A DNA stretch of 50,993 nucleotides from a virus. The DNA is taken from positions 1-50,993 of the IMG/VR virus record IMGVR_UViG_3300005732_000004; one strand, given 5' to 3'. The translations under genes were made by a program, and so were the position numbers. The notes beneath the pieces are model-generated. The model had not been told where the DNA came from. It made no database searches and saw only the letters and a program-made list of their open reading frames with translations. This document shows positions 1 through 50,993 of the stretch, piece after piece (position 1 is the stretch's first letter; each line of letters starts with the position of its first letter).

Positions 1-38
1 TTTCGTCGCCCGTTTATCTCATAAAAGGATTGATATTC

Positions 39-68
39 CGTTAAGCGCTTGTTCCTTTGTGAATGTCT
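39..68 (-). repeat. 30-bp dispersed inverted repeat, copy 1
   Basis: The minus strand here is identical over 30 bases to the plus strand at 18764-18793; it begins AGACATTCACAAAGG and ends GCGCTTAACG. In this copy it lies inside an 18-codon open frame (minus, 19-75) that starts ATGATTGAG and reads MIETFTKEQALN in its first part. In the second copy the same frame is also open (TFTKEQALNERN...). A shared duplicated coding fragment is therefore as likely as a regulatory element. Seen directly; function unknown. Confidence 0.85.
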
Positions 69-146
69 CAATCATTGGGCTACACCGTAGGTATGTGAAA
101 CAGATTGTCCAGTGAACGTATGTAATCTCGCAAGCTGAAATCTTTA

Positions 147-446
147 CTATAAGCGACCATGGTTGGCACAAGAACTACATGGCGCGTTGCGTGGGCAAAC
201 TGAGGGACTTGGTCCGCGCTTTCGACAAAATATGAATGCCCGTTTCTGCGCTTTTCGAGCTACCTTTTCAGCAGATTCTAGACCATCTTTTTTACCCTCA
301 GCCTTTGCGTCTGCTATGGCTTGGGCGATTAGGCTGGTTGCTGCAATAGGGTTTCTCACGCGGCCTTGTGTGTCTGTGTAAGGAACAAGCTTCAGCGCGA
401 CCCCATCAGCCTTATCAATGTCCGCTTGTGTTGGTTTGTTGGTCAT
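147..446 (-). CDS. hypothetical protein (99 aa)
   Basis: Last clear gene of the left minus-strand cluster. The start chosen is the ATG at 446, whose ATGA overlaps the stop of the upstream gene at 443-643. An in-frame start 8 codons earlier is less likely. The N-terminal half is a charged, helix-rich sequence rich in Ala and Lys (about residues 25-70). The C-terminal 30 residues are Cys-, Pro- and Arg-rich (FCRKRG, CSSC) and look less natural, which could mean a degraded or shifted 3' end. I do not recognise a family. Confidence 0.6.
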   Translation of the reverse strand: MTNKPTQADIDKADGVALKLVPYTDTQGRVRNPIAATSLIAQAIADAKAEGKKDGLESAEKVARKAQKRAFIFCRKRGPSPSVCPRNAPCSSCANHGRL

Positions 447-643
447 GTCAGCACCGCCCAAATAAGCCAAGAAACGAGCGATATAATTAAAGCTGCCCCG
501 AAGATTACCAAGTCAGCCAACCCATCAAACCCATAAGCGGGCGATGTAGGCTTCCGCGTTGTTATGTACAAGGCAAATGCAGATGACATTATGCTAATTA
601 TTGTTGGCACTAACCACCAGCCAAATTCGATTGTGAAGGTCAT
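443..643 (-). CDS. small membrane protein (66 aa)
   Basis: Two hydrophobic segments are visible, about residues 8-28 (WWLVPTIISIMSSAFALYI) and 44-65 (LVIFGAALIISLVSWLIWAV), joined by a short polar loop with a basic TTRK. This predicts an inner-membrane hairpin. It starts 4 bases inside the upstream gene (640-843) and its stop overlaps the next start, so translation is probably coupled within one operon. No family recognised; the early position argues against a late holin. Confidence 0.7.
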   Translation of the reverse strand: MTFTIEFGWWLVPTIISIMSSAFALYITTRKPTSPAYGFDGLADLVIFGAALIISLVSWLIWAVLT

Positions 644-843
644 TGGTTTTGGTCCTTGAAACGGATTTGAAAACCTGTTGTCTCAATAATGCTTGCAAGC
701 CTCTCGCTTTCTCTGGGGGACAAACTGTTCGTCCACCCCGCCTCCATTTCATAGGAAAAGCCTCCGTCCTTTCGCTGTCTTGCGCTTACGACCAAGTTTC
801 CGTGAGTATTGTCCCTGATAAACAAAGCAGCTGTACAGTTCAT
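640..843 (-). CDS. hypothetical protein (67 aa)
   Basis: Small soluble protein, MNCTAALFIRDN at the start, rich in charged residues. A central GGFSYEMEAGW stretch suggests beta structure, and a C-terminal helix carries ESERLASIIETTGF. The start follows directly on the stop of the 844-1356 gene (TAG then ATG), and the stop overlaps the next gene. This gives the tight operon packing of the whole left cluster. No family recognised. Confidence 0.7.
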   Translation of the reverse strand: MNCTAALFIRDNTHGNLVVSARQRKDGGFSYEMEAGWTNSLSPRESERLASIIETTGFQIRFKDQNQ

Positions 844-1356
844 CTACCCCTCCCTTTGTTCAGGTAGAAGAATTGACTTGAAGGCGGTTACTTTGCTGAA
901 TGGGATTACGGCATCGGAACTACCAGCTTGTCGCCAATCAACGGCTAAATCACGTGCTAACGACCTGCGACATGGCGAACAAACAACTCCATCGGCTATC
1001 ACAGCATATTCAGTGTAGAACAACATTTCTTCTAAGGCTGTGTTCCACCCATTATCTGCATCACGTTTGGTTTTTTCGCGCTTGCGTCCTGCAACGAGCG
1101 CGTCCCAAGCGTCAGCTTTATCAACGTGGGTTTCGGACTTGTTGGTGTCGCGTTGGGCTAGGGTTTCAGCTTCGAAGTCAGCGAATATCTGTGCGATTAA
1201 ATCCCTGCCTTCCGCTTCGATCAGGATCACTTCCGAATTGCTGTGTTGTCGGGCACAAAATGGTTGCGCCTTTTTCCAAGCTGCATTGGCCGCTTTTAGG
1301 TGGCGGGCCTTTACGGTTCGCTGTTCAACCTTGTTCGTTTGGTCTGTAGTGGTCAT
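844..1356 (-). CDS. hypothetical protein (170 aa)
   Basis: Mostly alpha-helical, charged protein: an N-terminal basic region (residues 1-35), an acidic helical stretch (45-80), and a C-terminal part with a CSPC motif (about 125-128). Two isolated cysteine pairs could bind metal, but no complete finger is visible. The upstream gene overlaps the start by 4 bases (1353-1356). Several long plus-strand open frames here are antisense shadows. Function unknown. Confidence 0.7.
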   Translation of the reverse strand: MTTTDQTNKVEQRTVKARHLKAANAAWKKAQPFCARQHSNSEVILIEAEGRDLIAQIFADFEAETLAQRDTNKSETHVDKADAWDALVAGRKREKTKRDADNGWNTALEEMLFYTEYAVIADGVVCSPCRRSLARDLAVDWRQAGSSDAVIPFSKVTAFKSILLPEQREG

Positions 1357-1547
1357 GAGCGTACCTTGAGGATATTCAAATCAAAATCGCGGCTATTCTC
1401 ATGCACTGATTGGTCTGCGAATGATTTGGTAATTAATGTTTTTTCTGGGACATCACGCGCCGCACGTACAAGCTTATCTAGGTCCAGCAATTCGCGATCA
1501 GTTGCGATGATTGTAACGTCACCGTTTGCGGTTTGTTCAATTTTCAT
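1353..1547 (-). CDS. hypothetical protein (64 aa)
   Basis: Short soluble protein starting MKIEQTANGDVTIIATDRELL, a beta-hairpin-like N-terminus followed by a helical leucine-rich stretch. It overlaps both neighbours by 4 bases (ATGA junctions), which supports the start and a shared transcript. No recognisable motif; likely a small early accessory protein. Confidence 0.65.
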   Translation of the reverse strand: MKIEQTANGDVTIIATDRELLDLDKLVRAARDVPEKTLITKSFADQSVHENSRDFDLNILKVRS

Positions 1548-1897
1548 CGTCCTGCCTCATACCAATCTAGCATTGCGTTCAACGCCGCTGCTTCAAGTTT
1601 GTCCTGAGTGTTTTCAGCCATTGCGTGGTGCGCCTCAGCCATTTCGCGTAGCCCTGCGATCACTTCCGGCTTTATTTCTGGGCGTTGCTTGTTGACCATC
1701 AGTTCTGATAGGGCGTGAGAACGCTTCACGGCTGCAGCTTCACCAGCTACCATGCCTTGCTGGTAAGCAGCTTGAAGGGCTTCGCGCATTGAAAGGTACA
1801 GACCCTTGGTATCAATCCCATCATCCCCGTTGTTGCCTAAAATTACGTGCTGCGCCATCTTCTTGAAGTCTGGCTTATCTGTGATTGGGTTGGTCAT
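1544..1897 (-). CDS. hypothetical helical protein (117 aa)
   Basis: Predicted mainly helical and Ala-rich. It has a Gly/Asp turn (GNNGDDGIDTKG, about residues 21-32) followed by SMREALQAAYQQGMVAGEAAA and a C-terminal helix ending MLDWYEAGR. Overlaps both neighbours by 4 bases. The repeated Ala-Glu-Ala-His pattern suggests a coiled coil. Unknown family. Confidence 0.68.
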   Translation of the reverse strand: MTNPITDKPDFKKMAQHVILGNNGDDGIDTKGLYLSMREALQAAYQQGMVAGEAAAVKRSHALSELMVNKQRPEIKPEVIAGLREMAEAHHAMAENTQDKLEAAALNAMLDWYEAGR

Positions 1898-2166
1898 GAT
1901 TTGTCCTCTTTCAAGTCAACATCTCCGCCGAAGCAAATGCCTCTCCAAAGTCCATCAATTGTGAACCGCTTGATCTCACCATCAATCAGCGCCGCTACGG
2001 GATAATCGCCATCGGCGTCAGTGCAAAGAATGCGTGCTGGCTTCCCGTCAGATGTGTACTTCTTGCCCATCGAAACGATTTCGTTAGGGTCGATTTTACG
2101 CTCTGCAACTTTCGGCTCATTCCAGTTATTCCATTTCGGGGTACTCCAGTAGTTCAAATCTCTCAC
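1894..2166 (-). CDS. hypothetical protein (90 aa)
   Basis: Begins MRDLNYWSTPKWNNWNEP and contains a compact beta-rich core (KPARILCTDADGDYPVAALIDGEIKRFTIDG is the visible pattern, about residues 40-70). It resembles small phage proteins that carry a short DGD/YPV motif, but I cannot assign one. Coupled by 4-base overlaps to the genes on both sides. Confidence 0.65.
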   Translation of the reverse strand: MRDLNYWSTPKWNNWNEPKVAERKIDPNEIVSMGKKYTSDGKPARILCTDADGDYPVAALIDGEIKRFTIDGLWRGICFGGDVDLKEDKS

Positions 2167-2969
2167 AGCCCTTCCCCCTCGTAATATGGGATTTCGATTT
2201 CAACGCAAGCAGTGCGGTCTGTACATCTACTCGCTAAGTTATCCGCACCTTCCCTTGTTTCATGCAACACAAGCCTCACCCCGCTCGGATAAACATTAAC
2301 CCACCGCTTCAAAACCTTGCGCTCTGGCTCTGGCTCGATAGGAAACATGCGTTCACAATCTTTAAGATCACCGAGCACATCGCGATTAGCTTTCGGCTCT
2401 GGCTTTTCAATCTCGGCCTTAACCTCGGCCATTTCAGCGTGATACTTGTCAGATGCACCTGACGTTTTGATATTGCCTACAATTTCATCATCTGTGTCTC
2501 GCTCAACATACGTCAAATCAAGCTTTGTACTGGGGGCTGTTTTTCCGGGAGTTGTAAGTGATCCCTCTGCTTTTATAGTGAGGCTTTCTTCACCAGCAGC
2601 GCCAAACGTAATATCATTGCCCTTGGTTTGTTCGCTGGCCAATGAGATGACGCGTATTTTGGTATCTAAAGGAAATTCGATGAGAAATGTGTGTCCACAT
2701 GGTTCAGCATAGACGCTTAGATTTACCCGATTTTTGTAAGTGAATTTTTGCAGGCGATTCCGAATTAAAACCTCAAACACATCGCCAGCCTTGAGGTCGG
2801 ATATGCGGGGCTTGCTGAATGACTGGGGAATGTCGAGCGCTGTTAGGCATTGGCTATCAGCGTGGATGATTGTCTCACCATCTTCGATGTGGGTTTCTTT
2901 CACCTTAACGATAGCGCTTTCTTCTTTGTAGAAAACCCACTCACCAATTTTAATGTTTTTCTTTTTCAT
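2163..2969 (-). CDS. hypothetical protein (268 aa)
   Basis: Three parts can be seen. Residues 1-110 form a beta-rich region (GEWVFYKEESAIVKVKE... then RISDLKAGDVFEVL), reminiscent of small barrel folds. Residues 115-200 are a low-complexity acidic linker. Residues 200-268 contain ERKVLKRWVNVYPSGVRLVLHETREGA and two Cys. The C-terminal part is the pattern seen in phage accessory proteins carrying a WVNVYP-like strand. First gene of the run that ends at 147; preceded by an 85-nt leader with a hairpin. Confidence 0.68.
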   Translation of the reverse strand: MKKKNIKIGEWVFYKEESAIVKVKETHIEDGETIIHADSQCLTALDIPQSFSKPRISDLKAGDVFEVLIRNRLQKFTYKNRVNLSVYAEPCGHTFLIEFPLDTKIRVISLASEQTKGNDITFGAAGEESLTIKAEGSLTTPGKTAPSTKLDLTYVERDTDDEIVGNIKTSGASDKYHAEMAEVKAEIEKPEPKANRDVLGDLKDCERMFPIEPEPERKVLKRWVNVYPSGVRLVLHETREGADNLASRCTDRTACVEIEIPYYEGEGL

Positions 2970-3002
2970 TTCACGTCCTATCTAGGTGTTTTGTGTAAGG
3001 GT

Positions 3003-3037
3003 GGCGGGTCACTAGCTGGTTAGACCAGATCACCGCC
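3003..3037. other. intergenic hairpin
   Basis: Nested inverted repeat in the leader between two minus-strand genes: GGCGG (3003-3007) pairs with CCGCC (3033-3037), and CTGGT (3016-3020) pairs with ACCAG (3024-3028) around a 3-nt loop. No U-tract follows on either strand. It is more likely an RNA-processing or attenuation element than a terminator. Confidence 0.5.
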
Positions 3038-3054
3038 TATACGCTCACAACGTA

Positions 3055-3414
3055 TTAGATTTCAAAACTGTCGTTATATTCTTCATTGAAGCGGGCCTCT
3101 AACTCGTCCTCGGCCCAAATCTTTGTGAACCCATCAACCCACATAACCGCTGACCTGTAGTCGCGATTGTCTTTGGATTGTTCTGACCAGTTAAATTCTG
3201 CATTTTTCGACATTTGCGCGGCGAGTTCGCGGGTAACGTCTGAGCGCTTGCCATCTTCACTTAGAAACTCGACCCGAACTGATTTAGCTTCATCTTCTGA
3301 CATTTGTGAAAGATGATTGTTCTTCAACTTATTCAACAAGCGCTTTGGATATACAGTTGCCCATTCGCCGTGTTTTTCAAAGTCTGAAACTGTGACCGCA
3401 TAAAACTCTTGCAT
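3055..3414 (-). CDS. hypothetical protein (119 aa)
   Basis: Soluble, charged protein starting MQEFYAVTVSDFEKHGEW. It has a helical middle (LLNKLKNNHLSQMSEDEAKSV) and an aromatic C-terminal part (VMWVDGFTKIWAEDELEARF). First minus-strand gene left of the divergent promoter region 3415-3499, so it may be among the earliest transcribed. No family recognised. Confidence 0.68.
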   Translation of the reverse strand: MQEFYAVTVSDFEKHGEWATVYPKRLLNKLKNNHLSQMSEDEAKSVRVEFLSEDGKRSDVTRELAAQMSKNAEFNWSEQSKDNRDYRSAVMWVDGFTKIWAEDELEARFNEEYNDSFEI

Positions 3415-3499
3415 TGCTTTACCCTCATATCTGCTATTGTTTTAATGTCTATAAACATGTATAAGATAATACAAGAACAATGTCAAACGGAAAAATGAA
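3415..3499. promoter_or_regulatory. divergent promoter/operator region
   Basis: An 85-nt AT-rich gap between the minus gene 3055-3414 and the plus gene 3500-3943. On plus, TTGTTT is followed at 17 nt by TATAAG and then GATAAT. It contains ACATGTA (3455-3461), a motif also present in the intergenic regions at 7089-7098, 7484-7489 and 13422-13428. Suggests shared early regulation; the -35 match is weak. Confidence 0.4.
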
Positions 3500-3943
3500 A
3501 TGAAAATTATAGAACAACAAGCAATCATTGCGCAGCGTATTATGCAAGATCATGCAACACAAGAACAGCGGGATATATGCGCCTATGCACTAAGGGTTTT
3601 GGGCAACTCACGAAATACTAGCGGGATATGTTCACGCTTCAATCTTATGGCGATTATCATTTATGGGGTTGTCGTTTATCATACCAAATCAGCGCGGGTT
3701 GAGCTTAAACATACGTTTGGCGCTGAAAAAATGGCGTTAATCGAAAGCGTTGTTAACCATGATAACCCTAAATCTAGGCTAGTAGCCAATGCGAAAGCTG
3801 CGCTTCTACTAGGTAAGGCTTCGTTTCTTATCGCGCATAATGGCAGTTCTGATGATATCGAGCATTTGAAACAACAAGTGTTTAGCATTACCTCGTTAAG
3901 TGTCCCGATGAAACATGAGGCTAAAAAGGTCTTGGGAATGTGA
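3500..3943 (+). CDS. hypothetical protein (147 aa), divergent gene
   Basis: The only plus-strand gene in the first 10 kb. It starts MKIIEQQAIIAQRIMQDHA and is predicted helical. A hydrophobic segment, LMAIIIYGVVVYH (about residues 48-60), could be buried or membrane-proximal, and an Ala/Lys-rich region follows. A divergent, lone gene facing the early operon is where a regulator often lies, but I see no confident helix-turn-helix. Convergent with the minus gene ending at 4054. Confidence 0.65.
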   Translation: MKIIEQQAIIAQRIMQDHATQEQRDICAYALRVLGNSRNTSGICSRFNLMAIIIYGVVVYHTKSARVELKHTFGAEKMALIESVVNHDNPKSRLVANAKAALLLGKASFLIAHNGSSDDIEHLKQQVFSITSLSVPMKHEAKKVLGM

Positions 3944-4053
3944 CAGACCCGAAAAGCAGAAAGCAATGAGGGATGGGATGCTAATCGGGTCCATCTGTTT
4001 AGCAAGGGCAGTTTGCTCATCGGCCCTGCATCATTATGTTAGGGGCCTTGGGT

Positions 4054-4203
4054 TTAAACGTCAACCGGATAAGCCACACTCATCACATAATGCGGTGCGC
4101 TGATTTTAAACCCCGTGGAGCGCTGATATTGCCCATTCGGTACAGTTGCGCCAAATCCTGCCAAAATCGCCTCAGTGATGCTTATATTCGGAATACGGGG
4201 CAT
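4054..4203 (-). CDS. small hypothetical protein (49 aa)
   Basis: Short gene whose ATG at 4203 lies inside the 3' end of the replisome-organiser gene (32-base overlap, other frame). It starts MPRIPNISITEAILAG and ends with SVAYPVDV. The translation has a natural composition (GFGATVPNGQYQRSTGF), unlike an antisense shadow. Probably translationally coupled to the upstream gene. Function unknown. Confidence 0.55.
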   Translation of the reverse strand: MPRIPNISITEAILAGFGATVPNGQYQRSTGFKISAPHYVMSVAYPVDV

Positions 4204-5092
4204 TTAAACTCAATTGCTCGGCTGGTTTATTCATTCGGTCCAATATTTCTTTTGGAGCGCGGCATCTCGGCTCATTTGGTTTCGGCCCTAGGTCAGGGTG
4301 CCAGTTGCCGCTTTCTTCAAATGATTTAACCCACGCTTCCCATTTTTCCTTGGTCATGCCGTTTTGCTTTTGAACTGGTGATTGTTCAAAAGCCTCCCAT
4401 CCATTCGCCCTAATCCATGCGCTTAGAGATTTCCTAAACTGGTTTTCCTTTTTGAGCATTTCGGCTTTTGCCTTAGGCATTGCCTTTGCTAGGTTAGCTT
4501 TGTCCTGATCGGTTAGGCTGCAATATGCGTTGTACGCCTCTTTTCGGTTATCACCGTCTTTCCATCTATTATCCCAAATCTCACTCAAGAACCTGTCAAA
4601 GATAGGTTCGCCAATCTTGTTGTATTGAGCGCGGGGGGATTTTTCTTTTTTTGTTTGTTTTTTTTCTTCTTCTTTAGCTTTAGTTTTAGATAGCATCGCT
4701 GGGGCATCTGCAACAGTGGGTGCGTTCGCATACCCACTATCGTTGTTTTTATTATCATTTTTCCCCCATTTTGCGTTAGCCGCAGCTCTCGCTTTTGAAC
4801 TTTTTTCAAGCAAAATTTTTATCGTTTTTGATACTTTTTCGTTATAGATAAGACCGTCTTTTTCTTGTATATGCCCGAAATGAATAAGCGCTTCTAATGT
4901 TTTTTTGAACTGATTTTTAGTGTCGCATCCACACAATCTAGACAAGCGCCTGTCATCTCTTTCAACAGGCCCAACACAGTCGTACATTTCAACCAAAAGC
5001 GTAATATAAACACCTCTTTCGAGCGCGGATAGTCTTCCAGTGCCTTTGCCCCAGTCGTCTATGTAGAATGGAAAGTGTGTTATTTTAGACAT
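4172..5092 (-). CDS. DUF1376-type replisome organiser (306 aa)
   Basis: The N-terminal ~95 residues match the DUF1376/YdaU pattern: MSKITHFPFYIDDW, then LSALERGVYITLLVEMYD, RDDRRLSRLCGC. This is a winged-helix domain found in phage replication-initiation proteins. A Lys/Glu-rich linker (about 100-165) includes a poly-Lys stretch encoded by a T-rich tract at 4640-4680. The C-terminal domain has FRKSLSAWIRANGWE, the element such organisers use with their helicase. Ribosome-binding site AGGAG precedes the ATG at 5092. It lies directly downstream of the DnaB-like helicase, the usual pairing, so it probably binds the phage origin and helps load the helicase. Confidence 0.82.
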   Translation of the reverse strand: MSKITHFPFYIDDWGKGTGRLSALERGVYITLLVEMYDCVGPVERDDRRLSRLCGCDTKNQFKKTLEALIHFGHIQEKDGLIYNEKVSKTIKILLEKSSKARAAANAKWGKNDNKNNDSGYANAPTVADAPAMLSKTKAKEEEKKQTKKEKSPRAQYNKIGEPIFDRFLSEIWDNRWKDGDNRKEAYNAYCSLTDQDKANLAKAMPKAKAEMLKKENQFRKSLSAWIRANGWEAFEQSPVQKQNGMTKEKWEAWVKSFEESGNWHPDLGPKPNEPRCRAPKEILDRMNKPAEQLSLNAPYSEYKHH

Positions 5093-5111
5093 TTTTACTC
5101 CTAATTTTGGA

Positions 5112-5155
5112 GCAGGGCTTGCAACTAGCTCATTGATCAGCTAAATTAACCCTGC
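5112..5155. other. nested inverted repeats between helicase and organiser genes
   Basis: GCAGGG (5112-5117) pairs with CCCTGC (5150-5155), enclosing TAGCT (5126-5130) and AGCTA (5139-5143). It lies in a 138-nt gap that otherwise holds no credible ORF. Could be an origin element or part of a small plus-strand RNA ending at the adjacent plus-strand terminator. Confidence 0.45.
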
Positions 5156-5196
5156 AACGTGAACACTTGCAAACTACACCCTCTCAGGTATCAATT

Positions 5197-5233
5197 CAAG
5201 CCCTCGGATTAGTTTTCGGGGGCTTGTCTTTTA
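5197..5233 (+). terminator. rho-independent terminator facing plus
   Basis: Stem CAAGCCCTCG (5197-5206) with CGGGGGCTTG (5217-5226), one T-G wobble in the plus sense, followed by TCTTTTA. On minus the wobble becomes an A-C mismatch and there is no U-tract, so the orientation is plus. No plus-strand gene ends here. Confidence 0.6.
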
Positions 5234-6604
5234 TGTGTTCCTATACGGATCGTTAGAACTATCAATTCGATTATAGGCTAGGTTGATATCCAAATGAATT
5301 GTCCCAACTGCCCCGTTGCGGTTTTTGGCTGCAATGACTTCTAGATCGCGACATAACTTTTGGTATTCATCTGGCAACATACTATCAGCATCGGCATAAT
5401 AGGCTTCGCGGTGAATGAATAGAACGGCGTGAGCGTCTTGCTCAATCTCGCCAGCCCATCGCAAATCTGACAATGTAGGGCGTTTGTTTTCCCGTTCTGT
5501 ATTGGCGCGTGATAACTGACATAGTGCGATAACAGCGCAATCAAGTTCTTTTGCCATTTCGCGTAAGTGTCCTGATATCTCGCCAGTTTCGGCGGTCTTA
5601 TTGCCACGATAAGTTCCAGCGGCCTTAACCAAGCCCATGTGATCGACGCAAACAATATCTAGCGTTTGCCCATTACGTTCTAGTTCGGCTTTCCTTGCCC
5701 TTGCTCTGGACTTTATCTGGTGAATTGTAAGCGTTGCCGATGTGTCATAAACGAATGGCACCTCTTTGAGCGTATCGGCTACATCAAGAACCATTGAAAG
5801 CTGATCATCTGTTGCTGTTGCACTTAGCAATGATTGATATTCAGGCGCATCATTGCCAAACTTTCTATGGGCTAGTTCCGAAACAAGCCGTGCAAATATT
5901 TCCTCTTGAGACATTTCAAGCGAAGGCATAAACACGCCAAACCCCGAACACGCTGATTTAAATGTTGAGGATAATGCCACTGCCGTTTTACCTGCGCCTG
6001 GCCTACCACCAATCACATAATAGAACCCGCGCTTATACCCGCCGATCTTTCGGTCAAGGTCAACAAGCCCTGTTGTCGCGCCCCGCATTCGGTTTTTGTC
6101 TTTGAGGCTTTCAAAATAGCTGGCCTTGGCTTCGTCTAACGTTCCAACGATTGCCGTTTCGTCACGATCCGAAAGGCTTTCAAGCACCACTGCAAAATCC
6201 GTTGCGGTTTGATCTGGATCAATTAGCGGGTCTGTTGATGATGTTTTGATTTCCTCTGATATCTCGGCAAGTTTTCGCCTAGACCAATATTCGCGCAGCT
6301 TATCGATTAAAGCGGGTAGTGCAGTAGGTACTTGAGCCTCGTTTGTAATCGCGGTGATTATGTCGCTTTCAGACATACCTTGCGTTCCCGCGACATTGTG
6401 TTTGCGCAGTTCAGCCTTTAGGAATGAAAACGATATCTCATTGCCAGAATCAGCTTGCTCACGAAACGCGATGAATATGGGGTTGAGCAACGGGTCATCA
6501 AACCACTCAGGTTCAATCTGCCCACCCATAACAGCCAGCGTTTTAGGAAACCGCAAGAACGTCCCAATTATCGTGGCTTCTAGTGTGAAGTCATGTAGCT
6601 GCAT
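5231..6604 (-). CDS. DnaB-like replicative helicase (457 aa)
   Basis: Hexameric 5'-3' helicase. The N-terminal DnaB-type helical domain (about 1-105) starts LHDFTLEATIIGTFL. The RecA-like domain begins around residue 175 with RGATTGLVDLDRKIGGY. Walker A is GGRPGAGKTA (about 199-208), and Walker B-like DIVCVDHMGLV with Gln-rich ALCQLSRANTERE (sensor/H3 region) follows. The C-terminal AAKNRNGAVGTIHLDINLAYNRI is the typical DnaB end. Near-complete family length. With the downstream DUF1376 protein it forms the phage replication module that recruits host polymerase. Confidence 0.9.
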   Translation of the reverse strand: MQLHDFTLEATIIGTFLRFPKTLAVMGGQIEPEWFDDPLLNPIFIAFREQADSGNEISFSFLKAELRKHNVAGTQGMSESDIITAITNEAQVPTALPALIDKLREYWSRRKLAEISEEIKTSSTDPLIDPDQTATDFAVVLESLSDRDETAIVGTLDEAKASYFESLKDKNRMRGATTGLVDLDRKIGGYKRGFYYVIGGRPGAGKTAVALSSTFKSACSGFGVFMPSLEMSQEEIFARLVSELAHRKFGNDAPEYQSLLSATATDDQLSMVLDVADTLKEVPFVYDTSATLTIHQIKSRARARKAELERNGQTLDIVCVDHMGLVKAAGTYRGNKTAETGEISGHLREMAKELDCAVIALCQLSRANTERENKRPTLSDLRWAGEIEQDAHAVLFIHREAYYADADSMLPDEYQKLCRDLEVIAAKNRNGAVGTIHLDINLAYNRIDSSNDPYRNT

Positions 6605-6605
6605 G

Positions 6606-6821
6606 TTATGATTTAACTTCGATTGTGTTTAGGATTTGTTGCGCTACATCACCTACTTTCTTCCAAGTGTTTTCGCGTTCTTCTCTCAAGATTTTCCAGT
6701 AATGGCTAAGACGGGCTGGCGTTATACCAACTTCCTCTGCAATTTCGGTTTTGGTGCGGTAGGGGTTGCGCTGCACCGCCGCAATGATTTTGCCTTTGGT
6801 GCTTAGGTGTGAAGTTTGCAT
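6606..6821 (-). CDS. helix-turn-helix protein (71 aa)
   Basis: Small winged-helix/HTH protein. KGKIIAAVQRNPYRTKTEIAEEVGITPARLSHYWKILREE carries a clear HTH (about residues 20-42: TKTEIAEEVGITPARLSHYW). It stops 1 base before the helicase start, so it shares a transcript with it. A DNA-binding regulator of the replication module or an accessory initiation protein; the sequence alone does not decide. Confidence 0.75.
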   Translation of the reverse strand: MQTSHLSTKGKIIAAVQRNPYRTKTEIAEEVGITPARLSHYWKILREERENTWKKVGDVAQQILNTIEVKS

Positions 6822-6881
6822 TTTAGCCTCTTGTTTTCGATTTCTTTATATATGCGTAAAGTATTATTGGATTTATTGCAA

Positions 6882-6913
6882 CAAAAAACCCGACATTAAA
6901 TCGGGTTCTCTTT
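6882..6913 (-). terminator. bidirectional terminator
   Basis: AACCCGA (6887-6893) pairs with TCGGGTT (6901-6907) around a 7-nt loop. On minus it is followed by TTTTTTG, on plus by CTCTTT. It ends the small minus-strand gene 6949-7056 and separates it from the helicase transcript. Confidence 0.75.
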
Positions 6914-6948
6914 GCGCGTTGTGGTTATGTTGCTTTGACTAGCGGTAG

Positions 6949-7056
6949 TTACACCAGCCCTTCCATATGCTGCACGGCATCGACATAAGCGATTGCCATT
7001 GAAATTGTGAAAGCAAATATGCCCATTGCTATAACTGTTTTGATGTTTGGGGCCAT
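6949..7056 (-). CDS. small membrane peptide (35 aa)
   Basis: ATG at 7056 preceded by a strong GAGAGGA site 6-7 nt upstream. It encodes MAPNIKTVIAMGIFAFTISM and a short polar tail: a single N-terminal transmembrane helix with one basic residue before it. Followed by the terminator at 6882-6913. A plus-strand open frame over the same region is its shadow. Function unknown; candidate early membrane effector. Confidence 0.55.
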   Translation of the reverse strand: MAPNIKTVIAMGIFAFTISMAIAYVDAVQHMEGLV

Positions 7057-7605
7057 TTCAATTCCTCTCATTATCAATGCGGTATTGATTACATGTAAAA
7101 AGATAGTTGTCAATGTGTTTTTAGCAGATAGATTGAAAGGCTATTGCCTTATGGTTTCGTTTGATAATAACCTCCCACCCCCGTTTAGGTTGGAGTATGA
7201 CTACACCGACCCATTCGAAGCTTCACCTTATTTGACGGAATTCTGATTAGGCTTATTGCTATGTACCTAATCGGGCCGGGGTATCCCCCTCAGCTTTCAC
7301 AATGAGTTTGTGCTAGACTATGCTAAACGCTACGCCCTGCATTTTGTTTTGGACCCGTTTTAAGGCGCGATCACTCAACATGCGTTTTGTAGCTATGGTT
7401 AGGTTCATTGTTGGGAACCTAATAAAAACAGGTTGAGAACTTTTTGTATTGAATTATGAAATCGTTATGTTATAACGTCCATAACATGTCGGCGAGTTCC
7501 GCAACTAAACCGGCATTTTTAGGGTCAGCACGAAACGCTGGCCCTTTTCTTTTTGTATATGAGTTAGGAGAGGGTGGCAAGTTCTAGTCACTAGAAAGTT
7601 GCGCC
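7057..7605. other. 549-nt gene-poor region with palindromes
   Basis: No convincing gene. It holds TTACATGTAA (7089-7098, a perfect palindrome) next to a TTGACA hexamer on minus. Inverted repeats are GATTAGG (7245-7251) with CCTAATC (7266-7272), TTAGGTTC (7399-7406) with GAACCTAA (7415-7422), and GTTATG/CATAAC around 7464-7485. A plus-strand terminator follows at 7522-7555. The only plus frame with a natural look is a 31-residue one starting at the ATG at 7150 (MVSFDNNLPPPF...). The pattern suggests a plus-strand regulatory or small RNA, with operators. Confidence 0.5.
7522..7555 (+). terminator. strong plus-strand terminator
   Basis: GGGTCAGC (7522-7529) pairs with GCTGGCCC (7537-7544, one T-G wobble in the plus sense) and is followed by TTTTCTTTTT. 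Oriented plus, although the only genes nearby are on minus, so a plus transcript must enter from the gap upstream. Confidence 0.8.
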
Positions 7606-8754
7606 CTAGATGTGGCAGTCAACCATAACGACCCAATAACTATCTGGGAGCCCTTCTATACGCTTAGTAATCGCGTCTTCCCATTCTGCTGCGTCTTTGT
7701 TATCGCTAGACATGCCGAACCACCCCATAGAACCCTTTTCGTTCCATACGCCATCTTCTAAGTATGCCCAACATGTTAATGCGGGGCGTGCTGCCGCATA
7801 TGCAATAGGGTCGCGAACAGTGTCAGGCAGAGATTCGCCCCAGCAACCCCAAGCATCTAATATCCCAGATTCTCTAGCGTCAAATACTGCGTTTCCTTCT
7901 CCTTGTTCTGTTATCCAATTTCGGTACGCGGGGCGGTCATCTTCAGGCAAGTCATCCCACTGCTTCTCGATAGACTTTTTATTGTCGATGTAGTTTAGCC
8001 ACAATTTCAACGCCTCGTCATAACTCAACCCTTTTTCGTTGATTGAGCTAATAATACCATTTAGGGCTCTATCAGCTTTTTGTTTGCGCATGGCTTCCAA
8101 ATCTAGGTTGCTAACGCACATGCCGTCGAAACCTTTTTCGTCAAACTGAGAACCCATAATTCCGGCTTCGCCCTTAAAGGCTTCTTCAGGTTTTTTGGCT
8201 AAAAGTTGTCCGCCCCATCGGCCCCCAACTTCCCACCAATCCCACTTCGCGTTAGGGTTTGTCATCCGGCCAATACGGCCATTCTGGACCTCTGTGTAAC
8301 CATGATATTTTTCTGCGTAATCCAAAAGACTGTCGTAAGCCGCGCCCTTGGTTGTCTTGAACCTTTCATATCCGAGCAAAGAACGAATTTCGTGGTCGTC
8401 CATGCGTACCTTTGCGCGGTATCCCTTGCTATCACCCCAATCTCTTGAAGACCAAGATATCCCGCCTCCGCAACCAGTCCCCATGCCAACAATGTCTTTT
8501 TCTTTTGCATTCGGCTCACGATAGAACTGGTCCTCGTAACCCTGAAAACATTCATCAGTACATGGGGTGCGCCAATACTCTGTTTCTGCTTCAAATTCCT
8601 TCAAAACTTCGGTATGCTCATCAACGAACACAACATGTTCGTCTAGAACATCCGTGCATTCATACTCGTGAAACGGCTGTAGCGCCTTAGATAATAGCTT
8701 GTTTTCCTCTGTCGGCTTTCTCGGCAATACAACTAATACAGTAAAGTGGCTCAT
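7606..8754 (-). CDS. MSHFTVLV-family hypothetical protein (382 aa)
   Basis: Starts MSHFTVLVVLPRKPTEENKL and contains LQPFHEYECTD, then NPNAKWDWWEVGGRWGG (about residues 168-184). I recognise this as the hallmark of an uncharacterised protein family spread among phages and bacteria. Trp-rich clusters recur (WSSRDWGD, DAWGCWGE, MGWFGMSS). No catalytic motif is evident. Ribosome-binding site GAGAGGATAAGAG before ATG. Downstream of a set of small minus-strand genes with similar AGAGGA leaders. Confidence 0.75.
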   Translation of the reverse strand: MSHFTVLVVLPRKPTEENKLLSKALQPFHEYECTDVLDEHVVFVDEHTEVLKEFEAETEYWRTPCTDECFQGYEDQFYREPNAKEKDIVGMGTGCGGGISWSSRDWGDSKGYRAKVRMDDHEIRSLLGYERFKTTKGAAYDSLLDYAEKYHGYTEVQNGRIGRMTNPNAKWDWWEVGGRWGGQLLAKKPEEAFKGEAGIMGSQFDEKGFDGMCVSNLDLEAMRKQKADRALNGIISSINEKGLSYDEALKLWLNYIDNKKSIEKQWDDLPEDDRPAYRNWITEQGEGNAVFDARESGILDAWGCWGESLPDTVRDPIAYAAARPALTCWAYLEDGVWNEKGSMGWFGMSSDNKDAAEWEDAITKRIEGLPDSYWVVMVDCHI

Positions 8755-8769
8755 TCTCTTATCCTCTCA

Positions 8770-8892
8770 TTAGATTTTAGTGGTCACTGTAATTTCTACA
8801 AACAGCCCCGCCGCTTTTGCCAGCTTTGGGCCATCTTCTAGCCATTTGGCGAACAGTTTAGAAGCTTCATTTTCATGGGATTCCTCAGTCAT
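8770..8892 (-). CDS. small hypothetical protein (40 aa)
   Basis: ATG at 8892 overlaps the 3' end of 8885-9094 by 8 bases. It encodes MTEESHENEASKLFAKWLED followed by GPKLAKAAGLFVEITVTTKI. An acidic N-terminal helix and a hydrophobic C-terminal strand. It ends just before the Shine-Dalgarno of the 7606-8754 gene. Natural codon and residue pattern; function unknown. Confidence 0.55.
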   Translation of the reverse strand: MTEESHENEASKLFAKWLEDGPKLAKAAGLFVEITVTTKI

Positions 8893-9094
8893 TAGAGGCA
8901 ACCTTTTCAAGCCGTTGCGCACCACAAGTCAAAGCAAAGAACACCTCTTCCCCTGCGTCGTTCTTGGCATACAGCTTGTTTTCTCCATTGCAGCTTGTGA
9001 CGGTTACAATGTCGCCTAACTGTGCAAATCCAGGAGCGCCCATGCCTGTAATCTTGAGCTTGTCGCCCTCTTTGATCGTAGCATAATTAATCAT
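8885..9094 (-). CDS. small beta-barrel-like protein (69 aa)
   Basis: MINYATIKEGDKLKITGMGA, then QLGDIVTVTSCNGENKLYAKN. The alternation of strands with Gly/Asp turns is typical of SH3-like or KOW-like small barrels. Two cysteines. Preceded by GAGAGGATAGACG. Probably a small nucleic-acid- or protein-binding accessory factor; no family assigned. Confidence 0.65.
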   Translation of the reverse strand: MINYATIKEGDKLKITGMGAPGFAQLGDIVTVTSCNGENKLYAKNDAGEEVFFALTCGAQRLEKVASND

Positions 9095-9129
9095 CGTCTA
9101 TCCTCTCATTATGGTTGTGGGGTTAGTGG

Positions 9130-9387
9130 TTATTCTGGAGCGTGAGGCCGTGGCATCATCGGCGTCCAATGCGTGTGGTATCCAGGCCAGCCACCGACAT
9201 CAAACCTAGCGGCAGGATTGTCGCCGTTCTTTGCATGTGTAATACATTCAACAGTATCCCCGCAATCTAAAGGGGAACCGATGTAAGGGGATTCAGCCAA
9301 CCACTGGCCATCGACCCAGCACCACCAAAGAACGTCGCCATTGCTTTCGTCCCATTCGTCTAATCGTCTAGGCGTTAGAATATCCAT
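9130..9387 (-). CDS. hypothetical Trp-rich protein (85 aa)
   Basis: MDILTPRRLDEWDESNGDVLWWCWVDGQW is the N-terminal pattern, followed by a Cys/His-containing middle (DCGDTVECITHAKNGD) and a Pro-rich tail. Cys and His spacing could support metal binding but is not a known finger. Part of the evenly spaced early minus-strand cluster. Confidence 0.62.
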   Translation of the reverse strand: MDILTPRRLDEWDESNGDVLWWCWVDGQWLAESPYIGSPLDCGDTVECITHAKNGDNPAARFDVGGWPGYHTHWTPMMPRPHAPE

Positions 9388-9399
9388 CTCTCTATTCCT

Positions 9400-9600
9400 C
9401 TATGTTGTGGGGTTTGAATGAATAGCAAGGTCTTTTGATGCTATCCCTGTGCCGATATCGCTAAACTTAGAATACCCTGCAAGGAACAATTTTGGGCAAA
9501 GCCTGTCTTCAATAACCTCCCATGCGTCAGATGCACTATCAGCCTCAAGGTTCATGTCCACATCTACCGTTACTGCTCCCGTAAATTTGTATTTAGGCAT
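9400..9600 (-). CDS. hypothetical protein (66 aa)
   Basis: MPKYKFTGAVTVDVDMNLEADSASDAWEVIEDRL: a beta-beta-alpha pattern seen in many small phage proteins (a strand pair followed by an A.EA...AW helix). The C-terminus is polar. Leader with a GGGAACGG-type ribosome site upstream. Function unknown. Confidence 0.65.
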   Translation of the reverse strand: MPKYKFTGAVTVDVDMNLEADSASDAWEVIEDRLCPKLFLAGYSKFSDIGTGIASKDLAIHSNPTT

Positions 9601-9612
9601 ATTACCGTTCCC

Positions 9613-9804
9613 TTATGTGTTGAGTTCATCTTTGACAGTATCGAGTTGCGATTGAATGTGAGATTCTAACTCGTTCAACACGACATTGCCTTTCCTGCGA
9701 CGTGAGCCAGCTTTATAGCCGCGCAATGATATTAGGGCGCTAATTAACCCGTCATGCCGCCCGTTTAGCCGATTTTTGTATTTATCTTCTTCATCCATCT
9801 TCAA
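9613..9804 (-). CDS. small basic helical protein (63 aa)
   Basis: MKMDEEDKYKNRLNGRHDGL... with a GYKAGSRRRKGNVVLNELESHI segment. Basic centre and helical ends suggest nucleic-acid contact. Close-spaced with its neighbours (12 nt to 9400-9600). No family assigned. Confidence 0.6.
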   Translation of the reverse strand: MKMDEEDKYKNRLNGRHDGLISALISLRGYKAGSRRRKGNVVLNELESHIQSQLDTVKDELNT

Positions 9805-9843
9805 CCCCTTATGTGTTGTTGTGATGCGCCATAGCGCTTGGAA

Positions 9844-10161
9844 TTATTCGCCGCGAGCCTTGGCAAGAACCGAATTGGCTCTAGACATGAAGCCATCAAC
9901 ATAGGATGGATTGCCGCCTATCGCTACTTGCATCTTTTCATCGCCCCCCATAAGGGCGTATAACATATCGTAAAGCTCTGGTGCTGCTGCTATCAAATGG
10001 GCGTTGGCACCATCAGGCAAAGTGCAGTCGTCGCAATCGTCATAAACTGTACAAATCCAACCGTCTGCGGCGTTTTTAAACGTCACTACCGTTTCGAAAT
10101 TGTATGCGTTCCCGTTTGTCAAAGCTTCCCACGGCCCCTTTGTAAACTTTGCCTCGCTCAT
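9844..10161 (-). CDS. phage protein of the KGPW...AHLIAAAPELY type (105 aa)
   Basis: Begins MSEAKFTKGPWEALTNG and has NAHLIAAAPELYDMLYALM near residues 53-71, a combination common to a widespread phage protein family of unknown function. A CDDC motif (about 43-46) may bind metal. Full family length. Part of the early minus-strand cluster. Confidence 0.75.
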   Translation of the reverse strand: MSEAKFTKGPWEALTNGNAYNFETVVTFKNAADGWICTVYDDCDDCTLPDGANAHLIAAAPELYDMLYALMGGDEKMQVAIGGNPSYVDGFMSRANSVLAKARGE

Positions 10162-10200
10162 TTCATTATCCCTCTTGGTTATAGAATTGTGTTGGTTGGG

Positions 10201-10410
10201 TTATTTGATTATTTCCAACTGTGTAGCGTTAAAATGCGGAGAAAATGGTATGCACGCGTAGGTTAATCTTTCATCGTGCATTGTCGCGGATGCACCAGCT
10301 TTATCGCACATTTCAAGTGTGTAATTGTATAAGTGTTGCCTTTCCATTTCGACGGGTTTGCTATCCGCTGATGTGACTAGTAATAATATTACTATCCATG
10401 TTTGCGTCAT
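10201..10410 (-). CDS. small secreted or anchored protein (69 aa)
   Basis: N-terminal hydrophobic segment MTQTWIVILLLVTSADS resembles a signal peptide with a possible A-D-S cleavage. The mature part has two Cys spaced for a disulfide (MCDKAG... YACIPF). Its architecture is like that of the 77-residue product at 46574-46807. The DUF1482-like small periplasmic proteins of phages are a possible relative. First gene downstream of the tRNA. Confidence 0.65.
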   Translation of the reverse strand: MTQTWIVILLLVTSADSKPVEMERQHLYNYTLEMCDKAGASATMHDERLTYACIPFSPHFNATQLEIIK

Positions 10411-10439
10411 CTGTTCATTCCCTCATTGTTTCGTTGTGT

Positions 10440-10516
10440 TGGCGAACGCGGCAGGATTCGAACCCACAACCTGTTGACTAGAATTCAATTGCTCTATCCA
10501 GTTGAGCTACGCGTCC
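10440..10516 (-). tRNA. tRNA-Arg(TCT)
   Basis: Full cloverleaf on minus. Acceptor GGACGCG pairs with CGCGTTC (one G-T). The D-stem is GCTC/GAGC. The anticodon loop ATTCTAG sits on a 4-bp stem plus a terminal A-C mismatch. The T-arm is GTGGG-TTCGAAT-CCTGC. The anticodon TCT lies at 10480-10482 and reads AGA. Discriminator G and an encoded CCA are present. Own promoter upstream at 10527-10556. Confidence 0.95.
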
Positions 10517-10526
10517 TTGTTGCCCC

Positions 10527-10556
10527 ATTAGTTGCATATCTGTTTTGGGGTGTCAA
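10527..10556 (-). promoter_or_regulatory. promoter for the tRNA
   Basis: On minus, a perfect TTGACA (10556-10551) and ACTAAT (10532-10527) with an 18-nt spacer. The predicted start is about 10520, just ahead of the tRNA 5' end. Confidence 0.6.
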
Positions 10557-10644
10557 CATCATTTATACATCAATATTGCATCTCTTAATGTTGCATAGTT
10601 ACGTTATTATGTATATTGTTGTTTTGAACACAACGGAGAAACAA

Positions 10645-10848
10645 ATGAAAAAACGCATTCCTGTAGCACTAAATGACGCGCAATATAACGATATTTCAAA
10701 CGCGGCTGAACATTACGGGCTAACGCTATCCGCGTTCATGTGCATGGCTAGTCGTGAAAAGGCGGACCGAGTCAATAGCATTCAAGAAGCGCGGCCCTAC
10801 ATCTCTAACAACGTTGTAAGCGCACCTATCAATGGAAAGGAAGGGTAG
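10645..10848 (+). CDS. ribbon-helix-helix-like small protein (67 aa)
   Basis: ATG at 10645 preceded by GGAG; an in-frame upstream extension runs through the tRNA and is not coding. MKKRIPVALNDAQYNDISNAAEHYGLTLSAFMCMAS fits a ribbon-helix-helix N-terminal domain (a strand, then two helices). First gene of the six-gene plus-strand cluster diverging from the tRNA promoter, so it may be a local repressor. Confidence 0.65.
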   Translation: MKKRIPVALNDAQYNDISNAAEHYGLTLSAFMCMASREKADRVNSIQEARPYISNNVVSAPINGKEG

Positions 10849-11193
10849 ATGGACATAGAGGTTGGCGACACATTTTACCTGTTTGATATAAATAGGCGAG
10901 TTTACAAATTAAAGGATGACGGGTCACTTTTCAATTCTGGCGGTCCAATTTACCGTGAACATTTTTACCCTGTTCAAATTGAAGGTGAAACTTCAAGATC
11001 ATGGGTTTTGCCGCACGGCAAAAAAGTCCCAAAGAAAGCCCCGTTCTCAGTTCTATACACTGAAAAAATGGTCGACGAAAGTTGCTGGCTAAAATCGAAC
11101 CGCCATAAGCTTGCATCAATGGTGAATGGATGCCGTGACTTTGAGATTTTAAAACAAATTGGAGACTTGCTGGGATTTGAGGAAGACAAATGA
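10849..11193 (+). CDS. hypothetical protein (114 aa)
   Basis: Starts immediately after the upstream stop, with GGAAAGGAAGG as ribosome site. MDIEVGDTFYLFDINRRVYKLKDDG shows a small beta-barrel-like beginning. A middle segment follows with YREHFYPVQIEGETSRSW and a helical C-terminus. The residues suggest a DNA- or RNA-modification accessory fold, but no family is recognised. Confidence 0.65.
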   Translation: MDIEVGDTFYLFDINRRVYKLKDDGSLFNSGGPIYREHFYPVQIEGETSRSWVLPHGKKVPKKAPFSVLYTEKMVDESCWLKSNRHKLASMVNGCRDFEILKQIGDLLGFEEDK

Positions 11194-11348
11194 TGGACCT
11201 TAAGCTTTTAGCCCTAACGCTAAACTTGCAGAAACGGTGCAAATCTATGACACAATCGAGTAACCTTGAAGTGCAATATGCCGCCGCAGATACGCTTGAT
11301 TATCTAGGCGAGAAAATCGACCAACAACAAGGAAAGGATACAGCGTGA
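11190..11348 (+). CDS. small hypothetical protein (52 aa)
   Basis: ATGATG start overlapping the previous stop by 4 bases. MMDLKLLALTLNLQKRCKSM is followed by a helical stretch with LEVQYAAADTLDYLGEKI. Ends in TGA that overlaps the GTG of the next gene. Small helical protein of unknown function. Confidence 0.55.
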   Translation: MMDLKLLALTLNLQKRCKSMTQSSNLEVQYAAADTLDYLGEKIDQQQGKDTA

Positions 11349-11506
11349 CAGAATGCGAGAAAGAAATCGAAGCCCTAAAACTACTCCATAAGAATTGGGA
11401 CGGGCTACCATCCGACGAAAGGCAGGCTTTGCACGACAATTTTATATGGGCAATTAGTTCTGCGGTAAAGGTGGGGCTGGTTTGTTTCCCCAAACAACCT
11501 GTATAG
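11345..11506 (+). CDS. small hypothetical protein (53 aa)
   Basis: GTG start at 11345 overlapping the previous stop. It encodes MTECEKEIEALKLLHKNWDG and a C-terminal hydrophobic stretch (WAISSAVKVGLVCF). Ribosome site AAGGA upstream. Unknown. Confidence 0.55.
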   Translation: MTECEKEIEALKLLHKNWDGLPSDERQALHDNFIWAISSAVKVGLVCFPKQPV

Positions 11507-11515
11507 GAGATAGAG

Positions 11516-11704
11516 ATGAAACTTGATTTTGAAGGATGGACTTCGACAAGTTCACATGAACGAATTTGGCTTTGGCAGATGTGGGGAATGCGCCCGCTGT
11601 TTGTGCTGTGGTACAAGATGGGTGGCAAATATCTATCGGGCTGGACCCCGTTTGTCGTAAAGATAAACCGTCCTGTAGATAACACTAAACAAGGGAGTGA
11701 GTGA
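11516..11704 (+). CDS. Trp-rich small protein (62 aa)
   Basis: ATG preceded by AGGAGATAGAG, a strong ribosome site. MKLDFEGWTSTSSHERIWLWQMWGMRPLFVLW is unusually Trp/Met-rich and could associate with membrane or a partner surface. Operonic with the genes on both sides. Function unknown. Confidence 0.62.
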   Translation: MKLDFEGWTSTSSHERIWLWQMWGMRPLFVLWYKMGGKYLSGWTPFVVKINRPVDNTKQGSE

Positions 11705-11705
11705 G

Positions 11706-11864
11706 ATGGATAATGATTCTGACGAAATCGAATGCGCGGTAGAAATGCTGCGCCTAATCAATGGCGGTAAAACACCCGCTAAAGTTCGCCTCGCGCTAAA
11801 GCAGTCAGGCTATACGGCAGAACAAATTGCGATTGCCGGACAAGTTCTAATAGACGCTCAATAG
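11706..11864 (+). CDS. small hypothetical protein (52 aa)
   Basis: ATG at 11706 (GAGTGAGTGAG upstream). MDNDSDEIECAVEMLRLING, then KTPAKVRLALKQSGYTAEQIAIAG. This resembles a small UBA- or HTH-like three-helix bundle. Last gene of the plus cluster; its stop abuts the terminator of the convergent structured RNA. Confidence 0.58.
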   Translation: MDNDSDEIECAVEMLRLINGGKTPAKVRLALKQSGYTAEQIAIAGQVLIDAQ

Positions 11865-11893
11865 AACAAACCCCCGAACCAATGGAACGGGGG
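11862..11893 (-). terminator. terminator of the structured RNA unit
   Basis: CGGGGG (11893-11888 region) and CCCCCG (11871-11876) form a 6-bp GC stem. On minus it is followed by TTTGTTCTAT. It marks the 3' end of the minus transcript that starts near 12434, and it overlaps the stop of the convergent gene by 3 bases. Confidence 0.7.
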
Positions 11894-12434
11894 CTTATAA
11901 AGAACTAACCCGTACACCGACAAACAAGATGATCAAACTTGATGCACTATTTGGTGCAGTGGGGTTAGTCATAAAGCAAGGCCGAAGCCTTGGGCCTACC
12001 GACACGCGATAGGTGGGTGATGTTATTAACACGCCGTCTTAGTTAATCACTCGGTCCTTAGACTTTATCGAGCCAGACTGGTCCGCTGGGCCTTGGTTGT
12101 GTACCATTCAGGATTTATAACCATTAAGTCTGAGCTTTTCGACAATCTCAGAATACCCGGTCACCCACGATGTTAAACTGTTATTACTGTAGGCAGGGCG
12201 CTAATCCTGCTTGCTGCAAGTACCACGGCTTACTGGGAACCCTAACCCCCGAACAAATCTTTAGGCTTTCGCCAAGGATTGAACCAACTATGCAGTCATT
12301 CACGTGACCTAGTGCTTCTGCTTTCAGCACCGCTACAGTAATTTGTTTTTGAAGCCGCCGAAACCAAAGTTACCCAAGGTTCATCCCGTCCATATAGGTA
12401 CGGGGGGCACGGACGCGGCTTCAAAACTCGATTT
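11863..12434 (-). ncRNA. candidate large structured noncoding RNA (~570 nt)
   Basis: Gene-free but highly structured, with its own promoter and terminator on minus. Helices, given in plus coordinates, are 12415-12426 with 12347-12358 (12 bp, perfect), 12333-12342 with 12183-12192 (10 bp, perfect, enclosing about 140 nt), 12161-12168 with 12013-12020 (8 bp, perfect), and 11962-11969 with 11904-11911 (8 bp). Hairpins on minus include CAAGGC-UUCG-GCCUUG (11977-11992) and a stem capped GGC-GAAA-GCC (12264-12273). These stable tetraloops exist only in the minus sense. An alternative 8-bp pairing, 12242-12249 with 11961-11968, competes with the last helix. Size and phage setting recall the ROOL and GOLLD ornate RNAs; I cannot show homology to either. 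Confidence 0.75.
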
Positions 12435-12440
12435 ATAGCA

Positions 12441-12469
12441 ATCATAAAACATGCAGCAATACACGTCAA
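12441..12469 (-). promoter_or_regulatory. sigma70-type promoter of the structured RNA
   Basis: On minus: TTGACG (12469-12464), a 17-nt spacer, then TATGAT (12446-12441). Each hexamer differs from consensus at one position. Predicted start near 12434. It begins right after the terminator of the upstream minus operon, which isolates the RNA as its own unit. Confidence 0.8.
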
Positions 12470-12470
12470 C

Positions 12471-12495
12471 AAAAAAGACCCGCCATAACAGCGGG
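12471..12495 (-). terminator. terminator of the RusA/GapR-like operon
   Basis: GCGGG (12495-12491) pairs with CCCGC (12483-12479) across a 7-nt loop; on minus it is followed by TCTTTTTTG. It ends transcription from the 12528-13378 operon before the structured-RNA promoter. Confidence 0.85.
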
Positions 12496-12527
12496 CCAGT
12501 TTCTACCTGGGGAGGGATCAGGCAGGG

Positions 12528-12809
12528 TTATTCGGAATCGTCGTCTTGATCACCAGCCTCAAACAACGGCAACATGCCAAGCGCTTGCTTATAGAGGTCA
12601 AGAACTGCCTCTTGTTCTGATCGCTCGTGCGGCTCTTGCTTGCGGAGCTTGACGATTTCTCGCATTGCCTTTGGATCAAAACCGCCGCCCTTGGCTTCAG
12701 CATAGACATCGCGGATATCGTCAGAGATTGATTTTTTCTCAGCCTCAAGAGTTTCTATGCGTTCTATAAATGCGCGGAGTTGTTCACGAGCGATTGTTGA
12801 ATTACCCAT
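12528..12809 (-). CDS. DUF2312 / GapR-like nucleoid protein (93 aa)
   Basis: [21 protein letters not shown], then [27 protein letters not shown], is the signature of DUF2312. That family's founding member, GapR of Caulobacter, is an essential protein that binds overtwisted DNA and helps topoisomerases. Residues 5-35 form the coiled coil and 40-80 the helical DNA-binding part; the C-terminus is acidic (DQDDDSE). Full family length. Strong marker for an alphaproteobacterial host. It follows rusA with an 8-base overlap, so it is expressed with recombination functions. Whether it supports phage replication or interferes with host GapR is inference. Confidence 0.85.
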
Positions 12810-13218
12810 TTTCTGCTTTCCTTAGTTTTCCTAAAACGTATTTCGATGTTCTCAAAATCTTAGCCCATACGCTCAATTCTTCTGATCGTATCGTAACTAG
12901 AACATGATCATTGTCCCAATACTCAACATCAAACTTGACTAGATACCGATCATCTGGAGATACCTTTGATTCGCCCAAGAGGTCGTGAATTGGCTTAACC
13001 ATATTATCGAGGTCAAAGCTATTTGCAGATGCGGGAATACGTATTGAACTAGACCAATAGCACAACGGCATTCTAGGCAGTTTTTTGGCCTTTATTTCCC
13101 ATAACGCCGCATCATGCCATGCTTTGTATTCCGCCGTTCTGCTACCCGCGCCCTTGCCGTATCGGTGGAGTTTGTTTGCACTTGTCGGGGTGTTACTGAT
13201 CTTTAGCGTTATCTGCAT
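12802..13218 (-). CDS. rusA: RusA-type Holliday junction resolvase (138 aa)
   Basis: Endonuclease that cuts Holliday junctions and branched DNA. The family signature [17 protein letters not shown], then [17 protein letters not shown], carries the metal-binding aspartates (about residues 70-95). The N-terminal [23 protein letters not shown] fits the RusA beginning. ATG at 13218 is preferred over an in-frame TTG one codon earlier. Usual family length is about 120-140. It overlaps the upstream RHH-like gene and the downstream GapR-like gene. Confidence 0.9.
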
Positions 13219-13378
13219 CAAGCTTTTTCTTTGCTGCTAAAATCCAGTGCGCAAGCTGTTGAGTGCGTTGAAGCCGATTTGAGCTAGCCACTTCTTTGAA
13301 CGCCTCCCATTCGGCATCTGTAAGATATACAGACCGTCCACGCGGCTTATCTTCGTAGGGCTTTATTTTATCCGCCAT
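13193..13378 (-). CDS. ribbon-helix-helix-like protein (61 aa)
   Basis: KPRGRSVYLTDAEWEAFKEVASSNRLQRTQQLAHWIL: a strand followed by two helices, the ribbon-helix-helix layout of small phage repressors and antitoxin-like proteins. First gene of the minus operon that faces the plus recombination operon across 82 nt. It is therefore placed to regulate the divergent promoters. Overlaps rusA by 26 bases. Confidence 0.68.
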   Translation of the reverse strand: MADKIKPYEDKPRGRSVYLTDAEWEAFKEVASSNRLQRTQQLAHWILAAKKKLDADNAKDQ

Positions 13379-13394
13379 TTATAACAATCTCCTG

Positions 13395-13423
13395 TTGCCA
13401 AATTAAAATCAATGTGCAATAAC
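13395..13423 (+). promoter_or_regulatory. promoter of the recombination operon
   Basis: TTGCCA (13395-13400), 17-nt spacer, AATAAC (13418-13423). ACATGTATA (13422-13430) overlaps the -10 and the start site. This is the same core as in the gaps at 3455 and 7090, as expected for an operator. Confidence 0.5.
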
Positions 13424-13460
13424 ATGTATATCAATATCACAAAGATAGCAAGAGGGTAAT

Positions 13461-13649
13461 GTGGACAAGATCGACATAGGCAAAGCCTACAAGGCTTTAA
13501 GCGACATAGGTTATGACATCACTTTGCTAGTGAGCGCAACCGATGCAACGGAACCAACAACCGCCGCACGAATTGAAAAGTGTGAAGCTGGTATTGTGAA
13601 GATAGCGCAAGCGTTTGGGTTTGAGATAAGCAAGAGGGAAAAGCAATGA
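13461..13649 (+). CDS. small hypothetical protein (62 aa)
   Basis: GTG start preceded by AAGAGGG. MDKIDIGKAYKALSDIGYDITLLVSATDATEPTTAARIE resembles a small helical protein with a central hydrophobic strand. The stop overlaps the next start by 4 bases. First gene of the plus-strand recombination operon. Unknown. Confidence 0.62.
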   Translation: MDKIDIGKAYKALSDIGYDITLLVSATDATEPTTAARIEKCEAGIVKIAQAFGFEISKREKQ

Positions 13650-14371
13650 CTGATCACCCGATGAAGGGGCACAACTCGCCGCCAGATGAATTTGAAATCA
13701 TCAAAGAAGAAATCAACGACCTATATCAAGAGGCCAAAAACTGGTGTGATGGAAAGCCCATTGGAACCGAAGATCAAGAGCAAGCCGTTTCTGATCTTAT
13801 GGCCATGATCCGCGATGCTGAAAAACGCGCCGACGCATTGCGCAAAGATGAAACCAAACCGCTTGATGATGCAAAGAAAGCTATTCAAGACAAATTCAAC
13901 ACGCTCATTGGCAAAAACAAGAGCGTGACAGGATTAACTGTAATGGCTCTAGACGCTTGCAAAAAGGCAATCGAGCCATATAGGCAAAAGAAAGAGGCCG
14001 AAGCTATTGAGAAGGCCCGTATTGAGCAGGAAAAGGCATTAGAAGCCGAACGAATTGCGCAAGAAGAACTGCGCAAGGCTTCACAAACAACTGATCTTGA
14101 GCAACGCGAACGCGCCGAGGCTTTAGTTAAAGAGGCGAAAGTTGCTGAAAAGTCAGCCAAGAAAGCGAACAAAGTCGCGACAACTGGTCTAGGGCTGCGC
14201 CGATCATACCGCGCTGAGATTGTGGATTTAAATGAGGCGGTCAAACATTTCTGGAAACTTGATCCAGAACCGTACCGCGAACTAACCCAACGGCTTGCGC
14301 AAAAACATGCCGACAATAAAGGCGGTGCAGTTCCAGGCGTTGTTATTCATGAAGATAAGAAAGCAGTATGA
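13646..14371 (+). CDS. coiled-coil recombination-module protein (241 aa)
   Basis: Acidic N-terminus (MTDHPMKGHNSPPDEFEI), helical region to about residue 100, then a long charged coiled coil (about 105-180, repeated EAEAIEKARIEQEKALEAER pattern). A C-terminal domain with DLNEAVKHFWKLDPEPYREL follows. Proteins of this build often precede single-strand annealing proteins in phages of Alphaproteobacteria. The Rad52-type gene follows with a 4-base overlap. It may be a partner or organiser of the recombinase; the exact function is unknown. Confidence 0.72.
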   Translation: MTDHPMKGHNSPPDEFEIIKEEINDLYQEAKNWCDGKPIGTEDQEQAVSDLMAMIRDAEKRADALRKDETKPLDDAKKAIQDKFNTLIGKNKSVTGLTVMALDACKKAIEPYRQKKEAEAIEKARIEQEKALEAERIAQEELRKASQTTDLEQRERAEALVKEAKVAEKSAKKANKVATTGLGLRRSYRAEIVDLNEAVKHFWKLDPEPYRELTQRLAQKHADNKGGAVPGVVIHEDKKAV

Positions 14372-15069
14372 TGAAATTCAATGATGAACAAATCAAAGTG
14401 CTAAACGCACCGCTTGACCCAAAAAACGTAAAACAGCGCAAGCAGGGCTACGGCAATGTTAGCTATGTTGAGGGCTGGCACGTTATCAATGAAGCCAACC
14501 GCATCTTTGGATTTGGCGCATGGGATCGTGAAACAAGCGTTTCTCTTGTTAGCGAAAAGCCCCGAAAAGTCGGCAAGCAAGGCAAGGACGGGTGGTCTGT
14601 AACTTACACGGCAACAGTTACGATCACAGTTGAGGGTGTAACCCGTCAAGGCGTTGGTGCTGGCCATGGTATCGACGTTGATTTAGGCCAAGCGCATGAA
14701 AGCGCAATCAAAGAAGCCGAAACAGATGCAATGAAACGAGCATTTATGACTTTCGGCAATCCGTTTGGCCTTGCGCTTTACGACAAGCAGCAAAAGAATG
14801 TTGGTGTTCCGCAGGATGACACACCGCAGCAAGAGCAGCCAAAGCAAGAAACCCCATTCGATAGCCAAGAAGTTGATTGGGAAGGATTGGCAGAACGTCT
14901 TAGCCTAGCAATCAACAATGCTGAATCAGTGGACGCTATAAACAACATTTGGGACCACGAAAGCGCACAAAAGGTTTTAGATAATATAGGCGAAAACGTT
15001 GTTGCGTCTTTGAATGAAGCTCGACGCAATAAGATTGGAAGCTTCAAAACCGCGTTTCCAGAGGGTTAA
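14368..15069 (+). CDS. Rad52/Rad22-family single-strand annealing protein (233 aa)
   Basis: The N-terminal ~155 residues match the Rad52-type annealing core: GYGNVSYVEGWHVINEANRIFGF, then GWSVTYTATVTITVEG and HESAIKEAETDAMKRAFMTFGNPFGLALYD. Such proteins anneal complementary single strands coated with SSB. The C-terminal part (160-233) is a Gln/Asp-rich linker plus a helical tail, possibly a partner-binding region. Family length fits. Together with SSB, RusA and the nearby nucleases it makes a phage recombination system. Confidence 0.88.
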   Translation: MMKFNDEQIKVLNAPLDPKNVKQRKQGYGNVSYVEGWHVINEANRIFGFGAWDRETSVSLVSEKPRKVGKQGKDGWSVTYTATVTITVEGVTRQGVGAGHGIDVDLGQAHESAIKEAETDAMKRAFMTFGNPFGLALYDKQQKNVGVPQDDTPQQEQPKQETPFDSQEVDWEGLAERLSLAINNAESVDAINNIWDHESAQKVLDNIGENVVASLNEARRNKIGSFKTAFPEG

Positions 15070-15071
15070 GC

Positions 15072-15497
15072 ATGGCAAAGAAAGACAAACCACCAGCCCC
15101 AATGGTTGTGAAAACGCCTAAAGGCATAAAGCCACTTAGCGCGTACGATCAAGAGGATATCTTATCGCATCCAATGGGAACGGAATACGACTTAGTGATC
15201 AGGTCAAAACGTAACTGGCCGCATCTAAAGAAGTATTGGGCAGTCTTGCGGTCTGTCGTTCACAACAGCGAACAATGGCCGACCGCAAGCCATTTACATA
15301 TGAGCCTTAAATTCGCATGTAGGTATTATGATGAGTTTCTAGACATAACCACAATGGAAATGGTGAAGGTTCCAAACTCCGTATCGTTCGATAAAATGAC
15401 GCAACAAGAGTTTGAAGAATACTACGAAATAGCAATGAAAACACTAGCCGAGGCCATAGGATATGACCCGCTAGAATATTCAGATGAGCAGATATAG
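15072..15497 (+). CDS. DUF1367-like recombination-module protein (141 aa)
   Basis: Basic N-terminal tail (MAKKDKPPAPMVVKTPKGIK). The core has RSKRNWPHLKKYWAVLRSVV and a C-terminal acidic helix (EEYYEIAMKTLAEAIGYD). The pattern of a basic patch, an H...YWA helix and a Tyr-rich end is like DUF1367/NinB-type proteins, which act in phage recombination. Follows the annealing protein by 2 nt. Assignment is by resemblance only. Confidence 0.6.
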   Translation: MAKKDKPPAPMVVKTPKGIKPLSAYDQEDILSHPMGTEYDLVIRSKRNWPHLKKYWAVLRSVVHNSEQWPTASHLHMSLKFACRYYDEFLDITTMEMVKVPNSVSFDKMTQQEFEEYYEIAMKTLAEAIGYDPLEYSDEQI

Positions 15498-15505
15498 GTG
15501 ATGAA

Positions 15506-15676
15506 ATGAAGTATAAAGCATTTGTCGCAGTTAATGGCGACACCAATGAGCCATATATAAATTCGGTCGGGTCAAGCGAACAAGAAGTCGGCGTTAATAT
15601 TTTAACATTAGACTTGGATGATGATGCCCACGAGGACATGAAAATTTTACCCATTGAAATAGAGGTGATGAAATGA
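15506..15676 (+). CDS. small acidic protein (56 aa)
   Basis: ATG at 15506 (GGTGATGA upstream). It encodes MKYKAFVAVNGDTNEPYINS and an acidic central stretch (LTLDLDDDAHEDMKI). The stop overlaps the next ATG by 4 bases. Unknown function. Confidence 0.55.
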   Translation: MKYKAFVAVNGDTNEPYINSVGSSEQEVGVNILTLDLDDDAHEDMKILPIEIEVMK

Positions 15677-15804
15677 GTGGCAAAACAACAACCATCCTAG
15701 AACGTCTAGACGCACTAGCAGCAAAGCTAGACGCTAGGTCTATTGTGCTTGATGACATTAAGCGCGATGTGGATATGATCAAAGAATTGGTGGGCGTGGA
15801 ATAA
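15673..15804 (+). CDS. small helical protein (43 aa)
   Basis: ATGAGTGGC at 15673. MSGKTTTILERLDALAAKLD, then SIVLDDIKRDVDMIKELVG, predicts a single amphipathic helix pair or short coiled coil. The TAA overlaps by one base the ATG of the intein-bearing gene. Unknown. Confidence 0.55.
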   Translation: MSGKTTTILERLDALAAKLDARSIVLDDIKRDVDMIKELVGVE

Positions 15805-17717
15805 TGGCAGAAAATAGCGGTATCGAGTGGACGCATCACACGTTCAACCCTTGGATCGGATGCACTAAAGTAAGTGCGGCATGTGATAATTGCCTGCACC
15901 CCGACACGCTCGTGATGATGTCTGATTCAAGTTGGAGGCGTATAGGTGAACTGTCCGCAGGTGACGTTCTTTATGGCTTCAGTGAAGGCCAAGGAGCGGG
16001 GAGGAACCGCGTAGGCGCTCCTTCTTTGGTCGAGGCAGTGTGGGAGACGTCTGCCCCAACAATCACAATTAGGACTTCAAGTGGGAAGGAGATAACAGGG
16101 AGCAAAAATCACCTGTTCTTGGTTCGAACGCCTAGCAGGACGGTATGGAAACGTGCTGATGAACTTACGATAGGGTCGGTATTACTCGGATGGGGCGACC
16201 CTAAGACCGCGGCCAATATTTCAGACCCAGACTATGCATCAGGTTATGTTGCTGGCGTTTCCGATGGGGATGGGACTTTAAGGTTCGACGCAGATTGGCG
16301 CTCAGACAAATGTGGTTTTCCTCAGATGTATTGGCGCGTTGCAGTACTGGAAACTGATCGGCCACTGATTGATCGTCTTTTGTCTTCACTTCACATTCTT
16401 GGTGTCGATCTTCACGAAAGACCTTTTTCAGGCGGGGGGGATTGCAAGCCAATGATCAAGGTCGAAACACGGGCCAAGAAGACAATCCAAGCGGTTGTAG
16501 ACGCAATGGGCTTTAGGGACGCAGACCAATGGAAGGCGGGTTGGTTGGCAGGTTTCTTGGACACAGACGGATTTTGTTCAGGCAGTGCAAGAGCATCAGG
16601 AGTCGTCCACCGGTGGAGCCAAGTTTATGAACGCAACGGCCATCTTGATCGCACTGTCCAGTTTATTCACGATCTTGGTTTTCGGGCGACACTTGAACGG
16701 TATGAAAATCGCGCTTCAACAGTCGTACTCAACGTCAACAGCGTTGAGGAGCGGTTCCGCTTTATCGGGACAATTCGTCCGGCTCTATCCCGCAAAGGAG
16801 TAGATAGGGTCTACGGCTCCAAGCACGCGCCCAATGAAGACGCAGTAACACAACTGATCGAGGGGCCCGAAGATAAATTGATTGACATAACAACTTCTAC
16901 GCGGACTTTCGTCGCCAATGGGGTATCAACTCACAATTGCTACGCTGAAGCATGGGACAACCGATTTAATGGAGAACGGTGGGGCGCAAAAGCTGCGCGG
17001 ACAAGAACCAAAACATGGGGCAACCCTGTCAAGTGGCAAAAACAGGCCAAGGCGAACGGCAAACGATACCGCGTGTTCGTGGCTTCATTGGCTGACGTAT
17101 TCGACAACCACAAATCTATTCAGCCAGAATGGCGGCATGAACTTTGGTGCTTGATTAAGCAATGTCCTGACTTGGACTTTCTAATGCTTACAAAGCGCCC
17201 TCAGAACATCAAAAAGTATCTACCCGATGATTGGGGTGCTGGATATCCGAACGTTTGGCTTGGGACCACGGTTGAAGATCAAACCGAAGCTGATAGGCGC
17301 ATCCCGCATCTGCTGGACGTTCCTGCGCGATTACACTTCTTATCGTGTGAGCCTTTGCTGGGGTATGTTGATCTTGCCGAGTGTTGGCACGGGGAAGACG
17401 CGCTAGGGTCCGAATGCTGGGGCGATTGCGGATGGTGTGAAAATGGGCGCATTCCATTGCATAATTGTGCCAAGGGCAAACAGACCAACGAGCAGTTTTC
17501 AAAAGGTCACAGTGGCATAGGCTGGGTGATCACTGGCGGCGAGAACGCGACGGAGTTTCGTTCTGCTAACCCCGATTGGTTTAGGTCATTACGTGATCAA
17601 TGCGCTTTGGCTGACGTGCCGTTCCTGTTTAAACAATGGGAAGGCAAAAGCCAAAAAGAAATCAAGGCTAAAGGCCGCGAATTAGATGGTGTTATTCATG
17701 ACGGGTATCCCGCATGA
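15804..17717 (+). CDS. DUF5131 (phage Gp37/Gp68 family) protein interrupted by an intein (637 aa precursor)
   Basis: The N-extein MAENSGIEWTHHTFNPWIGC, then TKVSAACDN, and the C-extein starting CYAEAWDNRF together give the family's conserved three-Cys motif (C20, C27 and the +1 extein Cys). The rest of the C-extein has the family's FVASLADVFDNH, LDFLMLTKRP, WLGTTVEDQ and FLSCEPLL motifs. The second of these follows the NW/NPV region near residue 400. The mature protein after splicing would be about 288 aa, a normal length. The family is common in phages; its biochemical role is not settled. It lies between small helical genes and a YbcO-like nuclease in the recombination operon. Confidence 0.9.
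   Translation: MAENSGIEWTHHTFNPWIGCTKVSAACDNCLHPDTLVMMSDSSWRRIGELSAGDVLYGFSEGQGAGRNRVGAPSLVEAVWETSAPTITIRTSSGKEITGSKNHLFLVRTPSRTVWKRADELTIGSVLLGWGDPKTAANISDPDYASGYVAGVSDGDGTLRFDADWRSDKCGFPQMYWRVAVLETDRPLIDRLLSSLHILGVDLHERPFSGGGDCKPMIKVETRAKKTIQAVVDAMGFRDADQWKAGWLAGFLDTDGFCSGSARASGVVHRWSQVYERNGHLDRTVQFIHDLGFRATLERYENRASTVVLNVNSVEERFRFIGTIRPALSRKGVDRVYGSKHAPNEDAVTQLIEGPEDKLIDITTSTRTFVANGVSTHNCYAEAWDNRFNGERWGAKAARTRTKTWGNPVKWQKQAKANGKRYRVFVASLADVFDNHKSIQPEWRHELWCLIKQCPDLDFLMLTKRPQNIKKYLPDDWGAGYPNVWLGTTVEDQTEADRRIPHLLDVPARLHFLSCEPLLGYVDLAECWHGEDALGSECWGDCGWCENGRIPLHNCAKGKQTNEQFSKGHSGIGWVITGGENATEFRSANPDWFRSLRDQCALADVPFLFKQWEGKSQKEIKAKGRELDGVIHDGYPA
15891..16937 (+). other. intein with LAGLIDADG homing endonuclease (349 aa)
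   Basis: Residues 30-378 of the precursor. It starts with Cys (CLHPDTLVMMSDSSWRRIGEL, block A) and has a TGSKNHLFLV block B. Two dodecapeptide motifs are present, YVAGVSDGDGTL and WLAGFLDTDGFC. It ends FVANGVSTHN before the +1 Cys, giving the penultimate His and terminal Asn needed for splicing. All splice residues are intact. The insertion falls exactly before the third Cys of the host protein's three-Cys motif. Codon usage looks more GC-rich than the flanks, suggesting acquisition. Confidence 0.93.
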
Positions 17718-18136
17718 TCCACTCCAAGGAATACACTGATGCGGCAAAGGGACAACCCTGCACGTTTCAAATCCCAGGGGTTTGCAACGGCGATTGGACA
17801 ACAACAGTATCAGCGCATATTCGAGATGAACACAAAGGCGGAGGCAGCAAGGCTAGTGACATAAGCACTGCGGATGCATGTTTTTGTTGCCACGATGTAT
17901 TTGATGGCCGCGTTGGACAAATGATCCTATCGAAAGAAGATTGGCTGTTCTATGCCCTTAGGGGCTTACAGCGAACAATTGAAAACAGGATAGCGCGGGG
18001 CATTATCAAAGTTCCTATGGACACCACCAAGCGCAAAAGCGGAAAGAAAATCACCAGCGGCCAAAAGATGCAATCCAGGCCAATGCGAAACGAGAAATTC
18101 AAACGGAAACTTAACGGCGAAACTGTCAAACGATAG
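17714..18136 (+). CDS. YbcO-like (DUF1364) HNH nuclease (140 aa)
   Basis: QPCTFQIPGVCNGDWTTTVSAHIRDEH, then ADACFCCHDVFDGR, matches the DUF1364/YbcO pattern: paired Cys for zinc and an H...H-type nuclease core. These are small endonucleases from lambdoid recombination regions. The C-terminal tail is highly basic (KRKSGKKI... KFKRKLNGETVKR), fit for DNA binding. Overlaps the stop of the intein-bearing gene by 4 bases. Confidence 0.82.
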   Translation: MIHSKEYTDAAKGQPCTFQIPGVCNGDWTTTVSAHIRDEHKGGGSKASDISTADACFCCHDVFDGRVGQMILSKEDWLFYALRGLQRTIENRIARGIIKVPMDTTKRKSGKKITSGQKMQSRPMRNEKFKRKLNGETVKR

Positions 18137-18160
18137 CGCCAAACCAAAGAGGGTAATAAA

Positions 18161-18547
18161 ATGGATAAGACACGAAACACAAATGAAGTACGCAAGAAGG
18201 CTATCAGCCTAGTTGATAGCTATGAGGAGTTTCTAGTGCTGGCGGCAACAAAGCGCCTACAGCTATTGCGTGAAATCAAAGAACTTGATCAGACAGTTGT
18301 TGACGTAACGCAAGCCAAACTCGGTGCTGAGGCAACAACTTTCTTGTTGGATGAAGATGATGGCGAACGCAACTATACACCAAACCCTGTCAATGTGACG
18401 GATGAAAGCCAATTAGCCAAGCTTGGAAAGAAGTTTGAGGCTGAAGCGTCCGCGCCCGATATGATGCAAGAAATGCGTGATATTACCGCCGAAGTTGAAG
18501 CCGAGACAGACGCAACAGGCGATGCAAAGGCTGTGGAGGGTGAGTAG
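18161..18547 (+). CDS. hypothetical acidic protein (128 aa)
   Basis: Ribosome site GAGGG before ATG. The N-terminal half is helical (VRKKAISLVDSYEEFLVLAA) with a coiled-coil feel. The C-terminal half is strongly acidic (DEDDGERN... EVEAETDATGD). Stop directly followed by the GTG of the next gene. Unknown; the acidic tail could be a protein-protein contact. Confidence 0.65.
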   Translation: MDKTRNTNEVRKKAISLVDSYEEFLVLAATKRLQLLREIKELDQTVVDVTQAKLGAEATTFLLDEDDGERNYTPNPVNVTDESQLAKLGKKFEAEASAPDMMQEMRDITAEVEAETDATGDAKAVEGE

Positions 18548-18760
18548 GTGTTCGGGATGAAAATTGTGATGACAGATGGTCTGCCAAAGGTTTGGGATTA
18601 TTCAAAATGTCGGTCGCCTTCACGAGCGGAACGGCGGCATAAGCGAAATGGCCATGTTAACCCGCATATGGTTCAAGAGCCGGACAAAGCGGTTATCATG
18701 GGTAACACGGCATTTGTATCGCCAAGAATGTATCACGCATTGCAACGGACCGCCCAATAA
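18548..18760 (+). CDS. hypothetical basic protein (70 aa)
   Basis: GTG start next to the previous stop; GGAGGGTGAG serves as ribosome site. MFGMKIVMTDGLPKVWDYSK, then SRAERRHKRNGHVNP, a basic His-rich patch likely to contact nucleic acid. C-terminal helix MYHALQRTAQ. Unknown. Confidence 0.6.
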   Translation: MFGMKIVMTDGLPKVWDYSKCRSPSRAERRHKRNGHVNPHMVQEPDKAVIMGNTAFVSPRMYHALQRTAQ

Positions 18761-18763
18761 CCA

Positions 18764-18793
18764 AGACATTCACAAAGGAACAAGCGCTTAACG
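18764..18793 (+). repeat. 30-bp dispersed inverted repeat, copy 2
   Basis: Identical to minus 39-68. Lies in the 83-nt gap between 18548-18760 and 18844-19131. The reading frame that is open in copy 1 (TFTKEQALN) is open here too, running on to a stop at about 18828, but without an ATG. This looks like a decayed paralogous gene fragment. Confidence 0.85.
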
Positions 18794-18843
18794 AAAGAAA
18801 CTACGTAAGTACGAAAGAACTTAACTAAAGGGGGTCGGATAGC

Positions 18844-19131
18844 ATGGCATTGATGTGCAAAGTATGTGGCGTGAACAACTCACGAGCCACAAGAATATAC
18901 CAACCAGAGGATTGTATGCGAGGTGAAGATGTGCAGGACGGGGCCGATATGTGCGCGGGAATGCGCTTAATGCTGACAGAAATGGCCTTGCGTCGGGCAG
19001 TCTGCCCAGAAGCATTTGATACCAACGGGCGGATAAAAACTGCCCAACTTGGTTTTGCTGTAGAGGCTCAAAACAAGGCGATAGAACAGCAAAAGCGCGT
19101 TTTCGGGCCAACGTTGATTAAAGGGGAATAA
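18844..19131 (+). CDS. hypothetical Cys-containing protein (95 aa)
   Basis: ATG after GGGGGTCGG. MALMCKVCGVNNSRATRIY has a CxxC; further Cys follow in YQPEDCMRG and MCAGMR, so a treble-clef or zinc-ribbon-like N-terminus is possible. C-terminal helix ends QNKAIEQQKRVFG. 2 nt from the next gene. Unknown. Confidence 0.6.
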   Translation: MALMCKVCGVNNSRATRIYQPEDCMRGEDVQDGADMCAGMRLMLTEMALRRAVCPEAFDTNGRIKTAQLGFAVEAQNKAIEQQKRVFGPTLIKGE

Positions 19132-19133
19132 GC

Positions 19134-19604
19134 ATGGGCAAGCTATCTAAACCAGCCAAGCGCGGCAAGGACGTGCTAGACTATATCCTGAAACGCTACA
19201 CACAAGCCAATGGGAAGGTCTACAACAAGCGCGGCGATGAATGTGGGTACTTGACCCCGCAAGGGCGCTATAAGCTCACCCTGTACCCTCCTAGCGGCAA
19301 ATGCGTCATGTTTCGCAGCCATGTAATATGGGCAATTGTGCATAAGCGGTTAGCAACTGGCACATTAGATCATCAAGATGATGACCGGACCAATGATGAT
19401 ATTGGCAATCTAAAGGAAATGCCTATGGTCAAGAATTGGGCTAAATCATCCACAACGCCTAGAGGCGTTACCGAATATCGCGAAGGTGCGTATATGGCCA
19501 GGGTGATATGTGACGGGGTGCGCCATTATTTCGGGTCTAGCAAATGCGTAGATGAAGCTGCTGAAATGGCAAGGCAAGGGCGTGAGCTATTGGGTGTGGA
19601 GTAG
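19134..19604 (+). CDS. HNH endonuclease with AP2-like DNA-binding domain (156 aa)
   Basis: HVIWAIVHKRLATGTLDHQDDDRTNDDIGNLKEM is the HNH core (SHVIWA, LDHxDxDRTNDxxxNL), found in phage homing endonucleases. The C-terminal YREGAYMARVICDGVRHYFGS, then EAAEMARQGREL, matches the AP2-type DNA-binding module often fused to these. Complete, last gene of the plus operon. Probably a free-standing homing nuclease. Convergent with minus genes from 19606. Confidence 0.88.
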   Translation: MGKLSKPAKRGKDVLDYILKRYTQANGKVYNKRGDECGYLTPQGRYKLTLYPPSGKCVMFRSHVIWAIVHKRLATGTLDHQDDDRTNDDIGNLKEMPMVKNWAKSSTTPRGVTEYREGAYMARVICDGVRHYFGSSKCVDEAAEMARQGRELLGVE

Positions 19605-19605
19605 G

Positions 19606-19764
19606 TTAGTCAGCGTTCCTTTTAAACAGCTTATCAATATAATCGATAATGGATTTTCTGAGGCGTTTATTTCGCAATATTAGTGCGATTATCCCGAAAT
19701 CTAAAACCGCTAAAGGAAAGGCTGCTGCCTTCATATATAAGTCGATTATTTCGTAAATATCCAT
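19606..19764 (-). CDS. small membrane protein (52 aa)
   Basis: ATG at 19764 after AAGGGACC. MDIYEIIDLYMKAAAFPLAV, then LDFGIIALILRNKRLRKSII: one transmembrane helix with a basic cytoplasmic tail. The stop is 1 base past the convergent HNH stop. It overlaps the C-terminal ~98 nt of 19667-20149 in another frame. This frame looks the more natural of the two there. Confidence 0.55.
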   Translation of the reverse strand: MDIYEIIDLYMKAAAFPLAVLDFGIIALILRNKRLRKSIIDYIDKLFKRNAD

Positions 19765-20149
19765 GGTCCCTTGGTCCAATTATTAGAAACATTGCGATAT
19801 AACCAGACGCTTCATAAATAGCTCCTGAATCGTCAAGGCTAAGGGAACCCCACGAGGCGAAAACGCCAGCTATTGAAACGATGATTAGGCACATTGCAAT
19901 TAGTATGCCTTGCAGTGAATAAGAAGCCCAGCGCATTACGACAAGGGCTGACAAAGTATAGAGCAACGAAGTAAGCAGATATGAAAAATCCAGCGGGGTG
20001 AAAGCGACTGTTGCCCTAGTCGCCACCCATAGAAGGATCAAAAGGGCAGCAAATTCCCGCTTGCCCTTTATAAGCAAACAAGGGGACATGAGCGTTAACA
20101 AAACGCCCATATAGAATAAACCCCATATATTTGTCGAGATTAGCGCCAA
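19667..20149 (-). CDS. polytopic membrane protein (up to 160 aa)
   Basis: Four to five hydrophobic segments in residues 5-125 (WGLFYMGVLLTLM, AALLILLWVATRA, YLLTSLLYTLSALVV, GILIAMCLIIVSIAGVFA). Called from a TTG at 20149; an ATG 13 codons later is an alternative. The last ~35 residues (PRDHGYLRNNRLIYEG...) are unlike membrane protein and overlap 19606-19764. The true end may be changed by a frameshift. End of the late operon; role unknown. Confidence 0.55.
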   Translation of the reverse strand: MALISTNIWGLFYMGVLLTLMSPCLLIKGKREFAALLILLWVATRATVAFTPLDFSYLLTSLLYTLSALVVMRWASYSLQGILIAMCLIIVSIAGVFASWGSLSLDDSGAIYEASGYIAMFLIIGPRDHGYLRNNRLIYEGSSLSFSGFRFRDNRTNIAK

Positions 20150-20472
20150 GATGAAACCTCAATGCCAATTTCTTTTGAAGCGGCGATAATGTCATCATCA
20201 GTTGGTGACGCTATGCCACAATCACAAAGAACTTTTCGCAAGCTGTTATGGGCCATTTTCACTTTTGGGCCAGCGGCGATAGCCTCTAAAATAAGCGCCT
20301 CGGCTTCGCCAGCTTCCATATGCAGAGCATCGAATGATGCGCAAACATCTTTTGTAGCTTTCCGAACTTCTTCTAGCGCTTTTAAGCCAAGGGCCTCACC
20401 TTTTGCTTGATGTTCCCGATAGCGCATTAGCGCAGCGCCAGCCAATTTAACAGACTTTGGACATTCGTGCAT
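20140..20472 (-). CDS. hypothetical helical protein (110 aa)
   Basis: MHECPKSVKLAGAALMRYREHQAKGEALGLKALEEVRKATKD: Ala/Glu-rich helices, then a C-terminal DDIIAASKEIGIEV. Two Cys near residues 84-86 (LCDCGI). Located after the lysis genes, with a 9-nt gap. Unknown. Confidence 0.65.
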   Translation of the reverse strand: MHECPKSVKLAGAALMRYREHQAKGEALGLKALEEVRKATKDVCASFDALHMEAGEAEALILEAIAAGPKVKMAHNSLRKVLCDCGIASPTDDDIIAASKEIGIEVSSWR

Positions 20473-20480
20473 TTGTATTC

Positions 20481-20903
20481 CTACTCTTGTATTGTGATTT
20501 CACCACTAATTGAAACAAAAAGCCCGTCAACAGTACGGTAAGTCCATACAGCGCGGGCAACATCACCAGATTGCAGGGCTGGGCATGTATCGCCCGTCCA
20601 CTTGTCAGGTGTGTAATATTCTAATTCAGACCTGCCCTCATACGGGGCTTTGCCGCCGCCAGAACACAAAGAAATGTTATCTCTAACAATCTCAGCGGCC
20701 CAATCGGCTTGGATAATTCCGCCCTCTACCTCGAATGCTTGGCCGAACATGCCTTCGCTATATTCTAACGATTGAAGCTTCATGGATATTGGAGGTGGTG
20801 GGGATGATATCTTTGTTGCTGTTTTCTGCACCCCGACCCCAAGGTTTAGGCCAACAAAGCTAAGCCCTAAAACAGCAGCAGCAACGATTAGATTGGTTTG
20901 CAT
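20481..20903 (-). CDS. membrane-anchored hypothetical protein (140 aa)
   Basis: ATG at 20903 (TAATG overlap with the previous gene) is preferred over an in-frame upstream start in the neighbouring gene. The N-terminal segment TNLIVAAAVLGLSFVGLNLGVG is a transmembrane helix or signal anchor. A PPPP linker (SSPPPPIS) leads to an extracytoplasmic domain with two Cys (ISLCSGGG, TCPALQ) and beta character. Possibly a periplasmic lysis accessory; unknown. Confidence 0.68.
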   Translation of the reverse strand: MQTNLIVAAAVLGLSFVGLNLGVGVQKTATKISSPPPPISMKLQSLEYSEGMFGQAFEVEGGIIQADWAAEIVRDNISLCSGGGKAPYEGRSELEYYTPDKWTGDTCPALQSGDVARAVWTYRTVDGLFVSISGEITIQE

Positions 20904-21136
20904 TATACCCACCCTTGAGCGCTCATCCACGCGCCCGCTACCACCATAAACATTAGAAGAGGCCCCCCGATTTTTATTACGGTTGATATGATGGTGAATG
21001 CTTGCACTATCGATGCCCCGCTGTTCAGTATTTGCCATTTATCTGATACCTCGTTGAACATGTGCCGGATTTTCGCAGCTTCGTCACCTTCGATAGGCTC
21101 TTTTGAAAAGCCATTCCCATGAAAATCATCTTTCAC
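20903..21136 (-). CDS. small membrane protein of the lysis region (77 aa)
   Basis: Polar helical N-terminus (residues 1-45), then IVQAFTIISTVIKIGGPLLMFMVVAGAW, one or two transmembrane helices near the C-terminus. Size and location among lysis genes allow a holin or antiholin role, but the sequence does not decide. Overlaps the lipoprotein gene by 11 bases. Confidence 0.62.
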   Translation of the reverse strand: MKDDFHGNGFSKEPIEGDEAAKIRHMFNEVSDKWQILNSGASIVQAFTIISTVIKIGGPLLMFMVVAGAWMSAQGWV

Positions 21137-21350
21137 TTACCATGCCTTTCCAACAACCGATTGATTGCCCATGCTTATTATGCGCAAGAATATCCCGCGC
21201 AAGACCGTCAGAAACTTCGAAAATATCATCAACAGTCGGCTTAATAGGCTTCCATCCATCACAAGCAACGCCCCCTTTAGTCGTGGCGCAACCACTCAGA
21301 ACGAAGCTCATCACGAACAGCGCTAGTAGGCATGTTGCGAATTTCTTCAT
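21126..21350 (-). CDS. outer-membrane spanin-like lipoprotein (74 aa)
   Basis: Lipoprotein signal MKKFATCLLALFVMSFVLSGC with lipobox LSGC (Cys20). The mature part GGVACDGWKPIKPTVDDI, then LARDILAHNKHGQSIGCW, matches a small lipoprotein of alphaproteobacterial phage lysis cassettes. The start lies within the 21277-21531 gene in another frame (74-base overlap), the Rz/Rz1 arrangement. Probably the o-spanin that spans to the i-spanin and fuses membranes. Confidence 0.72.
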   Translation of the reverse strand: MKKFATCLLALFVMSFVLSGCATTKGGVACDGWKPIKPTVDDIFEVSDGLARDILAHNKHGQSIGCWKGMVSER

Positions 21351-21531
21351 CAGTCCTAACCCTTTTACGTAAATTCTTTAGGCTTTGCTCAGTTTGCTTT
21401 GCCCGTTCGCTTGCTTTGCCAGCAAGGAAAACTTTCAGCAATAAAGCCCCTAGCCCCGCAGCGATTAGAAAAGCGGAGGCAAAAAACCTGCCTACTTTTG
21501 ATCCAACCAACATTGCGATAAAGCTTGCCAT
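21277..21531 (-). CDS. inner-membrane spanin-like protein (84 aa)
   Basis: N-terminal helix VGRFFASAFLIAAGLGALLLKVFLAG anchors in the inner membrane. A charged coiled coil follows (residues 38-84, KASERAKQTEQSLKNLRKRV). This is the i-spanin layout. It overlaps the lipoprotein gene downstream and begins with TAATG at the endolysin stop. Confidence 0.7.
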   Translation of the reverse strand: MASFIAMLVGSKVGRFFASAFLIAAGLGALLLKVFLAGKASERAKQTEQSLKNLRKRVRTDEEIRNMPTSAVRDELRSEWLRHD

Positions 21532-22367
21532 TATGCAGGGTCCATAGTTTTAATGCGCTTAATCAGGTAAAACGCCGCTATCAGCCCAAAGATTACAAGT
21601 AAAGCTGACAATGCCCATTGTATAGGACCAGAGCCAGCTAGTACAGCCCCTAGAGATGATATAATGCTACCAAACAAACCTAATGTATCTGGCTTTTTCA
21701 TAGCATCAATAATATTTGGTTGTTCTGGCTCTGCTTTTGCATCAGGGCGTTTAGGCGGTATTGGTGCTGGAATATTCTCAATAGGTAGCTCAGTCGCAGC
21801 CATACGGGTAGCGCGGTCTATTACACCGATGTCATCAGTTTGGACGCCTAGACGTTTACCCATGACGCGGGTTGTCCAGCCGTTCTTAAATCGTTTCCAG
21901 CTTTTCAGCGTCTTCATAAACGCCCAGCGTCGATGGCAATACGCACTGATAAGCGAAACAGTTTGATCTACCGTTAGCGCATCAATGGCGGCAATGGTAT
22001 TTATGCCCACTTGCCCGTCAATCTTTAGACCGGATTTGAATAGGCTGTTAACCGTGCGCTGCAAATCTTTTCCAGCTTTATTTGTGCCGGAGTTGATGGC
22101 ATAATCGCAAACAGCATAATCAACACCAGACCGCAAGCGGTCACAACTGGAAATATCCCAATATTGAACCTTGAATATTTCCGATGCCTCACCTTTTGTT
22201 AACGCCTTAACCTCAGTGATCGTGACGTTTTTCTTTCCACGCCATGCCGCCAAAACCTTATGCGTTATGCCGTGATTAGTTGGACCGCCATTGTCTTGAG
22301 GGTCGTTAACGTACCCGCCTTCTGACAAGCCCATCCATTTTAAAACTATCGGCCAATTTTCCTTCAT
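21531..22367 (-). CDS. GH108 N-acetylmuramidase endolysin with C-terminal membrane helices (278 aa)
   Basis: LKWMGLSEGGYVNDPQDNGG with PTNHGIT is the GH108 catalytic signature; Glu in EGGY is the catalytic acid. The peptidoglycan-binding part follows (VDYAVCDYAINSG, KIDGQVGINTIAAID). A Pro-rich linker (IPAPIPPKRPDAKAEPEQP) leads to two hydrophobic segments, SIISSLGAVLAGSG and WALSALLVIFGLIAAFYLI. The chosen ATG at 22367 has GGAG ahead of it. Membrane tethering fits a lysin that waits in, or acts with, the membrane. Confidence 0.88.
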   Translation of the reverse strand: MKENWPIVLKWMGLSEGGYVNDPQDNGGPTNHGITHKVLAAWRGKKNVTITEVKALTKGEASEIFKVQYWDISSCDRLRSGVDYAVCDYAINSGTNKAGKDLQRTVNSLFKSGLKIDGQVGINTIAAIDALTVDQTVSLISAYCHRRWAFMKTLKSWKRFKNGWTTRVMGKRLGVQTDDIGVIDRATRMAATELPIENIPAPIPPKRPDAKAEPEQPNIIDAMKKPDTLGLFGSIISSLGAVLAGSGPIQWALSALLVIFGLIAAFYLIKRIKTMDPA

Positions 22368-22389
22368 TATAATCTCCAAGTTAGCTAGG

Positions 22390-24798
22390 TTAGACCAGTG
22401 TTGCGCACCAAGTAACTTGCACATCTGCACTAGCGCTAAACGAAGCTCCAGTTGTCACGTTTAAAAATAACCGCCGTGATGCTGGCGATTTTGCGACACG
22501 ATCTGTAGCCGCTGCCATTGATAAAGATAGAGTGTTGCCAGTTGGTTGAACACATTGAAGTGTGAAATCGCCGTTCCCAGCCGCCGTGCCACCAACATCA
22601 AGAGACACGGTTAATGTGTCGCTTAATGATGCTGTTGTTGTGGCAACAGCTAAGTAATTTATCACATAATTTTCGTAAAGCGCAACGCCACCAAAAACAG
22701 AATTTTTCGCATAAACGTCAATATTCGCAGAAGGGCCAGGATTTTGAATATTTTCTGTGAAAACTACTTTACTCTCGCTAAACCAGACATTTGACAAATC
22801 TCCACTTTCATCTCTAATCGCGAGACCGGAACCAAGAGACCCGACAATAGAATGGGTGAACGATGTTGCGCGAACCCCTGGCAATGCGTGGATAAAATCA
22901 GGGTTTGCCGTTGCAAGCCCCTCCGTTCTAACGTGAGTTATTTTGTTGTCTACGCATTTCCCCGCGAAAACCTCATATGTAGACGTAGCATCAGGAACAA
23001 CCGCCCAAGGATCGGCTACCGTATAGGTGGTAGCTGTGTTCGATGCAATGCGCCGGACTTGTCCAGACCCCGTCCCGCCTGTTATTTGCACCGCGCTATT
23101 GAGATATTTATTCGTGGTTAAAGACTTGCTTGTGTCAATAAGCGTATTTTGAGCATTGGAACCCGTTGAAGTACCGTTCTCAACATAAGCATTGTTGTTT
23201 AAGCGAAAATAAGCACCAGTCACGCTTTCGCCGTTGATATGAGAAATCATGTTGCCGTTTCCAGCCTCCATATCGACGAGATATGCAACAGCCGCAACAC
23301 GGTTTAACGGCCCTATAATGTTGGCATTCCCACCGTTTGAACCAGCAACAGCATCGCCCAAAGCCCCTTGTGAAAATTTAATCGCCGCTTGGGTGTAGTT
23401 TGTACCGCCCGCGCCATCACCACCGAAAAGCCCCGGTGATTTAATAACATTATAGTACGGTGATGAACCGTTGTTACCTTGGCCATAGTACAGAACTGCA
23501 TTTGCCCTTTTAATCTGCATTTGAACGTTGAACTCAGAGTATGCAAACGATGTGATATCAACGCCTGTGTCGGGGTCTGTTGTGTGGGAAGTCGTGATGA
23601 TAGAAAAGTTATCAAACAAACAATAATTATAAGTTGTTGTTGATGCTTCCTCGTCGCTGTCGCCTGTAATGACAGTGCCACCAGATGCATTCACGAACTT
23701 AATCTTTGAAATCCCGGAACCAAGGCCGACAAGCTGGAAATTGCTTCTCGCTGCGTAAATTGGACCTGTCACATATAACTCACCAGCAGGGATAACAAAT
23801 CTTGCTGGGGCAATATCGGTGTTCTGAATTACAGTATTCACCGCAGCAGACTGATCTACTGCACCGCCCATAACGACACCAAATTGTCGCAAATCATACC
23901 CGTTCTCGCTTGGGTTGCAATAGAATTTAACAGGGGTGCCATTTGAGTTTACAATATGATGGTCTGACGCGCCACTCGCCGCTACTGTGTAAGAAAACCC
24001 TTGCGCCCAAACAATATCACCCTCGGCAACAGTACCTGATTGTGAAGTTGTGTAAGTAAGCCCCGTGTCTGCAAGCAAAAGCGCAACGGTTTTAAACCCC
24101 TCATCTTTTGCAATGGTGGCGGCTGATTTCGCCGCACTTGTTAATGTACCATCCGCTAAATCAGTTCCCGCCCATTCGATATTTACCCGCGCAGTTCCAA
24201 CGTTTAGAGATGTTGAACCGTCATGGTTATTCACGTCTAACTCAACATAATCGGTCTGGTCTGTTGCGCCTGTTATATCAAAAACAGCATCAACAGAATC
24301 AACTGTTAACCGAACGCGGTTCTTTGTCGTGTTCCCATCTGGATCAAGCGCCAATAGCGTTGCTGAAATATCGGACAAGCCCAATGTTTCATCATCAATA
24401 TAAAGCTTGGTTGCAGCGCTTAAATCTGCATTGTTTGCACGGATAGATGATGTTGAAGGTGGTGCAGATGTTTCGGATTCAAACCCATACGCATAACCAG
24501 CACGGCCAAGCGCGTCGGCGTCATACTCGCCCGCCGTACCAATCGCTACATAGCGTAGCGTTCTGACTTGGGCACCATATGTGGCAATGATCTTATAAGC
24601 GCCACCGATAACATGAAACGCGACATTACCGTCCGCAACTGGTATAGGGTTAGCTAACGCCGATGTACCATTCCTATCAGAATATACATTTGTAAGCTCG
24701 CCAGTATCATCATTACGCACCTCGACGCTGCCCGCAGTCGTAATTTTTTTACCCGTCGTTTCATCTGTGAAATCAGTTTCAAACCGTGCAAGCGCCAT
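22390..24798 (-). CDS. tailspike / receptor-binding protein with beta-helix (802 aa)
   Basis: The N-terminal ~110 residues (LARFETDFTDETTGKKITTA, then DDTGELTNVYSDRNG and a YGAQVRTLRYVAIG strand) are the attachment region seen in phage tailspikes. From about residue 300 the sequence turns to a Gly/Asn/Ser-rich beta-helix pattern with pectate-lyase-like turns (VIPAGELYVTGPIYAAR, NYCLFDNFSI). The C-terminus carries beta strands. Likely a trimeric spike that binds, and may cleave, a surface polysaccharide. Its gene abuts the lysis genes by 23 nt. Confidence 0.82.
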   Translation of the reverse strand: MALARFETDFTDETTGKKITTAGSVEVRNDDTGELTNVYSDRNGTSALANPIPVADGNVAFHVIGGAYKIIATYGAQVRTLRYVAIGTAGEYDADALGRAGYAYGFESETSAPPSTSSIRANNADLSAATKLYIDDETLGLSDISATLLALDPDGNTTKNRVRLTVDSVDAVFDITGATDQTDYVELDVNNHDGSTSLNVGTARVNIEWAGTDLADGTLTSAAKSAATIAKDEGFKTVALLLADTGLTYTTSQSGTVAEGDIVWAQGFSYTVAASGASDHHIVNSNGTPVKFYCNPSENGYDLRQFGVVMGGAVDQSAAVNTVIQNTDIAPARFVIPAGELYVTGPIYAARSNFQLVGLGSGISKIKFVNASGGTVITGDSDEEASTTTYNYCLFDNFSIITTSHTTDPDTGVDITSFAYSEFNVQMQIKRANAVLYYGQGNNGSSPYYNVIKSPGLFGGDGAGGTNYTQAAIKFSQGALGDAVAGSNGGNANIIGPLNRVAAVAYLVDMEAGNGNMISHINGESVTGAYFRLNNNAYVENGTSTGSNAQNTLIDTSKSLTTNKYLNSAVQITGGTGSGQVRRIASNTATTYTVADPWAVVPDATSTYEVFAGKCVDNKITHVRTEGLATANPDFIHALPGVRATSFTHSIVGSLGSGLAIRDESGDLSNVWFSESKVVFTENIQNPGPSANIDVYAKNSVFGGVALYENYVINYLAVATTTASLSDTLTVSLDVGGTAAGNGDFTLQCVQPTGNTLSLSMAAATDRVAKSPASRRLFLNVTTGASFSASADVQVTWCATLV

Positions 24799-25064
24799 TA
24801 GCGAATACCTTTTTTCTTCTTACCAAAAATGAAAAGCCCTAGACCTATTGGCGATAATACACCAATGCCCATAACGAACCCCATAAATATATCAACCTGA
24901 GAAACGCAATAGGCCAATTCAATTCCGGCCTTAAACCATTCTACGATATCGGTGTTGTTGTGCATCTGCCAATCGTGGTCATCGCAACACGCCTCCCAAG
25001 ATCGACCCTCATTGTTCCAGCCATTAAACCAGCCCGTACAGCCATCACCCATTTCAATCGCCAT
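24798..25064 (-). CDS. phospholipase-A2-like small membrane protein (88 aa)
   Basis: DGCTGWFNGWNNEGRSWEACC followed by DDHDW resembles the PLA2 active-site pattern CCxxHD, with the HD pair supplying His/Asp catalysis and a nearby disulfide. The C-terminal half has a transmembrane segment (FMGFVMGIGVLSPIGLGLFIFG) with a KKKK tail. Its place between tail tip and tailspike suggests a virion or lysis-linked membrane-active protein. The usual Tyr after HD is absent, so activity is uncertain. Confidence 0.6.
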   Translation of the reverse strand: MAIEMGDGCTGWFNGWNNEGRSWEACCDDHDWQMHNNTDIVEWFKAGIELAYCVSQVDIFMGFVMGIGVLSPIGLGLFIFGKKKKGIR

Positions 25065-25491
25065 CTATCAGCGCCTCAATTTCATCTGCTGTTTCACGAA
25101 CGACTATATCACGATCTACGCCATCAATGCTAACAACAGTTCCGCGCTTATCCTTTGTTGGCAAAATAGTGAGCAAATCAACATTCACCGCCATTTTAGA
25201 CCCGCGCCTTACGTGATCATCATCGTTATGACTGCACTCGAAACAAACTGGCGTTAGCTTAATCAATGCGCCATCAGATTGAGAAACTAAATCGTCAATT
25301 GTCTCGTTAACCACGATATCATCGCCAATAGTTTCATTGCGTATTAATACTGCACCGTCATTTTCAAACACAGCATCAATTCTGTCAGGAGAAATTGCTC
25401 TTTTAGGTGGTTTATTATCGATGCCACGTTGCCGATTTTGCTTTTGCTTAATCGTTACTTTGATACGTTTGCGTTTAGGTTGTTTTGCCAT
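25054..25491 (-). CDS. hypothetical tail-region protein (145 aa)
   Basis: Basic N-terminus (KRKRIKVTIKQKQNRQRG). Then beta-strand repeats: FENDGAVLIRNETIGDDIVV, a Cys/His patch CFECSHNDDDH and DLLTILPTKDKRG, ending with an acidic strand. The pattern VSIDGVDRDIVVRETADEIEALID is like small structural proteins beside the tail tip. The start follows the tail-tip stop. Confidence 0.65.
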   Translation of the reverse strand: MAKQPKRKRIKVTIKQKQNRQRGIDNKPPKRAISPDRIDAVFENDGAVLIRNETIGDDIVVNETIDDLVSQSDGALIKLTPVCFECSHNDDDHVRRGSKMAVNVDLLTILPTKDKRGTVVSIDGVDRDIVVRETADEIEALIDGD

Positions 25492-27977
25492 CAGTTAACC
25501 TTCGCGCCGTAATATGTGCCTAAGAATGAAACTTCATTGATATATGACCAGCCATCAACGGCTTGCCCTGCCGCGCCACCGGTGCCGCCTGAAGGCCCAC
25601 CATATACCTGCTCACCATTGCTCCCAGCCGTTGCACGAGCGCCACCATCGCCGCCCTTACCACCTTTGCTTGGATGGTTGGAGTTGCCGCCAGCGCCACC
25701 AGTATCAAGAACACCAGCCGCACCATCATTAGCCCCAGGTGATGAACCGCCAGCGCCATAACTAGCGCCACCACCACCGCCGCCGCCATTAACTTGAGGA
25801 CCAAACCACCCTACATAGTCACCAGCCCCGCCGCCCCCGCCGCCCCCGCCGCCTTGGATTTCAGCAGCAGCCACGCCGTTCAAATCGATTGGATAACGAG
25901 AATAGAACGCATCGCCACCAGCGGCCCCCGGCAATCCTGTGTTGTTATCACCGCCGATACCATTAGCGCCTTTGCCGCCCTTGCCAGCTAACGTGCCATC
26001 CATATTCACGGTAATGCGAACCAAGTGGAATTTAATAGCCCCACCAGTTCCAGTACTTGTTGCGTTTGCGTCTAATGTAACTTGTGACGAACTATCGATT
26101 GTCAAAATCTTAGTGCCATCAGGTATGCCTGTACCACTAACAAACATTCCAACAACAAGATCAGCCGTATCATCAGCAATGTTTGTGAATATGGCAGAAC
26201 CGCTTGTTCTATCCCCCGTTGTGTCAAGCTCTGGCCAACTGCCGATATCAAGTGCATATGTTGATGTCGAATCAGCAGTTAACACAACACCAGTATTCAC
26301 GTTTAGAGTAACTTCCTCACCGCCCGTTGGGGCAGGATAAAGCGCGTCATGAAGCGTTCGCAAATTAACGTCGCTATCATTTGAACTGATTGTTATTGGT
26401 CTATCATCTGGATCAAGAGGGTCGATATCATCAAACAAGAACTCTTGCGCCTCGATTTGATACACATCACGTCTTGGGTTAACCCGCAATATCTGCGCAG
26501 GAACATCAACTTGAACGCCCAAATCATCTTGAAGCATTGGATCGGACACAATGCAACCATCACCCATTTTGGGTTCAAGATCACCATGCCTAAAGATTTC
26601 AAACGAAAATTTCCTTGGCGCTTCGCGGAACATGCCGATGATAAGCTTGTTTACCCGTTGCGCAGCGGAGCTACCGCCTACAGCAATCCAGCGGCTAAAG
26701 ATTTGGCGTATTGCTTTGCCATCATCAACTTCAGCCTCAGTGTCGATATACAGTTCAGATGCGCGATAGTTATCTTTGTTTTTGACACTTTCAACAGGGT
26801 TTCGCATCCCGTAATATGTCTCAACACGGCTAACACGCTCTTTGGGTTGTTCTGTTATCTTTAACGAACCCTTGATTATTTTTGTTTCGTCAAATCGCAA
26901 TGCATCTGTTGTGATCGCTCTTAGAACCTGCAATCTAATCTCTGGCTCTAGATCGTCCCACCATGTCATTAGTCCGCATTGTTCAATAAGCTCTGAAGCC
27001 AAATCACGCACGGGGGTAGGCTCTGGAATTAGGGCAGTAACAACGCGGCCATAATAGTTAGCTGTTTCTGTTTGCCATTCGCTTAGCGGAATATCGCCTG
27101 AATCAACGCCAGCGCCATTGACCAAAAGGTCATTTAGAACATCGGCAGGGTCTTGCGCGGAATATTCTTTAGCCAATTGAACGCGATCACCAGCAGAATG
27201 TGCGATTGCCTCAGTGTTATATTGAGCGCGAGTAATGGTTAGAACATCGCTTGATCGTGTGAACGATACAATTTCTTTGCCGCCAATTGTAACATAACCG
27301 GACGCGGGGTAGTCCGTATCGCCAACGCCTGAAGGGGTTAGCGTTGCGCTTGTTGCGACATCAGTAATATCAGCAACCAGTGAACCAGTTGAAAGCTCCG
27401 GCCATAAAGCCCGATCACTATCCGCTCTTTTAAGATTATCTTTAGCTGTGACAGTGTATTTACCATCACGATTAGGCCCACTAAAGCCCTCTATCGTGAA
27501 TGTGCGGGTTTCCATGTCTGCTATGGCTTGCCCGTATGTTCCTTGGATTAGGCGCATTTCCCGCGCTCTTAGAAACGGTTGCCGCGCCCGAAACTTGCCA
27601 AAGAACGTGCCTTGTGCATAAGGATCAACGCCGCGCTCTGTGACATACTTATCAAGCCCGTCGCCCGTATCAGTATGAGGGTGATCAGTGAACGTGACCG
27701 TTAACGAACCTCTAATGCCTAAATTCTTACCAACGGAAATTGTTGAGGGCGAGAAATTGAACGTGTCGATATAAGGTAGCGCGTCAAAATCTGAATTGGT
27801 TCCGAACCTTAACGTTACTGGAACGTTATCAAAGTTTGCGCGATCTTGGCATGTTTTCCGAGTGTTTAAACACTTCTTTGATCCTGTCGTTGGAATTGAT
27901 GCGGTACAAGCGCCAACGCCATAAGACAAAGAACAATAGTCAACATCAATCTCAACATATGCAACGGATTGCGTCAT
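25491..27977 (-). CDS. tail tip / adsorption protein with Gly-rich C-terminus (828 aa)
   Basis: N-terminal region with a Cys-rich stretch (YCSLSYGVGAC, KKCLNTRKTC) and a central beta-rich hub (RFGTNSDFDALPYIDTFNFS, TYYGMRNPVESV, VSDPMLQDD). From about residue 660 the chain becomes Gly-rich, with GGGGGGGGGAG and GGGGGGGAS runs. It resembles the polyglycine adhesin tips of phage receptor-binding proteins. Antisense proline-rich frames here are shadows. Probably the central tail fibre or hub that contacts the host. Confidence 0.75.
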   Translation of the reverse strand: MTQSVAYVEIDVDYCSLSYGVGACTASIPTTGSKKCLNTRKTCQDRANFDNVPVTLRFGTNSDFDALPYIDTFNFSPSTISVGKNLGIRGSLTVTFTDHPHTDTGDGLDKYVTERGVDPYAQGTFFGKFRARQPFLRAREMRLIQGTYGQAIADMETRTFTIEGFSGPNRDGKYTVTAKDNLKRADSDRALWPELSTGSLVADITDVATSATLTPSGVGDTDYPASGYVTIGGKEIVSFTRSSDVLTITRAQYNTEAIAHSAGDRVQLAKEYSAQDPADVLNDLLVNGAGVDSGDIPLSEWQTETANYYGRVVTALIPEPTPVRDLASELIEQCGLMTWWDDLEPEIRLQVLRAITTDALRFDETKIIKGSLKITEQPKERVSRVETYYGMRNPVESVKNKDNYRASELYIDTEAEVDDGKAIRQIFSRWIAVGGSSAAQRVNKLIIGMFREAPRKFSFEIFRHGDLEPKMGDGCIVSDPMLQDDLGVQVDVPAQILRVNPRRDVYQIEAQEFLFDDIDPLDPDDRPITISSNDSDVNLRTLHDALYPAPTGGEEVTLNVNTGVVLTADSTSTYALDIGSWPELDTTGDRTSGSAIFTNIADDTADLVVGMFVSGTGIPDGTKILTIDSSSQVTLDANATSTGTGGAIKFHLVRITVNMDGTLAGKGGKGANGIGGDNNTGLPGAAGGDAFYSRYPIDLNGVAAAEIQGGGGGGGGGAGDYVGWFGPQVNGGGGGGGASYGAGGSSPGANDGAAGVLDTGGAGGNSNHPSKGGKGGDGGARATAGSNGEQVYGGPSGGTGGAAGQAVDGWSYINEVSFLGTYYGAKVN

Positions 27978-28807
27978 ATAGCCAAGCCGCCTATGTTGAT
28001 ATCAATATCAATATGCCCTGTTATCCGGTTGATTGTTGGCATGGGGTCGCTAATAGGCCAGCAAAACCCAACCTCATCTGGATAGTTCTCAGGGTCCCAT
28101 GCAAAGAAGAATGTTGTACGTTTGCCAAGCAACGCTATATCTTTGAGATTAGCCCGATACCATGCAGGGTCTAGATCGCGCTGAACAATGTTCGCGGAAA
28201 GCTCTGCAGCCAATTCAACATAGCCAAGACGATCACCGCTATTCGCTGTTGCGCCGTAACCAATCGATTGTCTTGCATATTTAATAGGCATGTGACCAAC
28301 GGGCAAGCCATTTGGTAGTGGCAACGATGTGCCGCAATACATGACCGCCGCTTGTGGTTCAACAGTCCCAGGGGTTAGCGTAATACGCAGCCCATTTGAG
28401 GCCGTAGCAACGAATTGGAATACCGTTGGTAGATTGTCGGCCAAGATGTTTTCGCCTACAACTTCAGTCCAATCATTATCATCACCAGCATCGCCACCGG
28501 GGTCAAGAATTTCAACAGATGTAATAACGCAGCCACCATCACTAAAATTGTGCCGAGCAAAAGCAACGTAGTCAATCGGGTCTGTATAATCGAACAAAAC
28601 AGTAAGTTTTTGCGCGTTTGTACTTCCAGACTTCCACAATATACTTGTATCGGCATTGGATAGATTAGTAGCGGGGTTCGCCGTTGTTTCTTCATCGGCT
28701 GTAATAGTTGTGAACTCAACTAGATTGTGATGATAAATTCTAGGTAACCCAGATTCCGCATCTGTTGCCGTTGCAAGAGTATATGCGCCGGAAAATACTA
28801 CGCTCAT
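27974..28807 (-). CDS. tail tip-associated protein (277 aa)
   Basis: MSVVFSGAYTLATATDAESG begins a beta-rich protein with NTSILW-like and FDYTDPIDYVAFARHNFSDG segments, ending with a PINRITGHIDIDINIGGL strand. Between tape measure and hub, with 4-base overlaps, as expected of a distal tail or tail-tip component. Family not recognised with certainty. Confidence 0.68.
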   Translation of the reverse strand: MSVVFSGAYTLATATDAESGLPRIYHHNLVEFTTITADEETTANPATNLSNADTSILWKSGSTNAQKLTVLFDYTDPIDYVAFARHNFSDGGCVITSVEILDPGGDAGDDNDWTEVVGENILADNLPTVFQFVATASNGLRITLTPGTVEPQAAVMYCGTSLPLPNGLPVGHMPIKYARQSIGYGATANSGDRLGYVELAAELSANIVQRDLDPAWYRANLKDIALLGKRTTFFFAWDPENYPDEVGFCWPISDPMPTINRITGHIDIDINIGGLAI

Positions 28808-28808
28808 G

Positions 28809-31025
28809 TTAAGCCGCCGTTGTTACGTTAAGTGTGCCGCCATCATCTGTGAACTCGTTTAGCAGTTCTGCAATTTGTTCGCCAGTAAATCCATTGCCAA
28901 CAAGCGTCACGTTAGTTGTTCGCCCTGTGTCTTGTTGCCCAGCTTGGCCAGCACTAACAGCACCACCACCGACGCTAGGAGCGCTTGAACTGCCTTTATT
29001 GGAACTAGCTATAGCCGCGATCTGAGCCGCACCAGTAGCCGCCGCCACGCCAGCCGCCGCAAAGCCCCAAGGTGTAGGGCCATACGTCGCCAGCGCCTTT
29101 GTAATGGCTTCAGCGGTGTTAACAACAGCATTGGCAATAGCAAACGCCTTGTTGTCTTTGAACATTGAGGATAACGCGCCTGTTAGGCCGCTTGCCAAAC
29201 CAAGTGTTGAAGACGTAGCCGCCATATTAGCGCGGAAAGCAGCTTCGCCGTATTCCTGCCAAGATATCTTGCCTTGCGCCAAAAGCCCGTCAAGGTCTGA
29301 TATTTGCTGACCTAGCATTGTGAGCGGGTCAACTGTAGCAGGGCCAAGGGCCGCAAGCGCATCAGACATTTGATAGATGTTGTCGTTTGCAGCTTCTAAC
29401 GCGCCGTTAACCCCGCCGCTATCACCAAGCGCCCCGCCTTCACCTTCCAAAATGGTTTGCATATTCGCCAATGCTTCATTGGCCGCTGTAGAGTTGCCCG
29501 TCATTTCGGACAAGCCCTGTGTTAGCTCACCAATATAATCACGGCCCATCGCATCGCTAAAAGCACCTGACACGGCAGTTCCTAGCTTGCCAGCCCCGCC
29601 CGTTTCCTGTCCTTTGAATTGAGATAGGTCAACATCTTGGATATCGCCAAGCCCTGGGATATTCTTCAATGCGCCAACAATCGCGTTAACACCGTTTTGA
29701 ACAATATCAATTGCGCCGTTCATTGCTCTTGTGAAGATATCCGCAAATGCCCCCGGCAATAATCCCCACCCGACAACGATAGCCCGATATGCACCACCGA
29801 ACAGCCCTATAAGCATATTGGCCGCGTCTTTTGCTATAGACACAGCATCAACGCCAAGCACATCTTTTATTTCGTCGCGGAAAATATAGACCGCTGAAAC
29901 AAGTGTTGTTATGCCAATGAGTAAAGCGCCTAGAGGGTTAGCGGCAATAGCTACGCCAATAGCACTTATTGCAGCAACGCCAGCGGTCCCAACGGCGACC
30001 AGACCCGTTACCATAGCCCCTAGGATAGCAGGGCCGAATGCAATGGCCATAGCAACGCCAGCCGATGAAGCCATCACGGCAACCGTGTCAAGATTAGACA
30101 TTAGCAACGATATGCCATCAGCAAGCAATTGCGCACCGCCAACGGCTAAAGTCATAGCCCCAACAAGCGCGGTTCCCACCATTTGCATGAACGAAACAAA
30201 TGCAGGGTTTTGAATTGCTGTAATCAGGCTTTCAATTGCTTTTCTAAGTCCTTCCGTTGCGGTGCCGCTGATTTCGAATAGATCACCCCATGCGTTCTCA
30301 AGGGATTTAAGCGCCCCGCCAAGAGTTTCACGAGCTGCCTTTGCAGACCCACCAAATTGCAGTTCAAGCTCGTTAAGGATAATTGATTGAGCGCCAAGCA
30401 TATCATTGCTTTCGACCAAACTCTTAACTGTGTCTTTTTGCGCTTCTGTGAACTGAATACCAGCCCTAGATAAAGCAGTCATACCCAATACTGGGTCGTT
30501 CAATGCTTTACCAACTTGCAAAACAGAACTGTTTAGGTCCATTCCCATACGTTCGGATAGGTCAAGCGCTGCCGCTGTAGCGCGGGGGAATGTTTCACCA
30601 GATATTTTGGAAAATGTAAGTAGTACACCTTGGGCGCTATTGATTGCCTCGTCACCTACATTAGTAACCTTTTGCAATGCCGCCGCATGGGCATTGAGGC
30701 TTTCTATAGTTTGGCCAGACACACCCGCAGTTGATCTTAGGCCCGCCGCGAGTTGCGCTTGCTGATGTTCTGCATGTGAAGTTGCTTGAACGAATGTTTG
30801 AAGTGTACCAGCAGCGATCCTAAAGCTTGCATAAACAGCAGCCGCAGCCGCCGCAGCCTTAGCCATACGCCCCATAGCAGATGATGATTTTTCAGTTTCA
30901 TCATGCAGCCGTTCGGTTGCGCGTTCGGTTTGCTCCGATTGCTTTTCAAGCTTATCAAGCTCTTTTGTGGCTGTTGTTACGCCTTCAGAGCTAATTTTAA
31001 GGCCAAGTTCTGCTACATCTGCCAT
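28809..31025 (-). CDS. tail tape measure protein (738 aa)
   Basis: Long Ala/Ser-rich helical protein. Starts with an amphipathic ISSEGVTTATKELDKLEKQS, then a coiled coil, TM-like segments (ALVGAMTLAVGGAQLLADG, AFGPAILGAMVTGLVAVGTAG, AISAIGVAIAANPLGALLIGI) and SSKGSSSAP near the C-terminus. The largest gene of the tail block, it sets tail length and forms the channel. 738 residues predict a tail of about 110 nm by the usual rule of thumb. Preceded by the G/GT pair, the classical order. Confidence 0.9.
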   Translation of the reverse strand: MADVAELGLKISSEGVTTATKELDKLEKQSEQTERATERLHDETEKSSSAMGRMAKAAAAAAAVYASFRIAAGTLQTFVQATSHAEHQQAQLAAGLRSTAGVSGQTIESLNAHAAALQKVTNVGDEAINSAQGVLLTFSKISGETFPRATAAALDLSERMGMDLNSSVLQVGKALNDPVLGMTALSRAGIQFTEAQKDTVKSLVESNDMLGAQSIILNELELQFGGSAKAARETLGGALKSLENAWGDLFEISGTATEGLRKAIESLITAIQNPAFVSFMQMVGTALVGAMTLAVGGAQLLADGISLLMSNLDTVAVMASSAGVAMAIAFGPAILGAMVTGLVAVGTAGVAAISAIGVAIAANPLGALLIGITTLVSAVYIFRDEIKDVLGVDAVSIAKDAANMLIGLFGGAYRAIVVGWGLLPGAFADIFTRAMNGAIDIVQNGVNAIVGALKNIPGLGDIQDVDLSQFKGQETGGAGKLGTAVSGAFSDAMGRDYIGELTQGLSEMTGNSTAANEALANMQTILEGEGGALGDSGGVNGALEAANDNIYQMSDALAALGPATVDPLTMLGQQISDLDGLLAQGKISWQEYGEAAFRANMAATSSTLGLASGLTGALSSMFKDNKAFAIANAVVNTAEAITKALATYGPTPWGFAAAGVAAATGAAQIAAIASSNKGSSSAPSVGGGAVSAGQAGQQDTGRTTNVTLVGNGFTGEQIAELLNEFTDDGGTLNVTTAA

Positions 31026-31028
31026 GTC

Positions 31029-31370
31029 TTAATTAGCCTTTTTCGAAATCTCAGCTAGGTGTACATCGTCCAGTAATTCTAACACTCGCACCTCCCAAGG
31101 TTCAATACCTTCATTGCATAGTTTATCCCATGCACTTATTGTTTCAAAACTTAGCGGGGATACGCCAAAACCATTTGATCCCCGCCTTCTTGAAAGCCTT
31201 GAAAACCAATCCACAATGTAACTATGTGAGATTGGTTCTGGGGTTTCAATTTCTTCTCCAACCGATTCAAGGTGCTGACGGAGGGTTGAGCCTTTTTCAT
31301 CTGGCCGATCATACTTGGCCTTATGAATAATGCACTCAATCAGTGATCCCGTCAGCTTTTGGTAAAACGG
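31029..31370 (-). CDS. tail assembly chaperone frameshift extension (T-like, 113 codons)
   Basis: Open in the -1 frame relative to the upstream gene from 31370 to 31029, with no ATG, GTG or TTG in its first 50 codons. It reads FYQKLTGSLIECIIHKAKYD, RPDEKGSTLRQHL, then SRLSRRRGSNGFG and WDKLCNEGIEPWEVRVLELLDD. The WDKL...PWEV..LELLDD end is typical of GpG-T-type C-terminal domains. Lacking a start, it must be made by ribosomes slipping -1 from 31352-31810, between the stop at 31371-31373 in this frame and the zero-frame stop at 31352-31354. Tail assembly chaperones use exactly this. Confidence 0.75.
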   Translation of the reverse strand, partial: PFYQKLTGSLIECIIHKAKYDRPDEKGSTLRQHLESVGEEIETPEPISHSYIVDWFSRLSRRRGSNGFGVSPLSFETISAWDKLCNEGIEPWEVRVLELLDDVHLAEISKKAN

Positions 31371-31810
31371 TCAAGGTCATCAGCCGCTTCAAGAACTTGT
31401 TCAAACAATGTTGGCAATCTTGTGTATAGCTTTTCAACTTCATCAGGGGTGCAAGCTGGGCCTTCAAATCCTTCAGGGTAGCGCCATGAAATAGTAGCAG
31501 CAATCATGTCATCAAGCTGCAATTCACGAAGCTCATTAGCGGTATCGCCAGTGTACTTATCGCCTTGAGAAGCAGCAGCGCGGCGGGCCTTGCGGTTTGA
31601 CGGTTCAGCCTTTGGCGCTGCAATGCCTGATTTCAAATAGAAGTCCAACACACGGTTGCGCGTTTTCTTGCGCCGTGAGCTATCAGGGCCAGCAAGGCAA
31701 ATAAACATTCCTGTTTTTTCGCCAGCGTCATTGATTACTTCAAATTCAGAGCCTTTTTCTTGGCTCTCAACAGATAAAAAGTTTGTATCGAAATCAAACG
31801 TCTTGCTCAT
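31352..31810 (-). CDS. tail assembly chaperone (G-like, 152 aa)
   Basis: MSKTFDFDTNFLSVESQEKG, then ICLAGPDSSRRKKTRNRVLD, a helical core, and an acidic C-terminus (FEQVLEAADDLDRFTKS). The size and place between tail tube and tape measure fit the G-type chaperone. Its 3' end overlaps the -1 frame extension by the slip window CGTTTTACCAAAAGC (plus 31355-31369). No textbook X-XXY-YYZ heptamer is present; T-TTT is the best candidate. Confidence 0.78.
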   Translation of the reverse strand: MSKTFDFDTNFLSVESQEKGSEFEVINDAGEKTGMFICLAGPDSSRRKKTRNRVLDFYLKSGIAAPKAEPSNRKARRAAASQGDKYTGDTANELRELQLDDMIAATISWRYPEGFEGPACTPDEVEKLYTRLPTLFEQVLEAADDLDRFTKS

Positions 31811-31818
31811 ATCGGTTC

Positions 31819-32724
31819 CTATGCTGGTGTGCGTGTAATAACAAGTGAAGATACATCACTTACATTATATGTACCAGTAAAAGGCATTTGAACCAATAGA
31901 CCTTCATCGGCTTCTGTGATTGAAGCGTCTGTATATTTCAATGAAGAAATATCAAACTCAAGATCACCGCCAGTAATGCCCTCGAACTCAACAGTCAAAG
32001 CGCTTTCGGTTTCGCCTAAGAACTTGTTGATTAGGGCTTCACTTTCAAATAGCGCCGTTACTGTACCAGTTACACCAAACATACCTATGTTGATATGGTT
32101 GGCGATATCTGTACCGATGATATTAATAGCCGCCGCGTTGTTGGTAATACTCAAATCCAAAGCCGTAACGTTGGCGCTTGAACCGCCTTCGCTTATGGTC
32201 CCGGTGAACCCGTCAAATGGATCGTTGCCAGTGGTCGCCGTATCAGTATCCGAAACGGTTGAACTTGCAGGGGTCATGCCGCCCAAGCCAGTAACCGAAA
32301 ACGAACCCGTTACCATCGCATTTGGTTGGGCAGAAATCGAGAACCCGCTCATGATGCAACCAAGATACGGGTTAAACTCTGAAATGCCCTCAAAACGACG
32401 CTCAAGCGTGAAATACTTCAGCGTTTCACCAACCTTCAAAACGTTGGTTGACCATGATGAACACATCACACTTTCAAGCAATGTATCAAAATCGCCATAA
32501 GCAAGCTCAATAGGTATATCACCAGATGCTTTACGCGCACCATGCCGCAAATGCGTAACATTACGGTTGCCAATACGCTCAGACTGAAAGCTGTCTTTAT
32601 CGATTTTAAGCGTAGGCAGTCCGGCAATCGGAATTTCGATTAGCGTTGGCGTTGCTGGTGTTGTGCCGGGTGTAGATTCCACAACCTGCCATAGTGATTG
32701 ATCAAAACGTAGACCTTGGGTCAT
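31819..32724 (-). CDS. major tail tube protein (301 aa)
   Basis: MTQGLRFDQSLWQVVESTPG, then LIEIPIAGLPTLKIDKDSFQ, with a core of beta strands (GDIPIELAYGDFDTLLES) and a C-terminal Ig-like half (ALTVEFEGITGGDLEFDISS). Located just upstream of the chaperones. Length of about 300 suggests an added C-terminal domain on the tube fold. Confidence 0.78.
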   Translation of the reverse strand: MTQGLRFDQSLWQVVESTPGTTPATPTLIEIPIAGLPTLKIDKDSFQSERIGNRNVTHLRHGARKASGDIPIELAYGDFDTLLESVMCSSWSTNVLKVGETLKYFTLERRFEGISEFNPYLGCIMSGFSISAQPNAMVTGSFSVTGLGGMTPASSTVSDTDTATTGNDPFDGFTGTISEGGSSANVTALDLSITNNAAAINIIGTDIANHINIGMFGVTGTVTALFESEALINKFLGETESALTVEFEGITGGDLEFDISSLKYTDASITEADEGLLVQMPFTGTYNVSDVSSLVITRTPA

Positions 32725-32727
32725 GGT

Positions 32728-32901
32728 TTATTCCCCCTTCTTAGTGGATTTGGAAGCTTCTTTAGCGCGAACACCGCGCCCTTTTTCAACGTGCCTATCA
32801 GCCGTTTGTTCTGAACTAACGGTATATTCATCGCCAGGGTTAAGCCAAACAAAGGGCTTGCCCCAACGAAACCGTCTAGATGCAGTCATTTTTACTGTCA
32901 T
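32728..32901 (-). CDS. small basic tail-region protein (57 aa)
   Basis: ATG at 32901, one base after the previous stop (TAAAATG), is preferred to an in-frame upstream start. MTVKMTASRRFRWGKPFVWL, with a basic RHVEKGRGVRAKEASKSTKKG tail. Likely a small head-tail or tail accessory; unknown. Confidence 0.6.
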   Translation of the reverse strand: MTVKMTASRRFRWGKPFVWLNPGDEYTVSSEQTADRHVEKGRGVRAKEASKSTKKGE

Positions 32902-32902
32902 T

Positions 32903-33343
32903 TTATGCGCCTCTGGTTGCGTCCGCAATCCAGCGGATCGATATAGGAATTAACATTAAAGGTTCATCTGCTCTTGAAATATCAGACCCGACGCTAGGCG
33001 GTCTTTCAACTCTTACCGTAAAGCCGTTATTGGTCATAGACGTCCCAAGTTCGAAATGGTTTGCGATATCCCCTGCTATTTCTTGCGCAACTGCAAAATC
33101 TTGATTGCGTTTCGCATGTAACATTATTTGGAATATGCCCATATGTCTTGTTTTACCAGTCCCGCCCATAGTAGCAGCAAGAGGATCATTGCGGAATAGT
33201 GAAGTTGATAAATAATTATCACCCGTTGGTGGTGTAAAATCCTCATTGGGGTAAGCAATCGTAAGACCAGGCGAAAGCGTTAATGCTTGCAACTTGATCT
33301 TTAATGCTAACCAAATAGCCGTTTCTGGTGTAGGTGTTGCCAT
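32903..33343 (-). CDS. DUF4128-like tail terminator (146 aa)
   Basis: MATPTPETAIWLALKIKLQA, then GLTIAYPNEDFTPPTG, NYLSTSLFRNDPLA and a C-terminal LMLIPISIRWIADA. The pattern matches DUF4128/minor tail U-type terminators that cap the tail tube. Size fits. Confidence 0.72.
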   Translation of the reverse strand: MATPTPETAIWLALKIKLQALTLSPGLTIAYPNEDFTPPTGDNYLSTSLFRNDPLAATMGGTGKTRHMGIFQIMLHAKRNQDFAVAQEIAGDIANHFELGTSMTNNGFTVRVERPPSVGSDISRADEPLMLIPISIRWIADATRGA

Positions 33344-33354
33344 TTGTTAGCTCT

Positions 33355-33774
33355 TTATACTTGCGCTCTACTCTTGAGCTTTAAAACGGTTTCTTGCACT
33401 ATCTGTTGCCATCGTTGGGCTGGAAGTCTAACAAACCCGTCTAGATATTCCCTTGGCCGCGCATATGCAGCGGTGAACCCCATGTAAATAGTATCTGTAA
33501 TGGACGCGCCAGCGATGACCAATGCGATTTCATCACCCGCCGAATATGTCTGGCCTTCACCGGGAACGCCTTCAGGGTTAATGCTAGGCATTTGAGAAGT
33601 TGAGCCCATTAAAGACGCTCTTAGGTAGCCCGTATCGATTTTCATTCGACCACCTTGCGAGACAGGCTTTCGTATTTCACTAGCCATTGTCTGCGCGGCC
33701 TCATTGCGAACGGCCTTGATACGCTTTTCAGATTGTCGAACCCATGACCCAACATCAGCGCTAAACTTGCCCAT
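33355..33774 (-). CDS. HK97 gp10-like tail-head joining protein (139 aa)
   Basis: ATG at 33774 overlaps the upstream stop. MGKFSADVGSWVRQSEKRIKAVRNEAAQTM, then IDTGYLRASLMGS and FTAAYARPREYLDGF. The YAR...E pattern is typical of gp10-like proteins. Role in joining tail to head. Confidence 0.72.
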   Translation of the reverse strand: MGKFSADVGSWVRQSEKRIKAVRNEAAQTMASEIRKPVSQGGRMKIDTGYLRASLMGSTSQMPSINPEGVPGEGQTYSAGDEIALVIAGASITDTIYMGFTAAYARPREYLDGFVRLPAQRWQQIVQETVLKLKSRAQV

Positions 33775-34184
33775 TAGCCTCTCACTATGAATTTCCAAGC
33801 GATAGCAGTGCCAGCGCGGGGAATGCGCATGGTTTTGAGTATCTCCAACTCTTTGCTATCCATCGTGATCTTATCACCCGCCAAAACTTCAAGCTCGGTA
33901 TTAACATTGGTAACAGGCGAACCGTCAACGTGCGTCTTGAGCATAATGGGCGATGCTGTAATGATTACATCTGTGGAAAAGATCATCTTGCCATCAACGA
34001 ACTTATCATCAACAGATTTAGCAACAGCGTTAAGGCTGTATCTAACCGTGCTATCAGCAACAGGGGTCCAAGACTCGTTAGCATCAACAGCGCCAGGGGT
34101 TGTGCGGGTTAGTGTAATAGTCCCTTGTTTGAACTCAGTGAGTAGCGAAACCGCCACCCCTTGCATGTCATCATAGAAACCCAT
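33774..34184 (-). CDS. head-completion/neck protein (136 aa)
   Basis: MGFYDDMQGVAVSLLTEFKQGTI, RTTPGAVDANESWTPV, then a beta-rich core with VLAGDKITMDSKELEILKTM. It lies where head-closure (gp9-like) proteins are found. The in-frame ORF extends 8 codons upstream; the ATG at 34184 is closer to the previous stop. Confidence 0.62.
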   Translation of the reverse strand: MGFYDDMQGVAVSLLTEFKQGTITLTRTTPGAVDANESWTPVADSTVRYSLNAVAKSVDDKFVDGKMIFSTDVIITASPIMLKTHVDGSPVTNVNTELEVLAGDKITMDSKELEILKTMRIPRAGTAIAWKFIVRG

Positions 34185-34185
34185 G

Positions 34186-34701
34186 TTATTCCCAAGCCCA
34201 TGTTCCACCGCGTTGCGTTCCGTCTAGAACAGGCGCAAGCATGTTTTCAATTTGACCGTATTTGGTTTCAGATGTAGCGCCCTCAAAGAACTCTTGTTCA
34301 ACAGCGCCTTCAACCTTATTCTTCTTAACCGCGCCACCTCTTGCTGCATCGGCAGACAAAACAGCGCTTAAAGCGCGTGATGCAAGTTCCGAATTGGCAT
34401 TGATGATTTCTTGAGGCAAATCAGGCAATGGGTAGCCAGCTTTATCAAAGGCTTCAGCGCGTGGCCATTGTAGCCCTTGCAGGGTTCCTTTGCGCAGTCC
34501 TCTATAGTATTCACCATAACGCGCATCGAGATAACCAGCGGCTTCACGCAAAGTGCCTTCTTTTTCAGCCGTTGTTGCCGCATTCCATGTTGTATAGAAG
34601 CTGGTGTGAGTACGATTGCCCCAGTAATTATCAGCATCAGCAACTGAAACATAGCTTTCTGCCCCAACAATTCCAGTGCCGTCTTCAACAGTTAACGCCA
34701 T
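34186..34701 (-). CDS. DnaT-like head-tail connector (171 aa)
   Basis: MALTVEDGTGIVGAESYVSV, then ADNYWGNRTHTSFYTTWN, a helical AREAAGYLDARYG, QWPRAEAFDKAG and PQEIINANSELASRAL. This is the DnaT-like/gp6-type connector pattern (YxSV..A..Y, WPR..). Full length. Attaches to the portal and links head to tail. Confidence 0.8.
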   Translation of the reverse strand: MALTVEDGTGIVGAESYVSVADADNYWGNRTHTSFYTTWNAATTAEKEGTLREAAGYLDARYGEYYRGLRKGTLQGLQWPRAEAFDKAGYPLPDLPQEIINANSELASRALSAVLSADAARGGAVKKNKVEGAVEQEFFEGATSETKYGQIENMLAPVLDGTQRGGTWAWE

Positions 34702-35108
34702 TATCCGGTCACCTCACGTTGTACAAAAAAGCGGCCCTCAAGTGCGCGGGTTACAACGCCAGAACCATCAACCAATTCAAGATCGTATATGAATTTCTCG
34801 CTAAGGCTAATTGGTTCTTGGCTATTCATTAACAATGTTAGTGATGAATTATCCAGCATTGATTTTGTTTGTGTCGCGGTCATGGTGAACGTTACCGTTC
34901 CAGCCACGCCGCCAAGCGCCAATGTGCCACCATCCGCATCAGAGCCAGTTGAGAAATAAACCTCGGCTGTGTTGTTATACGCTTTCTTGACAGAAGCGCG
35001 GGCTGTATACCCTGTTAGATCAACAGCACTACCACCGCTATCTAAATGGGTATAGACGAAAGAAAAATCCTCGCCTTGCCTAACGTTTAGATCATGACGC
35101 TTTGTCAT
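34701..35108 (-). CDS. Ig-like / BppU-N-like structural protein (135 aa)
   Basis: MTKRHDLNVRQGEDFSFVYT, LDSGGSAVDLTGYTARASV, then a strand series to YDLELVDGSGVVTRALEGRF. The N-terminal pattern is that of BppU-like or Ig-like virion domains. The start overlaps by one base the stop of the neighbour. Probably a minor capsid or head decoration. Confidence 0.7.
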   Translation of the reverse strand: MTKRHDLNVRQGEDFSFVYTHLDSGGSAVDLTGYTARASVKKAYNNTAEVYFSTGSDADGGTLALGGVAGTVTFTMTATQTKSMLDNSSLTLLMNSQEPISLSEKFIYDLELVDGSGVVTRALEGRFFVQREVTG

Positions 35109-35118
35109 AAGTTAGCCC

Positions 35119-35523
35119 TTATTCAGCGATTTCTGACACAACATATTCTGCGCGATCTTCATTTGACATCGCCATGAATGCTTCAGCATCATCTTTGCGC
35201 ATTTTCTTAACCGCTTTGATTTCTACATCGCCACTGAATACAGCGAACCAGCCACGGCCAACATCTTTTGCAGTGTAAGCGTCATCTTCAACAACCTCAA
35301 CCGTTTCTGGCTGTTTGTTTTCAATAACAGGCTCAAACATTTTATTTTCAGGTGCCGCCGCTACGCTTTTAACTTCACCAAGGGAAATAAACCCTTCCTT
35401 GCGCAAGCCTTCAATAAGATCAGCGGGGATATCAGGATCAGGCGTTTGGCCAACCTTGGCCGAGTGCGCCTTGATACCATCAAGCGAATAATTGAAATTC
35501 TTTAGAACTGTGCATTTAGTCAT
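35119..35523 (-). CDS. small virion-region protein (134 aa)
   Basis: ATG at 35523 (TGAGGAC leader) preferred over an upstream in-frame start. MTKCTVLKNFNYSLDGIKAH, then an acidic middle (PETVEVVEDDAYTAK) and GRGWFAVFSGDVEIKAVKKM. A pattern of two small domains with a linker. Unknown; head-tail region. Confidence 0.62.
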   Translation of the reverse strand: MTKCTVLKNFNYSLDGIKAHSAKVGQTPDPDIPADLIEGLRKEGFISLGEVKSVAAAPENKMFEPVIENKQPETVEVVEDDAYTAKDVGRGWFAVFSGDVEIKAVKKMRKDDAEAFMAMSNEDRAEYVVSEIAE

Positions 35524-35530
35524 TTTGTCC

Positions 35531-36157
35531 TCATGAAGGTTCATAGAAAGCAACCGAAATAGAAAGCGGGTTATTTGATCCTGATATATTAGTGACCCTA
35601 AACAGGTAATCTTCACTAGATTTCAGAATATATTCTTCGAATGAAGTGGCAATCGCTCCTGTTGATTTGCCAGTTCCCCCGCCTGGAGCCAAATGATCGG
35701 CTAAAATAGTGCCATCCGCTGATGTTGTTGGAGTATGATATACAGATGTAACAGCGGTGTTAGCCGATGTTCTGTTTCGATTGACTGGCGTTATCGCAGT
35801 TCCGTTATCTGTTACTGTCGGGTTTTCGAATATTTGAATTCTAGCATCCCCACCAACCCCCGCTTGAAATCTTATATGAACGGATTGGCTAGCATCCGTG
35901 CTGATGAGCATTTCAATCGTTTCGTCATCAGCTACGCTTTCACTAACATAATCTGCCTCAAATGCTATCCCATTATGGATTTGCTTATGAACCATGTTTT
36001 GAGTAACAAGTGCGTTTGCGGTTGCATCAACTTCGACAAGCTCACCACTAGACCCACCAACGAGCATGACCGCAACAACCTCAGCATGGGAACCGTCGCC
36101 CATGTCTCTTAGTCGCCTAGATGTGTCTGCCGCCGATGGGTAAGTTTTGTCTGACAT
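35531..36157 (-). CDS. hypothetical virion protein (208 aa)
   Basis: MSDKTYPSAADTSRRLRDMG, then a beta-rich sequence with FEADYVSESVADDETIEMLI and a C-terminal LFRVTNISGSNNPLSISVAFYE strand. Typical of capsid-associated beta-sandwich proteins in tailed phages. Coupled to 36157-36522 by a one-base overlap. Unknown. Confidence 0.65.
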   Translation of the reverse strand: MSDKTYPSAADTSRRLRDMGDGSHAEVVAVMLVGGSSGELVEVDATANALVTQNMVHKQIHNGIAFEADYVSESVADDETIEMLISTDASQSVHIRFQAGVGGDARIQIFENPTVTDNGTAITPVNRNRTSANTAVTSVYHTPTTSADGTILADHLAPGGGTGKSTGAIATSFEEYILKSSEDYLFRVTNISGSNNPLSISVAFYEPS

Positions 36158-36522
36158 TAGCCAATAAGCACCGTAAATGTGCCTGATTTAGTATCGCCGC
36201 CTTGGGCAATAACGATTTCTACACGGTCACCAGCCATTGCGATAGGTTCATAAATCTCGTTGGTCCCGTCATAGGTCACGCCGCCACCGACCTGATCAGT
36301 GACGGGAACACGAGGGTAAACGCTTTTAGCAGCGTTCACATTTGATTCGGTCCACAAGCCTTCGCCTGTAGCCTCGGAAGTGATAGTAAAGTCCACACCA
36401 TCCGCAAAATCAGTCTTTGCGTAGTGAATAGACAAGATGCGGCCATGATCTACACTGATATAATCAGTAGCATCGCCATCTGCATCCGTTGTTATTGTGA
36501 CTGATTTGCGTTGAATGAACAT
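36157..36522 (-). CDS. hypothetical virion protein (121 aa)
   Basis: MFIQRKSVTITTDADGDATD, then YISVDHGRILSIHYAKTDFADG, VPVTDQVGGGVTYDGT and a C-terminal GDTKSGTFTVLIG strand. This beta-sandwich layout recurs in phage head genes near the capsid. Unknown. Confidence 0.66.
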   Translation of the reverse strand: MFIQRKSVTITTDADGDATDYISVDHGRILSIHYAKTDFADGVDFTITSEATGEGLWTESNVNAAKSVYPRVPVTDQVGGGVTYDGTNEIYEPIAMAGDRVEIVIAQGGDTKSGTFTVLIG

Positions 36523-36531
36523 TATTTATCC

Positions 36532-36945
36532 TTAGACCGTGATTACTGGTGGAGCCGCAACGCCAGCAGTGCCGAGAATAACCCAGCCAATTGTATCGTC
36601 AATATATTTCAGTGCGGCAGTATCACCCGCATCAGCGAAAACAATTGTTGCAAAGCCAGAAGATGTAGCTGGTGTAAGCGTACCATCACCACCGCCATCT
36701 GTTACTAGTGCGATAACGATTTCTTGATTCGCAACGCCATCAGCTAAAGTCAAAGCTTCAGCATCGGCACCAGTTGTTTTAGCAACATAAAGTGCGGTGA
36801 TTGGAATAGCCAATGAATCTGCAGCCGATGTTGTTGACGCATCGAAACGGCTATCGGTGAACGTTGAGCCGCTTTCAAGTTCCAAAGTGCCGCCAACTTT
36901 CCAGCTTGCCCCACCTTGATCCATTTGGTTTGAAGTGTTGGACAT
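36532..36945 (-). CDS. head decoration-like protein (137 aa)
   Basis: QMDQGGASWKVGGTLELESG, a repeated beta pattern and IGWVILGTAGVAAPPVITV. The GG..WKVGG.L...SG motif is common in phage head fibre/decoration proteins. It lies upstream of the terminator at 36962-36989 in the direction of transcription. Unknown. Confidence 0.62.
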   Translation of the reverse strand: MSNTSNQMDQGGASWKVGGTLELESGSTFTDSRFDASTTSAADSLAIPITALYVAKTTGADAEALTLADGVANQEIVIALVTDGGGDGTLTPATSSGFATIVFADAGDTAALKYIDDTIGWVILGTAGVAAPPVITV

Positions 36946-36961
36946 AACGTCCTCCTATAGA

Positions 36962-36989
36962 TTGAGAAAAGAACGGGGCCGGAGCCCCG
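36962..36989 (-). terminator. terminator between capsid and decoration genes
   Basis: CGGGGC (36974-36979) pairs with GCCCCG (36984-36989) around a 4-nt loop; on minus it is followed by TTCTTTTCT. It sits inside the late operon and probably attenuates readthrough after the capsid-proximal genes. Confidence 0.72.
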
Positions 36990-37003
36990 CGCTAAACTAG
37001 CGA

Positions 37004-37438
37004 TTAGCTAGGTGGGTTATCCGTTGGCGCATGAAGTGGGTTGCCAAGGATTGCGACACCAGCCAAGAAAATGTTGCCAGAATCGTTACCTGAAGGCGTA
37101 ACCGTCATGCGAACATAACGCTTGTTGCCTTTATAGCCGATTTTACGACATTCATTATCATCAGCAAAGGTAAAGCCCGCTAGGGCCTCGGTGCCGATCA
37201 ACTGAGCATCAGCAACAGCCGCATTATCGGTCAATGATGAATTGTCACCATCTTCAACCAAAACCGCAAAAGTTGCGTCCGCATCTGTGTTGGTGCCAGT
37301 GACTAGAACCAATTCGCACGATTCATAGCCATAGGTATCAATGATTGCCGAAACAATCGCTGTGTTATCCGTCCGAGCCGCAACAGGTACGATCAATGGA
37401 ACGGGGTGAATGTTATTGTGAAGATCACGAGAAGCCAT
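37004..37438 (-). CDS. hypothetical capsid-region protein (144 aa)
   Basis: MASRDLHNNIHPVPLIVPVA, then DTYGYESCELVLVTGTNTD, EALAGFTFADDNECRKIG and GNIFLAGVAILGNPLH. Immediately downstream of the major capsid protein, where decoration or cement proteins lie. Size is compatible. Confidence 0.65.
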   Translation of the reverse strand: MASRDLHNNIHPVPLIVPVAARTDNTAIVSAIIDTYGYESCELVLVTGTNTDADATFAVLVEDGDNSSLTDNAAVADAQLIGTEALAGFTFADDNECRKIGYKGNKRYVRMTVTPSGNDSGNIFLAGVAILGNPLHAPTDNPPS

Positions 37439-37472
37439 TTGGCCAACTCCTTTTTCTAAAGTGAATGTAAGC

Positions 37473-37488
37473 AGGGGCCGAAGCCCCT
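37473..37488 (-). other. UUCG hairpin after the major capsid gene
   Basis: AGGGGC-UUCG-GCCCCU on minus (37488-37473), closed by C-G; no U-tract follows. This very stable hairpin is likely a 3' end protector or mRNA processing site for the abundant capsid message. Confidence 0.6.
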
Positions 37489-37500
37489 ACCAATCAGCCG

Positions 37501-38835
37501 TTAAGCTGTGATTTCGAGTTTGCGAATGGCTTCAGCCAAAACAACCTGACCGCCAACACGCTTGCGCATGATAAAGCGGACGTTACCAGATGTTGCCTGT
37601 GTATATGGGTCACGCATCATTTCCATTGTGATACGGTCAACCCATGTATAAGCACGGCGGAAGTCGCCATATGCTACAGGGAACAAGCCAGCGCCGATAT
37701 CAGGCATGTCAGGCAATTCTAGATACGGGTCGCCATCAATGGTATTTGCCGCGCCTTGTGCAATGCCTGGGGTCCAAAGATAGTTACCAGCACCATCTTT
37801 AAGCTTGCGAACAGCGCCGATGGTGGTGCGGTTCATTACCCATGTTGCATTACGAGAATATGCGGTTTTAATCGCATGTTTCAATGACAGCAGACCATCG
37901 CCATTTGTAAGCGTAGCAGCTTCGCCTTGCGCCGTAGAGCTAACATCGCCATTGGTCATAAAGCCTTCAGGCTGGCCAACGCCAGTACCAGAAACAAACG
38001 CCGTACCTTCACCAACAGCGAACTGTTCAGAAGATTCGTCAGTGATTTCGGCTTGCATGTTGAAAGCGCTATCTTCGAGCATCGCATTTGAGATGTCGAT
38101 AAGGGCATAACCCTCATGAGTAGCGATTTCTTCAAGGCCGTATGTCAAACCAGTTGTTTCTGATTTAGTGCCTTGTTCTGCAACCCACTGCATTGCGAAT
38201 TGGCCAGTACGCTTTGGAATCTCAACTGATTTGTTTGCTGTCTGGCGAACACGCGCAAGCGCACGAACGGGTGACATCAATGTTTCAGCTTTGATGATTT
38301 CACGAACCAACTCAGTAGGAGCCAAATAGCCGCCTAGTGTGTTTGTGCCAACATTAAGCGATTTGTATTCAGCACGAACTTCGTCAAGAACTGATTTTTG
38401 ACCCTCAGTAAGATTGGCCTCGCCTGTAGTGTGGATGCTGACAACGGCCCGCGCCCAATCATTAACACGATTGGCTTTTTCTTCAGGATCGCCAGAAGGT
38501 GAACGCTTAAAAGCAGTTTCAAGAGCGTCAAAGTTTTCTTTAAGCTCTTTCAATGCAGCGTCAGTCTTTTCGGCCATAGCCGCTTTTTGGCTGATGTCTT
38601 CGAACTTGTCGAGAACGCCGTTGATCCGCTCTGTCTTTTCTTCAGAAAGGATATCAGCAGAACCAACTTTTTCAATCTCAGCAAGGCGCTGATCGTTAGC
38701 AGATTTGAACTCCTCAAAAGCAGTCATTACCTTTGAGACAGCTTCCTTGGTGTCGGTTGGGGCGTTGCCGCCTTTGTTTTGACCTTCGTCTTTGACCTCA
38801 AGAGGCGCAAGACGCGAGTTTTTATATTTAGTCAT
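37501..38835 (-). CDS. HK97-type major capsid protein (444 aa)
   Basis: ATG at 38835 after AAGGAAAACGAA; an upstream in-frame extension is rejected. The N-terminal ~110 residues are a charged coiled coil (delta/scaffold domain, AFEEFKSANDQRLAEIEKVG). Then come LGGYLAPTELVREIIKAETL, SPVRALARVRQTA, GVGQPEGFM, WVMNRTTIGAVRKLKD and GDFRRAYTWVDRITMEMMRD, the HK97 fold order, ending with FIMRKRVGGQVVLAEAI. The delta domain is probably removed by the neighbouring protease. Confidence 0.94.
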   Translation of the reverse strand: MTKYKNSRLAPLEVKDEGQNKGGNAPTDTKEAVSKVMTAFEEFKSANDQRLAEIEKVGSADILSEEKTERINGVLDKFEDISQKAAMAEKTDAALKELKENFDALETAFKRSPSGDPEEKANRVNDWARAVVSIHTTGEANLTEGQKSVLDEVRAEYKSLNVGTNTLGGYLAPTELVREIIKAETLMSPVRALARVRQTANKSVEIPKRTGQFAMQWVAEQGTKSETTGLTYGLEEIATHEGYALIDISNAMLEDSAFNMQAEITDESSEQFAVGEGTAFVSGTGVGQPEGFMTNGDVSSTAQGEAATLTNGDGLLSLKHAIKTAYSRNATWVMNRTTIGAVRKLKDGAGNYLWTPGIAQGAANTIDGDPYLELPDMPDIGAGLFPVAYGDFRRAYTWVDRITMEMMRDPYTQATSGNVRFIMRKRVGGQVVLAEAIRKLEITA

Positions 38836-38860
38836 TTTCGTTTTCCTTATTGGAACAAAG

Positions 38861-39565
38861 TTAAGCTCGCAGCATCGCTGCAAACTGTTCAAGAGCCTCG
38901 ATATCATCTTGGCTCGAAGTGCTGACATCATCCCGATGGTTCAGCTTGGTGTCTGCTTCGTCCCGAAGGTCAGACTTAAATCCACTTGCCGCAATCGATT
39001 TAGCAGCGCCAGCGGAAAATCCACCCTCCTCTCGGAGGAATTGTTCAAAATCTCTGATCGTTTGGATGCCTTGTTCGCCTTTAACGGCGCTAATCATGGC
39101 TTGCTGGTTCATTGGGAACGTTACAATTGACGTTTCCATAAGCTCAGCTTTAAGGATTGTGCGGATTTCATTGTCGCGATCATAAGAATAATCTTGTGTG
39201 CGATAGCCAATGGACAACCCGTCCAAAGCGCCAGCCTTCATTAGTTCATGAGTTTCTTTGCCATCTTGAACGCCCAGCATCAAATGGCCCTTAACAAAAA
39301 GCCCCTTAGCGTCAGATGATATCTGGTCCCAAACACCAATAACTCGACGTGTATCATGATGCAAAAGCATCTTGACCTTGTTAGCGCCCCGCGTCCGCAA
39401 GCTCTCGTCAAAAGCACCAGCCTGTACGATGTCGCCGCCTAGATCAATATTGCCATAAATACTGGCATATCCTTCAAACTCGCCGTTCTCACTTAGCTGT
39501 TTGGTGTCAAATTCGGCAACGCCGCCAATAGACCCTTTGAATTGGGTGTCTTTTAGTTCATACAT
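38861..39565 (-). CDS. HK97-type prohead protease (234 aa)
   Basis: FEGYASIYGNIDLGGDIVQAG, then KVKMLLHHDTRRVIGVWD (catalytic His), MLGVQDGKETHELMKAGAL and DGLSIGYRTQDYSYD (catalytic Ser). These give the His/Ser order of the U35 prohead protease family. Complete length. Its place before the capsid gene and the capsid delta domain support the role in head maturation. Confidence 0.92.
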   Translation of the reverse strand: MYELKDTQFKGSIGGVAEFDTKQLSENGEFEGYASIYGNIDLGGDIVQAGAFDESLRTRGANKVKMLLHHDTRRVIGVWDQISSDAKGLFVKGHLMLGVQDGKETHELMKAGALDGLSIGYRTQDYSYDRDNEIRTILKAELMETSIVTFPMNQQAMISAVKGEQGIQTIRDFEQFLREEGGFSAGAAKSIAASGFKSDLRDEADTKLNHRDDVSTSSQDDIEALEQFAAMLRA

Positions 39566-39608
39566 TTACTTAACTCCTTGACCCAATGCTAAGGGTTTGC
39601 TTGTTATT

Positions 39609-39806
39609 CTACTCATTATCGAGGTCCGGTTCAATGCCTACTTCGATTATAACTGGTGGATGCATGGTCCCTAGAATGCTTAGATATACCGGAGCGCCGT
39701 TTTGCAACGCTTCCAATTCACCCGCCGTTGGCTCCCATGCCGTAACCATTCGGTTTGTCTCGATGTTTGTTGCGCCATCAATTACCAATTCGTCACGAAC
39801 AGGCAC
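39609..39806 (-). CDS. hypothetical protein without a good start (65 aa or more)
   Basis: Called from a GTG at 39806. Its frame stays open upstream to about 39862, reading naturally (SHPHTWQISRLSWVPVRDEL), yet no ATG, GTG or TTG precedes the GTG. The visible protein continues AWEPTAGELEALQNGAPVYL and IEVGIEPDLDNE. Either a weak internal GTG is used, or an upstream start was lost by a frameshift. Function unknown. Confidence 0.5.
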   Translation of the reverse strand: MPVRDELVIDGATNIETNRMVTAWEPTAGELEALQNGAPVYLSILGTMHPPVIIEVGIEPDLDNE

Positions 39807-39867
39807 CCAAGATAGCCTTGAGATTTGCCAAGTATGCGGGTGTGATTTTGTATTTTCTTGATCAACA

Positions 39868-40887
39868 TTAGTTCAAGGCCTCTGCTAAAAAGTCGATGCG
39901 GGTTTCTACAAAACAGCGACATTGAATTCCAAAAGGTGCTGTCATAAAAGCCCCTTCTGGCGTTTGAAACGGCTGATTTAGCCCAACACCATCAGCATTC
40001 ATGCCAGGGATAAGAACATGGTCATCTCTAACCCGTTCATCGCCCGCCGTATGTGCATAGCGCTTAATCGCGTCCTCTTTGATAGCGCCCGATTCAACCG
40101 CTTGTCTGTACGCCTCGCGATTAGCTTCATTCAATGCCGCTAATGTTTCATTTCTAGCGATTGTCTCAGCCCGATAGCGCAATGACTTGTTGCGATAGGC
40201 CGCTAACATCTTACGACGTGTCGCCGCTGGTATTGGCTTGCCTTCGCGTATTGCTTTGGCAACGGCCCTATCAAAACGCCTATCCCGCAAATCTCTTGTG
40301 AGCGCATTTCTTAGCAATGCAGGATCGTCAGATAGCAATTCGTTCAAATAGTTCCGCTGCCACTGCTCTTGACGTTGTGTTAAGCCGATCAACCCACCTA
40401 CGCGATTACCTGTTTTTGGGTTAATTCTACCAACCAAATCAAGTGCAACTGTTTTAGGGTTTAAACCACGTGATAAACCATCTCGCAGCGCTGCCCGTAT
40501 CATTTCACGCTGATCATTGACAATATCAGTAACAAGCAATGACGATCTTTGAGCGATCCACTGTTCAGCCCGTAGATTGCGAACATCAAACCGAATAATG
40601 ACCTGCGCACCGCGTGGGGCCGCTTTCTCAACAGCTTGTGCGGTTCTTATGCCGCCGCCTTCGTATACGCCTTCCATTTCGCGGGTTAAAGGACGTAAAT
40701 CAAGCGGGTCAAATCCGATTAGCCTAACAGCTTCTTCGATATCACCGCGCCGAATAGCCGCCTCAACCTCGGTTATCTTAACGCGACTTGTGACCTGATT
40801 AACTGAAGCTAAGAATGCGTCCTGCATATTAGGTTCAAATTCATCGGCAAGCCTGTTTAGCAATTGAGGGTCAATGCGTTTAGCCAT
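39868..40887 (-). CDS. MuF-like minor head protein (339 aa)
   Basis: MAKRIDPQLLNRLADEFEPN, then RAALRDGLSRGLNPKTVALD and RAETIARNETLAALNEANRE. The last, with its RAETIARNET core followed by the C-terminal WAHTA-like AHTAGDERVRDDH and GIQCRCF, is the SPP1 gp7/Mu F motif. It is packed with the portal into the prohead. The gene starts 8 bases inside the upstream small gene. Confidence 0.88.
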   Translation of the reverse strand: MAKRIDPQLLNRLADEFEPNMQDAFLASVNQVTSRVKITEVEAAIRRGDIEEAVRLIGFDPLDLRPLTREMEGVYEGGGIRTAQAVEKAAPRGAQVIIRFDVRNLRAEQWIAQRSSLLVTDIVNDQREMIRAALRDGLSRGLNPKTVALDLVGRINPKTGNRVGGLIGLTQRQEQWQRNYLNELLSDDPALLRNALTRDLRDRRFDRAVAKAIREGKPIPAATRRKMLAAYRNKSLRYRAETIARNETLAALNEANREAYRQAVESGAIKEDAIKRYAHTAGDERVRDDHVLIPGMNADGVGLNQPFQTPEGAFMTAPFGIQCRCFVETRIDFLAEALN

Positions 40888-41056
40888 TCAGCTTGTCTAA
40901 CCGCTTTATGCTTGTTTCGTTCATAGCTATAGACCGATTAAGAGAAGCATTGGCTTGATCTAACAAATCCTTCGACTGCTCTAAATTGTGTCGGCAAGCC
41001 CCAACGCCTAAAATAAACCCTAAGACAATACCGCCAGCAATTCCAAAAAATATCAT
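40880..41056 (-). CDS. small membrane protein between portal and MuF (58 aa)
   Basis: ATG at 41056; MIFFGIAGGIVLGFILGVGA gives an N-terminal transmembrane helix, then a coiled coil (NLEQSKDLLDQANASLNRS). It overlaps the MuF start by 8 bases and starts 2 bases after the portal stop (41059). Small head-region membrane protein; unknown. Confidence 0.62.
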   Translation of the reverse strand: MIFFGIAGGIVLGFILGVGACRHNLEQSKDLLDQANASLNRSIAMNETSIKRLDKLNG

Positions 41057-41058
41057 TT

Positions 41059-42489
41059 CTATTCCTCTGGATTGTCCTCAGTGTCAGCCCCGTCAATGTC
41101 GCCACGATCTTCAGGCACATCACCCAAAAGCCCTTGCAAGATATCATCGGCACCAACAAGAAATTCTTCAAACGTGTTATCAGCACCAACAAGACCAACA
41201 TATTTCAGATAGCGCCATAGTGGCTCCATCATTGAACTGTCAGCTTCCGCCGCTTTCGCTAGGTTAGCCAGCACACCCGCGTCAATCTTGCGTTGTGGCA
41301 TATCTGGCTGAGGCTCGAACTGTAGCGCATCGCGGGCTTCATCACGCGATATGAGGCCAGATGTCCAAAGCTCATTGGTGTTTTTCTGGCGAATTTCACG
41401 CCGCAAGCTTAACGGTTCAACTGCATCAAGATCAGGTTCAAGCCTTAGATCATCACCGAACTTGGGGGCCAGCCAGATATTGAGATGATCAACAATCATC
41501 TTTTGAAGCGGCAAAACCGTTTCTTCGTATAGGGCCAACTTAGCTTCGCGCTTATTGTTGTACGTGCTTTGCCCCGGCAATAGCAGATCAATAGGAACAC
41601 CGCGAACAATGCAGATATCTTGAGCCGCATCAAGTTTGGTTTCGGTTAGCTGTAATTGCTCCATAGTCATAGCAAATTGAATCCAATCAACATTGCCATT
41701 TGTGACCATTGGTCGCCCATGGTTGCCCGAACCAGTATGACGGTCAATCAGCTTCTTTTCAGCCGCTTCGATGAACTCTGGCGGTGCGCTTGTTTCGTTG
41801 CCATCCTTTTTAATGGGCTTATAAACCAGCATACCGGACGGTACAGCGCCGTTTTGCAGAACCGCCATGTTATGCGCACCAGCTTCGTTATGGCGATCTA
41901 TGGCGTATGCCGCTGGCTCCGTTGGTGATAGCCCGTACCAATCATTAGTTGGGTGGAACCGCTTGATATGGCAAATCTTGCTTTCACCCGTGATCGGGTC
42001 AACAGGCCAACGCTTTGATTTTCCGTTCGCGCTGTATTCATAACCAGATGGTAAGCCATGATTACCCGCGATAACCTTCATCCGGTCAGGACGTAGCGTC
42101 CAAATCTCTTTTGGTGGCGCGTTTTTACGATCTGGGCCTACACCTTCAAAATATCCGTTACCCGCAATCTGCAAATAAGTTGCCATTGCTTCGAGCATGA
42201 ATGGCAATGTCTGCCCAGGGGCAGGGCTGTTTAGCAAATCAAGCAATTCGCTATTATCAATGAGCTTGTCGCCCTTGAACAGCAATAGCGGTACTGAGCT
42301 AACAGCTTGAGCGGTCATTACAATGCAGCGATAGTCAATCGCGTTGCGAATATAGCCTTCTTTTGCGAATTGTTCGTAATCACGCTTTGACCAAACAGGA
42401 CTACCCGCGCCCATGCCCGAAATAACCGTACCCGCTTCGCTGGCCTTTTCTTCGCGCTTGAACCACGTTCTAGGGTCATGAAGTTTCAT
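41059..42489 (-). CDS. HK97-type portal protein (476 aa)
   Basis: Starts MKLHDPRTWFKREEK. GYIRNAIDYRCIVMTAQAVS, LLDLLNSPAPGQTLPFMLEA, IAGNGYFEGVGPDRKNAPPK, WTLRPDRMKVIAG and a C-terminal LDAVEPLSLRREIRQKNTNE are the HK97 portal order. Family length about 400-500. Placed next to TerL, as usual; it forms the head vertex ring through which DNA is packaged. Confidence 0.93.
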   Translation of the reverse strand: MKLHDPRTWFKREEKASEAGTVISGMGAGSPVWSKRDYEQFAKEGYIRNAIDYRCIVMTAQAVSSVPLLLFKGDKLIDNSELLDLLNSPAPGQTLPFMLEAMATYLQIAGNGYFEGVGPDRKNAPPKEIWTLRPDRMKVIAGNHGLPSGYEYSANGKSKRWPVDPITGESKICHIKRFHPTNDWYGLSPTEPAAYAIDRHNEAGAHNMAVLQNGAVPSGMLVYKPIKKDGNETSAPPEFIEAAEKKLIDRHTGSGNHGRPMVTNGNVDWIQFAMTMEQLQLTETKLDAAQDICIVRGVPIDLLLPGQSTYNNKREAKLALYEETVLPLQKMIVDHLNIWLAPKFGDDLRLEPDLDAVEPLSLRREIRQKNTNELWTSGLISRDEARDALQFEPQPDMPQRKIDAGVLANLAKAAEADSSMMEPLWRYLKYVGLVGADNTFEEFLVGADDILQGLLGDVPEDRGDIDGADTEDNPEE

Positions 42490-42554
42490 TAATTTTCCTT
42501 ATGATCCTATCGCAACAAACAGCGCTGCATTTACTTAATGTGCGCATATATTGG

Positions 42555-44003
42555 CTAACCATTAACGTACCATTCAAATTCTTCACCGCCAAGCGCCAAT
42601 TCGTTAAAGGCTCGGCTTGCTGCGTCGGTTTGGTCCTTGAACGTCCCATTAGGGAAATTACAAATCTCATCTAAAAATGGTTCAATCCAAGCATCTTTAA
42701 CTTGGTCGCCTGTTCTTAGTATATCAACATTACCCGCCTCAGCTTGCGCAGATAACGGGTCAGCCCTTGTAACCTTATCGCCGCTTTCTGGCGTTGCCCT
42801 TGCGCCAAAACCTGCTAATTGCTTAACAAGATATTGCGCTTGAGCCTTGCCAGCTTGACCTGGGTCTTTGGGTAGCGATATGCTACATTCCGTTCCGTCA
42901 GCGTTTGCCGTGCTAATAATTAAACGCTCAGCACCACCAGCGGTTAATTGCCCTCTTGTGGAATGGGCTATGATAAACCTACCGTCCGGCTGTTTACCAA
43001 TCTTTACGCCAGCGGTAAAGGCCGCTTTCTTATCAGCAGTTGCCGCCAAATCCCACCCGCGAACGAATTTAGTATTAGAAGGAACCGCCCTTGCAGTACC
43101 GAACCATTCCCGCTTAAACAAGCCGCCTTCGCGTGGAACTGGTCTTTGTTGAAATTGGCCAGCAACAGCGAATGAACCCATAACCTTTTTGTCGCGGTCA
43201 ACGACTTCTCTAGGGAACCGTTCAGGAAACAACAATTCGCCTTCTTCAGTTCTAGGGTCTTCAAATCCGATGGATGTGTAACACTTACGGCTCGGCTCGA
43301 ACTCCATAGGCAAGCATAAGTGCTCATATCCAAGATCACGCGCCAGAATATAGCCGGATACATCATTTTCGTGCAATCGCTGCATAATGATGATGATTGA
43401 AGATTTCTTTGGATCGTTCAAACGTGTTGGCAATGTTTCGGCAAAAACCCTGTTCGCGGTATCGCGCTCAGTTTCGGAATATGCCTTTTCAGGTGATAAC
43501 GGGTCATCCCAAATAACAATATCGCCGCGTTTACCTGTCATTGACTTAACAGCGCACGATTGCCGCCAACCGCGCTTTACGTTCTCAAACCCCGTCTTTT
43601 CGTTCTGATCACTTGTTAGGGGCAGCGGCCAACGCTCTTGATACCAACCAGATTCAACAAGTATACGGTTGCGCCTGTTATCCCTTGTCGCCAAGCTTTG
43701 TTCATATGACGCGCCAATAATGCGCGATTCAGGCCAACCATACGGCCCCCAAACCCATGATGGCAAAAATACACTTGTCGCTGTACTCTTGCTTGTTCCC
43801 GGTGCGATATTAATCAGCAACCTTGTTATATCACCCTTAACCGTAGCTTCTAGGTGTTCACCCAACGCATCCATGTGCCAACCATGAACGTATGGAATGC
43901 CAGGCTCAATCTGTGGCCATGATCTTTTGATGTAATTGCTTAACGACCTTTTGCAGTATTCCCGCTCTATCGCTAGGAGATCAGCTTTCGTCAGATGCTT
44001 CAT
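42555..44003 (-). CDS. terminase large subunit (482 aa)
   Basis: ATPase: ITRLLINIAPGTSKSTATSV (Walker A of the PGTxKS type) and GDIVIWDDPLSPEKAYSE (Walker B). Nuclease half: FVRGWDLAATADKKAAFTAG (first Asp), with a C-terminal GNVDILRTGDQVKDAWIEPF and FPNGTFKDQTDAASRAFNEL. The deviant but known Walker A belongs to the TerL group with PGT(M/S)KS. Complete. It drives and cuts DNA packaging. Confidence 0.93.
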   Translation of the reverse strand: MKHLTKADLLAIEREYCKRSLSNYIKRSWPQIEPGIPYVHGWHMDALGEHLEATVKGDITRLLINIAPGTSKSTATSVFLPSWVWGPYGWPESRIIGASYEQSLATRDNRRNRILVESGWYQERWPLPLTSDQNEKTGFENVKRGWRQSCAVKSMTGKRGDIVIWDDPLSPEKAYSETERDTANRVFAETLPTRLNDPKKSSIIIIMQRLHENDVSGYILARDLGYEHLCLPMEFEPSRKCYTSIGFEDPRTEEGELLFPERFPREVVDRDKKVMGSFAVAGQFQQRPVPREGGLFKREWFGTARAVPSNTKFVRGWDLAATADKKAAFTAGVKIGKQPDGRFIIAHSTRGQLTAGGAERLIISTANADGTECSISLPKDPGQAGKAQAQYLVKQLAGFGARATPESGDKVTRADPLSAQAEAGNVDILRTGDQVKDAWIEPFLDEICNFPNGTFKDQTDAASRAFNELALGGEEFEWYVNG

Positions 44004-44586
44004 CTTGAGCCGCTAAAATTTCCGCCATTGCTTCAGGTGAAAGCTTTGTTGGGTCAATGTTTGATTTAGGCGACATTGAACCGTCACTTGATGAGTGATC
44101 AATCTTGTCAACAAACATACCTAGGTGCTTGCCAAGATCAACCAGTGCCGCCTTTTTATCGTGCATCTTGATCTTAACACCAGCTTGCGTAAGAGATACC
44201 TCAGAAACAGCCGCCGCCGTGTCATCATCAATCTTACTGCTAGGGACCAGCTTGACGGGATACATACCTAGCCCGTTCTTGTCCGCGTTGACATCAGTAT
44301 CATCTACAGGGCTAATGCCCCATTCAACAGCATTACGGATATCGGCGAACGCGATTTTCTTTAACTCAGATACAATCATGTCTTGAGTTACTTGCGTTCT
44401 TTCTGCCCGTTCTTGCAAACGCTTCTCAACTAGAGCCTTAATGTTAGGTTTAGTTAAGTTCTCACTTGCGATTACATTTGCCGTATCTTTGCTATACCCC
44501 GCACGTATTGCCGCTTGTGTTCCGTTAAGGTCTACAAGGTATTCTTGGACAAACGCTTGTTGTTTTGGGGTTAGCTTATCAGCCAT
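43981..44586 (-). CDS. terminase small subunit (201 aa)
   Basis: MADKLTPKQQAFVQEYLVDL, NGTQAAIRAGYSKDTANVIA, then IKALVEKRLQERAERTQVTQ: the Terminase_2 N-terminal HTH followed by its helical oligomerisation part. Overlaps terL by 23 bases. First gene of the packaging/head part of the late operon after three small genes. Confidence 0.92.
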   Translation of the reverse strand: MADKLTPKQQAFVQEYLVDLNGTQAAIRAGYSKDTANVIASENLTKPNIKALVEKRLQERAERTQVTQDMIVSELKKIAFADIRNAVEWGISPVDDTDVNADKNGLGMYPVKLVPSSKIDDDTAAAVSEVSLTQAGVKIKMHDKKAALVDLGKHLGMFVDKIDHSSSDGSMSPKSNIDPTKLSPEAMAEILAAQDEASDES

Positions 44587-44609
44587 TTAATACAAAACCC
44601 TTGTGGTTG

Positions 44610-44786
44610 CTACTTGTTAACCTGAGTGTTAATCGTCTTAGAGGCACTATATCGGGATACCTCGCACCATGGGCTTACGCCTAATGGCGGGTAAATAACG
44701 GTATAAGGTAATACAAAATCGCCCCAATTAACCTGCATATGGGCCGCATTAGTTGTTGCTTGCCCGTTTGGGCCTACAAACTTCAT
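44610..44786 (-). CDS. small protein of the late operon head (58 aa)
   Basis: ATG at 44786 in an ATGA overlap with the upstream stop (44783-44785) is preferred over an in-frame start 5 codons earlier. MKFVGPNGQATTNAAHMQVN, then DFVLPYTVIYPPLGV. Upstream of terS by 24 nt. Unknown. Confidence 0.62.
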   Translation of the reverse strand: MKFVGPNGQATTNAAHMQVNWGDFVLPYTVIYPPLGVSPWCEVSRYSASKTINTQVNK

Positions 44787-44992
44787 ACGTAAGGCTCCCA
44801 TTCAGACCCTACACACCGAATCCCACAAGCGCCGACTTCACCACTAAGCGCCCGCCCATACATCACTTCGTAATTTTCAAGCCACACCCATGTGCCATCG
44901 GTCATTTGCGTTGGGAATAATGCAAAACATCGCGTCCAATTATCCACAACGCGATCTATCCATTGTTGTTGCGTTTCGCCCTGCCATTTCAT
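44783..44992 (-). CDS. small Trp-rich protein (69 aa)
   Basis: MKWQGETQQQWIDRVVDNWT, then FALFPTQMTDGTWVWLENYE, with two Cys (GACGIRC). Its start is inside an ATGA overlap. Part of the tight set at the head of the late operon. Unknown. Confidence 0.65.
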   Translation of the reverse strand: MKWQGETQQQWIDRVVDNWTRCFALFPTQMTDGTWVWLENYEVMYGRALSGEVGACGIRCVGSEWEPYV

Positions 44993-45132
44993 GCGTATAT
45001 ATCATCCCCTGCATTGCTCAAAGCCTTTTCCATATCTGGATCAAGCTGTGTTTGCTTTTCCAATAGGCTTGAATAGAGGGAAATGATTGCTTCAGATAAT
45101 TCCTTATCTGCGCTGTTAGGTTTTTCGATCAT
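44989..45132 (-). CDS. small helical protein, first late gene (47 aa)
   Basis: ATG at 45132 (GTAGAAAGC leader), MIEKPNSADKELSEAIISLY, then a Lys/Glu helix and DDIYA. The stop overlaps the next ATG by 4 bases. It follows the 185-nt leader, so it opens the late operon. Unknown. Confidence 0.58.
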   Translation of the reverse strand: MIEKPNSADKELSEAIISLYSSLLEKQTQLDPDMEKALSNAGDDIYA

Positions 45133-45317
45133 TGCTTTCTACCCTAAATTTAGAGACAGAAAAGCCATAGCGAACGCTGGTTTAACCGCGCTCTGGGCCT
45201 CTGTCGAGCCTCGCCCTTTGTGGGTGGCTCGGTGGTTTCGCTTGGTATTGTGCGAAGATCACAGAAATCATCCGCCTACAATTTAACCTGATTTGCGTTG
45301 AAAATACAAGCTGTTTG
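45133..45317 (-). promoter_or_regulatory. late-operon leader
   Basis: 185 nt between the NusG-like gene and the first late gene. On minus it has TTGTAT, 17 nt and TTAAAT near the upstream edge (a weak promoter, -10 4/6). Further in is a hairpin GAGCC/GGCTC with a 15-nt loop (about 45206-45230). A possible 29-residue frame starts ATGATTTCTGTG. This is the natural place for a late promoter and an antitermination site. Confidence 0.4.
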
Positions 45318-45824
45318 TTATGGCCTATCAAGCATAGAGGATGGTATATCCATTTTTACTACTTTGCCTTGGTCAACTATAACATCGACTTTCCCGTCAT
45401 TCCTGAATATCCCAGATAAACCGCCCCACCATTCATGATCTTTGCTTATCTTTACTTTGTCGCCTGTCTTGAATGTGCTTGGGTCGCGGTCTTGAGCTAT
45501 GATCTGTTCTATTTCCTTCACCTGGTCTATATCCCTTGGTTTGACGGTTAACGGCCCATTATCACCTAACAATAGGCCATATACCCCATTTATGCGCTGT
45601 ATTTCGCCCCATTCATCTTGATTGGATAAGCGAACGAATACGTATCTAGGATACATTGGCCTTTTGACAATAACAGGCTTTTTTGACTTGCGGTGTTTTG
45701 GGAACTTCTTAACCCTAACGATTGGCAAATAAACATCGGCTTTGTCATCCCATGTTTCGGCTATCTTTTCCGACACCTCTATTTCACGGCTTCCATGTGT
45801 TACGACAACAAAGTAATTATCCAT
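45318..45824 (-). CDS. NusG/RfaH-like transcription factor (168 aa)
   Basis: N-terminal NGN-type domain: MDNYFVVVTHGSREIEVSEK, then IVKRPMYPRYVFVRLS, and INGVYGLLL with the ...GPLTVKP turn. The C-terminal KOW has FKTGDKVKISKDHEWWGGLSG. It thus has the two-domain NusG layout, as in the specialised paralogue RfaH. It reads toward the late operon that starts 185 nt downstream. A role in keeping RNA polymerase elongating over that operon is likely but inferred. Confidence 0.85.
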   Translation of the reverse strand: MDNYFVVVTHGSREIEVSEKIAETWDDKADVYLPIVRVKKFPKHRKSKKPVIVKRPMYPRYVFVRLSNQDEWGEIQRINGVYGLLLGDNGPLTVKPRDIDQVKEIEQIIAQDRDPSTFKTGDKVKISKDHEWWGGLSGIFRNDGKVDVIVDQGKVVKMDIPSSMLDRP

Positions 45825-45981
45825 TATATGCCTCTTGTTTAGTGTGGAAGTGGTGCTGATTTACGCTTAGATGTCTCACGGATTACCGCGCACCGCCAGC
45901 GAACTAACATACATATGCATCAACACCTACGATTTCGCCAGCTTCCACGTCCGGCTCGAAAGGTGGCAGGGGTAATTTGAT

Positions 45982-46287
45982 TTATTCGCCTTGTTTCCAT
46001 TCTGCAATTATTGCAGCGGCTTCGTCTAGTGTGTAGGTGTTTTTCTTGTAATCACCTATAAAATTCCCAATCACATAAAGGAGCCAAATAGTCCCTGCTA
46101 TGATTTGCAGTGTTACCGAACCAAGATAAACGCCAAACCATACAGAGCCGCATAAGCTCCCGAAAGTTGATGCCTTCTTTGCCAATTCCTCCCAAAATCT
46201 TTCTCGGATCAAAACCATACGTGACGTTTTATATTCGAAGTCCTTGATAAAGCGCTCAAATTTTTCTTCTAGTGTCAATTCACTCAT
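45982..46287 (-). CDS. small two-helix membrane protein (101 aa)
   Basis: N-terminal amphipathic region (MSELTLEEKFERFIKDFEYK), then two hydrophobic segments: SLCGSVWFGVYLGSVTLQI and AGTIWLLYVIGNFIGD. Right after its TAA the same frame stays open for about 24 codons (KLPLPPFEPDVEAGEIVGVD). Starts in an ATGA overlap with 46284-46577. Unknown. Confidence 0.65.
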   Translation of the reverse strand: MSELTLEEKFERFIKDFEYKTSRMVLIRERFWEELAKKASTFGSLCGSVWFGVYLGSVTLQIIAGTIWLLYVIGNFIGDYKKNTYTLDEAAAIIAEWKQGE

Positions 46288-46577
46288 TTGTTTTCACCTT
46301 CTTTTCTGTCTTGTGTTTGGGATTTGAGGTGCAATAAAATATGACGCTGCACATCTTGCATCCCAATAATGCGACCTTTTTCAAGGTCTGATTTATGTTT
46401 ATGCTTGTTATAAAAATCGATAGGCTCTTGAAGCTTTGTGGCGAATGCTTCCAAAGTCTCGTTGCGCACCTCTTGAATGAGTTGGGCTGTTTCCTCTTCA
46501 TATTCCCGTGCTAGGTGGTAACGCTCTAAGCGCTTAACGTGCTTTTGCGCCCGCTCCATATCCGCTTGTCTGGTCAT
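46284..46577 (-). CDS. hypothetical helical protein (97 aa)
   Basis: MTRQADMERAQKHVKRLERY, then LAREYEEETAQLIQEVRNET: a coiled coil with basic and acidic halves, ending with HLKSQTQDRKEGEN. Coupled by 4-base overlaps on both sides. Unknown. Confidence 0.65.
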   Translation of the reverse strand: MTRQADMERAQKHVKRLERYHLAREYEEETAQLIQEVRNETLEAFATKLQEPIDFYNKHKHKSDLEKGRIIGMQDVQRHILLHLKSQTQDRKEGENK

Positions 46578-46807
46578 TGCTTGGCCTCCGTAGGTGCCGC
46601 ATAGATGCAGTAAAAATTTGTGCGATTTTCATATTTTCGTGAAAGCTCAATACTGGGCGTCCAGTCTGTCGGGTGCTTAATGCGCTTGTGTTCTTGCATG
46701 TGAACAATGTTTTCAATACATGCAGCCATGGACTGCATTTCTACTCGCTCAATAGCGTGGCCGCTGTTGGAAATGATTATCAAAAGAACAATAGCTTCCT
46801 TGATCAC
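46574..46807 (-). CDS. small exported protein (77 aa)
   Basis: MIKEAIVLLIIISNSGHAIE is a signal-anchor segment. The rest has two Cys (AACIENI, FYCIYA) and resembles the protein at 10201-10410 in layout, like DUF1482-type small phage proteins. It overlaps the next gene by 4 bases and lies 42 nt after ssb. Confidence 0.62.
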   Translation of the reverse strand: MIKEAIVLLIIISNSGHAIERVEMQSMAACIENIVHMQEHKRIKHPTDWTPSIELSRKYENRTNFYCIYAAPTEAKQ

Positions 46808-46849
46808 GCCCTCTCCCCTTCTAGTGCTGGTGTGTGTTGCTTATTGGTT

Positions 46850-47317
46850 TTAGAATGGGATATCATCGTCCATGCCCCCACTATCAAAGGCTGGCGCACT
46901 TGCTTGAGGCCGACCACCCGCCCCCGCATCGTTCGAACGTGACCCGCTACTATCGTTGTTATCACTGCGGCCACCTAACATTGTTAGTGTTGAGTTGAAT
47001 CCCTGAAGCACGATTTCGGTTGAATAACGGTCATTCCCGTCTTGATCCTGCCATTTGCGCGTTTGCAATTGCCCCTCTAAATAGACTTGTGAGCCTTTCT
47101 TTAGATATTGCTCAGCGACACGACATAGACCTTCGGAGAAGATCACAACGCGGTGCCATTCTGTTTTTTCGCGCTGCTCACCTGAATTCTTGTCGCGCCA
47201 CCGTTCAGATGTCGCGATGCGCAAATTGACGATGGGACGCCCATCTTGCGTGTTGCGAACTTCTGGGTCTGCGCCAAGCGACCCAACTAGAATTACTTTG
47301 TTTACACTTCCTGCCAT
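46850..47317 (-). CDS. ssb: single-stranded DNA-binding protein (155 aa)
   Basis: OB-fold: [21 protein letters not shown], then [38 protein letters not shown] and [17 protein letters not shown], a Gly/Ser-rich linker and the acidic tip DDDIPF. Complete. It coats single strands in replication and recombination and would cooperate with the Rad52-type annealing protein. Possible use of the host SSB interaction network via the tip. Confidence 0.95.
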
Positions 47318-47426
47318 TATATTTACCTAAATGTTTTGGACATATAGTCCTGTAATTTAAGCATAGGGGGTTATCAGCCCCCCATACCGTGCGAATTGAG
47401 CAAAGCTTACAACAAAGCTTTACAGA
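47318..47426. other. 109-nt gap with two strong hairpins upstream of ssb
   Basis: No gene. AAAGCTT/AAGCTTT (about 47402-47422, 6-nt loop) and GGGGG/CCCCC (about 47366-47383) form hairpins on either strand; neither is followed by a U-tract. Likely leader structure of ssb or a terminator of the upstream operon on minus. Confidence 0.45.
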
Positions 47427-47525
47427 TTATCGAGATTGGTTCTTAGCGGGTCTCCTCGCTGGTTCTAACTGCTTACCGTCTACCAGCTTCGCGCGTGTAA
47501 GCCCCCTTGGGGTATTGGCCATCAT
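47427..47525 (-). CDS. small basic protein (32 aa)
   Basis: ATG at 47525, overlapping the previous gene's TGA. MMANTPRGLTRAKLVDGKQL, then EPARRPAKNQSR: basic and natural-looking. A plus-strand frame over the region (47389-47652) is its shadow. Likely nucleic-acid-associated; unknown. Confidence 0.5.
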   Translation of the reverse strand: MMANTPRGLTRAKLVDGKQLEPARRPAKNQSR

Positions 47526-47998
47526 TGGCCCTTGGTTAAAACTTTATCCATGCGGATTTTATGCCGCATTCTTCCGTTGGCTACTAAACTATGGCAACGG
47601 GAACCAAACAGTTCACCCAGAGAACCATCGGAATAGCCAAATTTCTCTTTAAGCCAATAATAACACTCACATCGACACGCATGTGTGATTGCGTCTTTAA
47701 CAGCTTTGGATAACAAAATATTTCTATGTATTTTATACCTTTTTGCAATCTTATCAATTACTTGATCTGGGCCAAGATCGGTAAAATCATCGCTCGTGAA
47801 AAGCTTGATCGAATTTAGGAAATCCTTTTGACCGCCTTTTGTCCGAGCATCATATCTTTTCTTTTCTAGTTCACGTTGTTTTTGCGCTTTCCTTATCTGG
47901 TTTAGATATTCGCGCTTCACTACAGTTGGCTTTGATGGCCATAGTCTTGATTTAGCCTCAGAATATCCCTGAACGATTTCTTGTACACTTTGTCCCAT
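47522..47998 (-). CDS. DnaA domain-IV-like DNA-binding protein (158 aa)
   Basis: Helical basic N-terminus (KREYLNQIRKAQKQRELEKK). The C-terminal part (about 85-150) follows the DnaA domain IV pattern: AKRYKIHRNILLSKAVKDAI, CYYWLKEKFGYSDGSLGELF, then GSRCHSLVANGRMRHKI in place of GGRDHSTVLHA. The Arg/His signature is kept in altered form. No AAA+ domain. Proteins of this type may bind DnaA-box-like sites; candidate regulator of host or phage replication. Confidence 0.75.
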   Translation of the reverse strand: MGQSVQEIVQGYSEAKSRLWPSKPTVVKREYLNQIRKAQKQRELEKKRYDARTKGGQKDFLNSIKLFTSDDFTDLGPDQVIDKIAKRYKIHRNILLSKAVKDAITHACRCECYYWLKEKFGYSDGSLGELFGSRCHSLVANGRMRHKIRMDKVLTKGQ

Positions 47999-48062
47999 TG
48001 TTACCCTCTCTTACTGAATGTTTGTGTTACTCGCTTTGGCCATTAGGTGCCTTTATGTTGGG

Positions 48063-48203
48063 TTATGCAAACATCTTGAGCGCAACGTATAAAGCCGTGA
48101 CGATGATAACACCCACTCCGCTACCTACTGCCAGCCCGCACACAAAATAATGCCTTGTTAGTTCACGATGTTCTTCTTGCGTAAGCTTCAAAATCACCAT
48201 CAT
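48063..48203 (-). CDS. small single-helix membrane protein (46 aa)
   Basis: ATG at 48203, with AAGGGA 5 nt upstream, is preferred over a TTG 18 codons earlier. MMVILKLTQEEHRELTRHYF, then VCGLAVGSGVGVIIVTALYV is one transmembrane helix. Unknown. Confidence 0.58.
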   Translation of the reverse strand: MMVILKLTQEEHRELTRHYFVCGLAVGSGVGVIIVTALYVALKMFA

Positions 48204-48231
48204 GCGCTTCCCTTGGCCCAGCTCGGAATAG

Positions 48232-48354
48232 TCATGCTCCCCATCCCAACATGACAAATATACCTAAAGTCACAAGTAGCCCCAAAGCGCACACTAGCAT
48301 GTAGATAATCATGTAAATGGAAAACCGCCAATCGTCATTTATACCTTTAGTCAT
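48232..48354 (-). CDS. small single-helix membrane protein (40 aa)
   Basis: ATG at 48354, 3 nt after the neighbour's stop, AGGATTGAGAG upstream. MTKGINDDWRFSIYMIIYML, then VCALGLLVTLGIFVML: one or two short transmembrane passes. Pairs in location with 48063-48203. Unknown. Confidence 0.55.
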   Translation of the reverse strand: MTKGINDDWRFSIYMIIYMLVCALGLLVTLGIFVMLGWGA

Positions 48355-48357
48355 CTC

Positions 48358-48570
48358 TCAATCCTTCCTATGTTCTGCACACCGCCATTGGCCTAGACGT
48401 GCCTTTGCTGCAGCCTTGCGGCCTAATCCTAATTCACGCATTGCCTCGCTTAAGCTGACATTGTAGCCAAACCCAGGGTAAGGAACGTCGCAAACATCGC
48501 ACTTGGTCATGAACCTATAAATCGGCTCACCATCCGCGTTAGTGCCTATGCGTTTAAGTGCTGCTGGCAC
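48358..48570 (-). CDS. small Cys/His-rich protein (70 aa)
   Basis: GTG start at 48570, within the 3' end of the interrupted gene. KCDVCDVPYPGFGYNVSLSE, then QWRCAEHRKD: a CxxC and a C..H pair that could bind one zinc. No known finger class fits exactly. Unknown. Confidence 0.6.
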   Translation of the reverse strand: MPAALKRIGTNADGEPIYRFMTKCDVCDVPYPGFGYNVSLSEAMRELGLGRKAAAKARLGQWRCAEHRKD

Positions 48571-48700
48571 CGCTTATCCGATCACAAGCCCGTTGGTTAC
48601 CCTTTTCGCATTCTCCAATCTGTATCGATGCAATTGCCCAAAATACTAGGCACAAAATCAGATATAGCGTTAGAGGCGTTATTTGCTTTAGTTCTGCCAT
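48554..48700 (-). pseudogene. 3' part of a small membrane gene interrupted by the IS
   Basis: Reads on minus from 48700, MAELKQITPLTLYLILCLVF, then WAIASIQIGECEKGNQ: one transmembrane helix and two Cys. No ribosome site precedes this ATG. Its frame extends upstream as HTDCKTRY, directly into the right end of the tnpB insertion. The intact gene may have begun MSEKRTNATP at 49902, now fused to tnpB. Confidence 0.5.
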
Positions 48701-48728
48701 GTAGCGGGTTTTGCAATCTGTGTGAGGG

Positions 48729-48790
48729 GTGACTGCTCCCCGCCCTGAAGGACAGGGCTTCAAGCGCTCTGCGCTCATTTCGCTCCGCTT
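48729..48790 (-). ncRNA. predicted omegaRNA (reRNA) 3' end
   Basis: In tnpB elements the omegaRNA scaffold includes the 3' end of tnpB and the right-end hairpin, and its guide is the DNA directly flanking the element. Here the scaffold would end at about 48729, and a guide would read CCCTCACACAGATTGC on minus. The 5' end of the RNA cannot be set from sequence. Confidence 0.5.
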
Positions 48791-49880
48791 CATGACAAGG
48801 CTCCTTCTGCAAGCGCGTCCAGTCCGACACGGAGAATGTTCTGTGCTGCGTTCACGTCACGGTCATGGACCGTCCCGCAATCGCTGCATTCCCACTCTCT
48901 TATTCCAAGACCTGCGATACCTTTCGGCCTCGAATTGGGCAGTGTGCCGCAACTCGAACAGGTTTGGGTTGTATATGCCTCATTTGCCTCAAGCATCTTC
49001 CCGCCATGCATAACTGCCTTGTACGACAACATATTCTTGAAGCTTGACCAGCCAGCATCGAGTACACTCTTTGCCATTGTGGTCTTGGCTAGTTTTGATG
49101 ATGACACATCGCCAACGACGATTGTGCCAAACTGTTTTGCAATGGCGTTTGAAGCCTTGTGCAAAAAGTCTTTACGGCGGTTCGCAATCTTCGCATGGAT
49201 ATTGCGCACTCGCTTTGATTTCTTTGCCCGCTGGGATATCGCCAACGCTTTCTCTGACTTGCGGTAAAACTGCATGGCCTCTAGACGCTCACCATTGCTT
49301 AGTGTCACCATGTCCTTTAATCCAAGGTCAATTCCCACTGCCTCTTTTTCAGCCACATCTGCGCATCCAACCTTAATCGGCATATTGATGTACCAACGAC
49401 CGCGTGCATCTTGATTGAATGAACCAGCACCAATCTTAATACCCTCAACCAAACGTGGATGCAGGTGCATTACTTGATATTTCACGCCACGGAATTTGAG
49501 TGTTTGCCCATCAAATGTGATGTGACTAGTGTTGAAAGGAACCCAACCTAAGGACTTGCGGCCACGCCACCGCAAACCAGCACGCCTTGCTTTCTGTCGG
49601 GAAATGTCAAATTGCTGACAAACACGTTGCACTGTGTGCGCGTGTAAGTCTAGCTCCTTTGACGAACTCGCGGTCAGCTTCTGCAGATCGAACCGGGAAA
49701 GCCAAACTCGGTCGCGTTTCCAAGCGAACATCGATGTCTCGTTTAGGTAGTTCCAAACAAAATTCACTGCACGCGCTTGCCGAGATAACTCACTTGCAAA
49801 CTTATCCCGCACTCGCAATTTGATAGTCAGTGTTTGTTCCATTTTGTACTCACTTACCCACACTTGGGGGAATGGGGTTG
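48729..49880 (-). mobile_element. tnpB-only IS200/IS605-family insertion (IS1341-type)
   Basis: Encodes only TnpB; no Y1 transposase (TnpA) is present. The right end has the typical subterminal hairpin GCCCTG-TCCTT-CAGGGC (48742-48758) followed by GGGGAGCAGTCA. The left end is short and has a CCC/GGG hairpin around the tnpB start. No target duplication, as usual for this family. End positions are estimates. Confidence 0.7.
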
Positions 49881-49902
49881 CGTTCGTCCGTTTTTCGCTC
49901 AT
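48790..49902 (-). CDS. tnpB: TnpB, RNA-guided nuclease of an IS200/IS605-type element (370 aa)
   Basis: The native start is probably the ATG at 49842 (MEQTLTIKLRVRDKFASELS); the ORF is fused to 20 upstream codons of the flanking gene. The RuvC-I motif AVGIDLGLKDMVTLSNG has its Asp. Zn-finger CSSCG...CSDC follows. RuvC-III is HDRDVNAAQNILRVG with its Asp. In the RuvC-II position the usual Glu is not seen: the strand reads TIVVGDVSSSKLAK. Close family members share GDV. Length about 350 from the native start. Inactive or altered catalysis is possible. Confidence 0.9.
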   Translation of the reverse strand: MSEKRTNATPFPQVWVSEYKMEQTLTIKLRVRDKFASELSRQARAVNFVWNYLNETSMFAWKRDRVWLSRFDLQKLTASSSKELDLHAHTVQRVCQQFDISRQKARRAGLRWRGRKSLGWVPFNTSHITFDGQTLKFRGVKYQVMHLHPRLVEGIKIGAGSFNQDARGRWYINMPIKVGCADVAEKEAVGIDLGLKDMVTLSNGERLEAMQFYRKSEKALAISQRAKKSKRVRNIHAKIANRRKDFLHKASNAIAKQFGTIVVGDVSSSKLAKTTMAKSVLDAGWSSFKNMLSYKAVMHGGKMLEANEAYTTQTCSSCGTLPNSRPKGIAGLGIREWECSDCGTVHDRDVNAAQNILRVGLDALAEGALS

Positions 49903-50258
49903 GCTTCACCTCTCAGATTAGCTATTAATTCACTAACTCGGCGCTCTAGCTCTTCGTCTAAAATGTTAGCTGACCATATATGCTCTTGGATATCTTGAAG
50001 CTCTTCAACAATAGGGCCGTAAATCTCCCTTGCACATGCAAGAACTGCCTGTTCATGCGCTTTGCTGATTGCATCTTCACCATCGAGAACAACTTGGGTC
50101 ATAGACCAAGAAACCGTTGTATCAATACCTACCCCATACCCTGATGACGCTGGGCCTATTTGCTCGGCCTCCTTAGTGATTTTCAGGCGGGAAGTTGGAT
50201 ATACAGGAACCCTGTTTCCGCGAACTGATTTCAAGCTTTCAATAATGGGAAGTTTCAT
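49899..50258 (-). CDS. hypothetical protein (119 aa)
   Basis: MKLPIIESLKSVRGNRVPVY, then AEQIGPASSGYGVGIDTTVS and a helical acidic C-terminus (EELQDIQEHIWSANILDEEL). The pattern is that of small early phage proteins. Its stop overlaps the ATG at 49902 where the interrupted gene begins. Unknown. Confidence 0.65.
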   Translation of the reverse strand: MKLPIIESLKSVRGNRVPVYPTSRLKITKEAEQIGPASSGYGVGIDTTVSWSMTQVVLDGEDAISKAHEQAVLACAREIYGPIVEELQDIQEHIWSANILDEELERRVSELIANLRGEA

Positions 50259-50590
50259 GATCCACCTCTTGCGCGCTTGAGGGCGGTGCGGGCTTTTTTT
50301 ATGCGCCTATACCAACTGTGATTTTTGTTCGAATTGTCGTGAGGGTTGATGCCTTTTTGGCGAACAAGCGCATTTACTTCTTTCAATAAATCAACAACCA
50401 CCTCAACCAGTTCATCCTCTATGGGACGGTGGTTCCATGCATTCATGGCCTCTTGCTGAGTGCAAAAACGTTCGGACTCGCACAAGCAGTTTGAACATTC
50501 GTACCAGTATTCGTTGTTCACCTTTTGCCAGTCATCCGCGGTCATTTTGCTATTCCCGCAAAACGGACAAAGTTTAAGCTTCTCAGTCAT
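50255..50590 (-). CDS. Lar-like restriction-alleviation / zinc-ribbon protein (111 aa)
   Basis: LKLCPFCGNSKMTADDWQK, then YECSNCLCESERFCTQQEAM with NAWNHRPIE: two CxxC pairs followed by the A..AWN.R signature of the Lar family. Lar helps phages and plasmids escape type I restriction. The C-terminal half (60-111) is a helical extension. 4-base overlaps on both sides. Confidence 0.8.
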   Translation of the reverse strand: MTEKLKLCPFCGNSKMTADDWQKVNNEYWYECSNCLCESERFCTQQEAMNAWNHRPIEDELVEVVVDLLKEVNALVRQKGINPHDNSNKNHSWYRRIKKARTALKRARGGS

Positions 50591-50913
50591 TTCTTACGCG
50601 CCTCCAGCATTGCGTCTGCAAATTCGTATGCTGACTGGGCAATACCTTTTGGGTCAGATTCACCAAATGACGCAAGGTGCCCCATAAGCGCCTGACCTGC
50701 GAAATAGTCGCGCAGTGTCATATCTGACTGCATGATTTCGGGGTTTAATGGGTCGATAGTGCGATACCAAAGGTCGTACTTACCCAACTCATCTTTATGG
50801 GTATACTCATATTTCCATGCCTCGCCGTTATCGATCACGATCCCGTCAGCCCTTGCCTTGGCTAAATCGTCGCCATCCCATTTATCGTGATATGCCTTCA
50901 TTCGCTCAGTCAT
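50587..50913 (-). CDS. phage protein with LRDYFAGQAL motif (108 aa)
   Basis: ATG at 50913 is chosen over a TTG one codon earlier; TGATG overlaps the upstream stop. EAWKYEYTHKDELGKYDLWY, then TLRDYFAGQALMGHLASFGE and SAYEFADAMLEARKK: a family frequent in phages, of unknown function. Full length. Confidence 0.75.
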   Translation of the reverse strand: MTERMKAYHDKWDGDDLAKARADGIVIDNGEAWKYEYTHKDELGKYDLWYRTIDPLNPEIMQSDMTLRDYFAGQALMGHLASFGESDPKGIAQSAYEFADAMLEARKK

Positions 50914-50993
50914 CAAACAACCCTCTCAATCATGTGCAGTTCATAAGCCCAACCAGCTAGAACAGGCGTTAGGGCGCAAAATAAAGCGGTGAG
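50913..50993 (-). CDS. partial gene at window edge (5' end missing)
   Basis: Open on minus from the edge to the TGA at 50913: LTALFCALTPVLAGWAYELH, then MIERVV. Looks like the end of a short membrane protein. If the window were circular, the frame would meet a TGA about 20 bases past the join, and no good start appears. The join is not established. Confidence 0.45.
   Translation of the reverse strand, partial: LTALFCALTPVLAGWAYELHMIERVV

Follow-up and report, generated by a model that had tools for sequence, protein, structure and literature searches.

What does the longest stretch without a sizeable ORF encode in this phage genome? The window analysed is a whole virus contig from IMG/VR, 50,993 bases long, with genes for a terminase, a DnaB-like helicase, and RusA-like and GapR-like proteins. 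Nowhere else in the record does so much sequence lack an ORF of 60 aa as at 11705-12517 (813 nt, as compared to 359 nt for the next such stretch); a likely 52-aa gene on the plus strand (11706-11864) falls within it. We assign a probability of about 58% to the reading that 11863-12434, on the minus strand, is a self-contained, multi-domain noncoding RNA gene carried by an alphaproteobacterial phage and matching no Rfam family. Its approximately 570 bases code for no protein, carry start and stop signals of their own for transcription and fold well as RNA, which makes a large noncoding RNA gene probable, at present as a single orphan sequence.

The phage terminase has its nearest relatives on short IMG/VR contigs (up to 77% identity), and it is 70% identical to the terminases of prophages in a Roseovarius metagenome-assembled genome (MAG) and 55% identical to that of a Rhizobium phage; from these relatives, the host is most likely an alphaproteobacterium. 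The Roseovarius MAG (OX638333.1), the closest whole-genome relative by terminase, contains three very similar prophages (L152, L153 and L154). Directly upstream of the RNA stretch lies the gene for the GapR-like DNA-binding protein (12528-12809, minus strand; PF10073, E 2.5e-35), followed by an intrinsic terminator found by the terminator scan, GGCCCGCTGTTATGGCGGGTC and then TTTTTT (12477-12497, minus strand). At the other end, the small convergent 52-aa ORF (plus strand) has no family match and stops at the terminal hairpin of the RNA stretch. A tRNA reported 1.4 kb away by the first-pass annotation is a tRNA-Arg (TCT) at 10440-10516 on the minus strand, 1.35 kb from the RNA stretch; plus-strand ORFs lie in between, and this is a single tRNA, not a tRNA island. 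Elsewhere in the record, a DUF5131 protein (15804-17717, plus strand) is split by a probable intein, with an Intein_splicing match (E 3e-5) under the curated cut-off.

A motif scan located the promoter-like sequence TTGACG-17-TATGAT that had been described on the minus strand at 12469-12441, placing the predicted transcription start near 12434. The gapR terminator (12497-12477) ends in a U-run, and the site comes directly behind it. Only five sites on the minus strand of the record match the promoter consensus at 10 of 12 positions, this one among them, and at that density the probability of a chance site within about 60 nt behind a terminator is roughly 0.006 by our estimate; around the RNA stretch, the count of promoter-like sites equals the chance expectation. 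Coding capacity is absent from the stretch. The longest ORF with a start codon is just 48 aa on the minus strand (12184-12330), in agreement with the ORF absence claimed before, and 45 aa on the plus strand, and a search of all frames against PHROGs gave no convincing match (best E 0.09, over 15 residues). The probable terminator is the hairpin AAGCCCCCG...CGGGGGUU with the tail UUUGUUCU (11866-11897, minus strand; z = −4.5 on the minus strand and −2.6 on the plus strand). Of the GC hairpin and U-rich tail noticed earlier, the hairpin proved strong, but the tail is only partly U-rich, a fair U-tail that is interrupted. The terminator scan did not report this hairpin, which we attribute to its 11-nt loop, as the scan takes loops of 3 to 8 nt. 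One Roseovarius-family genome (L165) contains a near-identical hairpin. At the sequence level the stretch thus has what is expected of a noncoding RNA gene, its own promoter and terminator without an ORF, and the order of terminator, promoter, ORF-poor structured stretch and terminator supports the self-contained noncoding unit that the first-pass annotation had put forward.

The predicted fold of the minus strand is a chain of separately closed units, with no helix connecting the two ends of the RNA and with pair probabilities above 0.7 for most helices. A perfect 12-bp helix (12426-12415/12358-12347) closes the hairpin domain D1 (12347-12426), and a perfect 10-bp helix (12342-12333/12192-12183) closes the multi-branched domain D2 (12183-12342). 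Domain D3 (12013-12168), a long irregular arm with a side hairpin, has a perfect closing helix of 8 bp (12168-12161/12020-12013). These three helices had been proposed from the sequence, and a script verified each of them. They are followed by hairpin H4 (11996-12012; 6 bp, CGUGU loop), hairpin H5 (11977-11992; CAAGGC-UUCG-GCCUUG), domain D6 (11904-11969), a hairpin domain closed by ACUAACCC/GGGUUAGU, and the terminator. The UUCG hairpin (11992-11977) and a GAAA hairpin with a GGC/GCC stem (12273-12264) exist in the minus sense only, just as first described. Chance does not account for the long helices: among 200 dinucleotide-shuffled sequences, none contained a pair of perfect helices this long (at least 10 bp each), and 1% had one perfect helix of 12 bp. 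Weaker evidence comes from helices of at least 8 bp, of which we observed 5 as compared to 1.9 expected, a number that 4.5% of shuffles attained.

The minus strand also folds better than the plus strand (−194 vs −172 kcal/mol), with fold z-scores for the whole stretch of −3.24 and −1.88, respectively, and of −1.98 for the minus-strand core without the terminator. By domain, D1 (z = −4.3), D3 (−2.5) and D6 (−3.2) exceed shuffled sequences in stability, and D2 reaches only −1.0. As a control we slid a window along the same phage (182 windows; mean z −0.48, sd 1.33). The RNA stretch ranks fourth, three windows score better, some coding windows reach a comparable z, and other windows lie at about −4. 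Two windows that outscore the RNA stretch, 47131-47702 on the plus strand (z = −4.1) and 35931-36502 on the minus strand (z = −4.4), overlap predicted genes. Following this control we rejected the fold z-score as proof; we give more weight to the helices and the layout, and treat thermodynamic stability as supporting only.

Part of the D2 domain is a recurring element. The 19-nt hairpin CCUUGGCGAAAGCCUAAAG (12259-12277, minus strand), with a GAAA loop and an asymmetric inner loop, came to light in a k-mer scan of IMG/VR, in which 17 stretches, roughly 11 distinct ones among them, contained its 16-mer CTTGGCGAAAGCCTAA. Four or more independent copies (L134; L135 with its relative L143; L138; L145) are noncoding, in the same sense as here, and about 100-150 nt upstream of an ORF, and most of these leader copies extend to CCUUGGCGAAAGCCUAAAG. 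Within the leaders, CCUUGGCGAAAGCCUAAA(G) is located at 8092-8107 (minus) in L134, 6947-6962 (plus) in L135, 5005-5020 (minus) in L138, 3725-3740 (minus) in L143 and 2405-2420 (minus) in L145. Read by eye, the ORFs below the leaders are major capsid-like (L135, L143 and L138) and reverse-transcriptase-like (L145). No Rfam family covers the leaders bearing CTTGGCGAAAGCCTAA. Judged from these sequences, the CCUUGGCGAAAGCCUAAAG hairpin may be a reusable RNA module or building block, or a leader RNA, across unrelated phages. Its inner loop CUUGG / CCUAAAG resembles the UAUGG / CCUAA(A)G of the 11-nt GAAA tetraloop receptor, an RNA module of which the CCUAAAG_UAUGG insertion variant has been studied (PMC11381326). 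The phage hairpin differs from the receptor at two of the five positions of the UAUGG strand and carries the receptor-like loop and the GAAA loop together in the same hairpin; we therefore retain the similarity as a resemblance only.

We searched widely for relatives of the RNA. Rfam cmscan with all 4227 families, at the gathering score and at E values up to 10, gave no relevant match; weak matches to SorX, SorY and similar families correspond to the gapR terminator, and introns, riboswitches, tmRNA, RNase P, 6S and other families gave no match to a curated model. Searches by blastn of 50,697 phages and 72,556 plasmids returned nothing or one 28-nt chance match, and four exact 16/17-mer scans of IMG/VR returned scattered single matches, none of which reached a second part of the RNA. 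We found no homologue in 50 related virus records searched by BLAST and 50 searched with the D3 covariance model, in the Roseovarius family (298 genomes by BLAST, 397 with the D2 model), or in 385 genomes of the same class (BLAST and D3 model), and no matching region in the three Roseovarius prophages (BLAST, D2 and D3 models). The short BLAST matches in same-family and same-class genomes are the look-alike terminator (L165) and two coding sequences, L183 and L184, that by eye are ClpS-like and amino-acid-transporter-like, respectively. Synteny was no more productive: none of 80 loci anchored on GapR has a similar gap beside gapR, and RusA and DnaB as anchors yielded no relatives. Because each covariance model derives from a single sequence and filtering was stricter in the large genome scans, diverged relatives may have escaped. 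The covariance search suggested by the first-pass annotation, run on the Rfam models and on related virus records, prophages and bacterial genomes, supplied zero homologues for the helix comparison that was to follow.

The absence of a homologue from every collection searched, together with a modest z-score for the core and similar scores for coding windows, could also be explained by a fast-evolving intergenic spacer or a decayed gene, in which the promoter, helices and hairpins would be partly chance and only the two terminators functional. We regard this as rather unlikely, given that no other ORF-poor stretch of this dense phage genome comes near it in length, that perfect helices of 12 and 10 bp are unexpected by chance, and that the promoter lies exactly behind the upstream terminator. 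A small fast-evolving protein encoded on either strand is hardly plausible, with six frames that hold short ORFs only and no family match, even though ORFs of 45-48 aa are present and the neighbouring 52-aa plus-strand ORF is likewise without relatives.

The strand GUUCGGGGGUUAG in D2 (12242-12254, minus strand) bears on another explanation. Its first 11 nt, GUUCGGGGGUU (12254-12244), exactly repeat the 3' arm of the terminator (11879-11869), which would permit an antiterminator-like alternative pairing, and GGGGUUAG (12249-12242) forms eight perfect pairs with CUAACCCC (11968-11961) of D6. This part of D2 also has the lowest pair probabilities, and the pairing of GGGGUUAG with CUAACCCC could reflect a pseudoknot or a switch, or be fortuitous. 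The repeat, the alternative pairing and the low pair probabilities speak for a regulatory or antisense RNA. In one version the transcript, whole or as a processed part, would pair with other RNAs of the phage or the host; in the other it would work as a switch, with GUUCGGGGGUUAG capturing the D6 or the terminator 5' arm and thereby controlling read-through below 11863. Taken jointly, these two versions seem quite unlikely: G-run repeats can arise by chance, they are without comparative support, and read-through would first run antisense to the plus-strand ORFs at 11706-11864, 11516-11704 and 10849-11193.

For the noncoding RNA gene that we favour, a host sigma-70-type promoter right behind the gapR terminator would start a transcript of about 570 nt, which an intrinsic terminator opposite the convergent 52-aa ORF would end. 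The transcript would form D1, D2, D3, H4, H5 and D6 side by side, each closed on its own, and we infer that it is transcribed, folds in this way in the cell and acts as an RNA, probably in a stable structural or protein-binding role and not as a simple antisense RNA.

ROOL and GOLLD build RNA-only cages larger than ribosomes (PMC12286853). ROOL is likewise phage-encoded, noncoding and composed of several helical domains, and its model of 574 positions is close to the approximately 570 nt here; one ROOL example has 659 nt, and ROOL often lies near tRNAs (PMC12286853), often near a tRNA island, as compared to the single tRNA-Arg at this phage locus. GOLLD, too, is large, noncoding and found in phages, frequently close to tRNA genes, and many GOLLD RNAs exceed 800 nt (PMC12286853), longer than the RNA described here. 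The phage location, the size, the several domains, the GAAA loop with its receptor-like inner loop and the tRNA at 1.35 kb would fit a new large phage RNA that, like ROOL and GOLLD, assembles from RNA alone into multimers. We consider such a cage highly doubtful. The ROOL model (RF03087) gave no match at E up to 10, either here or in control genomes, which leaves that search with no positive control, and neither did GOLLD and the related models among the 4227 families, in line with the earlier statement that nothing could be matched to GOLLD or ROOL; possible kissing loops are without comparative support, and the only palindrome of 8 nt is UCACGUGA, from 12307. The one specific link to ROOL and GOLLD is the nearby tRNA, and it is one tRNA with plus-strand ORFs in between. 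We also think it very unlikely that the RNA is the first known representative of a separate, new RNA class, made up of large multi-domain phage RNAs that form higher-order assemblies and are analogous, but unrelated, to ROOL and GOLLD; such assembly may go, for example, through the GAAA hairpin and the GUUCGGGGGUUAG strand. To our knowledge, phages have yielded few large noncoding RNAs. If the noncoding RNA gene is real, its presence in an alphaproteobacterial phage, with the size of ROOL and no relation to ROOL or GOLLD, would point to such RNAs being commoner than model-based searches show, because these searches find described families only.
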